Source: Planctomycetota bacterium
GTDB taxonomy: Bacteria > Planctomycetota > Planctomycetia > Pirellulales > UBA1268
Reading direction: 5' to 3'
DNA length: 64,000 bases
NCBI GenBank assembly: GCA_018970785.1
Contig: JAGWVR010000001.1
Span: 1-64,000 of the forward strand
In this document: piece after piece, positions 1 to 64,000 of the stretch
How positions within the stretch are numbered: the first letter of the stretch is position 1
How the letters are laid out: every line of letters starts with the position of its first letter
Program-made: the position numbers and the translations under genes
Notes under the pieces: generated by a model
Databases searched by the model: none
Seen by the model: only the letters and a program-made list of their open reading frames with translations
What the model was told of the DNA's origin: nothing

Positions 1-113
1 CCACCCATGCCACCGCCACCCATGCCGCCGCCGCCCATGCCACCACCGCCCATCCCGCCGCCACCCATCCCACCGCCACCGCCACCCATCCCCATGCCGC
101 CACCACCGACACC
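1..113 (-). repeat. Low-complexity GGGGM-coding repeat tract
   Basis: The plus strand reads as repeated ccgccacccatgcc-like units of about 15 bases. On the minus strand these encode GGGGM pentads inside the secreted protein that starts at 224. The tract runs off the left edge. Confidence 0.8.
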
Positions 114-224
114 CATCTGTGCGACGGCCCGGGAGACGGGAGCGAGGAACAGAGCCGCGGTGATCGCCAGAAGTCCGAGACGGCCGCAACCGGCGGACCG
201 GCAGAACAGTTGGAACCGACGCAT
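1..224 (-). CDS. Secreted Gly/Met-repeat protein, C-terminus off the window
   Basis: Read on the minus strand from an ATG at 224, this frame starts with MRRFQLFCRSAGCGRLGLLA, then a hydrophobic stretch ending in a plausible signal-peptidase site (APVSRAVAQ). It then becomes almost pure glycine and methionine, mostly GGGGM pentads, until the window edge. The gene is open at its 3' end, so total length and any C-terminal domain are unknown. The signal peptide indicates export. The function is not recognised; glycine-rich repeats with regularly spaced methionines could be structural or could bind metal, but this is speculation. The repeat bases are also low-complexity DNA, so part of the repeat number may be unstable. 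Confidence 0.65.
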   Translation of the reverse strand, partial: MRRFQLFCRSAGCGRLGLLAITAALFLAPVSRAVAQMGVGGGGMGMGGGGGGMGGGGMGGGGMGGGGMGGGGMG

Positions 225-458
225 GGACTCACCCGGGAACGTGGGGGGATCGGGGCTCGGCGGGTTCGCACGTCAGCCTATGCCCGCCCCGGAGGGTGGG
301 CAACGTGGCCGCCGACGGACCACAAGGACTCCGGTCGTTCTTCGGCCCGGCGTCGAGCGGCGATTGACCCGGTTTTTCCCCGACTCCCCGACCGGAACGA
401 CCGGACCATTTCCCCACCATGCCGGCGCGGCGGCCATCGTCCATCCCCGCTGGTGGGG

Positions 459-3400
459 TCAGGCGGAGCGCGCAGCAGCGCGCCCGGCCGCCTGCCGTCG
501 GGGGCCGTCGCCGTCGCGGCGCTGCACGACCGGCGTCGCCCGCACCGCCCCCGGGCCGAGGAGCGCGACCAGATCGGCATGCAGCGCCTCGGACCAGGCG
601 ACGGCGTGGCGGTCGCAGTCGACGACCACGCGACGGCCGTCGGCCAATTCGATCACCAGCCGCAGCGGGACCGCTCCCGGGTGGCGGCGGACCACGGTGG
701 CGAGGCGGTCGAGGAGGTCGGAGCCGTGCCGGGACTCGTCGAACCGCACCGTCACGCTCGACACCGGTCGGCTCCAGACCGCCGCGACGGGAATCAGGTC
801 GTTGACGATGAGGTTGGTCTCGTCGCTCCCCGCCCGGCGGTCGATCGACCCGGTGACGATGACCACCTCGTCCGGGCGGATCCGCTCGCCGACGCGGGCG
901 AATTCCTCGGGCCAGCAGATCGTGCGGACCAGCCCCTCCATGTCTTCGAGGTCGAACATCGCGTAGCGCGTGTGCACGGAGCCGGACCGGGGCTGCTTGA
1001 CGGCCGAGTGCTTGACCGCGGCGACGAGCCCGCCGATCACGACTTCGCGGCGCGCGGGCACGCCGGCGAGCCCGGTCGTGCCGTGGGTCGTGACCGCGTC
1101 GAGCACGGCGGCGTGTTCGGCGAGCGGATGGCTGTGGACGTAGTAGCCGAGCACCTCCTTCTCCCCGAGGCGCATCTGGGCATCCGACAGCGGCGGCACG
1201 TCGGTGCCGCCGCCGCGCACGGCGGCCGGTGCCGCCGGTGCCGGCGCGGCGTCGAGCGCGTCGAACAGGCTCTTCTGGCCGCTGCGCCGATCGGCGAGCC
1301 GCGCCGCTCCGGCTGCCATCGCGCGCTCGATGCCCGCCAGCACGGCGCCCCGGTGGCGACCGAGGGCGTCGAGCGCCCCGGCCTTGCCGAGGCTCTCGAT
1401 CGCCGTCCGATTGACGACCGCCGGATCGAGGCGCCCGCAGAAGTCGTCGAGGTCGGTGTAGGGCCCGCCGCGCTGCCGCTCGGCGGCGATCGCCTCGGCG
1501 GCCTGGAGGCCGCAGCCCTTGATCGCCGCCAGCCCGAAGGCGATCCGACCGTCGCGGACCGAGAAGTCGGGCATCGACACGTTGACGTCGGGGGGGGCGA
1601 CCTCGATCCCCATCCGCCGGCAGTCCTCGACATGCTCGACGAGGGCGTCCTTCTTCTTGAAATTCCGGCCGGTGATGTCGCCGGAGAGCAGTGCCGCCAT
1701 GAATTCGACCGGCCAGTGGGTCTTGAGGTAGGCGGTCTGCCAGGCGAGCAGGGCGTAGGCGGTGGAGTGGCTCTTGTTGAAGCCGTACCCGGCGAACTTC
1801 TCGATCAACCCGAACAGGTCGGCCGCCTCGCCGGCCGCGAGACCCCGTGACCGGGCCCCGGCCACGAACCGCTCCCGGAACTGCGCGATCGTCTCCAGCT
1901 TCTTCTTGCTGATCGCCTTGATGCAGGTGTAGGCGCTCGACAACTCGATGCCACCGAGGCGCTCGAGGATCCGCATCACCTGCTCCTGGTAGACCATCAC
2001 CCCGTGCGTCTCCTCGAGCACCTCCTTCATCACGGGATGGCGGTACTCGGCACGCTGGCGCCCGTGCTTGACGGCGACGTAGTCGTCGACCATTCCCCCC
2101 TCGAGCGGACCGGGGCGGTAGAGCGCGTTGACGGCGACGATGTCGAGGAACTGATCGGGCTTCATCCGCTGGAGCAGGTCGCGGATCCCGCCGCTCTCGA
2201 GCTGGAAAATCCCCTTCGTCTCGCCCCGGCACAGCAACTCGAATGTCGGCCGGTCGTCGAGCGGGAAGGCAAACGGGTCGGGGCGCGGCTGGCCGGTGGC
2301 GGCGATGATCTCGAGCGTCTTGGCGACCACCGTGAGGTAGCGGAGCCCGAGGAAGTCCATCTTCATCAGGCCGGCGCGCTCGACGTCGCCCATCGCCCAC
2401 TGCGTGATGACTTCATCCTTGCCGGTGACCCGCTGCAGCGGCACGTATTCGACGAGTGGACGGTCGGCGATCACGACGGCGGCGGCGTGCGTGCCGACGT
2501 TGCGGGCGAGCCCCTCGATCCGACCGGCGAGATCGACCAGCTCGCGGATCTCGTGGTCGCCGTCGCAGGCCTCGGCGAGCCGGGAGCCCGGCGCCGCGGC
2601 CTCGGCCAGCGTGATCCCCAACTGGTCGGGCACGAGGGCGACGATCGAGTCGACCCGCGGCACGGGCATGCCCAGTGCCCGGCCGACGTCGCGGATCGCG
2701 GCCCGCGCCGCCAGCGTGCCGAAGGTGCCGATCTGGGCCACGTTCTCGGCGCCGTACTTCCGCTTCACGTAGTCGATGACCTCGCCGCGCCGCTCCTTGC
2801 AGAAATCGATGTCGATGTCGGGGGCTTCCTTGCGGTTCTCGTCGAGGAAGCGCTCGAACAGCAGGTCGTATTCCAGCGGGCAGACGTGCGACAGGTGCAG
2901 CGCGTAGGCGACCAGCGCCCCCACGCCCGAGCCACGGGCCGCGGCGGGAATCCCCTGCTCGCGGGCGTGGCGGACGAAGTCGTGGACGATGAGGAAATAG
3001 CTGGAGAACCCCAGTTTCTCGATCACCGCCAATTCGCGGTCGAGCCGGGCGACGACGTCGGCGTGGAGATTGCCCGCGTCGCGCGCGGCGGCGGGGTCAC
3101 GCCACCGTTTCGCGACGTCGGCATAGCGGTCGCAGAGGCCGGCGACGCACAGCCGGCGGAGTTCACTTCCCGACGTGCATCCCGCCGGCACCTCGAACCC
3201 GGGGAAATGCCGGCGCCCGAGCTCGAGATCGATCGACACGCCGTCGGCGATCTGCTGGCTGCGGGCCACGGCGGCGAGCGTCTCCGCGCCGCGGAGCGCC
3301 CCGACCATCGCCGCCATCTCGGCCGGACTCTTGAGGTAGTACTCGGTGGCCTCCATCCGCAGGCGACCGGGGTCGTTGCGGAACCGGCCGGTATTGACGC

Positions 3401-4091
3401 ACAGGAGGATGTCCTGGGCCTCGGCGTCCTCGCGGTTGACGTAGTGGCAATCGCAGGTGGCGACCGTCGGGATCCCGGCGTGGCGGGCCACGTCGAGCGC
3501 GGCGAGCGTCACCTGCCGCTGCAGGTCGAGGCCGTTGTCCTGGATCTCGATGAAGTACCGATCGCCGAACACCGACGCGAACCAGCCCACGATCTCCGCC
3601 GAGGCGACCAGGGCGTCGGCCTGCCCGCTCCCGCTGCCGACCAGCGACCGGCTGAACTCGCTCGCCAGACAGCCCGACAGGCAGATGATGCCGGCCGAAT
3701 GGGCGGCGAGCAGCTCCCGGTCGATGCGCGGCTTGAAGTAGAAGCCCTCCAAATACGCCTTGGTGGCCAGTTGGAGGAGGTTGCCGAAGCCCTCCCGGTC
3801 CTTCGCCAGGAGCGTGAGGTGGTAGCTCGATTCCCGCTGGCTGCCGGCATCCTTTTGAAACCGGCTCCCGGGGGCGATGTAGGCCTCGTACCCGATGATC
3901 GGATTGATGCCCGCCGCCTTGGCGGCCTCGTAGAACTCCAGCGCCCCGTGGAGGTTGCCGTGGTCGGTGATCGCCAGGGCGTTCATCCCCAGTTCGGCGG
4001 TGCGGGCCACGAGCCGGTCGATCGAGCTGGCGCCGTCGAGCAGGCTGTAGTGACTGTGGCAGTGGAGATGGACGAACGGGGGTGGGGTCAC
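459..4091 (-). CDS. dnaE: DNA polymerase III subunit alpha (replicative polymerase, DnaE)
   Basis: This 1210-residue protein is the replicative polymerase alpha subunit. The N-terminal PHP domain has HLHCH at residues 8-12 and ITDHGN at 41-46. It keeps more of the metal-binding histidines than the E. coli enzyme, as in Thermus-like DnaE, so PHP-linked exonuclease activity is possible. The C-family polymerase core shows PDIDIDF (catalytic Asp427 and Asp429) and MDFLGL (Asp579), followed by helix-hairpin-helix and OB-fold regions. The length is slightly above the E. coli 1160. The last 25 residues are Arg/Ala-rich and not obviously conserved. The start at 4091 puts the PHP motif at the usual distance. 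The FHA gene lies 89 bases upstream on the same strand. Large open frames on the opposite strand are GC-driven shadows. Confidence 0.97.
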   Translation of the reverse strand: MTPPPFVHLHCHSHYSLLDGASSIDRLVARTAELGMNALAITDHGNLHGALEFYEAAKAAGINPIIGYEAYIAPGSRFQKDAGSQRESSYHLTLLAKDREGFGNLLQLATKAYLEGFYFKPRIDRELLAAHSAGIICLSGCLASEFSRSLVGSGSGQADALVASAEIVGWFASVFGDRYFIEIQDNGLDLQRQVTLAALDVARHAGIPTVATCDCHYVNREDAEAQDILLCVNTGRFRNDPGRLRMEATEYYLKSPAEMAAMVGALRGAETLAAVARSQQIADGVSIDLELGRRHFPGFEVPAGCTSGSELRRLCVAGLCDRYADVAKRWRDPAAARDAGNLHADVVARLDRELAVIEKLGFSSYFLIVHDFVRHAREQGIPAAARGSGVGALVAYALHLSHVCPLEYDLLFERFLDENRKEAPDIDIDFCKERRGEVIDYVKRKYGAENVAQIGTFGTLAARAAIRDVGRALGMPVPRVDSIVALVPDQLGITLAEAAAPGSRLAEACDGDHEIRELVDLAGRIEGLARNVGTHAAAVVIADRPLVEYVPLQRVTGKDEVITQWAMGDVERAGLMKMDFLGLRYLTVVAKTLEIIAATGQPRPDPFAFPLDDRPTFELLCRGETKGIFQLESGGIRDLLQRMKPDQFLDIVAVNALYRPGPLEGGMVDDYVAVKHGRQRAEYRHPVMKEVLEETHGVMVYQEQVMRILERLGGIELSSAYTCIKAISKKKLETIAQFRERFVAGARSRGLAAGEAADLFGLIEKFAGYGFNKSHSTAYALLAWQTAYLKTHWPVEFMAALLSGDITGRNFKKKDALVEHVEDCRRMGIEVAPPDVNVSMPDFSVRDGRIAFGLAAIKGCGLQAAEAIAAERQRGGPYTDLDDFCGRLDPAVVNRTAIESLGKAGALDALGRHRGAVLAGIERAMAAGAARLADRRSGQKSLFDALDAAPAPAAPAAVRGGGTDVPPLSDAQMRLGEKEVLGYYVHSHPLAEHAAVLDAVTTHGTTGLAGVPARREVVIGGLVAAVKHSAVKQPRSGSVHTRYAMFDLEDMEGLVRTICWPEEFARVGERIRPDEVVIVTGSIDRRAGSDETNLIVNDLIPVAAVWSRPVSSVTVRFDESRHGSDLLDRLATVVRRHPGAVPLRLVIELADGRRVVVDCDRHAVAWSEALHADLVALLGPGAVRATPVVQRRDGDGPRRQAAGRAAARSA

Positions 4092-4180
4092 GGGCGGCTC
4101 CCTCCGGTGGTGACGGCCGGGATTCTACCGCGCGGAAGGCGGGGTTCACCCGCCGCCACGAGACTCCGGCGCGGCACGCC

Positions 4181-4846
4181 TCAGGAGGGCTCGCCGATCC
4201 GCCGCAGCAGGTTCGCCAGACGGGCCTGGAGGTCGAGCAGCATCTGCCAGTGGAGGAAGTCGATCTCGACGCGCTCGTGTCCGGGGCGCATTTGCATCCC
4301 GAACGTCGCCTCGCGGAGCACGGCCTGGATGTAGTCGAGGAGCTCGGCGAGCTCGGCCGACTGCGCCGGGCTGAGCCGCGTGGGCAACGGCGGCGGCGTG
4401 CCCGGCAGCAGCGACGGCACGTCGGGCACCTCGAGATCGTGGTCACTCGCCGAGTGGACGATCCGCCGCAGCCGCTCCCCCACCTGGCGCGCCTGCGCTT
4501 CCTCGGCGGGCGGCAGTCGCGCGGCGATCGCCGCGATCCGGCGGTCGATGTCGCTGTGGGAGCCGACGAGCAGCAAGGAGCGGCCCAGGGCGATCATGTC
4601 GCCGTCGCGCACGATCCGAACCTGGATGTCCTCGCCGTTGACGCGGGTGCCGTTGGTGCTCTCCAGGTCGGTGAGCACGAGCTTGTCGTTGTCGTCCTGG
4701 AGCTTGAGGTGGAAGCGGCTGATCCGCTCGTCGTTGAGCTGGATCGAGTTCCCCTCCTCACGGCCGATCGTCACCGGCGTCGGCACACGCTCGAAGACCT
4801 TGCCGCGATCGGCACCGTGCAGGACCCGCAGCGTCACCTGTGCCAT
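4181..4846 (-). CDS. FHA-domain protein
   Basis: An N-terminal forkhead-associated domain begins immediately after the start (MAQVTLRV). Hallmarks are GRE at residues 28-30, SRFH at 43-46 and STNG near 63-66, the phosphothreonine-binding loop pattern. The remaining roughly 120 residues are helical and include a proline-rich linker (GTPPPLPTRLSP), with no second domain I recognise. FHA domains read Ser/Thr-kinase signalling, which planctomycetes use heavily; the partner is unknown. Two in-frame ATGs upstream (4864 and 4894) are alternative starts, but the domain itself begins at the ATG chosen here. It may be co-transcribed with dnaE, 89 bases downstream, although no functional link is evident. 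Confidence 0.85.
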   Translation of the reverse strand: MAQVTLRVLHGADRGKVFERVPTPVTIGREEGNSIQLNDERISRFHLKLQDDNDKLVLTDLESTNGTRVNGEDIQVRIVRDGDMIALGRSLLLVGSHSDIDRRIAAIAARLPPAEEAQARQVGERLRRIVHSASDHDLEVPDVPSLLPGTPPPLPTRLSPAQSAELAELLDYIQAVLREATFGMQMRPGHERVEIDFLHWQMLLDLQARLANLLRRIGEPS

Positions 4847-5097
4847 CGGCCCACCCGCAGCCATCGGTACCGCCCCGGTCTCGCGCGAAAGCACCGCGCC
4901 CGGGCCCCGGACCCGTCATTTCCGGGCCCGTGGAGCGCAGGCGCTTGTGCCCAGCCCCCGACGAGTGACATGGATATGGTCTGGAATCGGTCGAAGTCAA
5001 AGACTTTTCCCGGTTTTTCGGTTGCCGCCGCTCCCGCCGTCACCACCCGACCGGGCCGGGACGGGGGATGGCGGACGGAGCCGCGGGTCGCGGCGAC

Positions 5098-5103
5098 TAT
5101 ACT
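5098..5103 (+). promoter_or_regulatory. Possible -10 element (TATACT) upstream of the DedA gene
   Basis: TATACT lies 89 bases before the DedA start in otherwise very GC-rich DNA and is followed by ccgcggc. No convincing -35 box lies 17 bases upstream. The same hexamer precedes the tRNA and the glycan-locus acyltransferase. Confidence 0.35.
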
Positions 5104-5191
5104 CCGCGGCATCCCCGATCCGTGGCACGACGCGAACGCCCCCCGGCGTTCCCACCATCCGCCCGGACCCCTTCCCGCCGGGCGTGTCGCG

Positions 5192-5866
5192 ATGGAATGG
5201 CTGCAGCCGGTCCTCGACCTGTTCTTCAACCTCGACGAGCGGCTCCACACGGTCATCGAGCAGTGGGGACCGTGGACGCTTGTCCTCCTGTTCGCGATCG
5301 TGTTCTGCGAGACCGGACTGGTCGTGACGCCGTTCCTGCCCGGTGATTCGCTGCTGTTCGCCGCGGGGGCGATGGCGGCGTTGTTCCCCGACCTGCTCGG
5401 CCTGCCGGCACTGCTGACCACGCTCACCGTGGCCGCGATCCTCGGCGACACGCTCAACTACGCCCTCGGGAGGACCGTCGGGCCGCGCGCCTTCGCCCTC
5501 GACACGTGGTTCCTCCGCCACCACAACCTCGTCAAGGCACAGGAGTTCTACGAGCGCCACGGGGGCAAGACGATCGTCCTGGCGAGGTTCGTGCCGATCG
5601 TCCGCACCTTCGCCCCGTTCGTGGCCGGAATCGGGAGAATGAACTACGCGCAGTTCCTGTTCTACAACGTCGTCGGCGGGATCGCATGGGTGCTGATCTG
5701 CACGCTCGCAGGTTATTTCTTCGGCAACATCCCCGTGGTCAAGAAGAACTTCGAGCTCGTCGTCGTGGGCATCGTCCTCCTCTCGGTCCTGCCGGTGGCC
5801 TGGGAATGGTGGCGTCACTCCCGATCGACCGCGGCTGGGTCGTCTTCGGATCGCCGGTCGGGTTGA
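5192..5866 (+). CDS. DedA-family inner-membrane protein
   Basis: This 224-residue polytopic membrane protein belongs to the DedA/SNARE-associated family. Members act in the cytoplasmic membrane in lipid flipping (undecaprenyl phosphate or phospholipid recycling) and envelope homeostasis. Visible hallmarks are CETGLVVTPFLPGDSLLF near residues 40-57, the GDTLNYALGR segment, and the conserved ARFVPIVRTFAPFVAGIGRM stretch with the essential arginines. The C-terminal helix (VVVGIVLLSVLPVAWEWW) is followed by a short basic tail. The open frame extends far upstream without homology, so the ATG at 5192, just before the first amphipathic helix, is chosen. The substrate cannot be told from sequence. 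Confidence 0.92.
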   Translation: MEWLQPVLDLFFNLDERLHTVIEQWGPWTLVLLFAIVFCETGLVVTPFLPGDSLLFAAGAMAALFPDLLGLPALLTTLTVAAILGDTLNYALGRTVGPRAFALDTWFLRHHNLVKAQEFYERHGGKTIVLARFVPIVRTFAPFVAGIGRMNYAQFLFYNVVGGIAWVLICTLAGYFFGNIPVVKKNFELVVVGIVLLSVLPVAWEWWRHSRSTAAGSSSDRRSG

Positions 5867-5884
5867 CCGGCCCCCGAAATGCCG

Positions 5885-5923
5885 CGGATCCCCCGGCCCC
5901 GGGGGGTGGGGCCGAGGGATCCG
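5885..5923. terminator. Strong hairpin between convergent genes
   Basis: CGGATCCC and GGGATCCG form an outer 8-bp stem and GGCCCC/GGGGCC an inner 6-bp stem. The hairpin sits between the DedA stop and the convergent coiled-coil gene. There is no T-tract on either side, so it may act as a bidirectional terminator or simply protect 3' ends. Confidence 0.5.
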
Positions 5924-5976
5924 GTCGCCAGCCCTGCGGCGGCCGTCCCGGGGGGCGGGCACGGCCGCGGCGGCGA

Positions 5977-7095
5977 TCACTGCGGCACGTCGCCCGGGGA
6001 GCGGGCGACGTCGACCACGGGCGTCGGGCTGGCGGGAGCCGGGGCGGCGGCCACCGGCCGCGGCGCGGCCTCCACGGCGCGGGCGGCACGCGTGAACTCG
6101 ATGACCGGGAGGATCGTCTCCGCCGCCCGATCGACCGCCGGCCGCAGCAGCATGACGTCGACGATCATGTGCTGGATGTCGCCGAGCGTGCCCGTCGCCT
6201 CCGTCAATCCCGCGCCCAACTCCCGCAGCCGCTCGAGGGCCAGAGCCGCCTCGCCGACCCGGACGGCACCGGCGACGACGGCCTCCTTCAGCCGCGTCAG
6301 CTCGGCGAGCCGCTCCGCGGCCGGGGCCGTTCCGGCGCCGGCGGCCTCGACCGCGTCGATCAGCCCTTCGATCCGGTCGACCGCGCCGTGGGCAGCGGCG
6401 ATCCCGGCCTGCTGACCGGTGATCCGCGTCCCGAGCCGCTCCGTCTCCACCGCCACCTCGGTGGCCCGGGCGACCGCGGGGCCGGCCCCGGCGAGCCGGT
6501 CGCACAGTCCGGCGACGTCGGCGAGCACGGGGGAAGCATCGACGAGCCGCTCCAGACCCGTGGTCAGGTCACCGTGGACACGCTCCACCACCAGCAGCCC
6601 TTCGCGGGCCTCCTCGGCACGCCGCCGTGTCACTTCGGCCCGGGCGACAAGGCCGTCGGCCGCCTCGAGGGCCGCCGTGACGCCGTCGAGCGCCCGCCCC
6701 GTGGCGACGATTCCGGCGTGCACCCCGCCGATCCGCTCGACGGCCGCGGCGGCCGCCGCCACCTTCTCGGTCTGGGCGACGAGGCGCTCGCCGAGCGTGC
6801 GGAAGCGGTCGAGCGCCGCCTCGGCATCGCCCAGCTGGCCCCCCTGGATCTGCAGCTGCGCGAGAAGCCGGTTGGCGGTGTTCACGCTCCCGGTCGTCCC
6901 GGCCAGTTCGGTGACCGTCCGCGACAGCTGCCCGACCTGCCGCTCCAATGCGGCCACCTGCTGGGCCGCCGGGCGGATGAGCACCAGCTGGGCGGTGAGC
7001 AGCACCGCCGCGCCGCCGGCGACAAACGCCTTCCAATCGAACCGCTGGCCTCCCTTCGGGGCAGCAACCATCGTCTGCTCGGTACCGATCGCCAT
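5977..7095 (-). CDS. Membrane-anchored coiled-coil protein of unknown function
   Basis: This 372-residue protein begins at the ATG at 7095, which has an AAAGGAG ribosome site seven bases upstream; the longer frame lacks this. One transmembrane helix lies near residues 25-45 (AFVAGGAAVLLTAQLVLI). A long Ala/Glu/Leu-rich region follows, with heptad-like patterning and repeated motifs of the type ERLxxLxxxVxxA, predicted as coiled coil. A Pro/Ala-rich tail (APRPVAAAPAPASP) ends the protein. The layout resembles membrane-tethered methyl-accepting-like or EzrA-like scaffolds, but no signalling domain is visible and I do not assign a function. It is divergent from tRNA-Arg and convergent with the DedA gene. 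Confidence 0.8.
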   Translation of the reverse strand: MAIGTEQTMVAAPKGGQRFDWKAFVAGGAAVLLTAQLVLIRPAAQQVAALERQVGQLSRTVTELAGTTGSVNTANRLLAQLQIQGGQLGDAEAALDRFRTLGERLVAQTEKVAAAAAAVERIGGVHAGIVATGRALDGVTAALEAADGLVARAEVTRRRAEEAREGLLVVERVHGDLTTGLERLVDASPVLADVAGLCDRLAGAGPAVARATEVAVETERLGTRITGQQAGIAAAHGAVDRIEGLIDAVEAAGAGTAPAAERLAELTRLKEAVVAGAVRVGEAALALERLRELGAGLTEATGTLGDIQHMIVDVMLLRPAVDRAAETILPVIEFTRAARAVEAAPRPVAAAPAPASPTPVVDVARSPGDVPQ

Positions 7096-7287
7096 GGCGG
7101 GAACTCCTTTGCCTGCCGGAAGCTGAGACCGGACGACCGTCGAGCCTTCGCCGATCGTCACCTGCTTCTTGGATCGGCAGGTCACGCCGACCGGTAGAGT
7201 CGCCGCCCGACCACGAACGGTTGGTGCGGCGGAACCGGTTGTGCCGTGGTCGGCAGGCACGCTGCAGGGGACCGGCGCGGCGGCGGA

Positions 7288-7293
7288 TATACT
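7288..7293 (+). promoter_or_regulatory. Probable -10 element of tRNA-Arg
   Basis: TATACT ends 10 bases before the mature tRNA 5' end and is followed by cgcggcc. The placement fits a promoter giving a very short tRNA leader. No clear -35 consensus is visible. Confidence 0.5.
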
Positions 7294-7303
7294 CGCGGCC
7301 GTC

Positions 7304-7377
<74 letters not shown>

Positions 7378-7467
7378 GTGAGGCGGCACCGCGCGTTTCT
7401 GACCGCGGAACATCGGTCCACGCCCGTGTCGGCGGCATCGGCGGCCGGTCACGCCGTCCACGGCAGG

Positions 7468-9408
7468 CTAGCCGTGGAGGCGGGACAGCATGTCAGGACG
7501 CTTGCCGAGATGCCGTTTGCCTCGCGACGAGCGCGTCGTCCAGAACCCCTTGAGTGGCCCCCTGATCGCCTTCATCTGCCGGGCGAGCCGGTCGTGTGAC
7601 GTGACGCGCTTGCCGATCGTGTAGCGGACGAAGCCGTCCTGGTTGATGACGATCGTGCACCCGCCGATCAGGTCGACCAATCCATCCGCGGTCGTCGCGG
7701 TGCAGGATTGCGTCACCTCGGCAATCGTGTCGAAGAGGATCCGTCCGTCGGGGGCGACACGCCGGGCGATGCGGATCGAGTCGATGATCGCCGGCGCGAC
7801 CTGCGTGAAGCCCGTCGGCGGGTTGTCGTCGACGGGGAGGAGCATGAACAGGTGGGCACGTTCCGGGTCCGTCACGAAACGCCCCAGCGCGTCGGCTTGC
7901 CGGGTGAGCTCGTTCTCGTCGGCGGGGCGACCGGGATCCCCGTCGAAACGCAGGTCGCCGAATGCCAACCCCGGGACCTTCAAGCGCGCGTCGGGTGGCG
8001 TGTCCGGCGGCTGCCAGCGGAGCGCGTCCTCGGTCATGAACGGGACGCCGGCGGGGAAGATCCGGCGGCGCCGAAAGGAACGCATCAAGGCCTCCCGGTA
8101 GCCCCACTTGTCGACCGGCTCGACCTCGAGGTCGGCCGTGACCAGGGCCCGGAGGTACTCCCCGAGCAGCATGTCCACCGGCGGGCAGTAGTCGATCGCC
8201 CGGATGCACATCGTGAGGAACTGCCCCGCCACGGCGCACGTCTCGCGGCCGATGGCCGCGAGGAGGGCGTCGGAGAGCGGCTTCGTGCCGAGGTCCTGCG
8301 GATCGACCCCGGCGATGGCCGTGAGCCGCGCCGTCTTCCTCCGGGCGATCGTCACGAACGCCTCGAACACCGCCGAGACCAGGACCGTTCCCAGGGCATG
8401 GGGCTCGGCGGTCGGGTCGTAGCACACCGGCGCGCCGCGGCCGTCCGGCGGCTCGTCCGAGTCGAAGGCGTGGATCCCCTCGACGTCGATCCCCGAGCGG
8501 AGCGCCCGTCTGACCGGGGCCGCACCGTCGTCGCTCGTCCGCGCGTAGCCGAACTCGCGGGCGATGTCCGTGAGCAGCGATCCGTGCCCGACCACACCGC
8601 GCGACCGCCGCAGTGACTGCTCGACGACGCCGGGATAGGTGAAGTGGAGGAACAGGGCGACGAGATCGGCGAATCCTTCGTGGAACGCCAGGACGTCGGG
8701 ATTGGTCGGCTCCTGGAAATTCGCGCGGAGGCCGTCGAGGAGGGCGTGGGTCGTCTCGTGGGCGATGATGTCGTGCGACAGCACGGTGAACACCAATCCC
8801 CCGGGAATCGTGAACCCTGCCGGTCTGGCTCCGGCCCGGAACCAACCGAAAGCCAGATCGCCGGAATCGCGGCTGTAGTGGGCGTTCCGCTCCTCGAACG
8901 CGAACGGACGGATCTTCAGCCGGACGGTGCGGTGGCGGTCGGTGGTGGTCGGCGTGCCGGGCGGGATCGCCCAGGCGATGTCGCGTCCCAGAGCGCGGCG
9001 AAAGGCCGCGTAGGTGAGACTGCAGACGGCGTAGGCCATCTGCAGGTGGAACCGGGGATCGGACGGCGACGGGGGCACGCCGTCGGTGACGAGCAGCTCC
9101 GGGTCGTCGAGGTCGAGTGGCTTGGTCACCGCGGCGAGCGGCTCCGGCGGCTGACCGGCAACCACCTCGAACAGTTGCCCCTTCGGCCCCGGATCGAGCT
9201 CTTCCCACGGGACCTCGACCTTCGTCACGCCCCCCTCCCGATCCGACACCGAGGGATCGAGGGTGTAGATCCACAACTGGCGCGTCACCGGCTTGCGCTG
9301 CTCGCGCCGCCAGCGATACGCCCGGGTCGACGCCTGCCGGATCACGCGCTCGCTGATCTGGTAGCGGACGGTCGCCGCCCGCTTCCGCGTTCTCGACGCT
9401 TTCGCCAT
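7468..9408 (-). CDS. Gluzincin-type zinc metallopeptidase without signal peptide
   Basis: This 646-residue protein carries HETTH at residues 217-221 and a downstream glutamate in HEGFAD (Glu244), about 25 residues on. That spacing matches the third zinc ligand of thermolysin-like (M4, gluzincin) peptidases. The N-terminus is strongly basic (MAKASRTRKRAATVRYQ) rather than a signal peptide, and no transmembrane helix is seen. The C-terminal third (ADALGRFVTDPERAH onward) looks like a separate domain that I do not recognise. The ATG at 9408 is preferred over the GTG immediately before it because GAGGAG lies seven bases upstream. It follows the M43 gene by 19 bases and is probably co-transcribed, so the two may act together. 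A cytoplasmic role or non-classical export would both fit. Confidence 0.8.
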   Translation of the reverse strand: MAKASRTRKRAATVRYQISERVIRQASTRAYRWRREQRKPVTRQLWIYTLDPSVSDREGGVTKVEVPWEELDPGPKGQLFEVVAGQPPEPLAAVTKPLDLDDPELLVTDGVPPSPSDPRFHLQMAYAVCSLTYAAFRRALGRDIAWAIPPGTPTTTDRHRTVRLKIRPFAFEERNAHYSRDSGDLAFGWFRAGARPAGFTIPGGLVFTVLSHDIIAHETTHALLDGLRANFQEPTNPDVLAFHEGFADLVALFLHFTYPGVVEQSLRRSRGVVGHGSLLTDIAREFGYARTSDDGAAPVRRALRSGIDVEGIHAFDSDEPPDGRGAPVCYDPTAEPHALGTVLVSAVFEAFVTIARRKTARLTAIAGVDPQDLGTKPLSDALLAAIGRETCAVAGQFLTMCIRAIDYCPPVDMLLGEYLRALVTADLEVEPVDKWGYREALMRSFRRRRIFPAGVPFMTEDALRWQPPDTPPDARLKVPGLAFGDLRFDGDPGRPADENELTRQADALGRFVTDPERAHLFMLLPVDDNPPTGFTQVAPAIIDSIRIARRVAPDGRILFDTIAEVTQSCTATTADGLVDLIGGCTIVINQDGFVRYTIGKRVTSHDRLARQMKAIRGPLKGFWTTRSSRGKRHLGKRPDMLSRLHG

Positions 9409-9427
9409 CACGCCGCTCCTCGGAGGC

Positions 9428-10363
9428 TCAGCGCTTGCGCCGGGCCGCGGCCGCCGTGGCCATCAGGCCCGGGCGCCCCGTCTCCAGGGCCGTCCGCATC
9501 CGCAGCACCTGCTGGGCGGTGAACATGAACATCGCCCGGTCGTCGACATAGTCCATGTAGTTGACGAACATGTCGCCGGCCGGGCCGTTGTTGCAGGTCA
9601 CCGACGGCCAGATCGGCGTACCGAAGTTGGGCCCCTCGCAGTTCGGGGTGTCGGCGACCCCGTCGCCGCCGCTGCAATCGGGTGTGTCGCCCCAGATGTG
9701 GCGGAGGTTGAAATAGTGCCCCACCTCGTGGGTCGCCGTGCGGCCGAGGTTGAACGGCGCCTGCGCCGTCCCGACGGTGCCGAACGCCGAGACGTTGATC
9801 ACGACGCCGTCGGTCGCCGGCGGGCCACCGGGAAACTGGGCGTAGCCGAGGACGCCGTCCCGCAGGGCGCAGACCCACAGGTTGAGACGCGAGCGCGTGT
9901 CGATCGGCGCGATTCCTCCCGTCGCCGCGTTCTTCACACCGTCGTCGGTACCGAAGCCGCGGACGGTGGTCGGCGTCCGCGTCACCTCGACCAGACGGAA
10001 GGAAATCCGGGCGTCGGTGACCAGGCCTGCCCACGGCGCGGGCACCTTGGAGCGATCGGTGTTGGTGGCCCGGAAATCACGGTTGAGCACGTCGAGCTGG
10101 CTGGCGATCTGGTCATCGCCGACGTTCTCGGCGTCGGTCGCATAGACGACGTGGACGACGGTGTCGACCGTGACGATCGGCACCTGGGCCAGATCGACGG
10201 GGGCCTGGCGCTGCTTGGCGGTCGCCCCCTCGAGTTTCATGAGATTCATGCGGAACGCCGGGTATTTCTCCAGCAGCAGCATGTGGGCCGCCATCGCCCC
10301 ACAGACACGCCGGGGCGGCACCCGCCCGCGCGCCGTGACGGTCTTCTTCGTGCGCTTCGCCAT
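9428..10363 (-). CDS. M43 pappalysin-like zinc metallopeptidase
   Basis: This 311-residue protein has the metzincin signature HEVGHYFNLRH (ligands His212, His216, His222; catalytic Glu213) followed by IWG, and a Met-turn NYMDY near residue 270. Together these identify the M43B pappalysin family. GGAGG lies seven bases before the ATG. Most M43 proteases are exported, yet the N-terminus here is MAKRTKKTVTARGRVPPRR, basic and without a hydrophobic core. Cys21 in the RRVCGAM context might act as a cysteine switch that blocks the zinc until processing; this is inference. The C-terminus ends in a basic ARRKR. Both the N-terminal MAK-basic style and the operon position link it to the downstream gluzincin. 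Confidence 0.88.
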   Translation of the reverse strand: MAKRTKKTVTARGRVPPRRVCGAMAAHMLLLEKYPAFRMNLMKLEGATAKQRQAPVDLAQVPIVTVDTVVHVVYATDAENVGDDQIASQLDVLNRDFRATNTDRSKVPAPWAGLVTDARISFRLVEVTRTPTTVRGFGTDDGVKNAATGGIAPIDTRSRLNLWVCALRDGVLGYAQFPGGPPATDGVVINVSAFGTVGTAQAPFNLGRTATHEVGHYFNLRHIWGDTPDCSGGDGVADTPNCEGPNFGTPIWPSVTCNNGPAGDMFVNYMDYVDDRAMFMFTAQQVLRMRTALETGRPGLMATAAAARRKR

Positions 10364-10507
10364 CGCCGTTCCTCCCTTTCGCCCCCGAGGTCACGCCCCA
10401 TGCAGCGACCGATCCGGCTGCCCACTGTGATCGGCGTGACAGACAGCCGCAACCGGACACGGCCGCAAAAAGAATTTGCCGGCCGGGTGCGCGAAGAACG
10501 TGGGCGC

Positions 10508-10548
10508 AAAAAAACCGCCGGCCCCCGGGAATCACCCCGGAGGCCGGC
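10508..10548 (-). terminator. Rho-independent terminator, minus strand
   Basis: On the minus strand a GC-rich inverted repeat (GCCGGCCTCCGGGG with TCCCGGGGGCCGGC, loop of about 4) is followed by GG and seven Ts. It lies about 108 bases after the stop of the tiny ORF at 10657 and upstream of the M43 gene. Confidence 0.85.
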
Positions 10549-10656
10549 AGCCGTGGGACCGGCACGCCACGCGTGCGACCCGGCCGTGCGTTGGCCACCG
10601 GCCGACCGCGTGTCGTGCGTTGGGCTGCGTCAACGGCGAGCCCGTCGACTGGCCGC

Positions 10657-10695
10657 TTACCGGCGCAGCCCCTTTGTACAGTCACATTGCGTCAC
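10657..10695 (-). CDS. Possible 12-residue peptide or leader ORF
   Basis: A GTG at 10695 opens the frame MTQCDCTKGLRR-stop. It is preceded by AAGGAGGTGAT, a near-perfect complement to the 16S 3' end, with GGAGG seven bases from the start codon. A terminator follows about 108 bases later. The excellent ribosome site argues for real translation; the short product argues for a leader peptide, a tiny protein with a CxC motif, or coincidence. A longer GTG frame starts 10 bases later but runs through the terminator and lacks homology, so I prefer the short one. No family is recognised. Confidence 0.35.
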   Translation of the reverse strand: MTQCDCTKGLRR

Positions 10696-10962
10696 TGAAT
10701 CACCTCCTTCTGCTACGAGGACCCCAGCCGTCGCAGCCTCTGCACTGGCCGCCGCCGGGCGATTCACCCCCCGGCCGTCACCGGGGACGCTTCGTCCGCC
10801 GTCTCCCCCGGCGGACCGGAAGGCGACGGAAAGACGGGCCGGAAAGGAGTACGGCTTTCCGCCGCACCGACCCTCCGGCCATCCACACTGTAGCCCTTTC
10901 CGAACCGGCTGGACAGCTTTCGTCTCGGCAGCCCCGATCGTGATCGCCGCCCCGGCGCCGGC

Positions 10963-11322
10963 TCACTTCTCGGCACTGATCCCGAGTTGTCCGAGCAGCG
11001 CCTTCGCCTTCGCCTTGATGTCGGCCCCGGGTTTCTGGATTTCTGCCAACCCCTTCTCGAGGATCGCGGCCTTCTCCGCACTGACCCCTTTCACCGTCGC
11101 GACCATCTGCTCGAAGCCGGTGACCTCACTCCCGAGCGCCTGCCCATTGGCATACGCGCGCAGGGTGTTGGCCACCTGAACCATCGGATCGACGTTGATC
11201 GTGATCACTTTCGGTTTGACCGTCGCCTGACTGCATCCCGCCAGCCCGCCGGCCAGCATCGCCAGCCCGATACCCCCCGCGATCACGGGCAGGCGCACGT
11301 CAAACCCCGATCGACCGGCCAT
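10963..11322 (-). CDS. Small lipoprotein, unknown function
   Basis: This 119-residue protein has a lipoprotein signal: a hydrophobic core (IAGGIGLAMLAGG) and lipobox LAGC with Cys30. The mature part is short and helical (QVANTLRAYANGQ and AEKAAILEKGLAEIQ) and ends in LLGQLGISAEK. The ATG at 11322 is chosen because it starts directly at the signal peptide; upstream in-frame codons belong to the intergenic DNA. It follows a DUF1559 gene by about 100 bases on the same strand. Planctomycetes often pair small lipoproteins with DUF1559 genes, but the role is unknown. Confidence 0.8.
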   Translation of the reverse strand: MAGRSGFDVRLPVIAGGIGLAMLAGGLAGCSQATVKPKVITINVDPMVQVANTLRAYANGQALGSEVTGFEQMVATVKGVSAEKAAILEKGLAEIQKPGADIKAKAKALLGQLGISAEK

Positions 11323-11423
11323 GGAAAGCTCGCTTTCAGTGAGGTGAATACGGTCCGGACGGCCGCTTCCGACCGGCCGGGGCCACTCGGACATCGCCCC
11401 GGCGGTGCCGGGCCGCCCACTCG

Positions 11424-12458
<1,035 letters not shown>

Positions 12459-12590
12459 GGATTGTCCCCCCGGAAACGAATGAAGAACGGAACCGATCGC
12501 TCTATTGAAGACTCACCCCTCGATGGGGTCAAGGACGGCGACGCGACCACGCCGGCGGCGGCCACGGCCTGCCCGAGACGGTCGCACCGT

Positions 12591-12959
12591 TCAGCGGCGG
12601 CGGGGTGACGGACCGGGGGGCGGCAGCAGCGCTCCCGCCGGAGCCAGGCGATCGGCCTCCCGTTCCTGGGAGTCGAAGAACCGGATCGAGGCATCCTCGG
12701 CGACGGCGCCGGACCCGATCACCACCGCCAGCCGGCGCCCGGAATCGAAGAGTTCGATGCGTCCACCGCCGTCGGCGGAATCACGCCCCGCCCTGACGGA
12801 TGGGTTGCCCCGGTCGTCGACCACCACCAATTCCCGGCAGGTGAGCCGGGTGACGTCGAGGTCGCCGACCTGCTCGGGGGGGAGCACGTTGGCGCGGAGC
12901 GCCAACCCGATCGCCAAAAAGAGCAACGGATACACCGTCCAGCGCTCGCGGGAGGTCAT
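12591..12959 (-). CDS. Small membrane-anchored protein, planctomycete type
   Basis: This 122-residue protein starts MTSRERWTVYPLLFLAIGLA, a single N-terminal membrane helix. A small beta-rich domain follows, in which CRELVVVDDRGNPSVRAG and GRRLAVVIGSG look like short strand repeats; a proline-rich tail ends it. From memory, planctomycete genomes encode many proteins with this opening (ERWxVYPLLFLxxGxALR) and a repeat-like domain, but no function is known to me. It lies 31 bases after the thioredoxin-like gene on the same strand and is probably in one operon with it. Confidence 0.75.
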   Translation of the reverse strand: MTSRERWTVYPLLFLAIGLALRANVLPPEQVGDLDVTRLTCRELVVVDDRGNPSVRAGRDSADGGGRIELFDSGRRLAVVIGSGAVAEDASIRFFDSQEREADRLAPAGALLPPPGPSPRRR

Positions 12960-12990
12960 GGTGCCACTCGGTTGTCGGATCGTGGTGACG

Positions 12991-13602
12991 TCAGTCGCCG
13001 TGGAGCTGGCGGAGCCGCGCCGACAGCCGGAGGATCAGTTGCACGCGTTCGAACTGCTCGAGCCACTCGGCCGTGACCGTGGCCAGCGCGTCGGCGGCCG
13101 GCGGCACGATTCCGGTGGCGCAGCCGATCCCCGATTGCCGGGCCGCGGCCCGGTAGGCCGACAGCGTCCGGTCGCCGTAGCTGGCGACGAGCGTGTAGTC
13201 CTCGCTGAAGAAGGCCGCCACGGGGACCCGCTGGCCACCGCAGACACGCAAATGGCCGGCGATCTCGGGGAGGACGTCACGATCGAGAAAACGCAGGACG
13301 ATCGCGGGGCAGGCGGCCGCGAACTTTTCCAGCGCCGGGCACTGCGACACGCAATCCCCGCACCACGCCCCGGCGACCACGAGCACCGGCATCCGTCTCA
13401 CGAACGAGCCGAGCAGGGCACGCTGCGGCTCGGTGAGCACCACCCGGTCGTGGACCGCCTGCCACCGTGCCCGCTGATCGCCGGTGCCGTGCTGCTCGAG
13501 GAACGCCGCGTAGGGCAACGCCCGGTCGAAGGCCGCTTCCCACGCCGCCGCCGTCGGCGGTATTCCCGCCCCCTCGATCCGCACGGGTCGTTCGCTCCCC
13601 AT
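12991..13602 (-). CDS. Thioredoxin-family protein
   Basis: The roughly 203-residue protein has a thioredoxin fold centre VLVVAGAWCGDCVSQCPAL. The WCxDC motif replaces the usual WCGPC and is typical of a cytoplasmic thioredoxin-like subgroup. A cis-proline segment VCGGQRVPVAAFF follows. The N-terminal 80 residues (AWEAAFDRALPYAAFLEQH) are helical. No signal peptide is evident. The ATG at 13602 has a weak GAAGG upstream; an ATG at 13650 would add 16 unlikely residues. A disulfide or thiol redox role is inferred from the motif; the substrate is unknown. Confidence 0.82.
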   Translation of the reverse strand: MGSERPVRIEGAGIPPTAAAWEAAFDRALPYAAFLEQHGTGDQRARWQAVHDRVVLTEPQRALLGSFVRRMPVLVVAGAWCGDCVSQCPALEKFAAACPAIVLRFLDRDVLPEIAGHLRVCGGQRVPVAAFFSEDYTLVASYGDRTLSAYRAAARQSGIGCATGIVPPAADALATVTAEWLEQFERVQLILRLSARLRQLHGD

Positions 13603-13730
13603 CGCCTTCACCCCGTGATTCGGACCCGGTCCTGGAAAGCTGGGGAGCATACCAGGGCTCGGGGAGGAACCGTTCCCTTCCGCCCGCGGAACGGATTCGA
13701 AAAACCGAGCGCGACGCTGGCAAAACGGCC

Positions 13731-13759
13731 TTGATTCACGACGTCACGACTCGTACTGT
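13731..13759 (+). promoter_or_regulatory. Candidate sigma-70 promoter for a small RNA
   Basis: TTGATT and TACTGT are separated by exactly 17 bases. The match to consensus is partial (the -35 box better than the -10). It lies about 108 bases before a strong terminator with no ORF between. Confidence 0.35.
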
Positions 13760-13765
13760 CCGCAC

Positions 13766-13931
13766 GCTCGAAGGCCACACGGGGCGACCGACAGCCCTGG
13801 CCAGGAAGGCGACAGGCACGGATGCCGTCGCCCTCCCGGTGACGTGCCCGTGATGATCCAATCGCTCCCGGAAACGGTTCAGGTTCTCCGCCCCCCTGGG
13901 ACCTGGACCGTTCCGGGGGCCTTTGTTTTTT
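13766..13931 (+). ncRNA. Candidate small RNA ending in an intrinsic terminator
   Basis: This would be a transcript of about 165 bases between the candidate promoter (13731-13759) and the terminator ending at 13931. It contains no convincing ORF: only a six-codon frame with a distant AGGAAGG. The terminator is far stronger than needed by chance and has no other plus-strand gene upstream to serve. The exact 5' end is inferred. It could instead be the 5' leader and attenuator of the small membrane protein gene that starts at 13982. Confidence 0.4.
13867..13931 (+). terminator. Long rho-independent terminator, plus strand
   Basis: CCCGGAAACGGTTCAGGT pairs with ACCTGGACCGTTCCGGG (about 17 bp, one bulged A, one wobble) around a 16-base loop. 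GGCC TTTGTTTTTT follows. The minus strand has no T-run, so it acts on plus-strand transcription. Confidence 0.88.
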
Positions 13932-13981
13932 CAGGGCCCCCGGCGGGCAGCCGATCTGTTGCCGCCGGCTACCATGAGGGT

Positions 13982-14197
13982 ATGGCAACTGCCACGACCC
14001 CGCCGGGCGCAGAACGCTTGATCCGTTGGATCATGGTGGCGCTCGTCGTCTGGGCGGTCGTCCATGCGCTCGGCGCCTGGACGCTCAACCACGATGCCCG
14101 GCGCCCGGTGGTAGTGATCACCTGCATGGCGGCTTTCCTGGGCTTCTGGGGGGCGTTGCTCGCCGCCCGGCGGCGGCGGCTGGCCCGGGGGCGCTGA
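13982..14197 (+). CDS. Small two-helix membrane protein
   Basis: This 71-residue protein has two predicted membrane helices (WIMVALVVWAVVHALGAW and VVVITCMAAFLGFWGALLAA) and a basic C-terminus (RRRRLARGR). The ATG at 13982 is placed before the first helix. The in-frame extension upstream crosses a terminator and is rejected. No family is recognised. It is about 50 bases downstream of the terminator and convergent with the DUF1570 gene. Confidence 0.65.
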   Translation: MATATTPPGAERLIRWIMVALVVWAVVHALGAWTLNHDARRPVVVITCMAAFLGFWGALLAARRRRLARGR

Positions 14198-14232
14198 GAG
14201 ACTCCCTGCGCGGAGCGACGAGCCGACCGCCG

Positions 14233-15438
14233 TCAGCGCGACAGCGCCGGCAGGGCGAGGGCTCCGGCGTAGGCCGTGAGCAGGCCGTCGAGTGAAAGGT
14301 TGAACGACGTCGACAGACTGTCTTCGACGGTCGCTCCCTCCTTGATCCCACGCACGAACCGTTTGAACCGGCGCCGGTCACGCCCCGCCATGAAGCGCAC
14401 CAGCCCAGACGCGATCCCGTACTGATCCCCCGCGATGTTCGCGGCGGTGAAGAAGTCCTTCCCGACCGTCCCGGTGGTCGCCATCAGGGCGCGGGCCTTG
14501 GCTTCCTTGGCGGCCACCTGCCGGCAGGCGGGGACCACCTGGCAGGCGATCCACTCGGCGATCCCCTCGTTGAGCCAATTCGGCAGCTTCACCGGCGACA
14601 GCCAGCGGTGGCTGAATCCGTGGCTCGTCTCGTGGACGATCATGTGCTCGAAGACGAGCTGATCGGGGCCCTTGTGGCAGGTCACGAAGACGCGCCCGTC
14701 GGGCGACTGGTGACAGGCCCCGTGGACCCCCGCCGGAATCTCCCCCGTGACGCGCCTGCCGAAGGCGTGGAAGTCTTCCTCGCGCTGGAAGGCGATGACG
14801 AGGCATTTTCCGAGCCACACCGGCTCCCCGGCGGGGATGTCGTAGAGGTCGCACAGCAGGTCGTGCATCCGATCGAGACTCGCGACCACCCCGGCGACCT
14901 CACCGGCCGGGATGTCGGTCGCGAAGATGAACTCGTGCGTCGTCTCGACGCGCATCCCGGGAAAGTCGCGCTGCACGAGGGCGACGAGTTGCTCGAGCTT
15001 TTGCACCTCCGCGGCGTGGTCGGCGGCGGTCTTCGCCGGCCACGGCTCGATGCCGTTGGCCCGCATCCGTGCGGCGCTGGCCGCTGCCTCCTTGCCACCG
15101 GCGTCGCGGCCGCGCGCCCCACCCGGCCGCAGTACGTCGCCGGTCGGCCCGGTGTCGTAGACCACCTCCCGGTCGATGACGATCCGGGTCACCCCCGACA
15201 GCTGCACTGTCCGTGGCGGTGCCGCCGGATCGGTGAGCAGGCGGAGGGCGGTCACCTCGCCGCGCTGCCGCGTCACCCCGTCGAGAACCGGACGCACGAG
15301 CCGGCGGCCGCCCGTGAGCTCAACGGCGTCAAGCTGCCGGCCGACGCTCCTCTGCAGGCGTTGGAACAGTCCGTCCGACGCCACCGGCCTGTCGGCCCGC
15401 GCCACGACTGCCACAGCCGTCCCGGCGACGAGCAGCAA
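14233..15438 (-). CDS. DUF1570 putative secreted metallopeptidase
   Basis: This protein of about 401 residues belongs to the planctomycete DUF1570 family. A signal-peptide-like start (LLVAGTAVAVVARA) is followed by about 100 residues without homology, then the domain. It contains VHETSHGFSH (HExxH zinc motif) and NEGIAEWIA, whose glutamate is a likely third zinc ligand, giving a gluzincin-like site. No ATG is available at the right place. A TTG at 15438 with TGAGGGG about eight bases upstream is the best start, and that ribosome site overlaps the stop of the preceding gene, suggesting translational coupling. The substrate is unknown. The tail ends ALALPALSR. Confidence 0.82.
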   Translation of the reverse strand: MLLVAGTAVAVVARADRPVASDGLFQRLQRSVGRQLDAVELTGGRRLVRPVLDGVTRQRGEVTALRLLTDPAAPPRTVQLSGVTRIVIDREVVYDTGPTGDVLRPGGARGRDAGGKEAAASAARMRANGIEPWPAKTAADHAAEVQKLEQLVALVQRDFPGMRVETTHEFIFATDIPAGEVAGVVASLDRMHDLLCDLYDIPAGEPVWLGKCLVIAFQREEDFHAFGRRVTGEIPAGVHGACHQSPDGRVFVTCHKGPDQLVFEHMIVHETSHGFSHRWLSPVKLPNWLNEGIAEWIACQVVPACRQVAAKEAKARALMATTGTVGKDFFTAANIAGDQYGIASGLVRFMAGRDRRRFKRFVRGIKEGATVEDSLSTSFNLSLDGLLTAYAGALALPALSR

Positions 15439-15449
15439 CGCCGCGCCCC

Positions 15450-16613
15450 TCAGGGCGCTGCCCCGGCGCGGCGCAGTTGGGTGCTGGAGAGATCGCAACG
15501 AAACTCCTCCTCGGTGACGAACCGAGCGACCGTCCGGAGGGGGGCAGGCGTGTCGGGCCGGTCCGCGGATACGAAGGCTCCGTCCTGGAGCCGACCGAAA
15601 ACGATCAGTCCCGCCACACTCGCCGCGATCCGCCGCACCGCGTCGTCGGCGGCGGCAGCCGACCCGCCGTAGTATCGCCGATCCCAGAGCCGCGTGAAGG
15701 TGTCGGCGCCGAGGATGAAAAACGCCCGGGGAAACAGCGCCGTCTTCTCGACGAACGTCGCCGCGCGCGTGAGCCACAGGGTCGCGCCCACGAACCGTGC
15801 CTGCCGTGCGGCGATCTCGACATAGTCGAGCGCGGGTTTGTCGACGTTGTCGATCGACAGTTCGTATTCGACCTCCCGCCCGACGATCCGGGCCGCCACC
15901 GTCGCCATCCCCCGATGGCCGTCGTGGAGCGGATCGAACGAGCCGGGGAACAGCAACCTTCCCGGCGTGCCCTCGGGAGCGGCGCCGTCGACGGCCGACA
16001 CGCCCCGCCGGTCTCCGGCCAGAAGCGCCCGCCACGGCGCCGGCGCCACGACGCGCTGCACGACGATCTCCTCCTCGGGTCGCAGCGGTGGCCGCCCGGG
16101 GAGCGGCGACGGCGTACCGCACTCCGCCGCGATCGCGGCGAGGAGGAGCCACGCCGCCACATCCTCTTCCGCGGCCCGTGTCCGGGGCCCCTTGGAGAGC
16201 GTGAGGGAGTGGACCGCCGTGGCGGCGAGCGACTGGACCGCGACAACCGCCCGGTGGTCGCCCTGCTTGGGACGCACCGTTGCGAGACTCGCGGTCACGG
16301 CAGCGCCGAGGGCCCCGCCGGCGGGGGCGCCGAGAGCCCGGGCCCGGGCCCACGCCGCCATCGCCAGCCGCCGCGACGCGCGCGACGAGCAGTAGCTTTC
16401 CTGCTTTCCCCCCAGCAGCCGGTCCACGGCCTCGCGCGCGTGGGGTACGAGCCCCTCGAGCAGCACCCGACTGGCCCCTGGCGTCCCTGCCAGCGCTGCC
16501 ACGGCGCCCGCTCCACCGCCGGCTGCCGTGGCCACCAGGCTTGCCCCGTCTGCTGCCGTCCGGTCGATGACGGTGGCGGCGGAGGCGGCGAGAAGGTCGC
16601 GGCTGAGATCCAC
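15450..16613 (-). CDS. CinA-like domain fused to NMN-adenylyltransferase-like domain
   Basis: This 387-residue two-domain protein begins with about 155 residues resembling the CinA C-terminal nicotinamide-nucleotide amidase fold (TAAGGGAGAVAALAGTPGAS, then TASLATVRPKQGDHRA). The serine of the CinA ESCTGG motif is absent at the equivalent place (ATAAGGG), so activity is doubtful. From residue 220 a nucleotidyltransferase of the NadD/cytidylyltransferase superfamily follows. It has GSFDPLHDGH (HxGH-type motif at 230-233), ILGADTFTRLWD, and the C-terminal LSSTQLR that matches the SSTxxR motif. The combination suggests pyridine-nucleotide salvage: deamidation of NMN and re-adenylylation. From memory, some plant and algal proteins have a similar fusion. 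It overlaps no gene and is closely followed by the DUF1570 gene. Confidence 0.78.
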   Translation of the reverse strand: MDLSRDLLAASAATVIDRTAADGASLVATAAGGGAGAVAALAGTPGASRVLLEGLVPHAREAVDRLLGGKQESYCSSRASRRLAMAAWARARALGAPAGGALGAAVTASLATVRPKQGDHRAVVAVQSLAATAVHSLTLSKGPRTRAAEEDVAAWLLLAAIAAECGTPSPLPGRPPLRPEEEIVVQRVVAPAPWRALLAGDRRGVSAVDGAAPEGTPGRLLFPGSFDPLHDGHRGMATVAARIVGREVEYELSIDNVDKPALDYVEIAARQARFVGATLWLTRAATFVEKTALFPRAFFILGADTFTRLWDRRYYGGSAAAADDAVRRIAASVAGLIVFGRLQDGAFVSADRPDTPAPLRTVARFVTEEEFRCDLSSTQLRRAGAAP

Positions 16614-16678
16614 GAAAACCGCTCCAGCACGCCCCCTCGGCGGGCCGATGCTGACACGGTCAACGAGGGGGGGAACGC

Positions 16679-17254
16679 ATGATGATAGCCGGCTCGCCGC
16701 CGCGCCCCGCGCGAGAGCGCTACCGGGCGGCCCTGGTCCTGGTGGCTACGCTCGGCCAGGCCATGAGGGCCGAGCCGCCGGCCGTCACGGCCGCGGAAGT
16801 CGATCGCATCGCGACGCAAGACCGGACCAGCGCGGAGCGGCGGACCGATCGGCCTCCCACCGCGGCTCCGCCACCCGCCCGGGCCAGCGGCGACGCGGGA
16901 GCGAGCACCGGCGGAGCCCTCGACGCGGCGCGCGTGGAGCGGGAAACCGAAGCCATCCTCGCGCGGCTGTTGCCGCCGCGGAGCGACGCCGCCGCCGATT
17001 GGGCCGCGGGGTCATCATGCCTGCACGCTCCCGGCGATCCGCGCTGGCTCACGCCGTGCGTGCCCGGCCCCCCGTGCGACCCGTCGCTGCCTCCGCACCC
17101 TTTCGACCTGATCGGGATCCGCGGGGCGGCGACCGGCGGACCGATCTATGCCGGTCCCTGCGCGCCGCGCACGGGGAGCCACGATTGTGGCCCGGCCCCG
17201 CGGCTCCACCGTGCGCACGACCGGATGTTCGACCGCTTTTACCGGGCGAAGTAG
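16679..17254 (+). CDS. Hypothetical secreted protein, proline- and cysteine-containing
   Basis: This 191-residue protein starts at an ATG preceded by a GAGGGGGGG tract. A moderately hydrophobic N-terminus (RAALVLVATLGQAM) may be a signal peptide. The centre is Pro/Ala/Arg-rich and disordered, and the C-terminal third has several cysteines (SCLHAP, PCVPGPPCDP, GPCAPR, HDCGP) that could form disulfides. No family is recognised. Its last 16 bases overlap the end of the convergent minus-strand gene. Divergent from the CinA fusion gene. Confidence 0.55.
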   Translation: MMIAGSPPRPARERYRAALVLVATLGQAMRAEPPAVTAAEVDRIATQDRTSAERRTDRPPTAAPPPARASGDAGASTGGALDAARVERETEAILARLLPPRSDAAADWAAGSSCLHAPGDPRWLTPCVPGPPCDPSLPPHPFDLIGIRGAATGGPIYAGPCAPRTGSHDCGPAPRLHRAHDRMFDRFYRAK

Positions 17255-17955
17255 AGCTCGCGGACGATCAGCGCGACCAGCGCGGCGCCGACCATCCCGA
17301 GGCCGCCGATCAGCGCCCACATCCCACCCGACAGGCACCCCAGCCCCAGCCAGCCGCAGTCGCCCGTGAGCGCCGGATCGGGCGTGTCCTCGGGGCTCGC
17401 CACCGCAGCATGGGGCCCGGGTGCCGGTCGGGAATCGCCTGCCGAAGCCAGCGGCGGTCGATCCGCGCGCGGGCGCGGCGGCTGACCGGAGACGGGCCCG
17501 TCGCGGCGCACCGGCGGCGGCGCCGTGGTCCCCTCGAACTCAGTCCCTGACAGTGAGTCGACCGTCGCCAACTCGCTGCGCGTACGCGCTCCCGACGTCG
17601 ACGCATCGAGGTCGAGCAGCCCACCGACATTCCAACCCTGGCGGAGCTTCCACCCGACGTCGGCGGCAGGCGCCCGCGACTCGAGCGTTGATGCCGCTCC
17701 CACGCTGCCCGGGCCGGGAGTGAACAGCGGAGCCGGGTCGATCGGCGGTGTTTCGGCGGACCGCCCGACCGTCTGACCGGCCGCGGGCGGCACAGGCCCC
17801 CCGGCCAGCCAGGCGAGGCTGGCCGTCGTCGCCATCACGAGCACACCGCCCCATCGGCGGCGCGAGACGATGGGGTACGCCCGGTGGGAACGCGCCCCGG
17901 GAGGAGCGCCTTCGTGGCTCATCGGGCGTCGGAGGATCGGGGCACGCCGGGTCAA
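17239..17955 (-). CDS. Hypothetical protein with N-terminal signal and C-terminal membrane helix
   Basis: This 238-residue protein starts at a TTG at 17955 that has GAGGAG seven bases upstream; an in-frame ATG at 17922 lacks a site. A hydrophobic segment (GGVLVMATTASLAWLAGG) near residues 36-53 acts as signal or anchor. A long Pro/Ala/Arg/Asp-rich low-complexity region follows. The C-terminus is a membrane helix, ALIGGLGMVGAALVALIV, followed by RELYFAR. CGWLGLGCLSGG before it resembles a glycine-rich lead-in. No family is recognised. Its 3' end overlaps that of the plus-strand hypothetical gene. Confidence 0.6.
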   Translation of the reverse strand: MTRRAPILRRPMSHEGAPPGARSHRAYPIVSRRRWGGVLVMATTASLAWLAGGPVPPAAGQTVGRSAETPPIDPAPLFTPGPGSVGAASTLESRAPAADVGWKLRQGWNVGGLLDLDASTSGARTRSELATVDSLSGTEFEGTTAPPPVRRDGPVSGQPPRPRADRPPLASAGDSRPAPGPHAAVASPEDTPDPALTGDCGWLGLGCLSGGMWALIGGLGMVGAALVALIVRELYFAR

Positions 17956-18198
17956 TCCGGAACTCCTCGCGTGGAGTGGGTACCCGCACGACCGGGATTA
18001 TCGTTGCCACCGCAGTGCCGTCAACGACGGTCCGCGCCGTTCCCTGCGGCTTGTCCCGCTGCCGGCCGCACCCCACACTGTCGGCCCGGCGAGTTCCGGG
18101 AGGTTTCGCGGGGCAGCGGTCCGAGGCGACCCCGGCACTGGCGCCTGCCCCCGGTTCACCGCCCCCCGAGCGGGTAGTCAGCGAACGGAGAGGGATCG

Positions 18199-19299
18199 AT
18201 GCGGGCTGCGATCATCGGCATCGGTGCGATCGCCCGGATGCACGCCCGGGCACTGGCCGAACTCGACGGCGTCGAACTGGTCGCCGCGACCTGCCGCACC
18301 GAGGAGAAGGGGCAGGCCTTCGCCCGCGACCACGGCTGCCGCTGGTACGCCGACACCGGCACGATGCTGCGGCGCGAGAAGCCCGATTTCGTCACCGTCG
18401 CGACTCCCTCGGGAGCCCATCTGGAAGCCGTGCTCGCCGCGGCCCGCCGCGGCATCCACGTGATCTGCGAGAAGCCGCTGGAGATCACGCTGCCGCGCGT
18501 CGACCGGATGATCGCGGCGGCGCGGCGGGGCGGAGTCGTCCTCGGGGCGATCTTTCCACAGCGCTTCAATCCGGTGGTCCAGGCCGTCCATGCCGCCGCT
18601 GCGGCGGGGCGCTTCGGCGACCTCGCCGTGGCCTCGTGCCACGTCCCCTGGTGGCGCGACGACGCCTACTACGGTCCGGGCCGCTGGCAGGGAACGAAGC
18701 GGCTCGACGGCGGCGGCGCGCTGATGAACCAGTCGATCCATGGCGTCGACGCCCTGCAGTGGATCGCGGGGGCGATGACGCCGGGGCTGGCGCCCCACGA
18801 GAACCCGGTCGAGAGCGTGGTCGCACTCTCGGCCGTGCGCTCCCACGACCGGGAGCGTCTCGAGGTCGAGGACACCTGCGTGGCGATCCTCCGCTTCCGT
18901 AACGGCGGGCTCGGGCAGATCCTCGCCGCCACCAGTCTCTATCCCGGCCAGCTCCGCCGGATCCTCGTCGGCGGCCGTGACGGCACCGCCGAGATCCTCG
19001 AGGAACAGCTCGTCGACTGGCGCTTCCGCACCGCCGCCGCCGACGACGACGCCACCCGGAACCGTCTCGGCAGCGCCAGTTCCACCAGCGGCGGCGCCGC
19101 CGACCCGATGGCGATCAACGAGGCCTGCCACACCCGCAACTTCGCCGCCTTCGTCGCCGCCCTCCACGCCGGCCGCGCGCCGGAACTGGACGGCCTCGAG
19201 GGGCGCAAGGCGGTGGCGATCGTCGCCGCCTGTTACCGCTCGGCGCGGACGGGCCGGGCCGCCCGTGTCGATGACCCGCCCCCTTCGTCGGAGGCGTGA
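18199..19299 (+). CDS. Gfo/Idh/MocA-family NAD(P)-dependent oxidoreductase
   Basis: This 366-residue enzyme has an N-terminal Rossmann fold (AAIIGIGAIARMHARAL, residues 3-19) and the family motif CEKPLEI near residue 94, which contains the catalytic lysine. The C-terminal domain typical of GFO/IDH/MocA follows, with GGGALMNQSIHGVDALQW. Members oxidise or reduce sugars, inositols and their derivatives; the substrate is not evident. GGAGAGGG precedes the ATG. The stop overlaps the start of the sugar isomerase gene by one base (TGATG). With the isomerase and the MFS transporter downstream, this looks like a three-gene sugar uptake and catabolism unit. Confidence 0.93.
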   Translation: MRAAIIGIGAIARMHARALAELDGVELVAATCRTEEKGQAFARDHGCRWYADTGTMLRREKPDFVTVATPSGAHLEAVLAAARRGIHVICEKPLEITLPRVDRMIAAARRGGVVLGAIFPQRFNPVVQAVHAAAAAGRFGDLAVASCHVPWWRDDAYYGPGRWQGTKRLDGGGALMNQSIHGVDALQWIAGAMTPGLAPHENPVESVVALSAVRSHDRERLEVEDTCVAILRFRNGGLGQILAATSLYPGQLRRILVGGRDGTAEILEEQLVDWRFRTAAADDDATRNRLGSASSTSGGAADPMAINEACHTRNFAAFVAALHAGRAPELDGLEGRKAVAIVAACYRSARTGRAARVDDPPPSSEA

Positions 19300-20132
19300 T
19301 GAACAGCCCGTTCCGCTACGCGATCTGCAACGAGACGTTCGCCGACTGGCCGCTGGAGAAGGCCTGCGACCTGGCGGCCGAGTGCGGCTACACCGGCCTC
19401 GAGATCGCGCCGTTCACGCTCGCCCCGCTGGCCGGGGAGATTTCGGCACGGCAGCGCGGCGAGATCGTGCGGACGATCGCCCGGGCGGGGCTCGAGTGTG
19501 TCGGCCTCCACTGGCTGCTGGCGAAGACCGAGGGGTTCCACGTCACCCACCCCGATCCGGCGGTCCGCCTGGCGACGGTCGAGTACCTCGGTGACCTGGC
19601 GCGGCTCTGCCACGAGCTCGGCGGAAGGGTGCTCGTGTTCGGCTCACCGCGGCAGCGGAGCCTCGTTCCGGGAGTCACCCGGGCGCTGGCATTCGACCAC
19701 CTTCACGAGGTGTTTTCGCGGCTCGTGCCGGCTCTCGAGGCGACCGACACGGTGCTGGCTGTGGAGCCCCTCGCCCCCACCGAGACCGACGTCCTCACCA
19801 CCGCCGCCGAGACCTGCCGGCTCCTCGAGCGGATCGGTTCCCCCCACGTCCGCCTCCATCTCGACGTCAAGGCGATGTCGGCCGAGGCCGAGCCGATCCC
19901 CGACCTGATCCACGCCTCGGCCGCCTGGCTCGAGCATTTCCACGCCAACGACGTCAACCTCCAGGGGCCGGGGTTCGGCGCGGTCGAGTTCACGCCGATC
20001 CTCCAGGCCCTCGCCGACATCCACTACGCCGGGTGGGTGAGCGTCGAGGTGTTCGACTATGCTCCGGGCCCGGAGCGGCTGGCGCGCGAGAGCATCGCCT
20101 ACATGCAGGGGATCGAGGCGGCGCTCGACTGA
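19299..20132 (+). CDS. Sugar phosphate isomerase/epimerase (AP endonuclease 2-like TIM barrel)
   Basis: This 277-residue protein has the xylose-isomerase-like TIM-barrel layout. FRYAICNETFADWPLEKA opens it, then YTGLEIAPFTL (with Glu in strand 2), LAVEPLAPTETD (catalytic-type Glu), VRLHLDVKAMSAEAEPI, EHFHANDVN and VSVEVFDYAPG, giving Glu, Asp and His ligands for a divalent metal. The ATG at 19299 overlaps the upstream stop by one base; a GTG immediately before gives one extra residue and is an alternative. It probably acts on the product or substrate of the preceding oxidoreductase. The exact sugar is unknown. Confidence 0.92.
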   Translation: MNSPFRYAICNETFADWPLEKACDLAAECGYTGLEIAPFTLAPLAGEISARQRGEIVRTIARAGLECVGLHWLLAKTEGFHVTHPDPAVRLATVEYLGDLARLCHELGGRVLVFGSPRQRSLVPGVTRALAFDHLHEVFSRLVPALEATDTVLAVEPLAPTETDVLTTAAETCRLLERIGSPHVRLHLDVKAMSAEAEPIPDLIHASAAWLEHFHANDVNLQGPGFGAVEFTPILQALADIHYAGWVSVEVFDYAPGPERLARESIAYMQGIEAALD

Positions 20133-20169
20133 GCCTTCCCGGCCGCACCGCACCGCACGGAGACCGACC

Positions 20170-21612
20170 ATGGCCGACCTCGCCCACGTCTCCCCGCCCG
20201 GCCGCCGGCCGGCCGACGACGGCACGCCATGGTGGACGGGGCTGACGCGCTACCACTGGTTCGTGCTCACGGTGGCGGCGCTCGGCTGGCTCTTCGACTG
20301 CCTCGACCAACAGCTGTTCAACCTCGCGCGCAAGCCGGCGATGGAGAGCCTGCTGGCGACGGCGCCGCTCGCCCCGGGCCAGGCTCAACCGAGCGAGGAG
20401 GAACGCAAGGCGCTGGCGAAGAAGGTCGACTTCTACGGCGGCCTGTCGACCTGCATCTTCCTCGCCGGCTGGGCCACCGGGGGGCTGATCTTCGGCGTCA
20501 TCGGCGACCGCTTCGGCCGGGCGCGGACGATGCTGATCACGATCCTCATTTACTCGCTGTGCACCGGACTGTCGGCGTTGTCGCGCGGGTTCTGGGATTT
20601 CGCCTTCTACCGGTTCATCACCGGGCTCGGGGTCGGCGGTGAATTCGCCGTCGGCGTGGCGCTGGTCGCCGAGGTGATGCCCGACCGGGCCCGGCCCCAC
20701 GCGCTCGGCCTCCTCCAGGCATTCTCGGCGCTCGGCAACTTCGGCGCCGCGGCGATCGGCATCGCGCTGGGGCTGTGGCAGCTGTCGACGGCGGAGGGAT
20801 TGATCTACGGCTGGGAACCGTGGCGTTGGAAGTTCGTCATCGGCGCCCTGCCGGCCGTGCTGGCGCTGGTGATCCGCTCCGGGCTCGAGGAGCCGGAGCG
20901 CTGGAAGGCGATGAAGGCCAAGGCCGCGGAGACCGGCGACGTGCTCGGCGGCTACGGCGCGCTATTCGCCCATCCACGCTGGAGCCGCAATGCCGTGCTG
21001 GGGATGCTCTTGGCCTGCTCCGGCGTGATCGGGCTGTGGGGGATCGGGTTCTTCTCGATCGACCTGCAGATGAGCGTGCTGCGAAAGACGTTCCAGGCCC
21101 AGGGCCTCGAGGGGGCGGCGCTCAAGGGGCGGCTGACGATCGCCTCGGGGGTGGCCTCGATGCTGATCCAGGTCGGCGCCTTCACCGGGATGATGCTCTC
21201 GGCACGGATCTGCAACCGGATCGGCCGGCGGCCGTTCTTCGCGATCTTCCTCGTGCTGGCGCTGTTGTCGACGATGATGGTCTTCCAGTTCCTCGACGAC
21301 ATCACCGACTTCTGGATGCTGCCGGTGATGGGGTTCTGCCAACTGTCGTTGTTCGCCGGCTACGCGATCTACTTTCCCGAGTTGTTCCCGACCCGGTTGC
21401 GCAGCACGGGGACGAGCTTCTGCTACAACGTCGGCCGGTTCGTCGCCGCCAGCGGGCCGTTCCTGCTCGGCCAGCTTTCGTCCGGCGTGTTTTCCGGCTG
21501 GGCGGAGCCGCTGCGGCCGTCGGGCACGCTGATGTGCCTGGTGTTTCTCGTCGGACTGGCAGTCCTCCCCCTGCTTCCGGAGACCGCCGGCCAGCCGCTG
21601 CCGGAGGACTGA
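20170..21612 (+). CDS. MFS transporter, sugar/organic-acid type
   Basis: This 480-residue transporter has about 12 membrane helices. The major-facilitator motif A appears as GDRFGRAR after helix 2, and GLGVGGEFAVGVALVAEVMP is typical of the metabolite:proton symporter branch. The N-terminal loop after DCLDQQLFNLARKPAM is about 40 residues longer than usual and hydrophilic (SEEERKALAKKVD). The ATG at 20170 is 37 bases after the isomerase gene stop. Upstream in-frame codons lie inside that gene. Together with the oxidoreductase and isomerase genes it forms a probable sugar-use operon; it would import the substrate across the inner membrane. Confidence 0.92.
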   Translation: MADLAHVSPPGRRPADDGTPWWTGLTRYHWFVLTVAALGWLFDCLDQQLFNLARKPAMESLLATAPLAPGQAQPSEEERKALAKKVDFYGGLSTCIFLAGWATGGLIFGVIGDRFGRARTMLITILIYSLCTGLSALSRGFWDFAFYRFITGLGVGGEFAVGVALVAEVMPDRARPHALGLLQAFSALGNFGAAAIGIALGLWQLSTAEGLIYGWEPWRWKFVIGALPAVLALVIRSGLEEPERWKAMKAKAAETGDVLGGYGALFAHPRWSRNAVLGMLLACSGVIGLWGIGFFSIDLQMSVLRKTFQAQGLEGAALKGRLTIASGVASMLIQVGAFTGMMLSARICNRIGRRPFFAIFLVLALLSTMMVFQFLDDITDFWMLPVMGFCQLSLFAGYAIYFPELFPTRLRSTGTSFCYNVGRFVAASGPFLLGQLSSGVFSGWAEPLRPSGTLMCLVFLVGLAVLPLLPETAGQPLPED

Positions 21613-21749
21613 CCCCCGCGCCTCCGGTTGGGGATCGCCGCGCCGCCGATTGCTTCCGTCGCCGCCCCCCCGGGCCGTAGACTCTGGTGCCAACGGGCCG
21701 GTGGCCACCGCCGCCGGCCGATCGCCCCCCTCCAGGAGCCCGTCCGCCC

Positions 21750-22604
21750 ATGCGCTGGGAAGGTCGTCGTCAGAGTGAGAACGTCGAGGATCGCCGGAGC
21801 ATGGCCGCGCCCGCTTTCGTCGGCGGCAGCCTGCTCACGCTCCTGATCATGTTCGCGATGCTGTTCTTCGGTGCCGATCCGCGGCAGGTCGCGGCGATCG
21901 CGCCCCAAGCCGGACCGCCGCGCGTCGCCAAGAGCCCGGCGAAGCAGAAGGCCGACGAGGAGATGACGAAGTTCGTCAAGACCGTCCTTGCCGACAACGA
22001 GGACGTGTGGGGGCAGTTGTTTCCCAAAGCGTTCAACGCCCGGTACTCGCCCCCCAAGCTCGTGATCTTCGAGAAGGCCGTTCAGAGCGCCTGTGGCATG
22101 GCGAGCGCCGCCGCCGGGCCCTTCTACTGCCCGCTCGACAAGAAGGTCTACATCGACCTGGCGTTCTACGACGAACTCAAGCGCCGCTTCGGCGCCCCGG
22201 GCGACTTCGCCCAGGCCTACGTGATCGCCCACGAGATCGGCCACCACGTCCAGAACCAGCTCGGGATCAGTGCCAAGGTCCAGTCCCTCCAGGGCAGGAT
22301 GCCGCAGGCGGAATACAACAAGTACTCGGTACGCATGGAGCTGCAGGCCGACTTCCTCGCCGGAGTCTGGGCCCATCACGTCGCCCGCTACGCGGGGATC
22401 CTCGACGAGGAGGACATCTACGAGGCGGTCAATGCCGCCCAGGCGATCGGCGACGACCGGATCCAGGCGCAGACGCAGGGCTACGTCGTCCAGGAAGCGT
22501 TCACGCACGGCACGAGCGAGCAGCGCGCCCGGTGGTTCCTGTACGGTCTCAAGACCGGCGATCCGCGCCTCATGGACCGGGCCTTCGAGGTCGACGAACC
22601 GTGA
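21750..22604 (+). CDS. Neutral zinc metallopeptidase, YpfJ/KPN_00262 family
   Basis: This 284-residue protein begins MRWEGRRQSENVEDRR, the characteristic opening of the family, followed by a membrane helix (GGSLLTLLIMFAMLFFG). The zinc site is HEIGHHVQNQLG (His161, Glu162, His165) and the third ligand is in ELQADFLAGVW. YDELKRRFGAPGDFAQAY before the zinc site is also family-typical. It is likely anchored in the cytoplasmic membrane with the protease domain outside. AGGAG lies 12 bases before the ATG. The stop is four bases before the start of the next gene, so the two are probably co-transcribed. The substrate is unknown. Confidence 0.93.
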   Translation: MRWEGRRQSENVEDRRSMAAPAFVGGSLLTLLIMFAMLFFGADPRQVAAIAPQAGPPRVAKSPAKQKADEEMTKFVKTVLADNEDVWGQLFPKAFNARYSPPKLVIFEKAVQSACGMASAAAGPFYCPLDKKVYIDLAFYDELKRRFGAPGDFAQAYVIAHEIGHHVQNQLGISAKVQSLQGRMPQAEYNKYSVRMELQADFLAGVWAHHVARYAGILDEEDIYEAVNAAQAIGDDRIQAQTQGYVVQEAFTHGTSEQRARWFLYGLKTGDPRLMDRAFEVDEP

Positions 22605-22608
22605 TCGC

Positions 22609-24042
22609 ATGCGGATCCTGCTGACCGGCGCCTCGGGGTACGTCGGCGGGTGTCTGCTCGACGCCCTCCAGGCGCGGGGCCACTCCGTCCGCTGCCTCGT
22701 GCGCCGGCCGGAGCGGCTCGCCGGCAGGACCACCCCGACGACCGAGATCGTCGCCGGTGACGCGACCAACCCGGCCGATCTCGACCGGGCGTGCGCCGGC
22801 ATCGACCTGGCCTACTGGCTCGTCCACTCGATGGAGAGCGGCGTCGACTTCGAGCGCGCCGACCGGCTCGCGGCGGAGCACTTCGCCGCCGCCGCCGGCC
22901 GCGCCGGGGTCCGGCGGCTGGTCTACCTCGGGGGCCTCGGCGCCGACGACGACCGGCTCTCGGCGCATCTCCGCAGCCGCCACGAGGTCGGGGCGATCCT
23001 CGCCGCCAGCGGCCTCGACGTCGTCGAGCTGCGGGCGTCGATCATCATCGGAGCGGGCAGTTTCTCGTTCGACCTGGTGCGGACGCTCGTCGAGCGGCTC
23101 CCGGTGATGATCTGCCCGGCGTGGCTGGCGACCCCGACGCAGCCGATCGCGATCGCCGACGTCGTCGCGGCGCTCCTGGCCGCGATCGACCTGCCGCCCG
23201 GTCCGGCGCGGATCATCGAGATCGGCGGGCCGGACAGGGTGTCGTACGGCGCTATCATGCGGGAGTACGCCGGGCAACGCGGGCTGACGCGGGTGATGAT
23301 CCCCGTCCCCGTGCTCACGCCGCGGCTCTCGAGCCTGTGGCTCAAGCTCGTCACCCCGCGCTATGCCAAGGTGGGCAGGAAATTGATCGACGGCCTCAAG
23401 AACCCCACCGTGGTCACCGATCCCGGGCCGATGCGCGATCTGCCGCTGTCGCCGCGCGGCCTGGCCGACGCCGTCCGCGAGGCGATCCAGGACGAAGACC
23501 GATCGTTCGCCGGCCGGCGCTGGGCCGAGACGGCCGACGTTGACGAACTTCCGGCGCGGTACGGCGGCCACCCCGAGGGGACGCGCCTCGTCGACCACCG
23601 CCACGCCACGGTGGCCGTCCCTCCGGCGCGGGCCTTCGCCGCCATCGAACGGATCGGCGGCGTCCACGGCTGGTACGCGCACGACTGGCTGTGGCAGCTG
23701 CGCGGCTGGATCGACCGGCTCCTCGGCGGCCCCGGGATGGGTCGCGGGCGCCGCGACCCCGACACCCTCGCCACCGGCGACACCCTCGACTGCTGGCACG
23801 TCGAGGTCTGCGATCCCCCGCGGCGGCTCCGGCTTGCCGCCGAGATGCGGCTCCCCGGCCGCGGCTGGCTGGAATTCGAGGTCGTGCCCCGGGACGACGC
23901 CGTGACGATCCACCAGACAGCGGTCTTCGATCCCAAGGGGCTGTTCGGCCTCGCCTACTGGTACGCGATCTGGCCGCTCCACGAGCTCGTCTTCAGGCAG
24001 ATGCTCGCGGGGATCGTCCGCCAGGCGACGCGCCGGCGCTGA
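22609..24042 (+). CDS. NAD(P)H-binding SDR-like protein with C-terminal DUF2867 domain
   Basis: This 477-residue protein starts with an atypical short-chain dehydrogenase fold: ILLTGASGYVGGCLL (GxxGxxG), then WLVHSMESGVDF and LVYLGGLGADD, similar to NmrA/Ycf39-like proteins. From about residue 325 a second domain, DUF2867 (a START-like lipid-binding fold), follows with VHGWYAHDWLWQLRGWIDRL and RLAAEMRLPGRGWLEFEV. The combination is known in many bacteria; its biochemical role is not established. The frame continues upstream into the preceding gene without homology, and the ATG at 22609 lies five bases after that gene stop. It is convergent with the cation exporter gene, 15 bases apart. Confidence 0.9.
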   Translation: MRILLTGASGYVGGCLLDALQARGHSVRCLVRRPERLAGRTTPTTEIVAGDATNPADLDRACAGIDLAYWLVHSMESGVDFERADRLAAEHFAAAAGRAGVRRLVYLGGLGADDDRLSAHLRSRHEVGAILAASGLDVVELRASIIIGAGSFSFDLVRTLVERLPVMICPAWLATPTQPIAIADVVAALLAAIDLPPGPARIIEIGGPDRVSYGAIMREYAGQRGLTRVMIPVPVLTPRLSSLWLKLVTPRYAKVGRKLIDGLKNPTVVTDPGPMRDLPLSPRGLADAVREAIQDEDRSFAGRRWAETADVDELPARYGGHPEGTRLVDHRHATVAVPPARAFAAIERIGGVHGWYAHDWLWQLRGWIDRLLGGPGMGRGRRDPDTLATGDTLDCWHVEVCDPPRRLRLAAEMRLPGRGWLEFEVVPRDDAVTIHQTAVFDPKGLFGLAYWYAIWPLHELVFRQMLAGIVRQATRRR

Positions 24043-24057
24043 CGGCCCGCGCCGCGG

Positions 24058-25080
24058 TCATAGCGTCTCGGCGGGGCGCTGGACGCATTCCCGGCCGGTG
24101 TCCTCCGACTCGATCTGGATCGTCGTGTGGCCGATCCCGAACAGGGAGCGGAGATCGGCCGACGCACGGCGCAGCACCGCGTCGTGACGGTCGGGCTCGG
24201 GCACGACCAGGTGGACGGTGAGCGAGATCTCCGACGTGCTCGCGTTCCAGACATGGAGGTCGTGGACCTCCGTCACGCCGGGAATGGCGGCCAGGAGGTC
24301 GGTGAGCGCCTCCGGCTCGAGCCCGCGCGGCACCGCGTCGAGCGCCAGATCGACGCTTTCGCGGAACAGGTCCCAGGTGCCGACCATCACTGCCGCCGTC
24401 ACGAGGATGCTCACCAGCGGATCGATCCACGATCGGCCGGTGAGCGCGATCACCGCGCCGGCGACGACCACCCCCGCCGACACGGCGGCATCGGCGGCCA
24501 TGTGGAGAAAGGCCCCGCGGACGTTGGCGTCGCCCCGGGCTCCGCGCGCCAGGAGCACGGCGGTGAGGGTGTTGATCGCGACCCCGACCGCGGCGACCAG
24601 AGCGACGGTCCACCCGGCCACGGGTGCCGGCTCGTGAAACCGGCGCCACGCTTCCCAGAGGAGTACGCCGCAGGCCGTCAGCAGCAGCACCGCGTTGGCG
24701 AGCGCCGCGTAGATCGTCGAGCGGCGGAACCCCCAGGTGTAGCGCCGTGTCGGCGGGCGCCGGGCGAGATGGCTCGCCCCCCACGCCAAGATCAGGCCGA
24801 GGACGTCGCCGGCGTTGTGGCCGGCGTCGGCGACCAGCGCCAACGACCCCGACCACAATCCGGCCGCGACCTCGACGACCACGAACAGCGCGTTGAGCGC
24901 CACGCCCAGGCCGAGGGCCCGGTCGAGCCCGCCCGACGACAGCGCGTTGAGGTGGTGGTGGCCGTGGCCGTGATGAGCGTGGCCGCAATGGTCGTGACCG
25001 GGATGGCCGTGGCCAGCAGGGCCGTGGTCATCCGCACGGGCCTTCGTCGTTCGGCCGCCGTGGGGCTGCGTCGCCGTCAT
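24058..25080 (-). CDS. Cation diffusion facilitator (zinc exporter, CzcD/ZitB type)
   Basis: This 340-residue inner-membrane antiporter exports Zn2+ or related divalent ions. A His-rich N-terminus (GHGHPGHDHCGHAHHGHGHH) precedes six helices. The transport site is visible as ADAGHNAGDVLG (helix 2, HNxxD) and HMAADAAVSAG (helix 5, HxxxD). The cytoplasmic domain carries the family signature VHDLHVWNAS and ends with a short tail. The ATG at 25080 is chosen because the His-rich region begins about 15 residues later and upstream in-frame codons lie in the divergent promoter. No regulator is nearby. Confidence 0.95.
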   Translation of the reverse strand: MTATQPHGGRTTKARADDHGPAGHGHPGHDHCGHAHHGHGHHHLNALSSGGLDRALGLGVALNALFVVVEVAAGLWSGSLALVADAGHNAGDVLGLILAWGASHLARRPPTRRYTWGFRRSTIYAALANAVLLLTACGVLLWEAWRRFHEPAPVAGWTVALVAAVGVAINTLTAVLLARGARGDANVRGAFLHMAADAAVSAGVVVAGAVIALTGRSWIDPLVSILVTAAVMVGTWDLFRESVDLALDAVPRGLEPEALTDLLAAIPGVTEVHDLHVWNASTSEISLTVHLVVPEPDRHDAVLRRASADLRSLFGIGHTTIQIESEDTGRECVQRPAETL

Positions 25081-25181
25081 GGGGAACGATTCCGATCGGC
25101 CCTCGGCATCGGGTAGCATCTGCGGCCGGGGGCACCGACCGATCATACCGACGGATCGCCGATCCCCCGCGGGAGGCGCGC

Positions 25182-26306
25182 ATGGAACCGATGCGGGTGG
25201 CGGTGATCGGCCGGACCGGCCGGGGTGATTACGGGCACGCGATCGACGAACTGTGGGCCGAGATTCCCGGCACAAAGCTCGTCGCCGTCGCCGACGAGTC
25301 GGCCGACGGGTTGGCCAAGGCGGTCGCGCGGCTGAAGCTCCCCGCCGACGCCGGTCACCGCGACTGGCGGGCGATGCTCGCCGCGGTCAAACCGGAGATC
25401 GTCGTCCTCTGCATGCGCCACGTCGACTGCCACGCCGAGATGGCGATCGCGGCGGCGAACGGCGGGGCGAAAGGGATCTTCATGGAGAAGCCGTTCGTGC
25501 CCACCGCGGCCGATGCCGATGCCGTGGTCGGCGCCTGCCGGGCCGCCGACACGAAACTCGGCCTCGCGTTCGTCAACCGGCACGGGCCGACCTACGCCGT
25601 CGTCCGCGACCTCGTCGAGGAGGGGCGGATCGGCCGGCTCCTCGAACTCCGCGGACGCGGCAAGGAGGACCAGCGCGGCGGCGGCGAGGATCTGTGGGTC
25701 CTCGGATCGCATGTCCTCGACATGATGGCCGACCTCGGCGGCGGACCGGTCTGGTGCCAGGCCACCGTCACCGCTGGCGGCCGGCCGATCGCGAAAGCCG
25801 ACGCGGGACCGGGCCCGGAGGGGCTCGGCCTGATCGCCGGCGATGCGGTGCACGCCACGTTCGGCCTCGCCGACGGCCCGGTGGGGTATTTCTCGACCGT
25901 CCGTGAGGCCGGGCTCAAGCAGCCTCCGTTCGGGTTGATGCTCGTCGGCACCAAGGGTGCGATCCACGTCCGCCCCGACCAGATCCCCCACGCCTACCTG
26001 CGCGAGGCACCGCTGTGGCGCGTCGACAAGGAGTTTCCCTGGCGGCCGATCGGCCCCGGGGGGCTCGACGATCCGCCCCCCGCGGCCGATGCCGATCGCG
26101 CCAAGGAACGCGCCGGGTGGGCACGGCGTGCGGCCCTCGATCTGGTCGACGCGATCCAGTCCGACCGTGAGCCGACCACGGGGATGTATGCCGGCCTGAC
26201 CACGGTCGAGATGACCGCGGCGATCTACGCGTCGGCCTTGTCGGGCAGGCGGATCGACTGGCCGCTCGAGAAGTCGCTGCCCGACCGTGGCAATCCGCTC
26301 GCCTGA
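25182..26306 (+). CDS. Gfo/Idh/MocA-family oxidoreductase, second copy
   Basis: This 374-residue protein has an N-terminal Rossmann fold with a shortened glycine loop (VAVIGRTGRGDYGHAID; the usual GxGxxG is altered) and the motif MEKPFVPTAADADA, containing the catalytic-type lysine. VLGSHVLDMMADLGGGPV is the C-terminal family helix and strand. GGGAGG lies five bases before the ATG. It starts a run of four plus-strand genes (oxidoreductase, esterase, sulfatase, beta-propeller) with short gaps, suggesting degradation of a decorated polysaccharide. The altered dinucleotide loop makes this a distant member. Confidence 0.88.
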   Translation: MEPMRVAVIGRTGRGDYGHAIDELWAEIPGTKLVAVADESADGLAKAVARLKLPADAGHRDWRAMLAAVKPEIVVLCMRHVDCHAEMAIAAANGGAKGIFMEKPFVPTAADADAVVGACRAADTKLGLAFVNRHGPTYAVVRDLVEEGRIGRLLELRGRGKEDQRGGGEDLWVLGSHVLDMMADLGGGPVWCQATVTAGGRPIAKADAGPGPEGLGLIAGDAVHATFGLADGPVGYFSTVREAGLKQPPFGLMLVGTKGAIHVRPDQIPHAYLREAPLWRVDKEFPWRPIGPGGLDDPPPAADADRAKERAGWARRAALDLVDAIQSDREPTTGMYAGLTTVEMTAAIYASALSGRRIDWPLEKSLPDRGNPLA

Positions 26307-26342
26307 CGCCCCCCGTTCGCCCCTCCCGCCAGGAACCTGCCG

Positions 26343-27218
26343 ATGCTCCGCCGCCTCCTGCCCGTGCTTGTCCTGTTCATGTTCATCGCCCCGGGCGCCC
26401 GCGCGGCCGATCCCCACGACATCGTCCTCTGGCCCGACGGCGTGCCGGAGCCGCGCGTCGCCGCGGAACCGGCCGAGACGGTGGAGAAGGGCAAGGACGG
26501 GATCCAGCGCCGCACCAACGTCTCCGTCCCGCGGTTGGTCGTCCACGGGCTGCCGCCGGCGGCCGACGGCGCGCCGCGGCCGGCGGTGATCGTCGCCCCA
26601 GGGGGTGGTTACTCGATCCTCGCCGACGAGCACGAGGGAACGGACATCGGCCGCTGGTTCAACGACCGGGGGATCGTCGCCTTCACGCTGCTGTACCGCG
26701 TGCCGACCGGGCGCGGTCCCGGCTCCGACACCGGCCCCGTGATGGACGCGCAGCGTGCCGTCTCCGAGGTCCGCCGCCGCGCGGCCGAGTTGCGGATCGA
26801 TCCTGCCCGGATCGGCCTGATGGGGTTCTCCGCCGGCGGCCACACGGCGCTCGTCGCGGCGACCACGAAAGCCGGCTTTCCCGGCGCGGAAAGCGCACCC
26901 TCCGCCCGGCCCGACGTGACGATCCTCATCTATCCCTGGCGGGTCGTCGCCGACGACGGCCCCGGCCTCTGGCCCGGTGTGACGATCGACGAGGGCACCG
27001 CGCCGACATTCATCGCGCAGACAGCCGACGACACCGCCTCACCGGTGCGCGGAGCGCTGGCGCTGTATGGCGCCCTGACGACGGCGAAGGTGCCGGCGGA
27101 GCTCCACGTCTACGAGAAGGGGGGCCACGGCTACGGGATGCGGCCGCGTGACGGCGCTCCGGGCACCGGTGACTGGCCGGCGCGGCTGGCCGACTGGCTG
27201 AAGACCCACGGCTTCTGA
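26343..27218 (+). CDS. Secreted alpha/beta-hydrolase (acetyl-esterase-like)
   Basis: This 291-residue protein has a signal peptide (LLPVLVLFMFIAPGARA) cut after about residue 21. The fold is that of BD-FAE/Axe-type carbohydrate esterases: oxyanion segment VIVAPGGGYS, nucleophile elbow GFSAGGH with Ser163, acid Asp near 229-230 in QTADDTASP, and His262 in KGGHGYGMR. It likely removes acetyl or similar groups from polysaccharides in the periplasm. It lies 36 bases after the oxidoreductase gene and 32 before the sulfatase gene, so one transcript is probable. Confidence 0.9.
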   Translation: MLRRLLPVLVLFMFIAPGARAADPHDIVLWPDGVPEPRVAAEPAETVEKGKDGIQRRTNVSVPRLVVHGLPPAADGAPRPAVIVAPGGGYSILADEHEGTDIGRWFNDRGIVAFTLLYRVPTGRGPGSDTGPVMDAQRAVSEVRRRAAELRIDPARIGLMGFSAGGHTALVAATTKAGFPGAESAPSARPDVTILIYPWRVVADDGPGLWPGVTIDEGTAPTFIAQTADDTASPVRGALALYGALTTAKVPAELHVYEKGGHGYGMRPRDGAPGTGDWPARLADWLKTHGF

Positions 27219-27250
27219 GCGGGACCGACGGCACGCGCGAGGGGATCCCG

Positions 27251-29056
27251 ATGGGTATTCGTGGAGCCGCCGTCTGGCTCGTCGTGCTCGTGTCCGCCGT
27301 CCCGGCGGTGGGCGCCCGCCCCCCCAACGTGATCGTGATCCTCGCCGACGATGCCGGCCCCGGTGACTTCTCGTTCACCGGCAACACCAACCTCGCGACG
27401 CCGGTGATCGACGGCCTGGCGCGCGACGGCGCCCGGCTCGAGCGGTTCTTCGTGCAGCCGGTCTGTGCGCCGACGCGGGCTGAGTTGCTCACCGGCCGCT
27501 GGCACTGCCGCGGCGGCGTCCGTGGGGTCTCGCTGGGGCAGGAGCGTCTCGACCCCGGCGTGCGGACGATCGCCGAGGTGTTCCGCGACGCCGGCTACGC
27601 CACCGCCTGCTTCGGCAAGTGGCACCTCGGCACGCAGGGCCCCCACCATCCCCGGGCACGGGGCTTCGAGACCTTCGTCGGCTTCACCGAGGGGCACTGG
27701 GGCGACGCCTTCGATCCGCTCCTCGAGGCCGACGGCGAGTTCACCGAACACCCGGGTTACCTCGCCGACGTGATCGCCGGGCGGACGGTGGCCTATCTCG
27801 ACCGCTGCCGGGAGACGGCTCCCGACCGCCCGTTCTTCTGCCACGTCGCCTTCAACACACCCCATTCCCCCTTCGACGTACCCGACGCCGACTGGGAGCG
27901 GTTCCGCGACCGTCCGCTCGCGCTCCGCGGCAGCGACGGCGACGACGAGGGCCTACCGACGACCCGCGCGGCATTGGCCATGGTCGAGAACATGGACCGC
28001 AACATCGGTCGGGTGCTCGCGGCGCTCGAGCGCCACGCGATCGCCGACGACACGATCGTGGTCTTCTTCTCCGACAACGGCGCCAACAGCGCGCGGTGGT
28101 GCGGCGGCCTCCGCGGCCGCAAGGGGACGGTCGACGAGGGGGGCGTGCGCAGCGTCTGCTGCCTCCGCTATCCCCGGCGGATCGCCGCCGGCACGCGGAT
28201 CGGCGCCCTCGCCGGGGCGATCGACCTGTTGCCCACGCTCGCCGGCCTGGCGGGGATCGCTCTCGCCCCTCCGCAACCGCTCGACGGCATCGACCTGGCG
28301 CCGCTGCTGATCGGGGAGGAAGACGGCGATCTCGCGGCCCGGCTCGCGGGTCGGGCGCTGTACGCGGTGTGGGGGGGCAAGGTGAGCGTGCGCACCGCCG
28401 GGCACCGGCTCGACGGCCAGGGGCGGCTCTACGACATGGAGGTCGATCCCGGCCAGTCGCGTGACATCGCCGCCGCCGATCCCGACACGGCGGCCCGGCT
28501 CGGCGAGCTGGTGGCGGCATTCCGCCGCGACGTCGTCGCGCTCCAACCGCGCCCCTTGCCCGAACGGTTCTTCGTCGGCCATCCCGCCTGGCCGCGGACG
28601 GAGCTTCCCGCCCGCGACGGCATCGGGCACGGCGGCGTCGTGCGCAGCGCCCGCGCCCCCAACTCCTCCCACTTCACCCGGTGGACGACCTCTGCCGATT
28701 CGATCACCTGGACGGTGGACGTGGTGACACCGGGGCGCTACGAGGCGCACCTCTGGTACACCTGTCCGCCGGCCGATGCCGGGGCGACGGTGCGCCTCAC
28801 GGCGCGGCCCGACGGCGCGGACCTCGAGGCACGATCCGTCACGGCGACGGTCACACCCGGCTGGGATCCCCCCGCCAACCGCGGCGACGACCGCGTCGAG
28901 CGCGATGGCGAAAGCTTCGAGAAGGCATTCCGGCCGCTCGCCCTCGGGACGATCGACTTGGTCGCGGGCCCGCAGACGCTCCGCCTCGACGCCCCGGCCG
29001 TGCCGGGAGCCACCGTCGCCGACGTCCGCCGCCTCGTCCTCCGTCCCGTCCCCTGA
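27251..29056 (+). CDS. Secreted type I sulfatase with extra C-terminal beta domain
   Basis: This 601-residue enzyme starts with a signal peptide (AAVWLVVLVSAVPAVGA). The sulfatase core has VILADDAG (metal Asp33 and Asp34), the formylglycine motif C72APTRAELLTGR (CxPxR, needing a sulfatase-modifying enzyme) and FGKWHLG. FFSDNGAN is a metal and substrate motif. Past about residue 440 there is a C-terminal region with WTVDVVTPGRYEAHLWYTCP, which resembles a carbohydrate-binding beta-sandwich and is not part of a minimal sulfatase. GAGGGG precedes the ATG. It probably desulfates an algal-type polysaccharide. No formylglycine-generating enzyme is in the window. Confidence 0.94.
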   Translation: MGIRGAAVWLVVLVSAVPAVGARPPNVIVILADDAGPGDFSFTGNTNLATPVIDGLARDGARLERFFVQPVCAPTRAELLTGRWHCRGGVRGVSLGQERLDPGVRTIAEVFRDAGYATACFGKWHLGTQGPHHPRARGFETFVGFTEGHWGDAFDPLLEADGEFTEHPGYLADVIAGRTVAYLDRCRETAPDRPFFCHVAFNTPHSPFDVPDADWERFRDRPLALRGSDGDDEGLPTTRAALAMVENMDRNIGRVLAALERHAIADDTIVVFFSDNGANSARWCGGLRGRKGTVDEGGVRSVCCLRYPRRIAAGTRIGALAGAIDLLPTLAGLAGIALAPPQPLDGIDLAPLLIGEEDGDLAARLAGRALYAVWGGKVSVRTAGHRLDGQGRLYDMEVDPGQSRDIAAADPDTAARLGELVAAFRRDVVALQPRPLPERFFVGHPAWPRTELPARDGIGHGGVVRSARAPNSSHFTRWTTSADSITWTVDVVTPGRYEAHLWYTCPPADAGATVRLTARPDGADLEARSVTATVTPGWDPPANRGDDRVERDGESFEKAFRPLALGTIDLVAGPQTLRLDAPAVPGATVADVRRLVLRPVP

Positions 29057-29143
29057 CCGCGCGTACCGGTGGCCAACTGGCGGGCCGGAGCGGCCCGCGG
29101 TACCCTGCGCCGATCCCCCTTCGCCCTGCGGGAACTCTCGCCG

Positions 29144-30031
29144 ATGCCGACCGTCATCCAGCGCCGCGCCTTGGTCGCCCTGTCCGCCACGCTCCTCGCG
29201 GCCGCCTCCGGCTCGCTGCCGTCCCGGGCGCAGGGAGACGTTCCCCCGGACACCCCGGAGTATCCCCTGGCCGTCGCGCCGGCGGCCGATGGAGCGCTCC
29301 TCTGCGCCGACCGCGTGCTCCCCGGGTTGTGGCGGATCGCCGACGGCAAGGCGACGGTGTTCTTCCACGGATCGAAGAAGTTCCGCACGCCGCTCAATGC
29401 CGTCCGCACCGTCGCCATCGCCCCCGACGGCACCGTCTGGGCCGGCGACCCGGCGACGCGCGACATCCACCGGATCGCCGCCGACGGCACGGCGACGCCG
29501 CTCACCGGCGGAAAGATCGGCATCCCGATCGACATCGCCGTCGATTCGCGCGGCACGCTGTTCGTCTCCGACCTGGAGACCCAGCGCGTGTGGCGCGTCG
29601 AGGCAGGCGCGACCGAGCCGAAGGAATTGGCCGTGCTGGCGGCGCCGCGCGGCCTGTTCGTCGACGCCCAGGACCGGCTCTGGGCGGTGGCCGCCTCGGG
29701 CGACGCGCCGCTGGTGCGGATCACGGCCGGCGCCACTGTCGAACCGGTGGTCAAGTCGCGGGCCTTCCAGTTTCCCCACGACGTCGTCGTCACCGCCGAT
29801 GGCACGGCCTACGTCAGCGACAACTACGCGGTGGCGGTGTGGAAGGTGGCCCCCGACGGGAGCGTGAGCACGTGGCTCTCCGGCGCGCCGCTGGCCGGCC
29901 CGGTCGGTCTCGCGATTCGCGGCGACCGGATCCTCGTCGCCGATCCGAAAGCGCGGAACGTGTTCGAGGTCGATGCCGACGGCAAGGCCACGCCCCTCCT
30001 CCCCGCTCCCCGCGGTCCCGCCGGGTCCTGA
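29144..30031 (+). CDS. Secreted NHL/SMP-30-like beta-propeller protein
   Basis: The roughly 295-residue protein has a signal peptide (RRALVALSATLLAAASGSL) and then repeated six-bladed-propeller style units of about 42 residues: AIAPDGTVWAGDPATRD, AVDSRGTLFVSDLETQRV, FVDAQDRLWAVAAS, VVTADGTAYVSDN and AIRGDRILVADPKARN. The repeated xDxxGxLxVxD motif is typical of NHL and SMP-30/gluconolactonase-like repeats. The ATG at 29144 starts the signal peptide; the frame is open upstream without homology. It follows the sulfatase gene by 87 bases. A lactonase or a binding role is possible; no calcium ligands were verified. Confidence 0.82.
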   Translation: MPTVIQRRALVALSATLLAAASGSLPSRAQGDVPPDTPEYPLAVAPAADGALLCADRVLPGLWRIADGKATVFFHGSKKFRTPLNAVRTVAIAPDGTVWAGDPATRDIHRIAADGTATPLTGGKIGIPIDIAVDSRGTLFVSDLETQRVWRVEAGATEPKELAVLAAPRGLFVDAQDRLWAVAASGDAPLVRITAGATVEPVVKSRAFQFPHDVVVTADGTAYVSDNYAVAVWKVAPDGSVSTWLSGAPLAGPVGLAIRGDRILVADPKARNVFEVDADGKATPLLPAPRGPAGS

Positions 30032-30055
30032 GGAGGACGGCCCGGCCCGTGTCAC

Positions 30056-31774
30056 TCACTCGGCGCGGCGCACCGGCGGCGCGACGAACCACTGGCCGCT
30101 CTCGCGGATGACGAGCGTGCACCCGTGAGGCGGGTCGTCGATCGCCGTCGTCCTCCCGCCAGGCCACTGGACGACGATCCGCTCGACGCCGTCGGCAGCG
30201 CCGATCCCGAACGACAGCCGCGTGCCGAAATGCCCCTGGTAGCCGCGGCCGCAGACCACCTCGGCGACGTGCGACCGCCCCGCCGCGGTGACCGTGACGC
30301 GGGCTCCGACGGCGTCGCGGTTGCCCGTCGTCCCGCGGAGGAGGACGGCCACGTGGCCGTTGTCCGCCGGCGAGGCGTTGCGGAGGACGACGGCCGAGCG
30401 GCGCGAACTGATGATCACGGCGTCGACCAGTCCGTCGCCGTCGAGATCGTCGAGGACCGTCCCGCGGCCGACGACCGGGACAGACAGGCCGCTCCCGCAG
30501 GTGGCCGGCAGCCGCGCGAAGCGGCCGTCGCCGCGGTTGCGGAGGACGACGGCGCGCCCCTCGTAGGAGGTCGTGCGGTCGAACTGCGCGACGTTGTCCT
30601 GGATGTGCCCCTCGACGTAGAGGATGTCGGGGTGGGCGTCGTTGTCGAAGTCGGCGAAGCCGCAGCCCCACTTGACGTTGGCCGTCGTCCCCTCGCCGAC
30701 CCCGGTGAGCCTGGTGACGTCCTCGAACTCGCCGCCGCCGAGGTTGCGGAACAGCACGGGCCGCTCCCCCTGGTAGGTCGTCTCGAAGAAGTCGATCCGC
30801 CCGTCGCCGTCGACGTCGGCGGCGTCGACCCCCATGCTCGCCACCGGGGCGCCGTCTCCGTTGAACTTGAGCCCCGCCGCCAGCGCCCCCTCCGTGAACC
30901 GGCCGTGGCCGTCGTTGAGCCAGCAGAAGTTGCCGAACCCGTCGTTCATCACGAACACGTCGGTGTCGCCGTCGTCGTCGACGTCGCCCGTGATCGTCCC
31001 CATCCCGGGCCCCGGAGTGGCGGCGATGCCGGCGGCGATCGAGACGTCGGTGAACCGGCCGTCGCCGTCGTTGCGGAACAGGGCATGGGGCAGCGGGTCG
31101 TAGGCCTTGGGGCTGGTGTAGACGGGGAATCCGTCGGAGAACTCCGGCACGTGCGTCGCGCAGGTGAAATCGACGTAGTTGGCGAAGTAGACGTCGAGGT
31201 CACCGTCGGCATCGGCGTCGAGGAGCGACACGCCGCCGCCGACCCGGCTCCCGTCGTCGATCCCCGAGCGCGCGGTGTCGTCGCGGAACGTGCCGTCGCC
31301 GTTGTTGTGGTAGACGACCTTCGGGCCGAACGTCGAGATCACGAGATCGGGATGACCGTCGTCGTCGATGTCGCCGGCGGCGACACCGAGCCCGTAGCCC
31401 GGGTCGCCGATTCCCGCGGCGTCGGTGACGTCGGTGAACCGGAAGCCACCGAGGTTGCGGAACAGGCGGCTCCGTGGTGCCGGGTCGACCGGCGGCGTTC
31501 CCTCGAGCGGGACGCCCGACAACAGATACAGGTCGAACAGTCCGTCACCGTCGTAGTCGAGCGTCGCCGCCCCCGAGGCCATCGACTCGACGATGTAGCG
31601 TTGCCCGCCGCTGCCGTCGGCATGGAGGAACACGACCCCGCTCGACGCGGTGGCATCATCGAGCCGGATCGGGCACCCGCTGGCCCCCGAACGCGGGGCG
31701 ACGTCGCGCCGCGCGCAGCCCGCCGCCACGAGCACGGCCACCGCCGTCAGGCCGAGGATGCCGCGCCGGTTCAT
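30056..31774 (-). CDS. CRTAC1-like FG-GAP/ASPIC-UnbV lipoprotein, copy 1
   Basis: This 572-residue exported protein has a lipobox VLVAAGC (Cys20). It then has repeated FG-GAP/VCBS blades with calcium-binding DxDxDG motifs (DYDGDGLFDLYLLSG, DIDDDGHPDLV, DADADGDLDVY, DVDDDGDTDVF, DVDGDGRIDFF, DLDGDGLVDAV) of a beta-propeller. A C-terminal ASPIC/UnbV domain follows (GNRDAVGARVTV, GRGYQGHFG, VQWPGGRT). It is closely similar to copy 2 at 32748-34448. Its ATG overlaps the stop of the upstream TPR gene (ATGA). Function is unproven; such proteins are abundant in planctomycetes and may bind glycans or other surface targets. Confidence 0.93.
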   Translation of the reverse strand: MNRRGILGLTAVAVLVAAGCARRDVAPRSGASGCPIRLDDATASSGVVFLHADGSGGQRYIVESMASGAATLDYDGDGLFDLYLLSGVPLEGTPPVDPAPRSRLFRNLGGFRFTDVTDAAGIGDPGYGLGVAAGDIDDDGHPDLVISTFGPKVVYHNNGDGTFRDDTARSGIDDGSRVGGGVSLLDADADGDLDVYFANYVDFTCATHVPEFSDGFPVYTSPKAYDPLPHALFRNDGDGRFTDVSIAAGIAATPGPGMGTITGDVDDDGDTDVFVMNDGFGNFCWLNDGHGRFTEGALAAGLKFNGDGAPVASMGVDAADVDGDGRIDFFETTYQGERPVLFRNLGGGEFEDVTRLTGVGEGTTANVKWGCGFADFDNDAHPDILYVEGHIQDNVAQFDRTTSYEGRAVVLRNRGDGRFARLPATCGSGLSVPVVGRGTVLDDLDGDGLVDAVIISSRRSAVVLRNASPADNGHVAVLLRGTTGNRDAVGARVTVTAAGRSHVAEVVCGRGYQGHFGTRLSFGIGAADGVERIVVQWPGGRTTAIDDPPHGCTLVIRESGQWFVAPPVRRAE

Positions 31775-32745
31775 CGGCGATTCCCCCCGGCGGGCCCGGG
31801 CTGCGGCGTCCGGGCGGCGGCCGCGGCCGCGCGGGCGCGGAAATCGGCCGCTTCGGTCATCCTGCCGTTGGCGGCATAGACCTTCGCGGCGAGGTCGGCG
31901 GCGGCGGCCAGCGCGCCTGCCGATTCGCCGGCCGACAGCCCCTCGCGGATCCGCCGCTGCCCGATCCCGCGATCCTCCGCCACGATGTCGAGATGCCGGC
32001 GCCGGTACTGCTCGGCGAGGTCGTGCTCGCCGAGGCGCTGGCAGGCCTGCGCGGCGCCGAAGCAGGCCGGCCCGTTGACCGGATCGAGCCGCAGGGCTTC
32101 GAGGTGCGCGGCCTTGGCCCGCGCCGGCTCCCGGAGGGAGTTCCACGCCTGCCCGAGCTGGACGTGGGCGGCGGTCACCGCCGGATGGGCGGCGACGACG
32201 CGCTCGAGCACGGCGACGGCCTCGGGCAATCGACCGAGGTTGGCGAGCGACTCACCGAGCATGACGCCGGCGGCCTCCGATTCCGGATCGATCCGCCACG
32301 CGCGCTCGAGGAGGGGCACGGCGGCGGCGTGGTCGCCACGCGACATCGCCTCCATGCCGAGCAGTTCGTAGGCCGGAGCCAGTTCCGGCTCGACGGCCAG
32401 CGCCGCCCTCAGGCTGGCGACCGCTTCGTCACCATACCCGTGACGGAGGAGGATCCGGCCGCGCGCGTAGAGCGCTTCGGGAGCGGCCGGGAGGTCGTGG
32501 AGCAGCCGATCGGCGATCCCGAGCGCCTCGCGCCGTTCTTCCTGATCCGGCGGCACCTCGGCGGCGACCGGACGGAGGGCGGAAATGGCCCGGGTCCGTC
32601 GGGCGAGGCCGACCGCCCGCCAGGCCACGACCGCGGCGGTGACGACGCCCACGGCGAGGCCGACTGCGAGGATCGAACGCCGGGGCCTGAAGCCTCCCGA
32701 CGGTGGAGCCGCCCTCCGTGCCGCTCGCTCGCTCCTGCGTCCCAT
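31771..32745 (-). CDS. TPR protein paired with CRTAC1 copy 1
   Basis: This 324-residue protein has an N-terminal membrane helix (ILAVGLAVGVVTAAVVAW) that may act as anchor or signal. About seven tetratricopeptide-type repeats follow, such as AALYARGRILLRHGYGDEAV-like segments, AYELLGMEAMSRGDHAAAV and HVQLGQAWNSLREPARA. The tail is Ala/Arg/Pro-rich. The ATG at 32745 follows the copy-2 CRTAC1 stop by two bases, and its own stop overlaps the copy-1 CRTAC1 start, so all are translationally coupled. TPRs usually mediate protein-protein contacts; the partner may be the linked CRTAC1 protein. Confidence 0.88.
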   Translation of the reverse strand: MGRRSERAARRAAPPSGGFRPRRSILAVGLAVGVVTAAVVAWRAVGLARRTRAISALRPVAAEVPPDQEERREALGIADRLLHDLPAAPEALYARGRILLRHGYGDEAVASLRAALAVEPELAPAYELLGMEAMSRGDHAAAVPLLERAWRIDPESEAAGVMLGESLANLGRLPEAVAVLERVVAAHPAVTAAHVQLGQAWNSLREPARAKAAHLEALRLDPVNGPACFGAAQACQRLGEHDLAEQYRRRHLDIVAEDRGIGQRRIREGLSAGESAGALAAAADLAAKVYAANGRMTEAADFRARAAAAAARTPQPGPAGGNRR

Positions 32746-32747
32746 GC

Positions 32748-34448
32748 TCACCCCGCGCCGAACGGTGCCGGTGCGGTGGCGGACCGCTCCGCCCCCTCGA
32801 CGATCGTGACCGTGCGATCGGCGGCGACGTCCTCCACGACCGCGGTGGTTCCGTCCGGCCAGCGGACCTCGATCCGATCGACGCGCGGCCGGCTCCCGAG
32901 GCCGAAGTGGGGCCAGGAACCGAAATGGCTCTGGTAACCGCGGCCCGAATGGATCTCCGCGACCTGGACGAGGTCGCCGGCGACCACCCGGACGCGGGCC
33001 CCGAGCGCGTCGCGATTGCCGGCGCGGCCGCGGAGCCGGACGCGGACCCAATGATTACCGGGCGGCGACTCGTTGCGGAGCACCACCGCGGCGCCGTCGC
33101 GGACGAGCATCACCACGTCGACCAGCCCGTCGTCGTCGAAGTCGTCGAAGGCGACGCCGCGGACGACGTGCCTGCCCGCCAGGCCGTCGCCGGCCAGCGC
33201 CCCGACGTTGGCGAACCGCCCGCCGCCGAGATTGCGGAACAGCACCGGCGGCCAGCTCACCTCGCGCTCCGTGGCGCCCGGCTCGCGCTCGTAGATCTGC
33301 CCGCAGCCGATGAACAGGTCCTTGAGCCCGTCGTTGTCGAAATCGACGAGCCCGACGCCCCACTTGATCGCCGCCACCGCCCGGACGCCGATCCCCGCCC
33401 GTGCGGCCACGTCCTCGAACAGGCCGGAACCGAGACCGCGATGGAGGACCGGCAGCTCGTCGTAGTACGGGGTGACGACGAGGTCGAGCCGGCCGTCGTT
33501 GTCGTGATCACCGGCGTCGACCCCCATGCTCGCCGTCGGCGTGCCCAGCGCGTTGCAGGCCAGTCCGGCTGCCAGCGCGACCTCGGCGAACGTGCCGTCC
33601 CCCTGGTTGCGGAACAGGAAGTCGAGCCGTTGGTCGTTGCAGACGAAGATGTCGGTGAGGCCGTCGTCGTCGTGGTCGAAACAGATCGTTCCCATCCCGG
33701 CACCGGCGTGGGCGGCGATGCCGGCGGGCCCCGAGACGTCGGTGAAGCCGCCGTCACCGCGGCCGTGATACAGGCGATTGGGCAGCGGGGAGAAGTCGCG
33801 CGGCCGGGCGTAGTCATCGCGGCCGCCGAGCCGGGCGGTGCGGTGGGTGGCGTAGCGGAAGTCGACGTAGTTGGCGACGAACAGGTCGAGGACGCCGTCG
33901 CGGTCGTAATCGAGAAAGTTGACGCCCGCCCCCAGCGCCTCGCCGCGCTCGACGCCGGCCGCGGCGGCCAGTTCCGTGAACGTGCCGTCGCCGTTGTTGT
34001 GGTGCAGGAGGCAGGGACCGAAGGCGTTGGTGAACAGGTCGGGGGTGCCGTCGTCGTCGTAATCCCCGACCGCGACGCCGAGGGCGAAGGCCCGGTGGGC
34101 GATCGACGACGATGCGGTCACGTCCTCGAAGCGCCACCCGCCGGCGTTGCGGTACAGCCGGCTGCCCGCGTTCGGGTCGGCGGGGGATCCCTCGAGGGGC
34201 ACGCCGGAGAGGAGGTAGAGATCGACGTCGCCATCGCCGTCGTAATCGAACGAGGCCAGCCCCGATGCCACGGTCTCGGCCATGTAGTGCCGGCCGGCGC
34301 CGCCGTCGCTGTGGCGAAACGTGATCCCGGTGTCCGCCGTCACGTCGCGCAGCCGGATCGGGCCGTCGGCAACCGCCGCCGCCAGCGGCAGCACGATGCC
34401 CGCCACCAACCAGCCCTGGAGGGCGCCGGGCGCGAGGTGTCGCCTCAT
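32748..34448 (-). CDS. CRTAC1-like FG-GAP/ASPIC-UnbV protein, copy 2
   Basis: This 566-residue protein has a signal peptide (GWLVAGIVLPLAAAVADG) rather than a lipobox. FG-GAP repeats with DYDGDGDVDLYLL, DYDDDGTPDLF, DYDRDGVLDLFVANYVDF, DHDDDGLTDIF and DNDGRLDLV follow. The C-terminal ASPIC/UnbV domain is GNRDALGARVRV, GRGYQSHFG and VRWPDGTTAV. The motif order and shared blocks such as SGVPLEG and ANYVDF show that it arose by duplication with copy 1. The start overlaps the stop of the upstream TPR gene (ATGA). The role is unknown, as for copy 1. Confidence 0.93.
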   Translation of the reverse strand: MRRHLAPGALQGWLVAGIVLPLAAAVADGPIRLRDVTADTGITFRHSDGGAGRHYMAETVASGLASFDYDGDGDVDLYLLSGVPLEGSPADPNAGSRLYRNAGGWRFEDVTASSSIAHRAFALGVAVGDYDDDGTPDLFTNAFGPCLLHHNNGDGTFTELAAAAGVERGEALGAGVNFLDYDRDGVLDLFVANYVDFRYATHRTARLGGRDDYARPRDFSPLPNRLYHGRGDGGFTDVSGPAGIAAHAGAGMGTICFDHDDDGLTDIFVCNDQRLDFLFRNQGDGTFAEVALAAGLACNALGTPTASMGVDAGDHDNDGRLDLVVTPYYDELPVLHRGLGSGLFEDVAARAGIGVRAVAAIKWGVGLVDFDNDGLKDLFIGCGQIYEREPGATEREVSWPPVLFRNLGGGRFANVGALAGDGLAGRHVVRGVAFDDFDDDGLVDVVMLVRDGAAVVLRNESPPGNHWVRVRLRGRAGNRDALGARVRVVAGDLVQVAEIHSGRGYQSHFGSWPHFGLGSRPRVDRIEVRWPDGTTAVVEDVAADRTVTIVEGAERSATAPAPFGAG

Positions 34449-35542
34449 CGTCCCTCCTGCGCGGCGAGGACTTCGAGAAACCGTCGCGGCTCGGGCCATT
34501 CCGGCGCCAGGGCCGCGGCCCGGCGCCAATGGACAGCGGCCTCGTCGAAGCGCCCGGCGCGGGCATAGAGGCTGCCCGCCTCGCAGTGGTAGCCGGCCAG
34601 CACCGGATACTTCGCATCGAGCCGTGTGGTGGTCTCCGCCTGCTGGGCACGGTCGAACGCGGCCAGATTCTCCTCCTGGAGCGCGGCATAGGTCTCCCGC
34701 GCCCGCCGGGCCCGCTCGGCGTCGCCGAGCCTGGCCCAGGCCTGGGCCAGGCCGTAGGCCGCGACGACCCGCTGGGCCGGATCGGCGGCGGCGCGGTCGT
34801 ACGCCGTCACCGCCCCGGCAAGGTCTCCCGCCTGCGTCCGGGCCTGCCCGAGCAACACCTGGGCCCAGCCCGGCAGGGCGGCCTCGCCTCCCGCCGTGTC
34901 GGCGATCCGCCCGAGGAGCTCCAAGGCCGAGACGCCGTCGCCCGATTTGACGAGGCTGTCGACCCACAGGAACGCCTTCTCGGTCGCCAGACGCGGCGCG
35001 ACCCGCTCGAGCCGGGCCATGGCGGCGGCGGCCTGCGGGTAATCGCCGTCGTGCCACGCCGTCTCCGCCAGACCGAGCCAGGCCTCCGGCTCGTCGGCGG
35101 CGATGGCCGTCGCCTGCTCGAACCGGGACCGCCCTCGCTCGGGAGCGACGAACAGTTGCAGCACGCGGCCGCTGACGGCAAGCGCCCGGCTGTTCCCGGC
35201 GAAATCCCGGGCCAGCGATTCCGCCAGCGCCTCGGCATCCACGGCGAGCTCTCGTTCGTCGGGCCGCTCCGGGACGATCGGTGCCACTGACTGGGTGGCA
35301 CTCGCGGTGACCGATGCCGACCGTGCCGGCACCGGGGGCACCGGTGGAACCGTTCGTGGGCGTGTCAGCCGCTCGACTGCCCATCCCGCACCGGCGATGC
35401 CGGCGACGAGGACGACGAGCCACGCCCCCCGATGGGCTCCGGGCTGTCCGGGGACGCAGCCGTCCATGGAGCTCGCCGACCGTGGGGCGCCGGTCTCCGC
35501 CGGGGGGCGCCGACCGGGGCGGGAGGAGCGGTGGCGCTGCAT
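34445..35542 (-). CDS. TPR protein paired with CRTAC1 copy 2
   Basis: This 365-residue protein has a cytoplasmic basic N-terminus, one membrane helix (GAWLVVLVAGIAGAGWAV) and several tetratricopeptide-like repeats (AWLGLAETAWHDGDYPQAA, WAQVLLGQARTQAGDLAGAV, GSLYARAGRFDEAAVHWRRA). It is the first gene of the four-gene minus-strand operon. The ATG at 35542 has only GAGG close to it; an ATG at 35467 (MDGCVPGQPG) with GGCGAG upstream is an alternative start just before the membrane helix. It is about 40 residues longer than the TPR partner of copy 1 and only distantly similar. Confidence 0.87.
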   Translation of the reverse strand: MQRHRSSRPGRRPPAETGAPRSASSMDGCVPGQPGAHRGAWLVVLVAGIAGAGWAVERLTRPRTVPPVPPVPARSASVTASATQSVAPIVPERPDERELAVDAEALAESLARDFAGNSRALAVSGRVLQLFVAPERGRSRFEQATAIAADEPEAWLGLAETAWHDGDYPQAAAAMARLERVAPRLATEKAFLWVDSLVKSGDGVSALELLGRIADTAGGEAALPGWAQVLLGQARTQAGDLAGAVTAYDRAAADPAQRVVAAYGLAQAWARLGDAERARRARETYAALQEENLAAFDRAQQAETTTRLDAKYPVLAGYHCEAGSLYARAGRFDEAAVHWRRAAALAPEWPEPRRFLEVLAAQEGR

Positions 35543-35785
35543 GCCTCACCCGATTGCCACTGCCGTTGAACCACCCGGAGGCGGACTGCTGCTCCTCGTC
35601 GACCGGCTGTTGTTATCGAACAGGCAACGCTGCCGTTGCAAGCATCCGCGGCGTGCAGGAGCCGTGGTACCCCACGCGAGCGGGCGATAGACTCGGCAGG
35701 CCGGAATCGCACACGTCGGCGCCCGTCCGACGCGTCTGCCGACCCGACCCCGGCTCGTTTTCCTTCGTTCCACGAGGCTTCATCG

Positions 35786-36304
35786 ATGTCGACCCGCCCC
35801 CCGCACACCGGGCCCCGCGCGGCCCTGCTTTTTGTCACGGTTTCCCGGCGCCACGCCGCCGGTCTGCTGGCCGTCGCCGGCTGCTTGACGCTCGTCGGCT
35901 GCAGTTCCAAGGCACCAGGGCTGGCGGGGCTCGCTCCGGTCGCCGGCACGGTGACGCTGAAGGGGGCGCCGCTCGAGGGGGCGACCGTGACGTTCGCCGC
36001 CACCGGTGCCGGCCGCTCGGCAGCCGGCACGACCGATGCGAAGGGGAAGTTCTCGCTGACGTCGCTGAACCCCGGAGACGGTGCCATGCCCGGCGACTAC
36101 ACCGTGACCGTCAAGAAGACCGAGACGGTCGGCAAGGTCTACACGTCGCAGGAATCGCAGGAGTACTACATGAAGAACCAGAAGGCTCCCCCGGCGCCAC
36201 AGGTCAAGAATCTCGTCAACGAGAAGTTCGCGCAGCCGTCGTCATCACCGCTGAAGGCGACGGTCAAGGCGGGGAAGAACGAGTTCACGTTCGACGTCGA
36301 ATGA
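35786..36304 (+). CDS. Lipoprotein with carboxypeptidase-regulatory-like domain
   Basis: This 172-residue protein has a lipoprotein signal ending in the lipobox LTLVGC (Cys39). A single transthyretin/carboxypeptidase-regulatory-like beta-sandwich follows: APVAGTVTLKGAPLEGATVTF, then GTTDAKGKFSL and GDYTVTVKK. Small lipoproteins of this design are common beside DUF1559 genes in planctomycetes; here a DUF1559 gene is convergent, 205 bases away. GAGG lies about 10 bases before the ATG. Function is unknown. Confidence 0.9.
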   Translation: MSTRPPHTGPRAALLFVTVSRRHAAGLLAVAGCLTLVGCSSKAPGLAGLAPVAGTVTLKGAPLEGATVTFAATGAGRSAAGTTDAKGKFSLTSLNPGDGAMPGDYTVTVKKTETVGKVYTSQESQEYYMKNQKAPPAPQVKNLVNEKFAQPSSSPLKATVKAGKNEFTFDVE

Positions 36305-36389
36305 CCGCCGCGGCGACGCCTCCGCGATCGCCTTGGCGAACCTGACCGCGGCAGCACCATCCACGGATACCACGGCAACACCCGAACAG

Positions 36390-36440
36390 AAAAAGCACAG
36401 GGGCCGCGATCGACACATCGATCGCGGCCCCTGTCGTTTC
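36390..36440. terminator. Bidirectional terminator between convergent genes
   Basis: A perfect 16-bp stem, CAGGGGCCGCGATCGA with TCGATCGCGGCCCCTG, encloses a four-base loop at 36398-36433. On the minus strand it is followed by TGCTTTTTCTG, a T-tract serving the DUF1559 gene; on the plus strand by TCGTTTCGTCG. Confidence 0.88.
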
Positions 36441-36509
36441 GTCGTCTCCCCGCCCCGTCGGCCGCGACGAGAGTCGCGGACCGTCGGGTGGGTCATGGAT
36501 CGCGGAGGG

Positions 36510-37682
36510 TCAATCGCTGTTGGCGACCGACTCACGACCGGCCCGCGAGCCGAGCGCGCCCCAGACGCCGTACGGCGATGCCCGGCTGGCGGGCGATCCG
36601 TTGCCGTTGTAGGCCCGCCACGACAGCGACAGGTTGCCCGTATCGATGTTGTTGGTGATGAACCGCACCGACGAATCCCCCATCACGGCGTTGACGCCGC
36701 CGGGATGGTTGCTCGAGGCGGACACCGCCCCACCGAGCGCGTCCCAATCACCCTCGATGCACGACGGGCCGTTCGGCGGCGTCACCGTCTGGAAGCCGGT
36801 GAACGTCGTCCCGCCGTCGGCCCAGCGCTGGCCGCGCCATGGGCGCGTGTTGGTGCCCGCCACGTACTGGCCGTTGGCACCGACACGGGCCATGCAATCC
36901 GAAGGCACGAAGTCCTGCCAGCCCGGGAAACCGGTCGCGATCCCGGAGTTGACCTGATTCTGCGCGTTGGTCCCGACCGTGTTCTCCGACAGCGCGATCG
37001 TCTTGCTCAGCCCGTCGACCACCGACGCCATCGTGCTCCCCTTGGGCGCACGCTTGTAGGTGCCGTCGGGGTAGCCGTTGGAAGCGGCCTGGAACATGCC
37101 TCGCGAATTCTGCGCACCGTTGTCTTCACTGTACGAGCCGCAGTCACCGCGGCTGAAGCAGTAGTTCGACACGCCGACGTTGCCGATGTCGCCGGTGGCG
37201 GTCACCGCCTCCTGATCCGACGGGCAACGGAGGCCCGGGAGCGTGAAGTTCCAGGGCGCCTGCTGCGGCCCGAGACCACAGTTGTCCCACGGCGGCGGCT
37301 GGCCGTTCGGCGGGCCGCCGACGTTGAGGTTGCCGTTGCCCCCCTGCCAACTCATCTGGAAGTTGTACATCGTGACGTTCTCGGTGAACGGCAGCAGACG
37401 CGGATGGGCTCCCCAGCGCCAGTTGATGCAGTGCGGGGGGAACGACTGGTTGGCATCGTGGTAGCTGTGGAGAGCGATCCCCAACTGCCGCAGTTTGTTG
37501 GTGCAACTGCTCCGCCGGGCTGCTTCGCGGGCCGCCTGCACTGCCGGCAGCAGCAGGCCGACCAGCGTGCCGATGATCGCGATCACGACGAGCAGTTCGA
37601 CGAGCGTGAAGCCCGCCGACCGTCGTCCTGCACCGCCCGGCACACCGGTGCCTGGGAGTGGTGGACTGGTTGAAAACGACAT
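36510..37682 (-). CDS. DUF1559 protein with prepilin-type N-terminus, second copy
   Basis: This 390-residue protein starts at an ATG with AGGAGG four to five bases upstream. A Pro/Gly-rich leader is followed by [15 protein letters not shown] and [19 protein letters not shown], then [21 protein letters not shown]. The C-terminal signature [14 protein letters not shown] is present. It is more divergent in the middle than the copy at 11424-12458. The same envelope, pseudopilin-like role is inferred. It ends against the strong terminator at 36390-36440. Confidence 0.95.
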
Positions 37683-37967
37683 GACGCCTCCTGAAGTGCC
37701 CATGCCCTCCGGGATGACGGCCCCGGAAACCACGGACCGATGATGAAAACCGGATAGATCTCCCCAACGGAGCCCGAGGCCCCGACGACGCTTTCGGCAC
37801 CCTCCGCAGGGTTCGCAACCCTGAATTCGGATGCCGGAATGGCAGGGAATGACCAGATTTACCCCCCCATCCACCAGAGCGAACTATATGGCGGCCCTTA
37901 CGAACCGTCAATAAAACGTTCAGTCCTTTCCCCCCCGAACGATGACCGACTCCTCGGAGGTCTCCCC

Positions 37968-39041
37968 ATGGACGATTCGGCCCGCGGTTTCCTGGTCCGC
38001 CTCCTCGAGACCCCCAGCCCCTCGGGGTACGAGTGGCCGGTCCAGGATCTGGTCCGCGGGTATCTCGCCGGCTGCGCGGAAACGGTCGCCACCGACTCCC
38101 ACGGCAACGTCATCGGTGCCGCCAACCCGGCAGCCACGCCGCGCGTCATGCTGGCGGGCCACTGCGATCAAATCGGCCTCATCGTCCAGTACGTCGACGG
38201 CGACGGATTCATCTCGGTCCAGCCGATCGGCGGCTGGGACCCGATCCAACTCGTCGGCTCCCGGGTGACGGTCTGGACCTCGTCCGGCCCGGTCCCCGGG
38301 GTGATCGCCCGGAAGCCGATCCACCTGCTCACCGACGAGGAGCGGAAGGTGGTACCCAAGATCAAGGACCTGTGGATCGACATCGGCGCCGCCGACAAGG
38401 CCGATGCCGAGGGCGTCGTCCGCGTCGGCGATCCGGTGACGCTCGAGCTGCGTTTCCAGCCGCTGCGGCGCGGGCTGGCGGCGGCGACCGCGATGGACGA
38501 CAAGGTCGGCGTGTGGGTCGTGCTCGAGGCGTTCCGGCGCGCCGTGACCGCCGGTCCGCTCCCCTGCGCCCTGTTCGTCTGCTCCACCGTCCAGGAGGAG
38601 ATCGGGCTGCGCGGTGCGCAGACGGCGGCGTTCGGCGTCGATCCACAGGTGGCGATCGCCGTCGACGTCTGCCATGCCACCGACTGCCCGTCGATCGACC
38701 GCAAGGCCGAGGGGGACGTCGCCCTCGGCAAGGGGCCGGTCGTGTTCCGCGGTCCGAACATGAATCCCCACGTCGTCGACCAGTTGCTCGCCGGCGCCCG
38801 GGCCCGATCGCTGCCGGTCCAGCTCGCCGCCAGCGGCCGTGCCACCCCGACCGATGCCAACGTCCTCCAGACGACCCGCGCCGGCGTCGCCACGGCGCTG
38901 GTCAGCGTCCCGAACCGCTACATGCACTCGGCGGTGGAGACGGTGTCGCTCGACGACCTCGACAACGCCGCCGAGCTGCTGGCGACGTTCATCCGCAGCC
39001 TCGATCCGCGCTTCGACTGGGCGCCGCGCCGGCCCGGCTGA
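37968..39041 (+). CDS. M42-family aminopeptidase (glutamyl aminopeptidase/deblocking type)
   Basis: This 357-residue dinuclear metallopeptidase forms tetrahedral dodecamers in the family. Metal and catalytic residues are visible: His65 and Asp67 in LAGHCDQIG, the bridging Asp in AMDDKVG, the general base and ligand Glu210-Glu211 in TVQEEIG, Asp233 in AVDVCHATD and His320 in NRYMHS. The ATG at 37968 has GGAGG seven bases upstream; the longer frame crosses the promoter region. It is cytoplasmic (no signal peptide) and probably processes short peptides. No operon partner is seen. Confidence 0.95.
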   Translation: MDDSARGFLVRLLETPSPSGYEWPVQDLVRGYLAGCAETVATDSHGNVIGAANPAATPRVMLAGHCDQIGLIVQYVDGDGFISVQPIGGWDPIQLVGSRVTVWTSSGPVPGVIARKPIHLLTDEERKVVPKIKDLWIDIGAADKADAEGVVRVGDPVTLELRFQPLRRGLAAATAMDDKVGVWVVLEAFRRAVTAGPLPCALFVCSTVQEEIGLRGAQTAAFGVDPQVAIAVDVCHATDCPSIDRKAEGDVALGKGPVVFRGPNMNPHVVDQLLAGARARSLPVQLAASGRATPTDANVLQTTRAGVATALVSVPNRYMHSAVETVSLDDLDNAAELLATFIRSLDPRFDWAPRRPG

Positions 39042-39096
39042 TCCCGCAACACAGGCCGTTCGTCCGCGACGCTGGGCAGTGCAAGGGCCGGCGGGC

Positions 39097-39121
39097 GGCC
39101 GTGACCATCCGTGTCACGGCC
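39097..39121. terminator. Hairpin between convergent genes, no T-tract
   Basis: GGCCGTGAC and GTCACGGCC form a 9-bp perfect stem with a 7-base loop in the 184-base gap between the M42 and MraZ-like genes. Neither strand has a T-run, so a terminator role is weakly supported. Confidence 0.35.
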
Positions 39122-39225
39122 ACCCGCGGCCGAGTGAATCACTGCTCACCGCGCACGCGGATCGCGGATCAGGGGCCGGCTCCGCTTCCCGGTCGACGGC
39201 TCGGCTGCTTTCGCGGGCGAGGGTG

Positions 39226-39711
39226 TCAGCCGATCAAGGCGTCGAGTCGGCGCCGGAAATCGGGCATCTCGGCGGTGAGGACCTGCTGCCAGGCCTGGGG
39301 GTGCCACAGTTCGACGCACACCACCGCTCCCACGACCACCACGTCGTGCCCCGGTTCCGTGCCGAGGAATGACCGGAATCCCTCGGGGATCACCAGACGG
39401 TCGCGCCCCGCCAGCGACACCGAGGCATGCCGGGCCGACAGCAGACGGCCGGCCTGCTGGACTTCGGCGACACGCTGCGCGAGCAATCCCGCTTCCAACT
39501 TGCTGCGGAGCACGTCGACCGCCGCGTCGAACCGCGGCCGCCACGTCGACGCCGCCCACAGCGACAGGCAGCCGGCCCGCTCCTTGGCGACGATCAACCG
39601 GGGCCCGCCGGCGAGGAGCGGGGCCGACAGTTCGACCGGTAACGAGAGCCGGAAACGCCCGTCGAGCGTTCTGACGAACTCGCCGATCAGCAATCCACCA
39701 GCCGCGCCCAT
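39226..39711 (-). CDS. MraZ-like DNA-binding protein (orphan)
   Basis: This 161-residue protein has two tandem SpoVT/AbrB-like (MraZ) halves. The first has GEFVRTLDGRFRLSLPVEL and the second has LAGRDRLVIPEGFRSFL, with the DxxxR-type motif (DGRFR, GRDRL) that contacts DNA. In most bacteria mraZ opens the dcw cell-division cluster and represses it. Here its neighbours are a peptidase and a lipoprotein, not division genes. Planctomycetes lack FtsZ and their mraZ genes are often isolated, so its target is unclear. The region upstream (39712-40220) is noncoding and holds the structured repeat. Confidence 0.85.
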   Translation of the reverse strand: MGAAGGLLIGEFVRTLDGRFRLSLPVELSAPLLAGGPRLIVAKERAGCLSLWAASTWRPRFDAAVDVLRSKLEAGLLAQRVAEVQQAGRLLSARHASVSLAGRDRLVIPEGFRSFLGTEPGHDVVVVGAVVCVELWHPQAWQQVLTAEMPDFRRRLDALIG

Positions 39712-40220
39712 CGTGCCCCGTCGCCGTCAATCCCTGGCCTCCCTGCACGACTCGTCGCGGGCCGATCCATCCTGCCGCACCGACGATTCCCCTGGGCTGC
39801 CGCTCATCCCCGGCGGCCGTCACTTGCAAGCGTGGGATACGGCCGTCCCACACCAATCGGTGACCCGATGGAAGGGCAAGTAACCCACGAATTCAGCCTG
39901 AAACGATGCCTTGTGGGCAGCAAACCCACCGGCGGAGTCTAGCGACCCAGTTGGAAAGTGCAAGCTGATCGCGACAGGCGGAACCGGCAGACGCTCACTT
40001 GCTGCGGACAAAGCCAGCCATGGCCTTGGTCCGCGAAGGCGACCGCAGAAAATGCCGAGGGTTTCCCGGGTCGCCATCGGCCGCATCCGGCGACCGGCCA
40101 CTTTTTCCACGGTCTGCCGTGAGCGGCAACCTGCACCGCCGCACGCAGCGTCGACAGCCGTGCAAACAGGGCGCCCGTAGGTGACGCCCAGGAGTCAACG
40201 AGGTGCCCTGCCGTGCCTGC
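39712..40220. other. 509-base intergenic region upstream of the MraZ-like gene
   Basis: No gene is supported. It contains the structured repeat at 40004-40099. Short inverted repeats around TGGG/CCCA (for example near 39835-39855 and 39910-39930) might be operators for the MraZ-like protein, but their spacing is not the regular 10 bases known for MraZ boxes. Confidence 0.5.
40004..40099 (+). repeat. Structured REP-like repeat, copy A
   Basis: About 96 bases, similar over most of their length to 59427-59523. It opens with a stem GCGGAC..GTCCGC flanking AAAGCCAGCCATGGCCTT. A conserved core with AGGGTTTCCCGGGTCGCC follows, then a second stem GGTCGCC..GGCGACC around ATCGGCCGCATCC. It lies in the gap between the lipoprotein and MraZ-like genes. 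Confidence 0.8.
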
Positions 40221-40481
40221 TCAGTGGCACGACTCGCACTCGGCCGGGGGCGACGCCGCCTTCAAGGCGGCCGCTTCCTTGGACAGTTTGAACTCCGGCC
40301 CGGCCGGGAAGTACTGGATGTCGTCCTGCAGGTAGTAGGCGCTGGGGAGCGTCTGGCCGCCGACGTCGACCTGGCAGCCTGTCAGCGACAGCGCGGCCAC
40401 GGACAGGCAACCGATCAGGCAGCACAGGGTCCATGACCGGGCGGGGCTCGACGGCTCGCGGCGGAAGGCTGGTGCGTGCAT
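40221..40481 (-). CDS. Small lipoprotein ending in CxxCH
   Basis: This 86-residue protein has a lipoprotein signal with lipobox SLTGC (Cys36). The mature part is CQVDVGGQTLPSAYYLQDD, then IQYFPAGPEFKLSKEAAALK. From memory, similar small lipoproteins are widespread in planctomycetes. The very C-terminus is AECESCH, a CxxCH pattern identical to a covalent haem-c motif (Cys82, Cys85, His86). No distal Met region is visible, so haem binding is uncertain. It is divergent from the CHAT-protein gene. Confidence 0.83.
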   Translation of the reverse strand: MHAPAFRREPSSPARSWTLCCLIGCLSVAALSLTGCQVDVGGQTLPSAYYLQDDIQYFPAGPEFKLSKEAAALKAASPPAECESCH

Positions 40482-40750
40482 GGCTCGGGTCCGTGGCGGA
40501 GGAAACGGCGTCGTCGAACGACTCCGTGGTCGTATCGACCGACAGGACCGGAAAACTTTGAACGATCGCTACGACCGGTGCCCCGCCCCGTCGCTGCCCC
40601 CTCCAAGTCTCCCGGCTTGCCCCACTTCGGTGATTCCGGCACGTCCCAGTCGGCCCCTGCCGGGCCTTCGGGTTGCCGCTGCGGCCTGGCTCCGGACGCG
40701 CCGCCGGTCAACACGCCGCGGGAATGCGTTCAGCCGCTACAACTATCTCC

Positions 40751-43700
40751 ATGAAGCCCCGGGCCACCGAGACCCCGACCGCGGCGGGGGTTCCGAAAGA
40801 CCTGCCGCGGCGGCGGCCGACCGTGCGGCGTCTCGCGACGCTCGCCTGCCTCGGCGCCTGCCTCGGTTGGGCCACTGACGGTGGAGTTGCCCAGCAACCG
40901 GTCCTTCCCCCGGGAACCGGCACGCCGCGCGGCCTCCAAACCGTTCCAGGACCGGCCTACGACGCGGCGCTCGAATCGCTGTCGCGCGGCGACTACTCCC
41001 AGGCGCTCGAGATCGCCGGGCGCGAGTACCGCGGCGGGATCCGCGTCGGCAGCCGGCGCTGGCTCGACTCGGCGGCGATCGCGGCGGTGGTCGGCGAGAG
41101 CGAGTACGAACTCGGCCGCTTCCGCGAAGCCGTCGCCGCGTACGACGAGACGCTGCTGCTCATCGCCCAGAATGCCGACTGGCTGCTCGCGGTGCGCTTT
41201 CCCTCCGGCGTACCCGAGCCGGCGGCGCGGCCCCGGGTCGCCACGTGGCGGAAGAGCGAGCGCGCCACGCGCCCCGCCAACCTCCCCGCCACGGCGCTGA
41301 TCCAACTCTCCGGCAGCGACCCTCAGGACGTGCTCCAGAAGGGAGGCCTGCTGTCGGCCGCGTTCAGTACCACGCTGCGCCCCGAGGAGATCATGCGGGC
41401 GCTGGTCATGAGCCTCTACCGGCGCACCGAGATCCTCGGGGGCCTGGCCCGCGACTCGACCGCGTTCCGCGAGGTGCTCGCCGCCTTGCAGCGCCGCCCG
41501 GCCCCCCCGAACCACCATTCCCAGGCCTGGGTCGACGTGGCCCTCGGCACGGCACTGTGGTCGCAGGGCAAACCGCAGCAGGCGGCGCCGCTGCTCGAAC
41601 GCGGACTCCTGGTGGGGCCGGGGCTCGACCACGGGCTGACCGGGTGGGGGCTCGTCGTCCTCGGCCGGATCGCCCTCGATGCCGGCAACCCCGCCGGCGC
41701 CGCCCGGCTGTTCGACGAGGCGGCCTGCGCGGCTGCCGAGGCCCGCGACACCCGGGCCCTCGAGGAGGCGTTCCGGTGGGCGTTCGCCGCCCACATGGCC
41801 GCCGGCGCCGAGACGGTGCCGGCATCGATCGCGGCCGCGACCGACTGGGCCCGCGGCGACCTGCCGGTGGTCCGTGCCCGGCTGCTCGCCGCCCAGGCCG
41901 AGGTGCTCGCCGGCAGCAACCCGCAGGCCGCCGCCGCCCGTCTCAAGGCGATCGATCAGCGGTTTCTCGCCGGTGACGCGGGGCGCGGCGCCGTCGGGGC
42001 ACTGGTCGCTTACGCCGCGGGCCTCGTGGCGCTGGCGGGGGGCGATGCGGCCGCGGGCAGCGCCGACCTGGAGCGGGCCGTCGCGATCGGACGGCAGCGT
42101 TCACCGCGGCTCCACCAGACGGGGCTGGTCGTCGACCGGATCGTCGGCGGCGGCGACGGCCTCTCCGACCGTCAGGCGGAAGAACTGCTCGCACAGCTCC
42201 TCTCCGACCCCGCTCCCCGCGACTTCACGATCGATCCTCTCGCCGCGCTGGTCGTCGTCACCACGCCGCGGCAGCCGGCGTTCGATGCCTGGTTGGCCGT
42301 CGCCGGGCGGCGCGGTGCCGATTCGTTCCTCGCCGCCTCCGACGCCGCCGCCCGGGCACGGTGGTCGGTGCTCCAGCCGTTCGGCGGCCGCCGGCTGGCG
42401 ATCGATCGGCTCCTCGATGCCGATCCAGCGAGGCTCGACGCCGCCGCCGCCGCCCGCCGCGCCGCACTGCTGGCCCGGCATCCCGACCTCGTCCGGCTCC
42501 TCGACGACACGCGCGCCATCCGCGCCCGGCTCTCGGCGGCGCTGGCGGAGGCGGCAGGTCGCCCCGCAGGCGCCGATCCGGCCCCGCCCCGCGGCGTCGC
42601 CGACGCGGCGCTCCCCGGCGACGACGACGATTGGCGCGCGTTCCGGGCGGCCTCCGAGCGGCGGCGGACGCGGGTCGACCAGATCGCCGCCGGGCGCGAC
42701 CCGACCGTGTTCGACTTTCCGCCCCCGGCCCGTGCCGATCTCCGCCAGCGACTCCGGCCCCGCGAGATGATCCTGTCGTTCCACTGGACGCGGACGGGGC
42801 TGTTCGGGGCCCTCGAGTCGCGCGACCGCGTCGCCCTCTGGCAGGTGGCGCAGCCGGCGGCCGTGCAGCGCGAGATCGCTGACCTGCTCCGTGGCATCGG
42901 GCTGTTCGGCAATGCCGCGCCGGTGTCCACCACCCACCTCGCCGCCGAGGAGTGGCGGACGCCGGCGACGAATCTCGAACGGCTGCTCTTCGAGGCGTCG
43001 CGGATCGCGCTCGGTGCGGGGATCGACGACCTCGTGATCGTGCCCGACGGACCGCTGTGGTATCTCCCCTTCGAACTGCTGCCGGTCGGGTCGGACGATG
43101 CCGACGCCCCCCGCCCCCTGCGCGAGGTCTGCCGGATCCGCACCTGCCCGACGCGCGGGCTGGCGCTGTCCGACACCGCGGCCGCCGCCACGCCCGGCCC
43201 GATCGGCATCCACATCGGCAAGCGGTGGCGCGGCGACCGCCCGGGGGATGGCGTGCGTGTCGCCTCCCGGCTGGAGCGGTGCGTCGCGCGGGCCGTGGCA
43301 TTCCCCGGCGGCGTGACGGCGGAGACGTCGGCACTGGCCGCAGCGCTGTGCGAGACGTTCGTCGTGTTCGATGAACTGCCCATCGACTCCCCGGTCGGCG
43401 CTCGGCCGCTGCTCGCCGGCGGCCCGGACCGCGCCGCGGCCACGGTGAGCTTCACCGACTGGCTCGGTGCCCCCGCCAAACGGCCCGGCTGCCTGATCCT
43501 TGCCGACGTCGAGACGGCAGCGGTCGGGGCCACGGCGGCCGGGCGCGGCGGCGAGGAATTGTTCGAGGCGACCACCGATCTGCTCGCCGCCGGCGCCCGC
43601 CGCGGGCTCGTTTCGCGCTGGCGGATGGCCGGTGCGACGTCGATCGACCTGATCGGCGAGTTCCTCCTCGCCCTCGACGAGTCGTCGCCGGCGGGCTCCG

Positions 43701-43912
43701 ATCACCCTGCCGCGCCGGGCGCGGCGAGCTGGCGGCGCGCGGTGGACATCGTCAGCCGCGAAGTGCCCGATGGGACGGCGGAACCACGGATCCGGCAGGA
43801 CGCCGAGCATCCCCTCGTCGACAGCTCGGCGCCGCTGCTGTGGGCGGGCTACCTGCTGGTCGAGCCGGGGGAGCCGCACCCGCCCGGTGCCGCGCCGCAG
43901 GGGGCGCGATGA
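40751..43912 (+). CDS. Large secreted TPR protein with C-terminal CHAT-like domain
   Basis: This 1053-residue protein starts with a signal peptide (LATLACLGACLGWATDGGVA). Helical TPR-like repeats follow (AALESLSRGDYSQALEIAG, SEYELGRFREAVAAYDETL, SQAWVDVALGTALWSQGKP). The C-terminal roughly 350 residues form a CHAT (caspase HetF associated with TPR) domain: LVIVPDGPLWYLPFELLPVG near residue 760 is the diagnostic block. The catalytic His and Cys that normally lie in HFATHG-like and SACET-like motifs appear replaced: FVVFDELPID near 871 and LILADVETA near 915. So the domain is probably a pseudoprotease. The stop overlaps the next start (ATGA). Function unknown. Confidence 0.85.
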   Translation: MKPRATETPTAAGVPKDLPRRRPTVRRLATLACLGACLGWATDGGVAQQPVLPPGTGTPRGLQTVPGPAYDAALESLSRGDYSQALEIAGREYRGGIRVGSRRWLDSAAIAAVVGESEYELGRFREAVAAYDETLLLIAQNADWLLAVRFPSGVPEPAARPRVATWRKSERATRPANLPATALIQLSGSDPQDVLQKGGLLSAAFSTTLRPEEIMRALVMSLYRRTEILGGLARDSTAFREVLAALQRRPAPPNHHSQAWVDVALGTALWSQGKPQQAAPLLERGLLVGPGLDHGLTGWGLVVLGRIALDAGNPAGAARLFDEAACAAAEARDTRALEEAFRWAFAAHMAAGAETVPASIAAATDWARGDLPVVRARLLAAQAEVLAGSNPQAAAARLKAIDQRFLAGDAGRGAVGALVAYAAGLVALAGGDAAAGSADLERAVAIGRQRSPRLHQTGLVVDRIVGGGDGLSDRQAEELLAQLLSDPAPRDFTIDPLAALVVVTTPRQPAFDAWLAVAGRRGADSFLAASDAAARARWSVLQPFGGRRLAIDRLLDADPARLDAAAAARRAALLARHPDLVRLLDDTRAIRARLSAALAEAAGRPAGADPAPPRGVADAALPGDDDDWRAFRAASERRRTRVDQIAAGRDPTVFDFPPPARADLRQRLRPREMILSFHWTRTGLFGALESRDRVALWQVAQPAAVQREIADLLRGIGLFGNAAPVSTTHLAAEEWRTPATNLERLLFEASRIALGAGIDDLVIVPDGPLWYLPFELLPVGSDDADAPRPLREVCRIRTCPTRGLALSDTAAAATPGPIGIHIGKRWRGDRPGDGVRVASRLERCVARAVAFPGGVTAETSALAAALCETFVVFDELPIDSPVGARPLLAGGPDRAAATVSFTDWLGAPAKRPGCLILADVETAAVGATAAGRGGEELFEATTDLLAAGARRGLVSRWRMAGATSIDLIGEFLLALDESSPAGSDHPAAPGAASWRRAVDIVSREVPDGTAEPRIRQDAEHPLVDSSAPLLWAGYLLVEPGEPHPPGAAPQGAR

Positions 43913-44805
43913 GCGATCTGGCAGGCGCCTCGTCCGCCGTCGGCGACGCCACGGTCCTGCTCCCCTGGATCGGGCTCGGACTGGCGAGCCTGCTTGCCGG
44001 CGCCGTCAACGCCGTCGCCGGGGGCGGGACGATCATCTCCTTTCCAGTCGTCGCCGCGCTGTTCACCGGGCCCGCGGCGTTGGTGACCGCGAATGCCACG
44101 AGCACGGTCGGCTTGTGGGCCGGCGCCGTCGCCGCCGCGTGGGCCTACCGCGACCAGCGGCAGGCGCAACCCGCGTGGGCGCGCCGTCTCCTCGTGCCGA
44201 GCGTCGTCGGCGCGGCGCTCGGGGCGCTGCTGGTGATCGTCCTGCCGGCGCGCTGGTTCGAGGCGCTCGTCCCGTGGTTGATTCTCGGCGCGGCCATCCT
44301 GTTCACGATTCAACCACGTCTCGCGGCCGCTGCGTTCGGCCCGCCCGCCGCCCCGGCAACCGGCCAACTCGGCGACCGGCCCGTCGGGGCGCGAGTGATC
44401 CACGGATGGCTCGCGATGCTCGCGCAGTTCCTGGTCGCGGTCTACGGCGGCTACTTCGGCGCCGGCATCGGGATCCTCACGCTGGCATTGATCGGCGGGC
44501 TGGGCATCGCCGACATCCATCGCGCCAACGGCGTCAAGAACCTGCTCACGATGGCGATCAACGGCACCGCCGCGGCGGTGTTCGCGGTCGCATCGCTCGT
44601 GTCCGCCGCCGATTCCGGTCCGGCCGCCGGCGGCGGATGGGGGGTGTCGTGGCCGCATGCGGCGGTGATGGCCGTGGCTGCGGTGATCGGCAGCCTCGGT
44701 GGAGCCCATGCCGTGCGGCGGTTGCGCCCCGCGCACGTGCGCCGCCTCGTCGCCGCCATCGCCTTCGCGCTGGCGGGCTATTATCTGTGGCGGGAGTACG
44801 GCTGA
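43909..44805 (+). CDS. TauE/SafE-family membrane transporter
   Basis: This 298-residue protein has about eight membrane helices. The first half shows LASLLAGAVNAVAGGGTIISFP, the conserved GGG(S/T) motif of the family, and the second half the matching AVYGGYFGAGIGILTLALIG. TauE/SafE proteins export sulfonates, sulfite or related anions across the inner membrane; the ligand here is unknown. The ATG overlaps the CHAT-gene stop by four bases, so translation is coupled. The two proteins might be functionally linked, although this is inference from overlap alone. Confidence 0.92.
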   Translation: MSDLAGASSAVGDATVLLPWIGLGLASLLAGAVNAVAGGGTIISFPVVAALFTGPAALVTANATSTVGLWAGAVAAAWAYRDQRQAQPAWARRLLVPSVVGAALGALLVIVLPARWFEALVPWLILGAAILFTIQPRLAAAAFGPPAAPATGQLGDRPVGARVIHGWLAMLAQFLVAVYGGYFGAGIGILTLALIGGLGIADIHRANGVKNLLTMAINGTAAAVFAVASLVSAADSGPAAGGGWGVSWPHAAVMAVAAVIGSLGGAHAVRRLRPAHVRRLVAAIAFALAGYYLWREYG

Positions 44806-44865
44806 GTTGCCGGCCCTGGTCCCACCCCGGGGTCCCCCGCCCCCGGATCTTCCGTTCGCCGCATC

Positions 44866-45768
44866 ATGCTCGTCGCGACCCACGGCCTCACCAAACGTTA
44901 CGGCGGTTTCACCGCCCTCGACGACTGCTCCCTGGCCGTGCCCGCCGGTGAGACGTTCGGCCTCCTCGGCCCCAACGGCGCCGGCAAGACGACGCTCATC
45001 CGCCTGCTGCTCGGCTTCATCGCGCCGTCGTCGGGCACGGCGACCGTGGCCGGCCATGACTGCGCCCGGGAAAGCGTCGCGGTCCGGGCGGCCACCGCCT
45101 ACCTCCCGGGTGAAGCCCGTCTGTTTCGGCGGATGAGCGGCACGGAGGTGCTCGACTTTTTCACCCGCCTGCGTTCCGGCTGCGATCGTGCCCGGGCTGC
45201 GGACGTGGCACGGCGGCTCGACCTCGACTGCAGCCGTCAGGTGGCGCGGATGAGCACGGGGATGCGGCAGAAGCTGGCCTTGGCGGCGGTGCTCGCCACC
45301 GAGGCGCGGCTGGTGATCCTCGACGAGCCGACGGCGAATCTCGACCCCACCGCGCGGGCGGAGGTGTTGGCGCTGGTCCGCGAGAGCCGTGCCGAGGGGC
45401 GGACGGTGATCTTCTCCTCCCACGTGCTCTCCGAGGTCGAGGCGACCTGCGACCGGGTGGCGATCGTCCGTGCCGGCCGGGTGGTGTTCGAGCAGCCGCT
45501 CGACCGGGTCCGCCGCCGGCACCGGATCACAGCCCGTCTCCGCGCACCGCTGGCGTCGCTGCCTCCGGCTCCCGACGGTGCCGCGACGATCCGCGACGCC
45601 GGCGACGGCATCATGGTCCTCGACGACGTCGCCGAGTTGCCGCCGCTGCTCGGCTGGTTGGCGACGTTGCCGCTGGCCGAGATCCGTGTCGAGCCGGTCG
45701 GGCTCGACGCCATCTACGACACGTTCCACCGCCCCGGAGCGACCGCGCGCCCGGTGCCGATCTCCTGA
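44866..45768 (+). CDS. ABC transporter ATP-binding protein
   Basis: This 300-residue ATPase has Walker A GPNGAGKTT, a signature near MSTGMRQKLALA (a divergent LSGGQ), Walker B LVILDEPT and the H-loop in VIFSSHVLSE. A C-terminal extension of about 80 residues (RARLRAPLASLPPAP onward) is typical of ABC-2 exporter ATPases of the CcmA/NatA kind. The permease gene follows 15 bases later. Export of a small or lipid substrate is likely, but the substrate is not evident. Confidence 0.94.
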   Translation: MLVATHGLTKRYGGFTALDDCSLAVPAGETFGLLGPNGAGKTTLIRLLLGFIAPSSGTATVAGHDCARESVAVRAATAYLPGEARLFRRMSGTEVLDFFTRLRSGCDRARAADVARRLDLDCSRQVARMSTGMRQKLALAAVLATEARLVILDEPTANLDPTARAEVLALVRESRAEGRTVIFSSHVLSEVEATCDRVAIVRAGRVVFEQPLDRVRRRHRITARLRAPLASLPPAPDGAATIRDAGDGIMVLDDVAELPPLLGWLATLPLAEIRVEPVGLDAIYDTFHRPGATARPVPIS

Positions 45769-45783
45769 GGAGCCCAGCGACGC

Positions 45784-46665
45784 ATGGATCGATCCCCGCC
45801 CGCGATCGCCGCAGTGGCGGCTCCGTTGCTGTCCGGATGGTGGAACGACGCCATCTGGAGGAAGACCTGGGGCGACCAGCGCGTCCTGGTGGTGTCGCTG
45901 ATCGCCCTGTGGGCGGTGTTTCCCTGGCTGTTCATCTGGCTGTCGGCACAGATCGAGATGACGGCCTTCCAGGGGCTGCTGTCGTTCATCCCCAAGGATT
46001 GGCAGAAGCTTTCGGGAGTGCCGTTCGCCGAAGTCGCGACGCCGGCCGGCCGCGTCGCCCTGGCGTTCGTCGATCCGGTCGTCGTCCTCGCCGCCACCGT
46101 GTTCGCGATCACCCGCGGGAGCGACGCGGTCTCGGGGCAGGTCGAGCGTGGGACCCTCGAGATGATCCTTGCCCAGCCGGTGACGCGAACGGCGTTCTAC
46201 GTCACCCAGGCGTTGGCCACGGTCGCCGCCGCGGGCCTGCTCTGCGCGGTGCTCCTCGCCGGCATCTGGTCGGCGGTGGCCCTCGGGCCGTGGGCCGGCG
46301 AGGTCGAGCCGTCCCGGTTCGTCCCGGCGGTGGCCAACGTGTTCGGCCTGATCGTGTGCATCGCGGGCCTCACGACGTGCGTCTCCGCGGCCGACAGCTA
46401 CCGCTCGCGCACGATCGGCATCCTCTGTGGCGGCTACGTGCTGTCGCTGCTGGCGAAGCTCGTCGGTCGGTTCGTCGGCCGGCTCGAATGGGTGGGGTGG
46501 TTGTCGATCTTCAGCGCGTACGAGCCGCAGCGTCTGGTGGGCCCCGACGGCTCGGGATGGGGGATCGTGGCCCGCTACGACGGCCTCCTGCTCGGCATCG
46601 GCCTGGTGGCCTACGTGATCGGCGGGTTGATCTTCGTCCGCCGCGACCTGCCGGCTCCGCTGTGA
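45784..46665 (+). CDS. ABC-2 type permease
   Basis: This 293-residue protein has six membrane helices with the ABC-2 signature DAVSGQVERGTLEMILAQPVTR between helices 2 and 3. Other hydrophobic segments are VLVVSLIALWAVFPWLFIWLS and LIVCIAGLTTCVSA. GAGGAG lies about 12 bases before the ATG. It pairs with the ATPase directly upstream to form an exporter. Nothing in the sequence indicates the substrate. Confidence 0.92.
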   Translation: MDRSPPAIAAVAAPLLSGWWNDAIWRKTWGDQRVLVVSLIALWAVFPWLFIWLSAQIEMTAFQGLLSFIPKDWQKLSGVPFAEVATPAGRVALAFVDPVVVLAATVFAITRGSDAVSGQVERGTLEMILAQPVTRTAFYVTQALATVAAAGLLCAVLLAGIWSAVALGPWAGEVEPSRFVPAVANVFGLIVCIAGLTTCVSAADSYRSRTIGILCGGYVLSLLAKLVGRFVGRLEWVGWLSIFSAYEPQRLVGPDGSGWGIVARYDGLLLGIGLVAYVIGGLIFVRRDLPAPL

Positions 46666-46769
46666 AGGGCGGGCCGCGCCGGCCGACTGCGATGGTCCGC
46701 GGAGCCGCCCCGGACCATACTGGAGCCGTGGGGCCGCGAACCGGCGGCCCGTCAAGCGGAGGTTGGAAC

Positions 46770-48488
46770 ATGAACGCTCAACGCCAGGCCGTGGGTCACT
46801 GGGCGCGGCTGATGCTGGCGACCGTCGGCGGCCTCCTGCCGCTCGGTCCCGCCGTCACCCGTGCCGCCGACGAACCCGCCGCCGCGGTCGCCGAAGCCGG
46901 GGAGGAAGACCTCGGACAGGCGATCGAGAAGAAACTCGGCGTCCGCCGATTGGAGGACTACGCCGAAGTCCTCGACCTCTGCCGGGCGGCGCTCCGCAAG
47001 GGACTTTCGGAGGAGTCGCGTGGCTTCGCCGAGGACCTCATCACCGGCACCTTGGTCGAGCGGGCCGAGCGGCTCACCGAGGTGATCTTCGGGTCGCGCG
47101 TTCCCGATCCCCAGTGGCGGCAGATGCGGCAATTCGCCCTCCGCGACCTCACCGAGGCGATCGAACGCCAGCCCGACCTGGCCGCGGCCCATCTGGCGAT
47201 CGCGCGGCTCGAGGCCCTGCCGCTCGGCAATCGGGATCGCGCCGCCGCAGCCGCATCCCGGGCGATCGACCTGGCAGGCGACGAACCGCTGATCGCCGCC
47301 CGTGCCCATCTGGTGCGCGGCAATCTGGCCGACGACGATGCCGCGACGAGGCGTGCCGATTACGACCGCGCCGTCGAGCTCGCCCCCGGCGACAAGGAGG
47401 TGCGGCGGACCCGGGCGCTGTTCCACCTCGTCGGCGACGACTATGAGAACTGCCGGGCCGACCTCGCCGCGGCGATCGAGGCGGATCCCGAAGACGCCTC
47501 GCTCCAGGAGACACTCGGCACCGTGGCCCTCATGGAAGGTCGACTCGACGAGGCCCGGACCGCCTTCGACCGGGCCCTCGAACTCGACCCGGGCAGTGTG
47601 GGCGCCCTGCTCCAGCGGGCCCGGACACGGGCGCTCGCCGGCGACCGTGACGCTGCGATCGGCGACGTGGACCGGGCGGTCGAGCTCGGCCCCGATGATC
47701 CCGAGCCGCTCCTCCTTCGGGCGCGGATCCTCCACCAGGCCGACCAGCCCGACAAAGCCGCCGAAGACCTGGCACGGATCCTCGCTGCCAATCCCGACCA
47801 CCCCGGGGCGCTGGAGATGCGCGGCCTGTTGGCCGCTGACCGCAACGACTACGTCGCCGCGATCGCCGATTTCCGTCGGCTCGCCCGGCTCGCTCCGGAC
47901 AACGCCCAGTTGGCGGCACAACTCGGGATGCTGTACCTCGCGGCGAAGCAGCACCGCGAGGCGATCCGACGCTTCGACCGCGCCCTCGAACTCGACGAGG
48001 GGCTGTTCCTCGCGCGCCGGGGGCGTGGCGACGCGGCACTGTCGGTCGGCGACCACAAGGCGGCACGCGCCGACCTGGCCCGCGCCGTGGAACTCGAGCC
48101 CGACGATCCCTCGGTCCTCAACAACTTCGCCTGGCTGCTGGCGACGTCGCCCGACGAGGAGATCCGCGACGGTCGCCTGGCGATCGAACTGGCCACCAAG
48201 GCCTGCGAGCGCACCGAGTGGAAGCAGGCGCACATCATTTCGACGCTCGCCGCGGCGTATGCGGAAACCGGCGACTTCGCCACTGCCCGCCGTTACAGCC
48301 GCCAGGCGGTCGACGTCGACGACACCGCCGAAGAGGTGCGCACGCAGCTGCGCGAGGAATTGGCCAGCTACGAACGCGACCGGCCGTGGCGCGAGCGGCA
48401 GCAGGCCGAGGAGCAGGCGGCAGCGCCCGCCGCTGCCGAACGCGCTCCCGCGGCCGGGGCACCGGCACCGCGGCGGCCGTTCGATTGA
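46770..48488 (+). CDS. Secreted TPR-repeat protein
   Basis: The 572-residue protein starts at an ATG with GGAGG seven bases upstream. A signal peptide (MLATVGGLLPLGPAVTRAA) is followed by about 12 tetratricopeptide repeats with the regular pattern of repeated DRAxELxPxD units, such as ARRADYDRAVELAPGDKEV-like segments, AFDRALELDPGSVGALLQRA and FDRALELDEGLFLARRGRG. The tail is Ala/Pro/Glu-rich. A periplasmic or envelope scaffold role is inferred. It is 104 bases after the ABC permease and not obviously coupled to it. Confidence 0.9.
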   Translation: MNAQRQAVGHWARLMLATVGGLLPLGPAVTRAADEPAAAVAEAGEEDLGQAIEKKLGVRRLEDYAEVLDLCRAALRKGLSEESRGFAEDLITGTLVERAERLTEVIFGSRVPDPQWRQMRQFALRDLTEAIERQPDLAAAHLAIARLEALPLGNRDRAAAAASRAIDLAGDEPLIAARAHLVRGNLADDDAATRRADYDRAVELAPGDKEVRRTRALFHLVGDDYENCRADLAAAIEADPEDASLQETLGTVALMEGRLDEARTAFDRALELDPGSVGALLQRARTRALAGDRDAAIGDVDRAVELGPDDPEPLLLRARILHQADQPDKAAEDLARILAANPDHPGALEMRGLLAADRNDYVAAIADFRRLARLAPDNAQLAAQLGMLYLAAKQHREAIRRFDRALELDEGLFLARRGRGDAALSVGDHKAARADLARAVELEPDDPSVLNNFAWLLATSPDEEIRDGRLAIELATKACERTEWKQAHIISTLAAAYAETGDFATARRYSRQAVDVDDTAEEVRTQLREELASYERDRPWRERQQAEEQAAAPAAAERAPAAGAPAPRRPFD

Positions 48489-48521
48489 CCGGCGGCCGAC
48501 CGGGCGTGCCACAAGCCCGTT

Positions 48522-49199
48522 TCAATCGGCTTCCACGGCGGCGACCGCCCGACGGTACTCCGCCAGTGCGTTCTCCGTCCGTCCGCGGTCACCTGCCCTC
48601 CGCCATGAATCGGCGGCCAATTTCCAGGCTGCCCCCCTCTCGCGCGGCCGACCGGCAGCGGTCGCGGCTGCGGCCAGGCGCTCGGCGGCCGTGGCGATCT
48701 CCCTGATCCGCTCCGGTCGCAGCACGCGCTGGGGAATGTCCGACAACGCATCCAATTCGGTCTGCAGGGCGTCGAACCGGTAATGTTCGGCGGCCAGAGC
48801 GACCGCCGACGCGATCCGCTTCGGCTCGCCGCTGGCGACGCTCAAGCGGAGCGTCTCCTCGAGGAGTACCCAGCGGAGGATGGCGTCCTTTTCCACCGCC
48901 GCGGCCTCCTCGAGAACCCCCGCCACCATCCGGGCCCCGAGATGGCTCCGCGCCACGCGCAGCAGATCGCGACACTCGTCACGGAAGATCGCGCGGATCG
49001 GGTCGAGATCGGCTTCGTCCGGCGGCGGGCCATAGCCGGCAGGCGGATCGAGAAGAAGGGCGGCGGGGCGCCTTGGGCCGGTCGCCATCGGCGCAACGGC
49101 GGCGGCTGGAGCCGCACCTCCCTGGTCGCCCCCGGTGGCGAGAGCGTGGCGCTCGGGGGGATCTCTTCCCGGGGCTGGCTCCGCCGCCTCGATCGACAT
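48522..49199 (-). CDS. Hypothetical alpha-helical protein
   Basis: The protein of about 225 residues starts at MSIEAAEPAPGRDPPERHAL. A GTG at 49220 would add seven residues (MIATLVA) that could be the end of a short hydrophobic segment. Further upstream the frame belongs to other DNA. The body is rich in Ala, Arg, Glu and Leu, with two probable helical hairpins (ARMVAGVLEEAAAVEKDAIL and RIREIATAAERLAAAATAAG). No domain is recognised. It lies about 107 bases downstream of the secreted hypothetical gene on the same strand and is convergent with the TPR gene. Confidence 0.5.
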   Translation of the reverse strand: MSIEAAEPAPGRDPPERHALATGGDQGGAAPAAAVAPMATGPRRPAALLLDPPAGYGPPPDEADLDPIRAIFRDECRDLLRVARSHLGARMVAGVLEEAAAVEKDAILRWVLLEETLRLSVASGEPKRIASAVALAAEHYRFDALQTELDALSDIPQRVLRPERIREIATAAERLAAAATAAGRPRERGAAWKLAADSWRRAGDRGRTENALAEYRRAVAAVEAD

Positions 49200-49306
49200 C
49201 GCCACCAGCGTGGCGATCACCGGCGACAGAAGATCCTTTGCCCACAGGCCACACGGCGACGGGCCGCGTCCCGGCGGTACACGGCGAAACGGCGGGGCGA
49301 GGCGGA

Positions 49307-49792
49307 TCAACGGCCCGACGACTTCTTGCTCGGGTAGTAGTGGAGGAAATTGGAGAACGTCGCCGCCCGTCCGGTGGGGGAGATGAACATCCCGGAAGCC
49401 AGGTCCGCCGCGCTGTTCTTCGAACCACGAAGCTGCGATTGGAGCCGCCCCACCTGGCCGCCGAGGCGTGACTGCTGGGCCTGCATCCGCTGCTGCTGCA
49501 TACCCGGCTGGGTGATGTTGGCATAGGCATTGAGGGCGCCGAGCGTGTTGGCCACGCCGGAGAACTGGCCGGTCTGTGCATTCACTCCGCCGCCGGCGCC
49601 GCCCACCGCCCCGAGCGCCATATACGGGCTCACCGACGGGCGACGCCCTGGAGTGCTCCGCGCAGGCCCCATCATCTGCGCCGAGGCCGGCGACGCGGTG
49701 ACCGCAGCAGCCATCAGGAGGGCGGCGACGATACCGGCGCGGACCGCGCTTTGCGAAACCGGTGCCGTCATGCAAACGTGACTCGTCACCAT
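49307..49792 (-). CDS. Small secreted hypothetical protein, Gln/Gly-rich
   Basis: This 161-residue protein has AGGAGG eight bases before the ATG at 49792. A signal peptide (AGIVAALLMAAAVTASPASAQ) is cut near residue 39. The mature part contains PYMALGAVGGAGGGVNAQTG, a Gln-rich helix (MQQQRMQAQQSRLGGQVGRL) and a C-terminus with FSNFLHYYPSKKSSGR. Proteins of this type occur in several planctomycetes; the function is not known to me. Possibly in an operon with the hypothetical gene downstream. Confidence 0.75.
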   Translation of the reverse strand: MVTSHVCMTAPVSQSAVRAGIVAALLMAAAVTASPASAQMMGPARSTPGRRPSVSPYMALGAVGGAGGGVNAQTGQFSGVANTLGALNAYANITQPGMQQQRMQAQQSRLGGQVGRLQSQLRGSKNSAADLASGMFISPTGRAATFSNFLHYYPSKKSSGR

Positions 49793-49901
49793 GAATCAAG
49801 CCTCCTGCATCGTGTCCTGCCGGACCAAACCTCGGTATTCGGTTGCCGGATCATACGGTTTTCGAGGGGACGAGGCCAGCAGCACCCCGTCTTCGATCGA
49901 C

Positions 49902-51026
49902 TCAGAAGAACCCGAAACCGAACTGTCCGAATCGGGCGAGCGACTGGATCGCCGTGGCACCGATGAGCGTGAATCCGAAGATCCGCTCGAAGGGCTGGGT
50001 GATCTTGTCGACGATCCCGCTGAAGGCGTACCAGGGATCCTGGGAGATGAACACCCGGTCACCGGGGAGCAACTGGTAATTGGTGGCGGTCGATCCCCCC
50101 TTCATGATCGCATCGATGTCGACCGGAAGGATCTGGTCGCAACCCACGCCGGAAGGCGCTGGCCGGGCGATCCAGATTTCCTTGCTCGACGACTGCGACA
50201 GACCATTGGTGACGTCGGCGATCGCGTCGAGCACGGTCTCGTTCCCGGTGATCACCTGCTTGGCGACCTGATCCCCCAGGCCGCCCCCTTCCGTGATCAC
50301 GTAGAAATACTTGGAGTTGTAGGCAAACACGTCGACGGCCACGATCGGGGCGTCGAGGTAGTTGGAGAGCTGTTTCTCGATCGCCACCTTCGCCTCCTGC
50401 AGCGTCATCCCGGTGACGTAGACCTGGCCGTAGATGCCGAGATTGACCGTGCCATCTGGTCCGACGACGTGCTCTCCCGCCACCTGCTGGAGCCCGGCCG
50501 CCTGGGTCAACGTGAGCGACACCTGGGGGCCACGGAGAATCCGCGCCAGATGGCGCGTCACCGCATCCTGGGCCTCGTCGAGCGACTTCCCCTGGAGGTT
50601 GACCTTCCCGTAGACCGGCCCGAGATCGACGTTGCCCCCGGGCTCGACGACGTAATCACCCGCGATCGGGCTGTCGAGCAGCGTGTTGGCGACGTCGATG
50701 CGAAGGGTGTCGAATGACTGGATTCGGAACGGCGGCTTGGGCACCACGCGCAGTGCCTCGATGAGGAGGATGTCCGGGGGTTCGATGACGTAGGCCGGCA
50801 GCGTGATCTTGGCAAGCTCCTTCGCCGGCATCGTGGCCGGATCGGGCTGGCAGGTCGCGTCGAGCGTCGCCTGCAGCCCGCTTTGGCGCTGGGGTCGGCC
50901 ATAGATGTTGCAACCGGTGGTCGTCAGCAGCCCGGCGGCGACCGCCAGACCGAGACAGACCGGCAAACATCGGGGCCGATTGCCGCGCACGCTGGATCGG
51001 TGTGCGAAGGTGACCGTGGCGTCCAT
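49902..51026 (-). CDS. Outer-membrane polysaccharide export lipoprotein (Wza/GfcE-like)
   Basis: This 374-residue protein has a lipobox TTTGC (Cys39), a Poly_export domain (IEPPDILLIEALRVVP, then GDYVVEPGGNVDLGPVYGKV) and one or two SLBB-like beta domains (GPDGTVNLGIYGQVYVTG and LLPGDRVFISQD). Wza-type proteins form the outer-membrane channel for capsule or exopolysaccharide. It ends with an unusual hydrophobic tail (TLIGATAIQSLARFGQFGFGFF). It is divergent from the antiterminator gene at 51166 and marks the left border of the glycan locus. Confidence 0.93.
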   Translation of the reverse strand: MDATVTFAHRSSVRGNRPRCLPVCLGLAVAAGLLTTTGCNIYGRPQRQSGLQATLDATCQPDPATMPAKELAKITLPAYVIEPPDILLIEALRVVPKPPFRIQSFDTLRIDVANTLLDSPIAGDYVVEPGGNVDLGPVYGKVNLQGKSLDEAQDAVTRHLARILRGPQVSLTLTQAAGLQQVAGEHVVGPDGTVNLGIYGQVYVTGMTLQEAKVAIEKQLSNYLDAPIVAVDVFAYNSKYFYVITEGGGLGDQVAKQVITGNETVLDAIADVTNGLSQSSSKEIWIARPAPSGVGCDQILPVDIDAIMKGGSTATNYQLLPGDRVFISQDPWYAFSGIVDKITQPFERIFGFTLIGATAIQSLARFGQFGFGFF

Positions 51027-51165
51027 GGTATTGGCTGGCTCCTCGCGACCGGCACGATCGCTCCGATCGCAATGATCGGCATGGTCGGCACCAGACTTCC
51101 CTTTTTTTCAGCGGACAACCCGGAGACTGCATGACATCCCCCGTCCAGCCTGTAGGCTCTCCGGA

Positions 51166-51756
51166 ATGCCCATCCTGCCCTTTCAGCCCGACATCTTTCC
51201 GCCGGGGTTGTTCGAACTCGAATCCGCGGGGGCGATCGCCGCGGCTCCGGCGGCGGTCTCGGCCACGGCGACCAGCAAGTGGCTCGCTTTCTACACGCTT
51301 GCCCGGCGGGAGAAGGAGTTGATGCGCTGCCTGATCGGGGCGGCGATCCCTTTTTACGCGCCGTTGGTACGCCGCCGGATCCCCTCACCCGGCGGGAGGG
51401 TGCGGGCGTCGTTCGTGCCCCTGTTTCCTGGCTACGTCTTCTCCAAGGTCGACGACGACCAACGGCGCCTGGCCCTCGCCACGAACACCATCGCCCGCTG
51501 CATTCCCGTCTTCGACCCCGAGGAGCTTGTCCGCGACCTGCGGTCGATCCGGCGGCTGATCACCACCGATGCCCCGTTGACGCCGGAATCGCGGATCGAC
51601 GCCGGTCACCGGGTCCGCGTCCGCTCCGGCCCGCTCCGCGGACTCGAGGGCACGGTGATCCGCCGTGGCACCGGCGAACGGCTCGTCGTCGCGGTACGAT
51701 TCCTCAACCAGGGCGTGTCGATGGAACTCGAGGACGTCGACGTGGAACGTTTGTGA
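51166..51756 (+). CDS. NusG/RfaH-like transcription antiterminator
   Basis: This 196-residue protein has an NGN domain (WLAFYTLARREKELMRCL, then SFVPLFPGYVFSKV, a signature of RfaH/UpxY-like proteins) and a C-terminal KOW motif at about 149-165 (RVRVRSGPLRGLEGTV). The N-terminal 35 residues are extra. A housekeeping NusG would sit in a ribosomal context; this copy opens a polysaccharide locus, so it is likely a specialised antiterminator that helps RNA polymerase through the long operon. It is divergent from the Wza-like gene. Confidence 0.9.
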   Translation: MPILPFQPDIFPPGLFELESAGAIAAAPAAVSATATSKWLAFYTLARREKELMRCLIGAAIPFYAPLVRRRIPSPGGRVRASFVPLFPGYVFSKVDDDQRRLALATNTIARCIPVFDPEELVRDLRSIRRLITTDAPLTPESRIDAGHRVRVRSGPLRGLEGTVIRRGTGERLVVAVRFLNQGVSMELEDVDVERL

Positions 51757-51849
51757 GTGCCACCCGTCCGACCGGGGGCTGACCGACGGCACGACCGACC
51801 CTCACGGCGACGGGCTTCGATCCAGGCACGATCTTTTTGCGACGAGTCG

Positions 51850-53940
51850 ATGAGCCAGTACGACCCCACGAGCGTGGCTCCCGGCAGTGGCGCTGAGATC
51901 GCCGACGGTCCGGCACATGCCGAGCCGAGGATTCTCCGCTGGCTACGCGGCATCGCGCCCACCCGAGAGGCGATCCTCGCGACTGCGTTCGTCGCGGTGC
52001 TCTGTGAGTTCGCCTACCTGGCCGCGTTCGCCGTGCGCGGCGAGTTGATCCTCCAACCGTCCGACTCCGGAGTGATCAAGGGCACGATCGGCTGGGTCGT
52101 CGCCATCCAGACGGTGACGTTCTACCTCCGGGGCCTGTGCCATCGTCCGTGGCGGGCAGCGCGCTTCGAGGATCTCAATCGCCTTGTCCGGGCTGCGACG
52201 GCAGCCCTGATGATCCTGATCGCCTGGAACTACTTCTTCGCCCAGCGCTTTCCAGGCACACCGACCATCCCCCGTACCGTCCTCGTGCTCGATTGGGTGT
52301 TTGCCGTGCTCGCCGTCGGCAGCATGCAGGCGATCGCCCGGAGCGTCTACGAGGAGGTCGCCCCGGCGACGACGTCGGGCAGCGAAGTCGGGGTGATCAT
52401 CGCCTCGGCAGGACCGGCCGGCCAACGCCTGGCCCGCGATCTGTCGCGCCTTTCGGAAGGACGCTTCTACGTTTCCGGCCTCCTCGACGACGACCACGAG
52501 TTGTACGGGGTCCGCGTCGGCCGCGGCCGCGTGCTCGGTCCGCTGGAGGTCGCGGTCCCCTGCGCCAAACGGCTCCGCGTCCGCAAACTGCTCGTCCCCG
52601 ATGCCACACTGTACGGCCATCAACTCCGCCAACTGTGCGAGAAATGCGACGACGCCGGGATCGAAGTCCGCATCGCCTCCATCGACACCGTCGGCGACGT
52701 GGCAGCGACGCGCACCGCACCGATCGGTTCCCCGACCCCGCCCCGCGACGTGCTCCGCATCCGGCGTGTCGAATTGCCCGATCTGCTGTCGCGGCCGGTG
52801 ACCAGGATCCAGGACCATGGCGATTTGATCGGGCCGTTTCTCCGCGGTCGGCGCGTTCTCGTCACCGGTGCCGGTGGGTCGATCGGCAGCGAGATCTGCC
52901 GACAGCTGATCGGCCACGGCCCACGGACGCTCGTCCTCGTCGAGCGGTCGGAAGCGGCCCTGTTCGAGATCCACCGTCAACTCGCCCCGAGCGCCGGCGA
53001 CACCCTCGTCCTGCCGCTCCTCGTCGACATCACGTCGTCGGCCCGGGTCGACGGCGTGCTCCGTGACCAGCGGCCCGAGATCGTCATCCACGCGGCGGCC
53101 TACAAGCATCTCCCCCTGATGGAATCACATCCGATCGAAGCGATCGAGAACAACGCGCTCGGCACCGCCAGCCTCGCGGAAGCCTGCGTGGCGGCCGGCG
53201 TCGAGACGTTCGTCGCGCTGTCGACCGACAAGGCCGTGTATCCGTCGAGCGTGATGGGAGCCTCGAAGCTCGTCGCCGAGCGGTTTCTCCAGGCGCTCGG
53301 CCCCGCCTCCGGACGGCGTTTCGTGGTGGTGAGGTTCGGCAACGTCATCGGGTCGAGCGGCAGCGCCGTGCCGATCTTCGCCGAGCGGCTCCGCCAGCGG
53401 CTTCCGGTCACCGTCACGCACCCCGACGTGCGCCGCTACTTCATGACCATCGAGGAGGCAGCACGGCTGGTGATCCTCGCCGCGGCGACGGGCGACTCCG
53501 GTGGACTGTTCGTCCTCGACATGGGGGAGGCGGTGCCGATCGTCGAGCTGGTTCACGCCGTCGCCTTCGCGATGGGGATGCACCGCGACGACGTGAGGAT
53601 CGAGTTCAGCGAGTTGCGCCCCGGAGAGAAGCTCGACGAGGAACTGTTCTTCGCCGACGAGGTACGGACGCCGACCACCGACGAGCGGGTCACCTGCGCG
53701 ATGCGTCCTGAGCGGTCGCTCGCAGAGGTCCGTGGCTGGCTCGATCAACTGCGCGAGGCTGCCGGTCGCGGCCCGGCCGCGGCCCGGGAGACGCTGATGC
53801 GGATCGCTGCGGCCGACTGCGGCGCTTCAGACCGGGCGGTCGACCCGGTGCCCGTCTCGGGGGGAACGTCGGGACGCGAGGAATTGGCCGCTTCGGCCGT
53901 CGATGCGAAGCTGCCGCAGCGGGCACGAGGTGGCGCATGA
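51850..53940 (+). CDS. Polytopic nucleotide-sugar 4,6-dehydratase (FlaA1/PglF/CapD family)
   Basis: This 696-residue protein has four N-terminal membrane helices (about residues 40-165), a Rossmann-like CoA-binding-type domain (about 180-270), and a C-terminal NAD-dependent SDR domain. The SDR part has VTGAGGSIGSEIC (339-350) and the catalytic set Ser458, Met469 and Lys473 (STDKAVYPSSVMGASK). The Met in place of Tyr is normal in this family. It converts UDP-GlcNAc-like sugars to 4-keto-6-deoxy forms. Residues after about 650 form a low-complexity tail. The stop overlaps the aminotransferase start (ATGA), so the two act in sequence. Confidence 0.95.
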   Translation: MSQYDPTSVAPGSGAEIADGPAHAEPRILRWLRGIAPTREAILATAFVAVLCEFAYLAAFAVRGELILQPSDSGVIKGTIGWVVAIQTVTFYLRGLCHRPWRAARFEDLNRLVRAATAALMILIAWNYFFAQRFPGTPTIPRTVLVLDWVFAVLAVGSMQAIARSVYEEVAPATTSGSEVGVIIASAGPAGQRLARDLSRLSEGRFYVSGLLDDDHELYGVRVGRGRVLGPLEVAVPCAKRLRVRKLLVPDATLYGHQLRQLCEKCDDAGIEVRIASIDTVGDVAATRTAPIGSPTPPRDVLRIRRVELPDLLSRPVTRIQDHGDLIGPFLRGRRVLVTGAGGSIGSEICRQLIGHGPRTLVLVERSEAALFEIHRQLAPSAGDTLVLPLLVDITSSARVDGVLRDQRPEIVIHAAAYKHLPLMESHPIEAIENNALGTASLAEACVAAGVETFVALSTDKAVYPSSVMGASKLVAERFLQALGPASGRRFVVVRFGNVIGSSGSAVPIFAERLRQRLPVTVTHPDVRRYFMTIEEAARLVILAAATGDSGGLFVLDMGEAVPIVELVHAVAFAMGMHRDDVRIEFSELRPGEKLDEELFFADEVRTPTTDERVTCAMRPERSLAEVRGWLDQLREAAGRGPAAARETLMRIAAADCGASDRAVDPVPVSGGTSGREELAASAVDAKLPQRARGGA

Positions 53941-55124
53941 GCGACCCGCCGCGGGCAGCGATCCAGTGGCGGGTGCCGTTCGTCCGCCCCGACCTACCGC
54001 CGTTCGAAGCCGTCGAACCCGCATATCGACGGATCCACGCCTCGGGGCTGCTCACCAAGGGCAGCGAGTTGACCGCGTTCGAGGCCGAGGCGGCCCGGGT
54101 GCTCGGGAGCGAGCACGTCGTCGCGGTGTCGAGTTGCTCGGTGGGCCTGGCGCTGGTGATGCGCGCCCTGCGGGCAGGACGCGGCAGCCCCGATCCCGCC
54201 GGACGCGTCGAGGTGATCCTGCCGAGTTTCATCTTCCTGGCAGCCCCGGCAGCCGTCGTCTGGGCCGGCCTCGAGCCGGTCTTCGTCGACGTCGATCCGG
54301 CATCCTGGACGATCGACCCCCGCGCCGTCGCCGCCGCGCTCGGCCCGCGCACGCTGGCGGTGCTCGGCTGCCACACGTTCGGCTGCCCGTGTGACACCGA
54401 CAGTCTCGAGGCGATCTGCGACGACGCCGGTGTTCCGCTGCTCGTCGATGCCGCCCATGGCCTGGGTAGCCGGCGGCGCGGGAAGCAGGTGGGAGCCGAG
54501 GGATTCGCCCAGGTGTTCAGTCTGTCGCCGACGAAACTCGTCTGTGCCGGCGAAGGCGGCCTGGTGGCCACGTCGAGCCCGGCACTGGCCGCCGCGCTAC
54601 GGGACCTGCGCGAGTACGGCAACGACGGGACCTACGATTGCCACGTTCCCGGACTCAACGGCCGCATGCCGGAACCCGCCGCGGCGTTGGGGCGCGCCTC
54701 GCTGTCGCGGCTCCCCGAGGTTGCCGCCCGGCGCGCCGCGATCGCCGCAGCGTACACCCGTGGCCTGGGTGGGGTGCCGGGTCTCACTCTCCAGGACATC
54801 GATCCCTGCGCGGACAGCAGTTGGAAGGATTACTCGGTGCTCGTCGATCCCGACCTGTTCGGCACCGACCGCGACGGCGTGCGGCGGGCGTTGGCGGGTG
54901 CCGGCATCGATTCGCGTACGTACTACGATCCCCCATGCCATGCCATGCCGGCCTTCCGCCACCACCGGGTGGCCGGCAGCATGACCGTCACCGGGCGGCT
55001 CGCCGCTGCAAGTCTCTCGCTGCCGATGGGGGGCCAGATGACCGAGGCGCTCGCCGCCGAGGTGGCTGCGGTGATCACCCGTAGCGCGGCGGGACTGGTC
55101 TCCGGTACCGGGTCGGGGCCATGA
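53937..55124 (+). CDS. DegT/DnrJ/EryC1/StrS sugar aminotransferase (PglE-like)
   Basis: This 395-residue PLP enzyme transfers an amino group to the 4-keto sugar made by the dehydratase. PLP-binding features are LLVDAAHGLGS (Asp171 stacks with the pyridine nitrogen) and FSLSPTKLVCAGEGG, with Lys200 as Schiff-base lysine. SGLLTKGSELTAFEAEAA near residues 36-53 is the usual N-terminal motif. Coupled by ATGA to the dehydratase gene and to the next gene. The amino sugar product is probably a 4-amino-4,6-dideoxyhexose nucleotide. Confidence 0.94.
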   Translation: MSDPPRAAIQWRVPFVRPDLPPFEAVEPAYRRIHASGLLTKGSELTAFEAEAARVLGSEHVVAVSSCSVGLALVMRALRAGRGSPDPAGRVEVILPSFIFLAAPAAVVWAGLEPVFVDVDPASWTIDPRAVAAALGPRTLAVLGCHTFGCPCDTDSLEAICDDAGVPLLVDAAHGLGSRRRGKQVGAEGFAQVFSLSPTKLVCAGEGGLVATSSPALAAALRDLREYGNDGTYDCHVPGLNGRMPEPAAALGRASLSRLPEVAARRAAIAAAYTRGLGGVPGLTLQDIDPCADSSWKDYSVLVDPDLFGTDRDGVRRALAGAGIDSRTYYDPPCHAMPAFRHHRVAGSMTVTGRLAAASLSLPMGGQMTEALAAEVAAVITRSAAGLVSGTGSGP

Positions 55125-56260
55125 TCGCCATGATGCAGACATCGACCATGACCGTCGATCACTTCCCCCCGCTCCATGAATTGGAGCCGGTGATCTGGCC
55201 CGGGCTCGTGATGCTGCTGTTCGTGGTCAGCGGGGTGATCACCGACATCATCATCCTCCTCGCCACGCGCCTCCGGCTCGTCGATCTCCCCAACCGTCGG
55301 AGTGCCCACTCGCTCCCCACCGCCCGTGGCGGCGGTGTGGCGATCATGTTCACGGTGATCGTGTCGATCGCCGCGATCGCGATGCGTTGGCCAGGAATGG
55401 CCGTCCCCCTGCTCGTCGGCGTGCTGCTCCCGAGTGTCGCCATCGGGGTCATCGGGATCGTCGACGACGTCCACCCTCTCAACGCCAAGCTCCGCCTCGC
55501 GCTGCAGGTGGCGATGGCGGTGGTGATCGGGCTGGTGCTCGGATCGTTCTCGAGGGTCTCCCTCCCAGGGGTGTTCACCGTCCCCCTCGGTGCGTGGTCA
55601 TGGGTGGTGACGATCCTGTGGATCGTCGGGCTGACCAACGCCTTCAATTTCATGGATGGTATCGACGGCATGGCCGCGACCGGGGCGGTGGTCGGCGGAT
55701 GTCTGGTCGGGTTCATCGGCTTGCTGCTCTGGACGCCGCCGTTCATCGTCCTCGGGGCCTGCGTCGCGGCGGCAGCCGGCGGTTTTCTCGTATTCAACTG
55801 GCAGCCCGCGCGAATCTTCATGGGTGATGTCGGCAGCGCCTTCCTCGGCATCCTCTTCGCCGCGGTTCCGCTGCTGTTCCCGGAGCGCTACCGCGACGCG
55901 GTCCTTCTGCCCGTGGCGATGGCACTCTGGCCGTACATCTTCGATCCTTTCCTGTCGGTCCTGCGGCGGATCGCCGGCGGACACAATCCCCTCGTGCCCC
56001 ACCGCGAGTTCCTCTTCCATCGGCTGGTGCGCAGCGGCTGGAGCCACGCCGCGACGTCGCTCCTCTACGCCGTGCTGGCGTTGCTCGGAGGCCTGGCGGG
56101 GGTCGCCACCATCGACGACCGGGTTCCCGTCGAGATCCGGTCCGCGATGGCTCTGGCCCCGGCGGTGCTCGCCTGCCTGCTGACCGCCGGCGTCGAATGG
56201 CACTGCGCCCGGCGAAAGCTGGCACCGACCGGAGCGGCGCTCCACAATCCGAAGGAGTAG
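55121..56260 (+). CDS. MraY/WecA-like polyprenyl-phosphate glycosyl-1-phosphate transferase
   Basis: This 379-residue polytopic protein of the PNPT family transfers a sugar-1-phosphate to undecaprenyl phosphate in the membrane. Hallmarks are LPTARGGGVAIMF, the Mg-binding VDDVHPLNAKLRLALQ (Asp115-Asp116), NAFNFMDGIDGMAA and GDVGSAFLG, and the cytoplasmic loop with NPLVPHREFLFHRL. The presence of a second initiating enzyme (PglC-like) next door is notable. The start overlaps the aminotransferase stop (ATGA); a second Met four codons later is possible. Confidence 0.93.
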   Translation: MIAMMQTSTMTVDHFPPLHELEPVIWPGLVMLLFVVSGVITDIIILLATRLRLVDLPNRRSAHSLPTARGGGVAIMFTVIVSIAAIAMRWPGMAVPLLVGVLLPSVAIGVIGIVDDVHPLNAKLRLALQVAMAVVIGLVLGSFSRVSLPGVFTVPLGAWSWVVTILWIVGLTNAFNFMDGIDGMAATGAVVGGCLVGFIGLLLWTPPFIVLGACVAAAAGGFLVFNWQPARIFMGDVGSAFLGILFAAVPLLFPERYRDAVLLPVAMALWPYIFDPFLSVLRRIAGGHNPLVPHREFLFHRLVRSGWSHAATSLLYAVLALLGGLAGVATIDDRVPVEIRSAMALAPAVLACLLTAGVEWHCARRKLAPTGAALHNPKE

Positions 56261-56273
56261 CCATGCAGAGGCG

Positions 56274-56972
56274 ATGGCTTCCCGGCCGTGGTGCGGCCAG
56301 GCTGCGGATCGCCACCGGCCCCCTGGCGCGGGCAGCCCGCGACGAAGCGTGTACTCCAGTGTCCTCAAGCGTGGGCTCGACATCGTCGGCGCGGTGGTGT
56401 TGCTGGTTGTGTGCGCTCCGGCGGCGGCAGCGGTCGCCGCGGCGGTCGTGACGGTCCTCGGCTTCCCGGTGTTCCACCGCGAGCAGCGTGCCGGCCGCGG
56501 CGGCCGGCCGATCACGATCGTCAAGTTCCGCTCGATGACCGACGACCGCGACGCCGACGGCGCCTTGCTTCCCGACGAGGCGCGGCTGGGCCGGTTCGGA
56601 AAGCTCCTCCGCCGCACGAGCCTCGACGAACTGCCACAACTTGCCGCGGTGATCACCGGCGACCTCAGCCTGGTCGGCCCCCGACCCCTCCCGATGAGGT
56701 ATCTTCCTCGATACAGCCCGCGTCAGGCCACGCGCCTTCTGGTTCGACCCGGGCTCACCGGCTGGGCCCAGGTTCACGGTCGCAACCAGGTCGATTGGCC
56801 CGGACGCCTCGAACTCGACGCACAGTACGTCGAAATGTCGTCGCGCTGGTACGCTCCGCTGGTCGATGGCTGGATCGTCGTGCTGACAGTGGCCCAGGTG
56901 ATCCGCCAGGCGCTGACCGGAAAGGGTGTCGCGGCCGAAGGGCACGCGTCGATGCCGGAGTTTTTCCCGTGA
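56274..56972 (+). CDS. PglC/WcaJ-like initiating sugar-phosphate transferase
   Basis: This 232-residue monotopic phosphoglycosyl transferase has a hydrophobic N-terminal anchor (GLDIVGAVVLLVVCAPAAAA), KFRSMTDDRDADG, the catalytic region SLDELPQLAAVITGDLSLVG-PRPL, and RPGLTGWAQVHGRNQVDW. It attaches the first sugar phosphate to the lipid carrier. The start is uncertain. The ATG at 56274 gives 25 residues of unlikely sequence, while a GTG at 56349 begins at the normal family start (YSSVLKRGLD). An AAGGAG is placed for a different-frame ATG at 56263. The stop overlaps the ACP start (GTGA). Confidence 0.88.
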   Translation: MASRPWCGQAADRHRPPGAGSPRRSVYSSVLKRGLDIVGAVVLLVVCAPAAAAVAAAVVTVLGFPVFHREQRAGRGGRPITIVKFRSMTDDRDADGALLPDEARLGRFGKLLRRTSLDELPQLAAVITGDLSLVGPRPLPMRYLPRYSPRQATRLLVRPGLTGWAQVHGRNQVDWPGRLELDAQYVEMSSRWYAPLVDGWIVVLTVAQVIRQALTGKGVAAEGHASMPEFFP

Positions 56973-57244
56973 ACGCCGATCCCGCCACCGCGGTCGTCTC
57001 GGCCCTTCGCACCGTGTTGATCGACACCGGGCGAGCCGATCGGGAGATCGCCCCGCCGATGCTCCTCGGGGCCGACCTGGGGCTCGATTCCCTCGATGTC
57101 GCCCAGGCGGTGGTGCTGCTGGAACGTGCGCTCGGGGTCGATCCGTTCCGGACCGGGTCGTCCGGAGGTCCGGTGCGGGCCGTCGGCGACCTGATCGCCA
57201 TCTACACCGCCGCCCTCGAGCCTTCCGTCCGTCAGGATGCGTGA
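56969..57244 (+). CDS. Acyl carrier protein
   Basis: This 91-residue protein matches the ACP family. The phosphopantetheine serine is Ser41 in LGADLGLDSLDVAQAV, followed by helix II. It starts at a GTG that overlaps the stop of the transferase gene (GTGA). The next gene, an AMP-forming ligase, begins six bases after the stop. The ligase and this ACP probably form an acyl-loading pair inside the glycan locus. No phosphopantetheinyl transferase is visible. Confidence 0.88.
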   Translation: MNADPATAVVSALRTVLIDTGRADREIAPPMLLGADLGLDSLDVAQAVVLLERALGVDPFRTGSSGGPVRAVGDLIAIYTAALEPSVRQDA

Positions 57245-57250
57245 CAGCCC

Positions 57251-58627
57251 ATGCACACCACCGCCAACGATTCCCCGGCACTCGCCGCCATCGCCGACAC
57301 GCCCCCCGCCGACCGGTTGGCGACTGCGATCACCATGATCGGCGCGGCACATCCCGACCGTGTCGCGGTCGTTTCCGCCGCCGGGACCGACAAGCGCGCG
57401 ACGGAAGACTACCGGCAGCTCGCCGCCCGCCTGGTGGCCTTCTCGAAACTGCTCGAGACCGCGCGCCCGATCGGCGTCATCGCGCGCTCGCGCAGGATCG
57501 ACACGCTGGCGGTGATCGCCGCCGCCTGCGGCCGCCTCCACGTGCCGCTGGCGCTGCTCGGCGACGATTCGCGTGACCTGACGGGGACGCTGTCGGATTG
57601 GGTGGTTGTCGACGACTCGCTCGCGGTCACCGCGGCGGAGGGGCGGCATGGTGAATACCGCTCGCTGCCGGCGCCGGTCGTCGTCGCCACAAGCGGCACG
57701 AGCGGTCCGCCCAAGCTCGTCGAGCACTCCTGGGAGTCGCTCCTCTCCGCGGCCCGCCTGGCGGGGCAATGGCACGCGCTGGCCTGGCTGCTGGTCTACG
57801 ATGCGACGCGGTGGGCCGGCATCCAGGTCTGGCTGCAGGCGTTGCTCACCGGGGGAACGGTCGTGACCCCTGCCTCGCGCGACCCCGACCAGGTCGCCCG
57901 GGCGCTCGGCGAGGAACGGGTGGCTGTCCTGCCGGGCACGCCCACGCTGCTGCGTCGGCTCGTCACCGCTGCCGACCGCGCGCTGTTGCGTGGGACCCGC
58001 CCCGAACGGATCACGCTCGGCGGCGAGGCGGCCGACGGCGCCCTCCTCGAGCTGATCCGGGCGTCGTTCCCGGCGGCGCGGATCTCGCAGGTCTACGCCA
58101 CGACCGAGCTCGGCGAGGTGTTCCGTGTCGCCGACGGTCTCGCCGGCTTCCCGGCCGATTGGATCGGGAAGACACTGCCCGGCGGCGTCCGCCTCGCGGT
58201 TCGGCGCGATGGGGAATTGCTCGTGCAACTGTCGCGCGATACGGCGCAGGTCGCAACCGGCGACCTCGTGGAAAGGCGAGGAGAGCGCTACGAATTCACC
58301 GGTCGCCGCAGCGACGTGATCGTCGTCGGCGGTGCGAAGGTGCTGCCGCGGCGCGTCGAGGATGTGCTCCGGGCGGTGCCCGGTATCGCCGACGCGCGGG
58401 TGTGGGGAATGCCGAGCGCCATCACCGGTGAGCTGGTGGCCGCCGAGATGGTGCTGGCCGATCCGCTCCCCGCCGGTGCCACGCCGGAACAGGTCCGGGC
58501 CGCGGCGCTGGCCGCCTGCCGGTCGGCCTGCGAGCCGGCGGCGGTGCCACGCGTGCTCGACATCGTCAAACGGATCGCGACCACGCCGGCCGGGAAGGTC
58601 CCCAGGCGCCCCGTCGGGCGGATCTGA
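57251..58627 (+). CDS. AMP-forming acyl-ACP/CoA ligase
   Basis: This 458-residue ANL-superfamily adenylating enzyme has the ATP-loop ATSGTSGPPKLVEHSW (residues 146-161), YATTELGEV, the ATPase motif TGDLVERRGERYEFTGRRSD and the C-terminal catalytic lysine in PAGKVPR (about 449). It is shorter than most acyl-CoA synthetases (about 500-550), mainly in the N-terminal domain. By position it probably adenylates a carboxylic acid and loads it on the ACP. The acid cannot be told from sequence. The next gene, an SDR, follows nine bases later. Confidence 0.92.
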   Translation: MHTTANDSPALAAIADTPPADRLATAITMIGAAHPDRVAVVSAAGTDKRATEDYRQLAARLVAFSKLLETARPIGVIARSRRIDTLAVIAAACGRLHVPLALLGDDSRDLTGTLSDWVVVDDSLAVTAAEGRHGEYRSLPAPVVVATSGTSGPPKLVEHSWESLLSAARLAGQWHALAWLLVYDATRWAGIQVWLQALLTGGTVVTPASRDPDQVARALGEERVAVLPGTPTLLRRLVTAADRALLRGTRPERITLGGEAADGALLELIRASFPAARISQVYATTELGEVFRVADGLAGFPADWIGKTLPGGVRLAVRRDGELLVQLSRDTAQVATGDLVERRGERYEFTGRRSDVIVVGGAKVLPRRVEDVLRAVPGIADARVWGMPSAITGELVAAEMVLADPLPAGATPEQVRAAALAACRSACEPAAVPRVLDIVKRIATTPAGKVPRRPVGRI

Positions 58628-58636
58628 GGCCCGAGC

Positions 58637-59422
58637 GTGGCGACCGTCCCCATCCCACAGAGTCGCGTCGACGATGCCACGCCGGTGGCGATCGTGTCGG
58701 GGGGCTCGCGCGGCCTCGGCCTCGCGGTCGTCGAGCGCCTTCTCGAGCGCGGCGACCGCGTTGCCACGTTCTCGCGCGGGCGGTCCGGGCGTCTTGACGA
58801 CCTCACGGCGCGACACCCCGGGGAATTATTCGCCACGACCCTCGACGCCGCCGACCCGGTCGCGGTCGCATCGTTCGTCGGCGCGACGATCGCGCGCTTC
58901 GGGAGAATCGACTCCTGCGTCGCCAACGCCGCGATCGCCGCCGAAGGGGTGCTGGCCACGACGGCCGACGCGTTGATCGCGGAGCTCCTGGCCGTCAACA
59001 TCCAGGGGTCGATCGTCCTGGTGCGCGAGTGCGTGCGGCAGTGGCTCGTGCAACCGCGTCCCCCGACGCCGGACGGGACCGGATCGGCGGTCATGGTGTC
59101 GAGCAGCGTGGCGGCGCGCGGCAGCCCGGGGCTGTCGGTCTATGCCGCCACGAAAGGTGCCCTCGAGTCCTTCGCTCGCAGCCTCGCCCGCGAGGTCGGC
59201 AGCCGCGGCATCCGCGTCAACTGTGTCGCCCCGGGTTTCCTCGAGACCGACCTGTCGGCGAGCCTCCCGGCCGGCGACCGCGCGCGCCTCGTGCGCCGCA
59301 CGCCGCTGGGCAGGCTCGGGATGCCCGCAGACGTCGTTGGGGCGATCGATTTCCTCACCAGTCGCCGCAGCGCCTTCATCACCGGCCAGACGATCACCGT
59401 CGACGGTGGCGGCGGGTTCTAG
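58637..59422 (+). CDS. SDR-family oxidoreductase (FabG-like)
   Basis: This 261-residue short-chain dehydrogenase starts at a GTG. Hallmarks are VSGGSRGLG (cofactor loop), NAAIAAEG, the catalytic Ser in MVSSSVAARGS, and YAATK (Tyr169, Lys173), then VNCVAPGFLETDL. The fold matches 3-oxoacyl-ACP reductases, so it may reduce a beta-keto acyl chain on the adjacent ACP to the 3-hydroxy form. A nucleotide-sugar reductase role is also possible. The structured repeat copy B begins five bases after its stop. Confidence 0.92.
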   Translation: MATVPIPQSRVDDATPVAIVSGGSRGLGLAVVERLLERGDRVATFSRGRSGRLDDLTARHPGELFATTLDAADPVAVASFVGATIARFGRIDSCVANAAIAAEGVLATTADALIAELLAVNIQGSIVLVRECVRQWLVQPRPPTPDGTGSAVMVSSSVAARGSPGLSVYAATKGALESFARSLAREVGSRGIRVNCVAPGFLETDLSASLPAGDRARLVRRTPLGRLGMPADVVGAIDFLTSRRSAFITGQTITVDGGGGF

Positions 59423-59426
59423 ATGT

Positions 59427-59523
59427 CCGTGGACAAAGCCCTCCCTGGCCTTTGTCCACTCAGGCGACCGCGGGACACGCCAAGGGTTTCCCGGGTCGCC
59501 GTCGGCCGCATCCGGCGGCCGAG
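59427..59523 (+). repeat. Structured REP-like repeat, copy B
   Basis: Homologous to 40004-40099. The first stem is GTGGACAAAG..CTTTGTCCAC (10 bp perfect), where copy A has GCGGAC..GTCCGC, a compensating C-G to T-A change. The core CAAGGGTTTCCCGGGTCGCC and the last stem (GGTCGCC..GGCGGCC) are retained. It starts right after the SDR stop codon and may also serve as a 3'-end structure. Confidence 0.8.
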
Positions 59524-59669
59524 CCGAGCTGCCAGTGGACACATCCATCCAGGGTTTTCGTCGCGTCGGTCGCCGGGCTGCATCCCCCTCTCGACGGCGG
59601 GCGCGGCGATCGTTTTCTGACTCGCCCCCCCGTTTGCCACGGAGCCCGTGAAAGCGGAATTTGGACCGC

Positions 59670-59675
59670 TATACT
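59670..59675 (+). promoter_or_regulatory. Possible -10 element (TATACT) before the acyltransferase gene
   Basis: TATACT at 59670-59675 is followed by cgaaaaaagg. The region just upstream is relatively AT-rich for this window (aagcggaatttgg). No clear -35 box. It may start a separate transcript for the acyltransferase and ABC genes. Confidence 0.35.
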
Positions 59676-59809
59676 CGAAAAAAGGTGATGTGCCCGCGGT
59701 TCGATGCACGGTCGTCTTTTCCCAGAGTGGTGCGCGACTCGGGTGCCACCCACGGGAACGGAGTGCGCGCCGAGCCCGACCAGCAGGCGAATGGCGTCGG
59801 TCGCGTAAC

Positions 59810-60493
59810 GTGCCGCTCAACTTGGACTGTGATCGACTCATCATCGTCGGTGCGGGTGGATTCGGGCGCGAGATGTGGCAGTGGTTGTGCTCCGGTGTCG
59901 CCGGGACGGCATCGCCCGTCGCCGGTTTCATTGACCGCGACCCCCACTGCGTGCTTGGACACGACGCTCCGCCGCTTCTCGGTGACCCGGCTCACTACCG
60001 CCCGCAGGCCGGCGACGGTCTGGTCTTGGCGATCGGGATCCCGGGGGTACGCCGGCGCGTCGCCGCCGATCTCGAATCGCGTGGTGGGCGGTTCGTGACG
60101 TTCGTCCATCCTTCCGCGCTGGTCGCCAGGTCGGCCCGCCTCGGGACCGGCACGATCGTCTGCCCACTGGCGGTGGTCAGCGACCGCGTCGTGACCGGCC
60201 GGGGCACGCTGGTCAATTACCATGCGTCTCTGGGCCACGATTCAGCGACCGGCGACTACTGCGTGCTTTCCCCGAATGCAGCCCTCGGTGGCCACTCGCT
60301 TCTCGGAAACGACGTGTTCCTCGGCCTGTCCGCATCGGTTGGGCCGGGGCGGCGCGTCGGCGATCGCAGCAAGGTGGCGGCCAATTCGGCGGCGCTAGCC
60401 GACGTTCCCGCCGACCGGCTCGTCGTCGGGGTGCCGGGAAGGCTCACGCCCCTCGTCGCCGATGGCGGCTCCCACGGAGCCACGGCGCCGTGA
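59810..60493 (+). CDS. PglD/NeuD-like acyltransferase (left-handed beta-helix)
   Basis: The roughly 227-residue protein has a Rossmann-like PglD_N domain (LIIVGAGGFGREMWQWL) and hexapeptide repeats (TIVCPLAVVSDRVVTGRGTL, then LLGNDVFLGLSASVGPGRRV). PglD acetylates UDP-4-amino sugars with acetyl-CoA. Here an ACP-ligase pair is next door, so an acyl-ACP or acyl-CoA donor is possible. The GTG at 59810 is chosen; a TTG at 59822 is an alternative and neither has a strong SD. The stop overlaps the ABC gene start (GTGA). Confidence 0.9.
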   Translation: MPLNLDCDRLIIVGAGGFGREMWQWLCSGVAGTASPVAGFIDRDPHCVLGHDAPPLLGDPAHYRPQAGDGLVLAIGIPGVRRRVAADLESRGGRFVTFVHPSALVARSARLGTGTIVCPLAVVSDRVVTGRGTLVNYHASLGHDSATGDYCVLSPNAALGGHSLLGNDVFLGLSASVGPGRRVGDRSKVAANSAALADVPADRLVVGVPGRLTPLVADGGSHGATAP

Positions 60494-62235
60494 CAGGCAT
60501 GGCCGGTCTGTGGCACCTCCTCACGGCGGGGCAGCGCCGCCGCGCCGCGTGGCTCGGCTGCTGCCTGGTGGTGGCGATGGTCCTCGAGATGGTCGGCGTC
60601 GGGATCGTCGTTCCCGTTCTTGCCGTCGTCGCGACCGGCCTCGGGGCCGGCGCTCCGCCGGCACTCGCGCGGTGGTTCGAACCGCTTTCGAGGCTCGTGG
60701 GCACACCCGCGCCGGCGGTGCTCGTCGGCTGGGGGATCGGCGCCGTCGTCGTCTTCTGGCTGCTCCGCACCGGCTACCTCCTTTGGGTCGCGCGGGTGCA
60801 GACGGCATTCGTCGCCGACGTCCAGGAGGGGCTGTCGCGACGGCTGTTCGCCGCGCACCTGGCGCGTCCATGGACTCGCCATCTCGCCGCCAACTCCGCC
60901 GATCTGGTGCGCAGCATCGTCGAGATGGACAAGCTCGCCACCGCCTCGACGGCGCTGCTGTCGGCGGTCGCCGAGTTGCTCGTGCTCGCCGGGGTGGTCG
61001 GGCTGCTCGTGTGGTTCGAGCCGATCGGCACTGTCGCGGTCGGCCTGCTCACGGCAGCCTGCACCTGGGTCCTCGTCCGCCTCACGCGCCAGCGGCTGTT
61101 TGATGCCGGCGACCGCGCCCAGGCGTTCACGTCGGCCGGCGTTCGTCAGTTGCAGCAGGCCAGTGCCGGAGTGAAGGAGATCCTGCTGCTCCGCTGTGCG
61201 CCGGCGCTCGAGGCGACCTACGCCCAGGCCGCCGGCGGATTGGCCGGCGCGCGGCGCGATCAGGCGTTTCTCGTCCAAGTGCCGCGGCTGTGGTACGAAC
61301 TGGCGGCGGTCGTGGCTCTCGCGATGTTGACGGCGGTCCTCGCCGCCCAGGGCAAGTCGGCCGAGGCGATGCTGCCGGCCCTGGGGCTGTTCGCCGCGGC
61401 GGCGTTCCGCACGCTACCGAGCGTGAACCGGATCGCGATCGGGATCCAGACCGTCTCCTTCCTGACGCCGACGATCGCCGCCCTGCGCCGCGAATTGGGC
61501 GACGAGCCGACGGCGACCGCGAGAGAGCCTGCTCGGCCGTTCATTTTCCGCGATGCGATTCACCTCGACGGGGTGTCGTTCCGCTATCCCGACACGACCG
61601 GCGACGCCCTCGACCGGATCGACCTTTCGATCCCGCACGGCAGCGCCGTCGGGCTCGCCGGCGAAAGTGGGGCCGGTAAGAGCACGCTGGTGGACGTGAT
61701 CCTCGGGCTCCTCCGCCCGTCGGCCGGCCGGATCACGGTGGATGGCGTCGACATCGCCAGCAACCTCCCCGGCTGGCAGCGCTTGGTGGGCTATGTCCCG
61801 CAGGCGATCCATCTCGCCGACGACACGATCCGCCGCAACGTCGCATTCGGCGTTTCCGACGGCTCGATCGACGATGCGGCCATCGCCCGAGCCCTCCGCG
61901 CTGCCCGACTCGACGACTTCGTTGCCGGCCTACCGCAGGGTCTGGAGACCACCGTCGGCGAGCGCGGCGTGCGCCTCTCCGGCGGCCAGCGCCAGCGGAT
62001 TGGGATCGCCCGGGCGCTGTACCGAGATCCAGAGGTCCTCGTCCTCGACGAGGCGACCAGTTCGCTTGACACCGCAACCGAGTCCGAGGTGATGGCGGCC
62101 GTCAATGCACTCCATGGCGTGAAGACGCTCCTCATCGTCGCCCACCGCCTCTCGACTGTCGCCGAGTGCGACATCGTCTACCGGATCGAGTCGGGCAGGC
62201 TCGTGCCCGCCCCCCGCCTCGCTGACGCGATCTGA
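60490..62235 (+). CDS. ABC transporter, fused permease-ATPase (PglK/MsbA-like)
   Basis: This 581-residue half-transporter has six membrane helices in the N-terminal half (CCLVVAMVLEMVGVGIVVPVL and others) and a C-terminal ATPase with GESGAGKSTLVD (Walker A), YVPQAIHLADDTIRRN (Q-loop region), LSGGQRQRIGIARAL (signature) and VLVLDEATSSLD (Walker B). PglK in Campylobacter flips a lipid-linked oligosaccharide; this protein is a good candidate for the same step. It starts at a GTG overlapping the acyltransferase stop, and a 28-codon remnant frame overlaps its own stop. Confidence 0.93.
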   Translation: MTGMAGLWHLLTAGQRRRAAWLGCCLVVAMVLEMVGVGIVVPVLAVVATGLGAGAPPALARWFEPLSRLVGTPAPAVLVGWGIGAVVVFWLLRTGYLLWVARVQTAFVADVQEGLSRRLFAAHLARPWTRHLAANSADLVRSIVEMDKLATASTALLSAVAELLVLAGVVGLLVWFEPIGTVAVGLLTAACTWVLVRLTRQRLFDAGDRAQAFTSAGVRQLQQASAGVKEILLLRCAPALEATYAQAAGGLAGARRDQAFLVQVPRLWYELAAVVALAMLTAVLAAQGKSAEAMLPALGLFAAAAFRTLPSVNRIAIGIQTVSFLTPTIAALRRELGDEPTATAREPARPFIFRDAIHLDGVSFRYPDTTGDALDRIDLSIPHGSAVGLAGESGAGKSTLVDVILGLLRPSAGRITVDGVDIASNLPGWQRLVGYVPQAIHLADDTIRRNVAFGVSDGSIDDAAIARALRAARLDDFVAGLPQGLETTVGERGVRLSGGQRQRIGIARALYRDPEVLVLDEATSSLDTATESEVMAAVNALHGVKTLLIVAHRLSTVAECDIVYRIESGRLVPAPRLADAI

Positions 62236-62318
62236 TGGCGGCCATCGACGACGACAGCCGCGATCCGGCATCCAGAGTGCCGGCCGCCGAACTGGTGATC
62301 GAGGCGGGCTTACCGTAG
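62235..62318 (+). pseudogene. Short frame, possible gene remnant
   Basis: An ATG overlapping the ABC-transporter stop (TGATG) opens 27 residues (MAAIDDDSRDPASRVPAAEL, then VIEAGLP) and stops. It is in the coupled position expected of the next operon gene, but is far too short. The DNA after it (62319-62496) is noncoding and less GC-rich. It could be the start of a truncated gene at a recombination junction, or chance. No family is recognised. Confidence 0.35.
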
Positions 62319-62496
62319 CCAACGACTGGCGTGACCTGTGGCGCTGCCACGGTCAAACCGTGAAGTTCCCGTTGAACCACTCATCACGGCGAAGACTATT
62401 CAGTTCCTGGGTTGATACCCTGCTGTTGGAAACCGATCGGAATTCATTCGTTGTGCCGAGGATCCGAACACGCCGCCAAGCGAGAGGAGTTGTTTC

Positions 62497-63333
62497 ATTT
62501 CGTCGGAATCTCGCAACCAGCTGATCCTTGAATCGGGCAGGGCCGACCGACAGTACTGGAAGGACCTGTGGACGTTCCGCGAGCTGCTGTTTCAGCTCGT
62601 CAGGCGGGACGTGTCCGTCCACTACAAGCAGACCGTCATCGGGGCGGCATGGGCGGTCGTCCGCCCGCTTGTTACCGTCGTCATTCTCACCATGGTGTTC
62701 AGCCGGGTGGCGAAGCTCAACGCCGACGGGGGCATTTGGTACCCCTTGTACGTACTTGTCGGTATGACGGCCTGGCAACTCTTCGCCTCGGTGTTGGGCG
62801 AATCGTCGAACAGCCTGGTGGCCAACGCCAACCTTGTGTCCAAGGTCTACTTCCCGCGGATGCTCGTACCCCTGAGCACAATTGGTGTCCCGCTCGTCGA
62901 TCTCGCGGTCATGGTGCCGATCCTGGCGGTGATGATGGCGATTGGCGGGGTCGTCCCCCAGTGGCGGGTGATCTTCGCCCCGATCTTCCTTCTGCTCGCC
63001 CTGGCGGCAGCCATCGGTCTCGGTTTGGTCCTCTCTTCGCTCAACGTCAAGTACCGCGATGTGCGGTACGTCATCCCGTTCGTCCTTCAGTTCGGGGTAT
63101 ACATCTCGCCGATCGGATACCCCACCTCGAGGGTGCCCGCCGAGTACCAACTGGCATACCACCTCAACCCGATGGTGCTGGCGATCGACGGCATGCGGTG
63201 GAGCCTGCTCGGTGTCGGCAACCCGTTCGCCGGCGGGGCTTGGCTGGTGAGCGTGGCCGTGACGCTGGCCGCCTTGTACGCTGGCGTGCAGTACTTCCGC
63301 CGCACCGAGAAGAACTTTGCCGACGTGATCTGA
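62497..63333 (+). CDS. ABC-2 polysaccharide export permease (Wzm/TagG-like)
   Basis: This protein of about 278 residues has family features WKDLWTFRELLFQLVRRDV, YKQTVIGAAWAVVRPL, then six membrane helices and YISPIGYP. The conserved amphipathic N-terminus begins well before the first in-frame GTG (62611). In frame, no ATG, GTG or TTG codon precedes it, but an ATT at 62497 has AGGAG seven bases upstream, so I propose a rare ATT start (residues SSESRNQLILESGRADRQYW). The Wzt-like ATPase follows at 63335. Together they export an undecaprenyl-linked polysaccharide. Confidence 0.9.
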   Translation: MSSESRNQLILESGRADRQYWKDLWTFRELLFQLVRRDVSVHYKQTVIGAAWAVVRPLVTVVILTMVFSRVAKLNADGGIWYPLYVLVGMTAWQLFASVLGESSNSLVANANLVSKVYFPRMLVPLSTIGVPLVDLAVMVPILAVMMAIGGVVPQWRVIFAPIFLLLALAAAIGLGLVLSSLNVKYRDVRYVIPFVLQFGVYISPIGYPTSRVPAEYQLAYHLNPMVLAIDGMRWSLLGVGNPFAGGAWLVSVAVTLAALYAGVQYFRRTEKNFADVI

Positions 63334-63334
63334 A

Positions 63335-64000
63335 ATGCCCGAACCGATCATCCGCGTCGAGAACCTGGGCAAGAAGTACCTGCTCAAGCACCGCCAGGCG
63401 ACTGAGCGATACCGTACGCTGCGGGACGTGTTAGCCGGTGGGCTGAAGTCTGGCTTCCGGCTGCTCAACCGGGACAACGCGGGCGACGGCAGCAGCACCG
63501 AGGAATTCTGGGCGCTGAAGGACGTCAGTTTTGACGTGAAGGAAGGCGAGGTCATCGGCATCATCGGGCGCAACGGTGCGGGAAAGAGCACGCTCCTCAA
63601 GGTCCTCTCCCGGATCACCGAACCGACCGTCGGTCGAGTAACCCTCAATGGCCGCGTGGCGAGCCTGCTGGAGGTGGGTACCGGGTTCCACCCTGAATTG
63701 ACCGGGCGGGAGAACGTCTACCTGAACGGATCGATCCTGGGAATGACCCGACGCGAGATCGCTCGCAAGTTCGACGAGATCGTGGGTTTCGCCGAGGTGG
63801 AGAAGTTCCTCGATACCCCGGTCAAGCGATACAGCTCGGGGATGTACGTTCGCCTGGCATTCGCGGTGGCGGCGCACCTGGAGCCGGAGATCCTGGTGGT
63901 AGACGAGGTGTTAGCCGTCGGCGATGCAGCCTTCCAGAAGAAGTGCCTGGGGAAGATGAACGAAGCGGCGAAAGGAGGCCGCACAGTACTGTTCGTCAGC
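63335..64000 (+). CDS. ABC polysaccharide export ATPase (Wzt/TagH-like), 3' end off the window
   Basis: The first 222 residues are present and open at the right edge. Visible motifs are IIRVENLGKKYLLKH, Walker A GRNGAGKSTLLKVLS, RVASLLEVGTGFHPELTGREN (a Wzt/TagH motif), signature YSSGMYVRLAFAVA and Walker B ILVVDEVLAVGD. The extra loop between the N-terminus and Walker A (about 25 residues with RTLRDVLAGGLK) is typical of this subfamily. A C-terminal glycan-binding domain, if any, is outside the window. It starts one base after the permease stop. Confidence 0.95.
   Translation, partial: MPEPIIRVENLGKKYLLKHRQATERYRTLRDVLAGGLKSGFRLLNRDNAGDGSSTEEFWALKDVSFDVKEGEVIGIIGRNGAGKSTLLKVLSRITEPTVGRVTLNGRVASLLEVGTGFHPELTGRENVYLNGSILGMTRREIARKFDEIVGFAEVEKFLDTPVKRYSSGMYVRLAFAVAAHLEPEILVVDEVLAVGDAAFQKKCLGKMNEAAKGGRTVLFVS

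Follow-up and report, generated by a model that had tools for sequence, protein, structure and literature searches.

Deamidases of the PncC/CinA type and nucleotidyltransferases of the NadD and NMNAT types are among the closest described systems to the protein analyzed here. In A. tumefaciens CinA, catalysis requires S31 and K63, the S31A and K63A variants show no detectable activity, and the phosphate is held by the backbone of G46 and S48 together with Y58 and R145 (PMC5384747); in T. thermophilus CinA (TtCinA), Lys301 is the proposed base (PMC4246079). CinA is occasionally fused to other domains, and the work that says so sets such fusions aside (PMC3855486). In plants, the FAD synthetase FADS1 carries a fused CinA-type (COG1058) pyrophosphatase that is inactivated, and for which its authors propose non-catalytic FAD binding (PMC9678776). 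Yeast Pof1 is described as an additional NMN adenylyltransferase of weak activity that shares both ATP motifs with the family considered below (PMC13191266, PMC3282682); a text search of these two papers found no mention of CinA. Among phages, NadV is present in 22% of the medium and 33% of the jumbo genomes, and a search of the main text of the survey that reports these rates found neither CinA nor PncC; the survey names NadM and NadR (PMC9503650). A Nampt-like enzyme, Namat of the NARP1 system, yields NAD+ without NMN (PMC12774641). In the parts of the literature on such fusions and on phage NAD salvage that are covered here, we recognized no description of the fusion reported below; databases may list it under general names.

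The window, that is, the whole stretch of DNA analyzed, comprises 64,000 nucleotides (positions 1 to 64,000 of contig JAGWVR010000001.1) of a Planctomycetota genome bin that is 69% complete. The original prediction placed in it a fusion of a CinA-type and a NadD-type domain, and an ORF of 387 amino acids occupies exactly the predicted position:

15450 to 16613, reverse strand: fusion gene, CinA-like plus NadD/NMNAT-like, 387 amino acids (ORF including the stop codon, candidate GTG start)
16110 to 16613, reverse strand: N-terminal domain of the CinA/PncC fold, residues 1-168 (AlphaFold (AF2) model, structure match, hhalign)
15972 to 16109, reverse strand: linker, residues 169-214, variable in length and sequence (alignments)
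15453 to 15971, reverse strand: C-terminal nucleotidyltransferase domain of the NadD/NMNAT type, residues 215-387 (Pfam, structure match, hhalign)

On the predicted structure, both halves of this protein are genuine, one with the CinA fold and the other with the NadD/NMNAT fold, as had been proposed. The AF2 model, built from 63 sequences (the window protein and 62 homologous loci), has a pLDDT of 94.6 and a pTM of 0.92. Residues 1-168 align with A. tumefaciens CinA (2a9s) with a Z score of 20.1 (2.6 Å, 159 of 167 residues, 18% identity) and with the deamidase domain of TtCinA (4ct8) with a Z score of 18.8 (2.0 Å); hhalign against the PncC set gives E values of 5e-13 (global) and 3e-11 (local). 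Residues 217-386 align with NadD (4rpi, Z 11.1) and with human NMNAT (1gzu, Z 9.7), and hhalign matches this domain to NadD with E = 6e-13. In the window protein, the Pfam CTP_transf_like domain scores above its cut-off (26.7 vs 21 bits, residues 221-382) and the CinA domain (PF02464) below it (17.5 vs 23.5 bits, residues 14-82); several relatives exceed the PF02464 cut-off, and 28 of 33 family members match this domain at E ≤ 0.1, the best with E = 1.3e-8. The subthreshold CinA half of the window protein might speak for a chance juxtaposition, a mis-assembly, or a decayed gene, but such an origin is hardly conceivable: it is refuted by the open ORF, the conservation across three phyla and in phages, and the invariant motifs described below.

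The fusion family is matched in 56 of 59 related genomes, in two-domain form in 54 of them; two genomes (G037 and G045) have only C-domain matches, and in G007 and G015, the two-domain gene is truncated where the contig stops. When the phylum was sampled, 10 of 148 genomes had a match at E 1e-10 (six two-domain, four C-domain only), and therefore the family is concentrated in the order to which the window belongs. Beyond it, among the best 80 of 254 relatives retrieved in a scan of genome contigs, homologs come from Planctomycetota, Gammaproteobacteria (including SAR86 and Woeseia), and Chloroflexota; a search of plasmids with the fusion gave no match. The phylum labels are strongly clustered in a tree of 105 proteins (3 changes, vs a mean of 29 after shuffling), in which some branches are long; the viral forms fall outside the cellular groups or on a branch of their own. 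A plant protein, At2g01220, may have the same architecture; we found no literature under that name.

Comparison of the gene order around 93 homologs and the window (two of 95 homologous loci had no called target) revealed no conserved bacterial operon. The neighbors are lineage-specific only, so that none of them points to the function of the fusion, and apart from nuo-like genes in Chloroflexota, no NAD-pathway genes were found around the bacterial genes examined. In the family of the window, the fusion adjoins an oxidoreductase gene (neighbor names were assigned partly by eye) and a peptidase-MA-like gene:

14233 to 15438, reverse strand: peptidase-MA-like gene, next downstream of the fusion (Pfam, 26.4 bits, below the cut-off of 32.4)

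In the window, 11 bases separate this gene from the fusion gene, and in seven listed relatives it overlaps the end of the fusion gene by 4 to 22 bases; it is not thought to take part in the function of the fusion. The neighbors in SAR86 include genes for glucokinase and an SGLT-type protein, and in some Gammaproteobacteria, an alpha/beta hydrolase gene ends a few bases from the start of the fusion (both named partly by eye). Several Chloroflexota loci (L103, L112, L121, L135, L136, and L138) carry the fusion immediately 5' of the nuo-like (NADH dehydrogenase) genes, as named by eye.

The residues of the N-terminal domain were counted over 130 homologs (133 aligned rows minus L058, L060, and L138). 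The positions that matter for the comparison with characterized CinA proteins map to the window as follows:

16521 to 16523, reverse strand: A31, where A. tumefaciens CinA has its catalytic Ser31 (alignment)
16470 to 16478, reverse strand: G46-A47-S48, NMN-phosphate contacts, kept (alignment)
16425 to 16427, reverse strand: V63, where A. tumefaciens CinA has the general base Lys63 (TtCinA Lys301, paired by alignment)
16251 to 16268, reverse strand: conserved basic loop K116-x-G118-x-H120-R121, absent from the aligned PncC proteins
16176 to 16178, reverse strand: R146, probably equivalent to the phosphate-binding Arg145/Arg377

In fold, in length, and in the phosphate-binding Gly/Ser and Arg, the domain resembles the PncC proteins and C-terminal CinA domains (2a9s, 4ct8, E. 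coli PncC). Unlike these, the fusion family lacks the Ser/Lys dyad; the ESxTGG motif is replaced by (T/S/A)GGG(S/T/A), which in the window protein reads A-A-G-G-G-A (residues 30-35), and the basic KxGxHR loop and the fused nucleotidyltransferase are additional features of the family. The alteration of the catalytic serine region noted in the original prediction extends to the entire family. Position 31 is occupied by Thr in 77, Ser in 28, and Ala in 25 homologs, and position 63 is never Lys (0 of 130; Leu 55, Val 37, Met 24, Ile 6, Thr 5, Phe 3). The phosphate contacts are retained, with G46 in all 130 homologs, S48 in 127, and Y58 in 114 (the genus of the window has His there), and the basic loop is strongly conserved (K116 in 122, G118 in 130, H120 in 124, and R121 in 119 of 130). 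R146, present in 130 of 130 homologs, is the probable equivalent of Arg145/Arg377, as judged from the ends of the structural alignment and provided that the last helix is aligned without gaps. R144, which is favored by the profile alignment, was also considered as the phosphate-binding Arg and was dropped because it is not kept in the viral forms and because of the ends of the structural alignment. Among 35 distinct viral N-domains (42 rows before identical ones were collapsed), none has Lys63 or Ser31, whereas S48 is kept in 35, Y58 in 34, and R146 in 34.

Because the Ser/Lys dyad is lost and the NMN-phosphate residues are kept, the N-terminal domain is probably unable to deamidate NMN through the established mechanism and may nonetheless have retained NMN binding, which lends indirect support to the suggestion in the original prediction that the first domain only binds NMN. 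The proposal that NMN deamidation and adenylylation are joined in one polypeptide is not supported, the known deamidating residues being absent (A31, V63). It is distinctly unlikely that the domain instead relies on a different set of catalytic residues for NMN deamidation (the K116/H120/R121 loop and T107, for instance), in which case a single chain would convert NMN to NaMN and on to NaAD. T107, the equivalent of Thr340 of TtCinA, is indeed kept in 116 of 130 homologs, but nucleophile and base are both replaced, and in A. tumefaciens CinA, replacement of either residue suffices to abolish detectable activity (PMC5384747).

The distribution of intact PncC bears on the same question. Among the 59 related genomes, an intact PncC, of a single domain and retaining the Ser, Lys, Tyr, and Arg residues, was found only in G037, G043, and G045, that is, in none of the 54 genomes with the full fusion vs three of the five without it (Fisher p = 3e-4, with relatedness ignored). 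This mutual exclusion fits a direct NMN adenylyltransferase because the two would be alternative routes of NMN recycling, and a deamidase of a new type in the N-domain would be equally compatible with it. Two of the three genomes with intact PncC carry a C-domain-only protein, as if PncC had taken the place of the N-domain, and 53 of the 59 genomes encode a canonical NadD that scores above the cut-off; both observations would suit the new deamidase as well. The presence of canonical NadD rules out the fusion as a replacement for NadD, another explanation that we considered; no canonical NadD was found in the bin of the window (G000), and one is present in G001, of the same genus. Two-domain COG1058-CinA paralogs of related genomes (L148, L346-L364) were also inspected, and the Ser/Lys deamidase dyad is lost in all 20; for this reason, the ordinary CinA seems to be inactivated in the lineage of the window, too.

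The C-terminal domain shares with NadD and human-type NMNAT the fold and the HxGH, GxD, and SSTxxR motifs. The first and the last of these, which had been described as intact, are so in the window protein and are nearly invariant among the homologs:

15915 to 15926, reverse strand: HxGH motif, HDGH, residues 230-233 (alignment)
15471 to 15488, reverse strand: SSTxxR motif, SSTQLR, residues 376-381 (alignment)

H230 and H233 are conserved in 130 of 130 homologs, as are K259, K290, D304, and R308; S376 is found in 125, S377 in 128, and R381 in 126. Judging from these motifs, the domain looks active as an adenylyltransferase. It differs from NadD in its own signatures, ELSxxNVDKPxLD and DPRYYGG, and in the nicotinamide site. 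There, a Trp of NadD stacks on the nicotinamide; the family has Tyr (108 of 130) or Phe (22 of 130) at this position. The score of the window protein with the NadD equivalog model of NCBIfam, TIGR00482, falls so far short (19 vs a cut-off of 112.45 bits) that the fusion is not filed as NadD proper.

From the folds, the states of the motifs, their conservation, the exclusion of intact PncC, and the phage context that follows, all computed here, we consider it probable, with some reserve, that the fusion is a direct NMN adenylyltransferase joined to a catalytically dead CinA/PncC domain that has kept its pocket for the phosphate of NMN. The C-terminal domain would convert NMN and ATP into NAD+ and PPi, and its main substrate would be NMN rather than NaMN. 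The N-terminal domain would most likely hold or sense NMN, in a regulatory or retaining capacity, and would probably dimerize by analogy with CinA. NMN released by NAD-dependent DNA ligase or obtained by salvage could thus be adenylylated directly, without deamidation.

It is very unlikely that the substrate is not a pyridine nucleotide at all, such that another phosphate ester would be adenylylated or cytidylylated and the N-domain would serve as a sugar-phosphate pocket. The breadth of the HIGH superfamily, the lack of any bacterial neighbor that names a pathway, and the replacement of the nicotinamide-stacking Trp leave room for this alternative; however, both halves derive from enzymes acting on the same metabolite, and the phage copies lie within Nampt operons.

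The family was detected in 46 viral contigs by a scan with the family alignment. Profile typing assigned 29 of these to a one-ORF fusion, 13 to two neighboring genes (overlapping in nine cases and spaced by 10 to 332 bases in four), and four to the C-domain only. An enzyme of the NAPRTase family (nicotinamide/nicotinate phosphoribosyltransferase) is encoded in 31 of the 46 contigs; in 20 of them, no more than 3 kb separates it from the family gene, and all 20 pairs are on the same strand. Random placement yields 4.2 such neighbors on average and at most 12 in 10,000 draws; among the contigs of at least 50 kb, the enzyme is near in 12 of 23 vs 1.4 expected. At least five pairs of contigs have identical coordinates and are near-duplicates (L167/L168, L179/L180, L193/L194, L197/L199, and L201/L202), which leaves about 15 independent adjacent cases. 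No NAPRTase was found in 32 control viral contigs, only five of which exceed 50 kb. Given that the published rates of NadV already reach 22-33%, co-presence in 31 of 46 contigs is a modest excess, and hence the phage argument rests on closeness and strand.

The NAMPT_N domain was identified in six of eight nearby phage partners typed, and NF006629 is the best model for nine of nine typed. This model we take to stand for Nampt. Individual typed partners are accordingly candidate Nampt enzymes, each of which may alternatively be a Namat. In the reverse search, starting from Nampt, both domains of the family were found within 10 kb in two of the best 80 (of 563) relatives, and the N-domain alone in two more of the same best 80, a pair that represents the same phage twice (100% identity over the domain).

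Two phage loci show the arrangement most clearly. On a 172-kb contig (L164), a Nudix gene (5792-6364), a Nampt gene (6398-7924), and the fusion (7926-9023) follow each other with gaps of 33 and 1 bases and would constitute a compact NAD salvage set. On a 190-kb contig (L272), a gene for a NadM-type NMN adenylyltransferase fused to Nudix (8647-9750; 268 bits to the best NCBIfam model, below its cut-off of 397) precedes a Nampt gene (9974-11491) and a stand-alone CinA-like gene (about 11421-12029), after which comes a thymidylate-synthase-like gene (named by eye); no C-domain of the fusion type lies within the 10-kb flanks. The model of the stand-alone CinA-like protein has a pLDDT of 82.8 and matches 2a9s with a Z score of 17.0. 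The CinA-like domain thus accompanies Nampt in two settings: where the adenylyltransferase is the C-domain of the family, in the same chain or a second one, and, in this one phage, where it is NadM. The pairing of the fusion with Nampt resembles the known phage pairing of NadM-Nudix (NatV type) with NadV/Nampt, in that a probable NMN adenylyltransferase would act next to Nampt in NAD salvage, and the separate Nudix gene of L164 makes its set equal to NadM-Nudix plus Nampt. Unlike NadM-Nudix, the fusion has a different nucleotidyltransferase according to the family models and a CinA-like domain instead of the fused Nudix; Pfam found no Nudix domain in the window protein. The model of the stand-alone protein also resembles the methanogen guanylylpyridinol-binding protein HcgF (3wva; Z 10.4, 3.6 Å, 131 residues), a match that ranks under CinA and above the remaining ones.

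These contexts argue further against a new deamidase in the N-domain: with Nampt as the usual partner and NadE in only five of the 46 viral contigs, deamidation would be a detour, and on L272, the N-domain is found beside NadM, an NMN enzyme. We had also considered a Preiss-Handler reading with NadE, prompted by the four phage records examined first, of which three have NadE and two an NAPRTase; the larger set, with its five NadE and 31 NAPRTase contigs, weakened it. Some records do point that way. LR756511.1, a C-domain-only contig whose family gene adjoins genes that resemble thymidylate synthase and DHFR by eye, encodes a nicotinate phosphoribosyltransferase above the cut-off along with NadE; the phage record G205 has NadE and a nicotinate phosphoribosyltransferase just below the cut-off; and on LR745208.1, a contig with the fusion, NadE is present and no NAPRTase was matched. 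Some family members may therefore use NaMN, and the first two of these records weaken the case for NMN as the substrate. It is nonetheless unlikely that the C-terminal domain is mainly a NaMN-using variant of NadD with a merely structural or regulatory N-domain: NadD structures are the best fold matches and the two records, both from jumbo phages, would fit, but most typed phage partners are Nampt-like, and the canonical NadD of the bacterial relatives would make another NaMN-using enzyme superfluous.

The direct adenylylation of NMN that we favor can be extended, tentatively and with considerable doubt, to a distinct class of NMN adenylyltransferase that consists of a nucleotidyltransferase and a dead PncC, fused or encoded by two genes, and that would join NadM and NadR in phage NAD+ reconstitution with Nampt. 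The dead PncC would either hold NMN or block deamidation through mixed dimers with the host PncC, sparing NMN for NAD+; under this extension it would have a job of its own, and it is indeed also found by itself next to Nampt and NadM. A precedent is the plant FADS1 fusion, likewise a cofactor-making adenylyltransferase with an inactivated hydrolase domain (PMC9678776), which differs, as described there, in involving the COG1058 rather than the PncC domain of CinA and another cofactor.

If the preferred assignment as an NMN adenylyltransferase is correct, a widespread architecture of this enzyme is to be added to the NAD metabolism of Planctomycetota, SAR86-type Gammaproteobacteria, and Chloroflexota, and the recycling of NMN by bacteria without a working PncC would be explained. 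Phage NAD+ salvage would gain an enzyme type that goes unmentioned in the main text of the virus survey (PMC9503650). The N-terminal domain is a natural, evolutionarily fixed candidate for an NMN-binding pseudoenzyme, and the fusion together with its phage context suggests a little-known route of NAD recycling.

In a library of viral structures, the phage protein A0A6J5RR79 (360 amino acids) matches the entire fusion model with E = 1.4e-21, and part of the model is matched by a Marseillevirus protein, A0A481YR20 (318 amino acids), annotated as a competence-damaged protein. Finally, at locus L002 (556-3168), the CinA-like and nucleotidyltransferase domains are split into two genes that flank a small third gene, and a gene for a T4-type RNA ligase comes next.

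Follow-up and report, generated by a model that had tools for sequence, protein, structure and literature searches.

The ERIC (or IRU) sequences of enterobacteria are palindromic MITEs of 127 bp that duplicate their target and lie between genes (PMC2229807), features that recur in the element described here. ERIC ends in TA, whereas the present element shows a 4-bp duplication of the YTAR type, three separate hairpins and an IS1182-like partner. To our knowledge, no IS partner has been assigned to ERIC. The RUP element of Streptococcus pneumoniae is comparable in size and number (107 bp, approximately 100 copies), and its ends match those of IS630-Spn1 of the same species, the basis of a trans-mobilisation model (PMC2229807); however, RUP has an IS630 partner and a TA target, and no conserved internal multi-hairpin cassette has been reported for it. 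The CIR repeats of Caulobacter and Brucella are like our element in their multi-arm RNA fold, conserved across the phylogeny, and in a conserved loop motif (PMC2229807), but they are devoid of terminal inverted repeats and their loop is GANTC, in contrast to the CATCC and GCCRAGG loops found here. REP/BIME sequences and their RAYT enzymes (GTAG/CGTC families) also offer hairpins, clusters and a mostly intergenic location, and REPs are known in the planctomycete Rhodopirellula baltica (PMC3733652); they differ from the present element in size, ends, target duplication and transposase class. No paper on MITEs in Pirellulales was found in the literature searched, which is not proof of novelty.

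The repeat studied here is a MITE, probably moved by an IS1182-like transposase, with an interior cassette of three hairpins that is selected in its folded form.

The 127-bp unit and its copies in the window

The window, that is, the whole stretch of 64,000 nucleotides analysed, belongs to a metagenome assembly of 3.38 Mb that is 69% complete (G000, hereafter the own genome). Alignment of 24 copies from this genome yielded a unit of nearly constant length, 127 bp, formed by a 119-bp core with a tetramer on each side (tetramer, CTGTCCGTGGACAAAGCCCTCCATGGCCTTTGTCCACTCAGGCGACCGCGGGAAACGCCGAGGGTTTCCCGGGTCGCCGTCGGCCGCATCCGGCGGCCGATCACTTTTTCCACGGGCTG, tetramer). An earlier note on this DNA had reported two copies of a 96-base repeat; the copies are real, but the true units are larger, spanning 39994-40120 and 59419-59535, and contain the 96 bases. 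The terminal inverted repeats (CTGTCCGTGGACAAAG and CAGCCCGTGGAAAAAG) are imperfect and about 16-20 bp long, within the 15-30 bp expected of MITEs. Similarly, a length of 127 bp, with three hairpins and many frame-breaking copies, agrees with the 70-300 bp and the absence of coding capacity that characterise such elements. The features of both copies are as follows.

39994..40120, plus strand: copy 1, full 127-bp unit (covariance-model match over its full length, 124.8 bits)
CTCA (left) and CCGT (right), plus strand: tetramers flanking the 119-bp element in copy 1
39998..40013, plus strand: left terminal inverted repeat of copy 1 (copy alignment)
40004..40034, plus strand: hairpin H1 of copy 1, GCGGAC..GTCCGC (folding, covariation)
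40039..40074, plus strand: hairpin H2 of copy 1, loop GCCGAGG (covariation)
40077..40097, plus strand: hairpin H3 of copy 1, loop CGCATCC (covariation)
40100..40116, plus strand: right terminal inverted repeat of copy 1 (copy alignment; the IS1182-like IS has the same ends)
58637..59422, plus strand: short-chain dehydrogenase gene, its stop codon adjoining copy 2 (PF13561, E 1.3e-49)
59419..59535, plus strand: copy 2 (covariance-model match, 121.4 bits)
59419..59422, plus strand: left tetramer of copy 2, CTAG, containing the TAG stop of the upstream gene at 59420-59422 (sequence, ORF)
59429..59459, plus strand: hairpin H1 of copy 2, GTGGAC..GTCCAC (folding, alignment)
59464..59499, plus strand: hairpin H2 of copy 2 (folding, alignment)
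59502..59522, plus strand: hairpin H3 of copy 2 (folding, alignment)

Both copies are intergenic and lie on the plus strand, as had been claimed, and the paired change that distinguishes their first stems (GCGGAC..GTCCGC versus GTGGAC..GTCCAC) is real. The description of one copy as directly following a stop codon also proved correct, given that copy 2 begins at the TAG of the dehydrogenase gene; its right end is degenerate, and next to it lies a decayed fragment resembling another copy. Copy 1 is flanked by a minus-strand ORF that ends at 40221 and by a MraZ-like ORF (39226-39711, minus strand) some 280 bases away. When folding was compared with that of shuffled sequences, copy 2 gave a z value of -4.7, and copy 1 gave -1.7 on the plus strand, a weak value, and -3.4 on the minus strand. 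An intrinsic terminator was discarded, the single weak match in the copy 1 region being no better than the range of the shuffles. Rfam rendered no gathering-score match in the window, and none over the elements of four loci at E <= 0.5.

Distribution, target duplication and unoccupied sites

Copy 1 used as a query retrieved more than 40 copies in the own genome. A covariance model built from 24 own-genome copies gave 135 matches there at E <= 1; at E <= 1e-6 about 98 distinct ones remained, bearing out the expectation of many further copies. Within one Pirellulales family, 22 of 24 genomes (own genome included) matched at E <= 0.001, with 1 to about 100 copies per matching genome; G005 and G020 showed no covariance-model match at this threshold. 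Among 15 genomes of other Pirellulales families there was essentially none, a single genome giving a marginal match. When 84,980 species genomes were scanned with a pattern, the matches listed bore the titles Planctomycetaceae, Pirellulales or Planctomycetota, together with a few of Kuenenia or Gammaproteobacteria, which were taken to be mislabelled metagenome bins. The host of the window is a lake bacterium, and the element is one of freshwater planctomycetes.

Two variants of this organisation were observed. G003, with 124 covariance-model matches, abounds in a 102-base form (L342, L347) that has a different middle; the first and last of its hairpins still carry a CATCC-type loop. The hairpin cassette also occurs in tandem arrays, at L333 (G015), L338, L340 (G001), L334-L336 (G000), L341 (G012) and L346 (G018). 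These arrays have a period of about 74 to 126 bases, lack the right terminal repeat and often begin at the stop codon of a gene; transposition alone would not produce them.

The target duplication comprises 4 bp, mostly CTAG/YTAR, with CTAC and CTGA also present, and the commonest flank pair is CTAG/CTAG. Over 118 copies, left and right tetramers agreed beyond shuffled pairing at the first and last bases (z of 6.1 and 7.8, respectively); weak agreement was seen for the third base (2.8) and for one neighbouring base (3.0); no other position showed any.

Unoccupied sites were read by comparison with G001, a genome of the same genus, 97% complete, about 95% identical and syntenic with most of the window. 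Where G001 was filled and the own genome empty, one copy of the target was kept at five clean sites, namely, CTAG at L105, CTGA at L116 and CTAC at L101, L110 and L111. The own-genome unoccupied site at L106 has a differing tetramer, and three more sites were too divergent or messy for reading. The five clean sites constitute a classical 4-bp target duplication, as in MITEs. At L101 (positions ∼968-1094 in G001), the element breaks an aromatic amino acid hydroxylase-like frame (EPDIFHDVFGHVPLL) that is intact in the own genome.

In the opposite direction, with the own genome filled and G001 empty, seven clean sites (L038, L039, L048, L053, L055, L098 and window position 39994) held exactly four bases, which were never the flanking tetramer: CCCG, CGGG, CATC, CGTG, CAAC, CATG and, at window copy 1, CTTG. 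These sites do not fit simple insertion into YTAR. Since at least 15 of their 28 bases differ, compared to approximately 6% in the flanks, independent mutation is not a credible source of the odd tetramers. Either the element was lost, leaving four-base scars, or the target was altered on insertion. The scar reading is favoured because the empty sites of the own genome retain an unchanged target; rewriting of the target to CTAR upon insertion was rejected, given that the five insertions in the opposite direction had left it intact. Two observations leave an altered target as the less likely alternative: the C-terminus of the gene beside L055 is as long in G001 as in the outgroup G002, and at L041, where the element is absent, CTGA is common to G001 and G003.

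The GC content of the window is 71%, and CTAG is about nine-fold underrepresented in it (4 occurrences versus 35 expected). TTAG and CTAA are also rare in the window (1-64000), and the avoidance of CTAG coincides with the preferred target of the element. A preference for stop codons beyond that of the CTAG target itself was discarded, since the share of element copies abutting long ORFs (52%, with crude gene calls) equalled that of CTAG sites outside elements at the family loci (24 of 46 abutting the end of an ORF of 100 codons or more, also with crude gene calls). With about half of these CTAG sites at ORF ends, many copies sit at stop codons, and insertion may thereby be mild. An orientation bias with respect to the upstream gene was likewise rejected: left ends at stops numbered 45 versus 24, and 17 versus 15 once the copies without a right end and the reverse duplicate hits had been taken out.

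Covariation of the interior hairpins

The interior of the element consists of three hairpins (H1, H2 and H3). Two-sided changes were found in 1 of 34 base pairs among the 24 own-genome copies, and in 28 of 34 across genera, in an alignment of 79 sequences. This alignment gave 314 two-sided covariation cells, compared to a mean of 83 for shuffles and 34-65 for slid-partner controls, with 92.5% of the cells paired, values that lean towards structure given that the sequences were fitted to the model and that about nine rows are reverse-strand matches of copies already counted. The change in the stem is visible by eye in H2, which reads GGCGACCGCGGGAAAC-GCCGAGG-GTTTCCCGGGTCGCC in one form and GGACACCCCCGAAAAA-GCCGAGG-TTTTTCGGGGGTGTC in another. 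The loops, in turn, are fixed across genera, with CATCC in H1 and H3 (with variants) and GCCRAGG in H2. Conservation among own copies peaks in H2 (identity of 0.961) and is lowest in the tetramers (0.66-0.72). One subfamily of own copies (L040, L051, L056, L057, L058, L080, L091 and L093) carries CTCTGAGGCCAGTG in H1, its stem being weakened and the conserved TCC of the loop altered.

The earlier note had argued from the two window copies that the fold is maintained, and had proposed a covariance search for further examples. The two-copy argument is thin, with 1 of 34 pairs changing on both sides in the own genome, but the copies recovered by the model covary strongly across genera. Because the stems covary across genera and the loops remain constant, we infer that selection acts on the folded form, as either RNA or single-stranded DNA. 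Mismatches on the plus strand were of the A-C type in 76 cases and of the G-T type in 31 (p of 1.6e-5 if independent, which the copies are not). Such an A-C excess would fit a minus-strand RNA as the paired form, in which those positions become G-U pairs, and weakly suggests that the minus strand is the one selected.

On the minus strand, the loops of H1 and H3 display GGA (CATGGATG and CCGGATGC). GGA in a hairpin loop is the form bound by CsrA, and several csrA genes were found in each genome tested, the own genome having four matches. The interior could thus be a functional RNA hitch-hiking on transposon ends, its approximately 100 copies acting as CsrA-titrating hairpins, a reading that we consider unlikely.

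Probable partner insertion sequence and alternative origins

Through DDE transposase loci, a candidate partner IS of roughly 1.5 kb was reached in relatives. Its transposase contains DUF772 (1.2e-15) and DDE_Tnp_1, both over the cut-off, and matches the NCBIfam IS1182 model NF033551 at 1.6e-53 with 182 bits, the equivalog cut-off being 270; we refer to this DDE enzyme, putatively of the IS1182/IS5 type, as IS1182-like. The IS ends ATAGCAGGCTGTGGATAAAGTCG (L312), CTAGCAGGCCGTGGATAAAGTCG (L319) and CTAGCAGCCCGTGGCCCAAGTCG (L313) resemble those of the MITE, and the best identity extends over 20 bases, between ATAGCAGGCTGTGGATAAAGTCG and the right end of a MITE of G008 (CTAGCAGGCTGTGGATAAAGTAC, L125). 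An internally deleted IS copy (L318) retains both ends, with CTAG before each. Thus, the element shares its terminal ∼20 bases with an autonomous IS of relatives, as MITEs do. No common sequence was seen beyond the ends, and the interior is not a remnant of this IS.

According to the mechanism proposed, the IS1182-like (DUF772 plus DDE) transposase would recognise the ends in trans, and the 119-bp non-coding element would insert with duplication of a 4-bp target. Given that the terminal ∼20 bp are common to both and that CTAG flanks the IS as well, mobilisation in trans by such an enzyme is probable. That the element is a MITE follows from its ends, its target duplication, the insertion differences among close relatives and its approximately 100 copies.

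The identity of the enzyme has an alternative, since the IS1182-like IS occurs in only some genomes of the family (12 of 60), and no copy of it was found in the own genome (69% complete assembly), G001 or G003. Multi-copy ISs are often lost from metagenome assemblies. YTAR-type 4-bp duplications are known for IS5- and IS701-type groups, so another transposase with the same preference might have escaped detection; the identity over 20 bases between MITE and IS1182-like ends makes this improbable. The IS701-type DDE_5 (PF13546) was rejected as the partner: it is rare, and its loci have no matching terminal repeats of their own, the match at two of them (in G003 and G001) belonging to a variant of the element that lies nearby. 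The resemblance to REP or BIME elements suggested at the outset was not sustained. Copies are indeed many, intergenic, hairpin-rich and at times clustered in tandem, and Y1 transposases exist in certain other genera of the family; however, the search for a REP-associated transposase revealed no Y1/RAYT enzyme (PF01797) in the four genomes of the window genus (G000-G003) despite their numerous copies, G001 being 97% complete and among the copy-richest. Furthermore, inverted ends with a 4-bp direct duplication are unlike the products of a Y1 enzyme, and the 127-bp unit with three hairpins has no constant REP tag (GTAG/GGAG or CGTC at the base of a hairpin of 20-40 nt), the end tetramers being variable. 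Spread as REP, BIME or REPIN by a RAYT (Y1, HUH) transposase via single-stranded hairpins is accordingly very hard to credit.

A structured RNA family with a host function, in which transposon ends were incidental and mobility secondary, would account for stems that covary under invariant loops across genera, for the end-less tandem copies directly after stop codons and for an H2 more conserved than the element ends. This origin seems quite unlikely to us, in view of copy numbers that range from 1 to about 100 among relatives, of several insertion differences among close relatives, of the even orientation of two-ended copies towards the upstream gene (17 versus 15) and of the lack of an Rfam match.

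The reading as a MITE with an IS1182-like partner names a likely enzyme, and the question of mobilisation becomes testable. The four-base empty sites lacking the expected target could show how such elements leave. The interior of a MITE, normally called debris between ends, is here under what we infer to be structural selection, and the element clearly exemplifies, over about a dozen genera, a MITE whose inside is maintained by covarying base pairs while the loops do not vary. Should a host protein bind the hairpins, regulation would be rewired by a selfish element at approximately 100 places.
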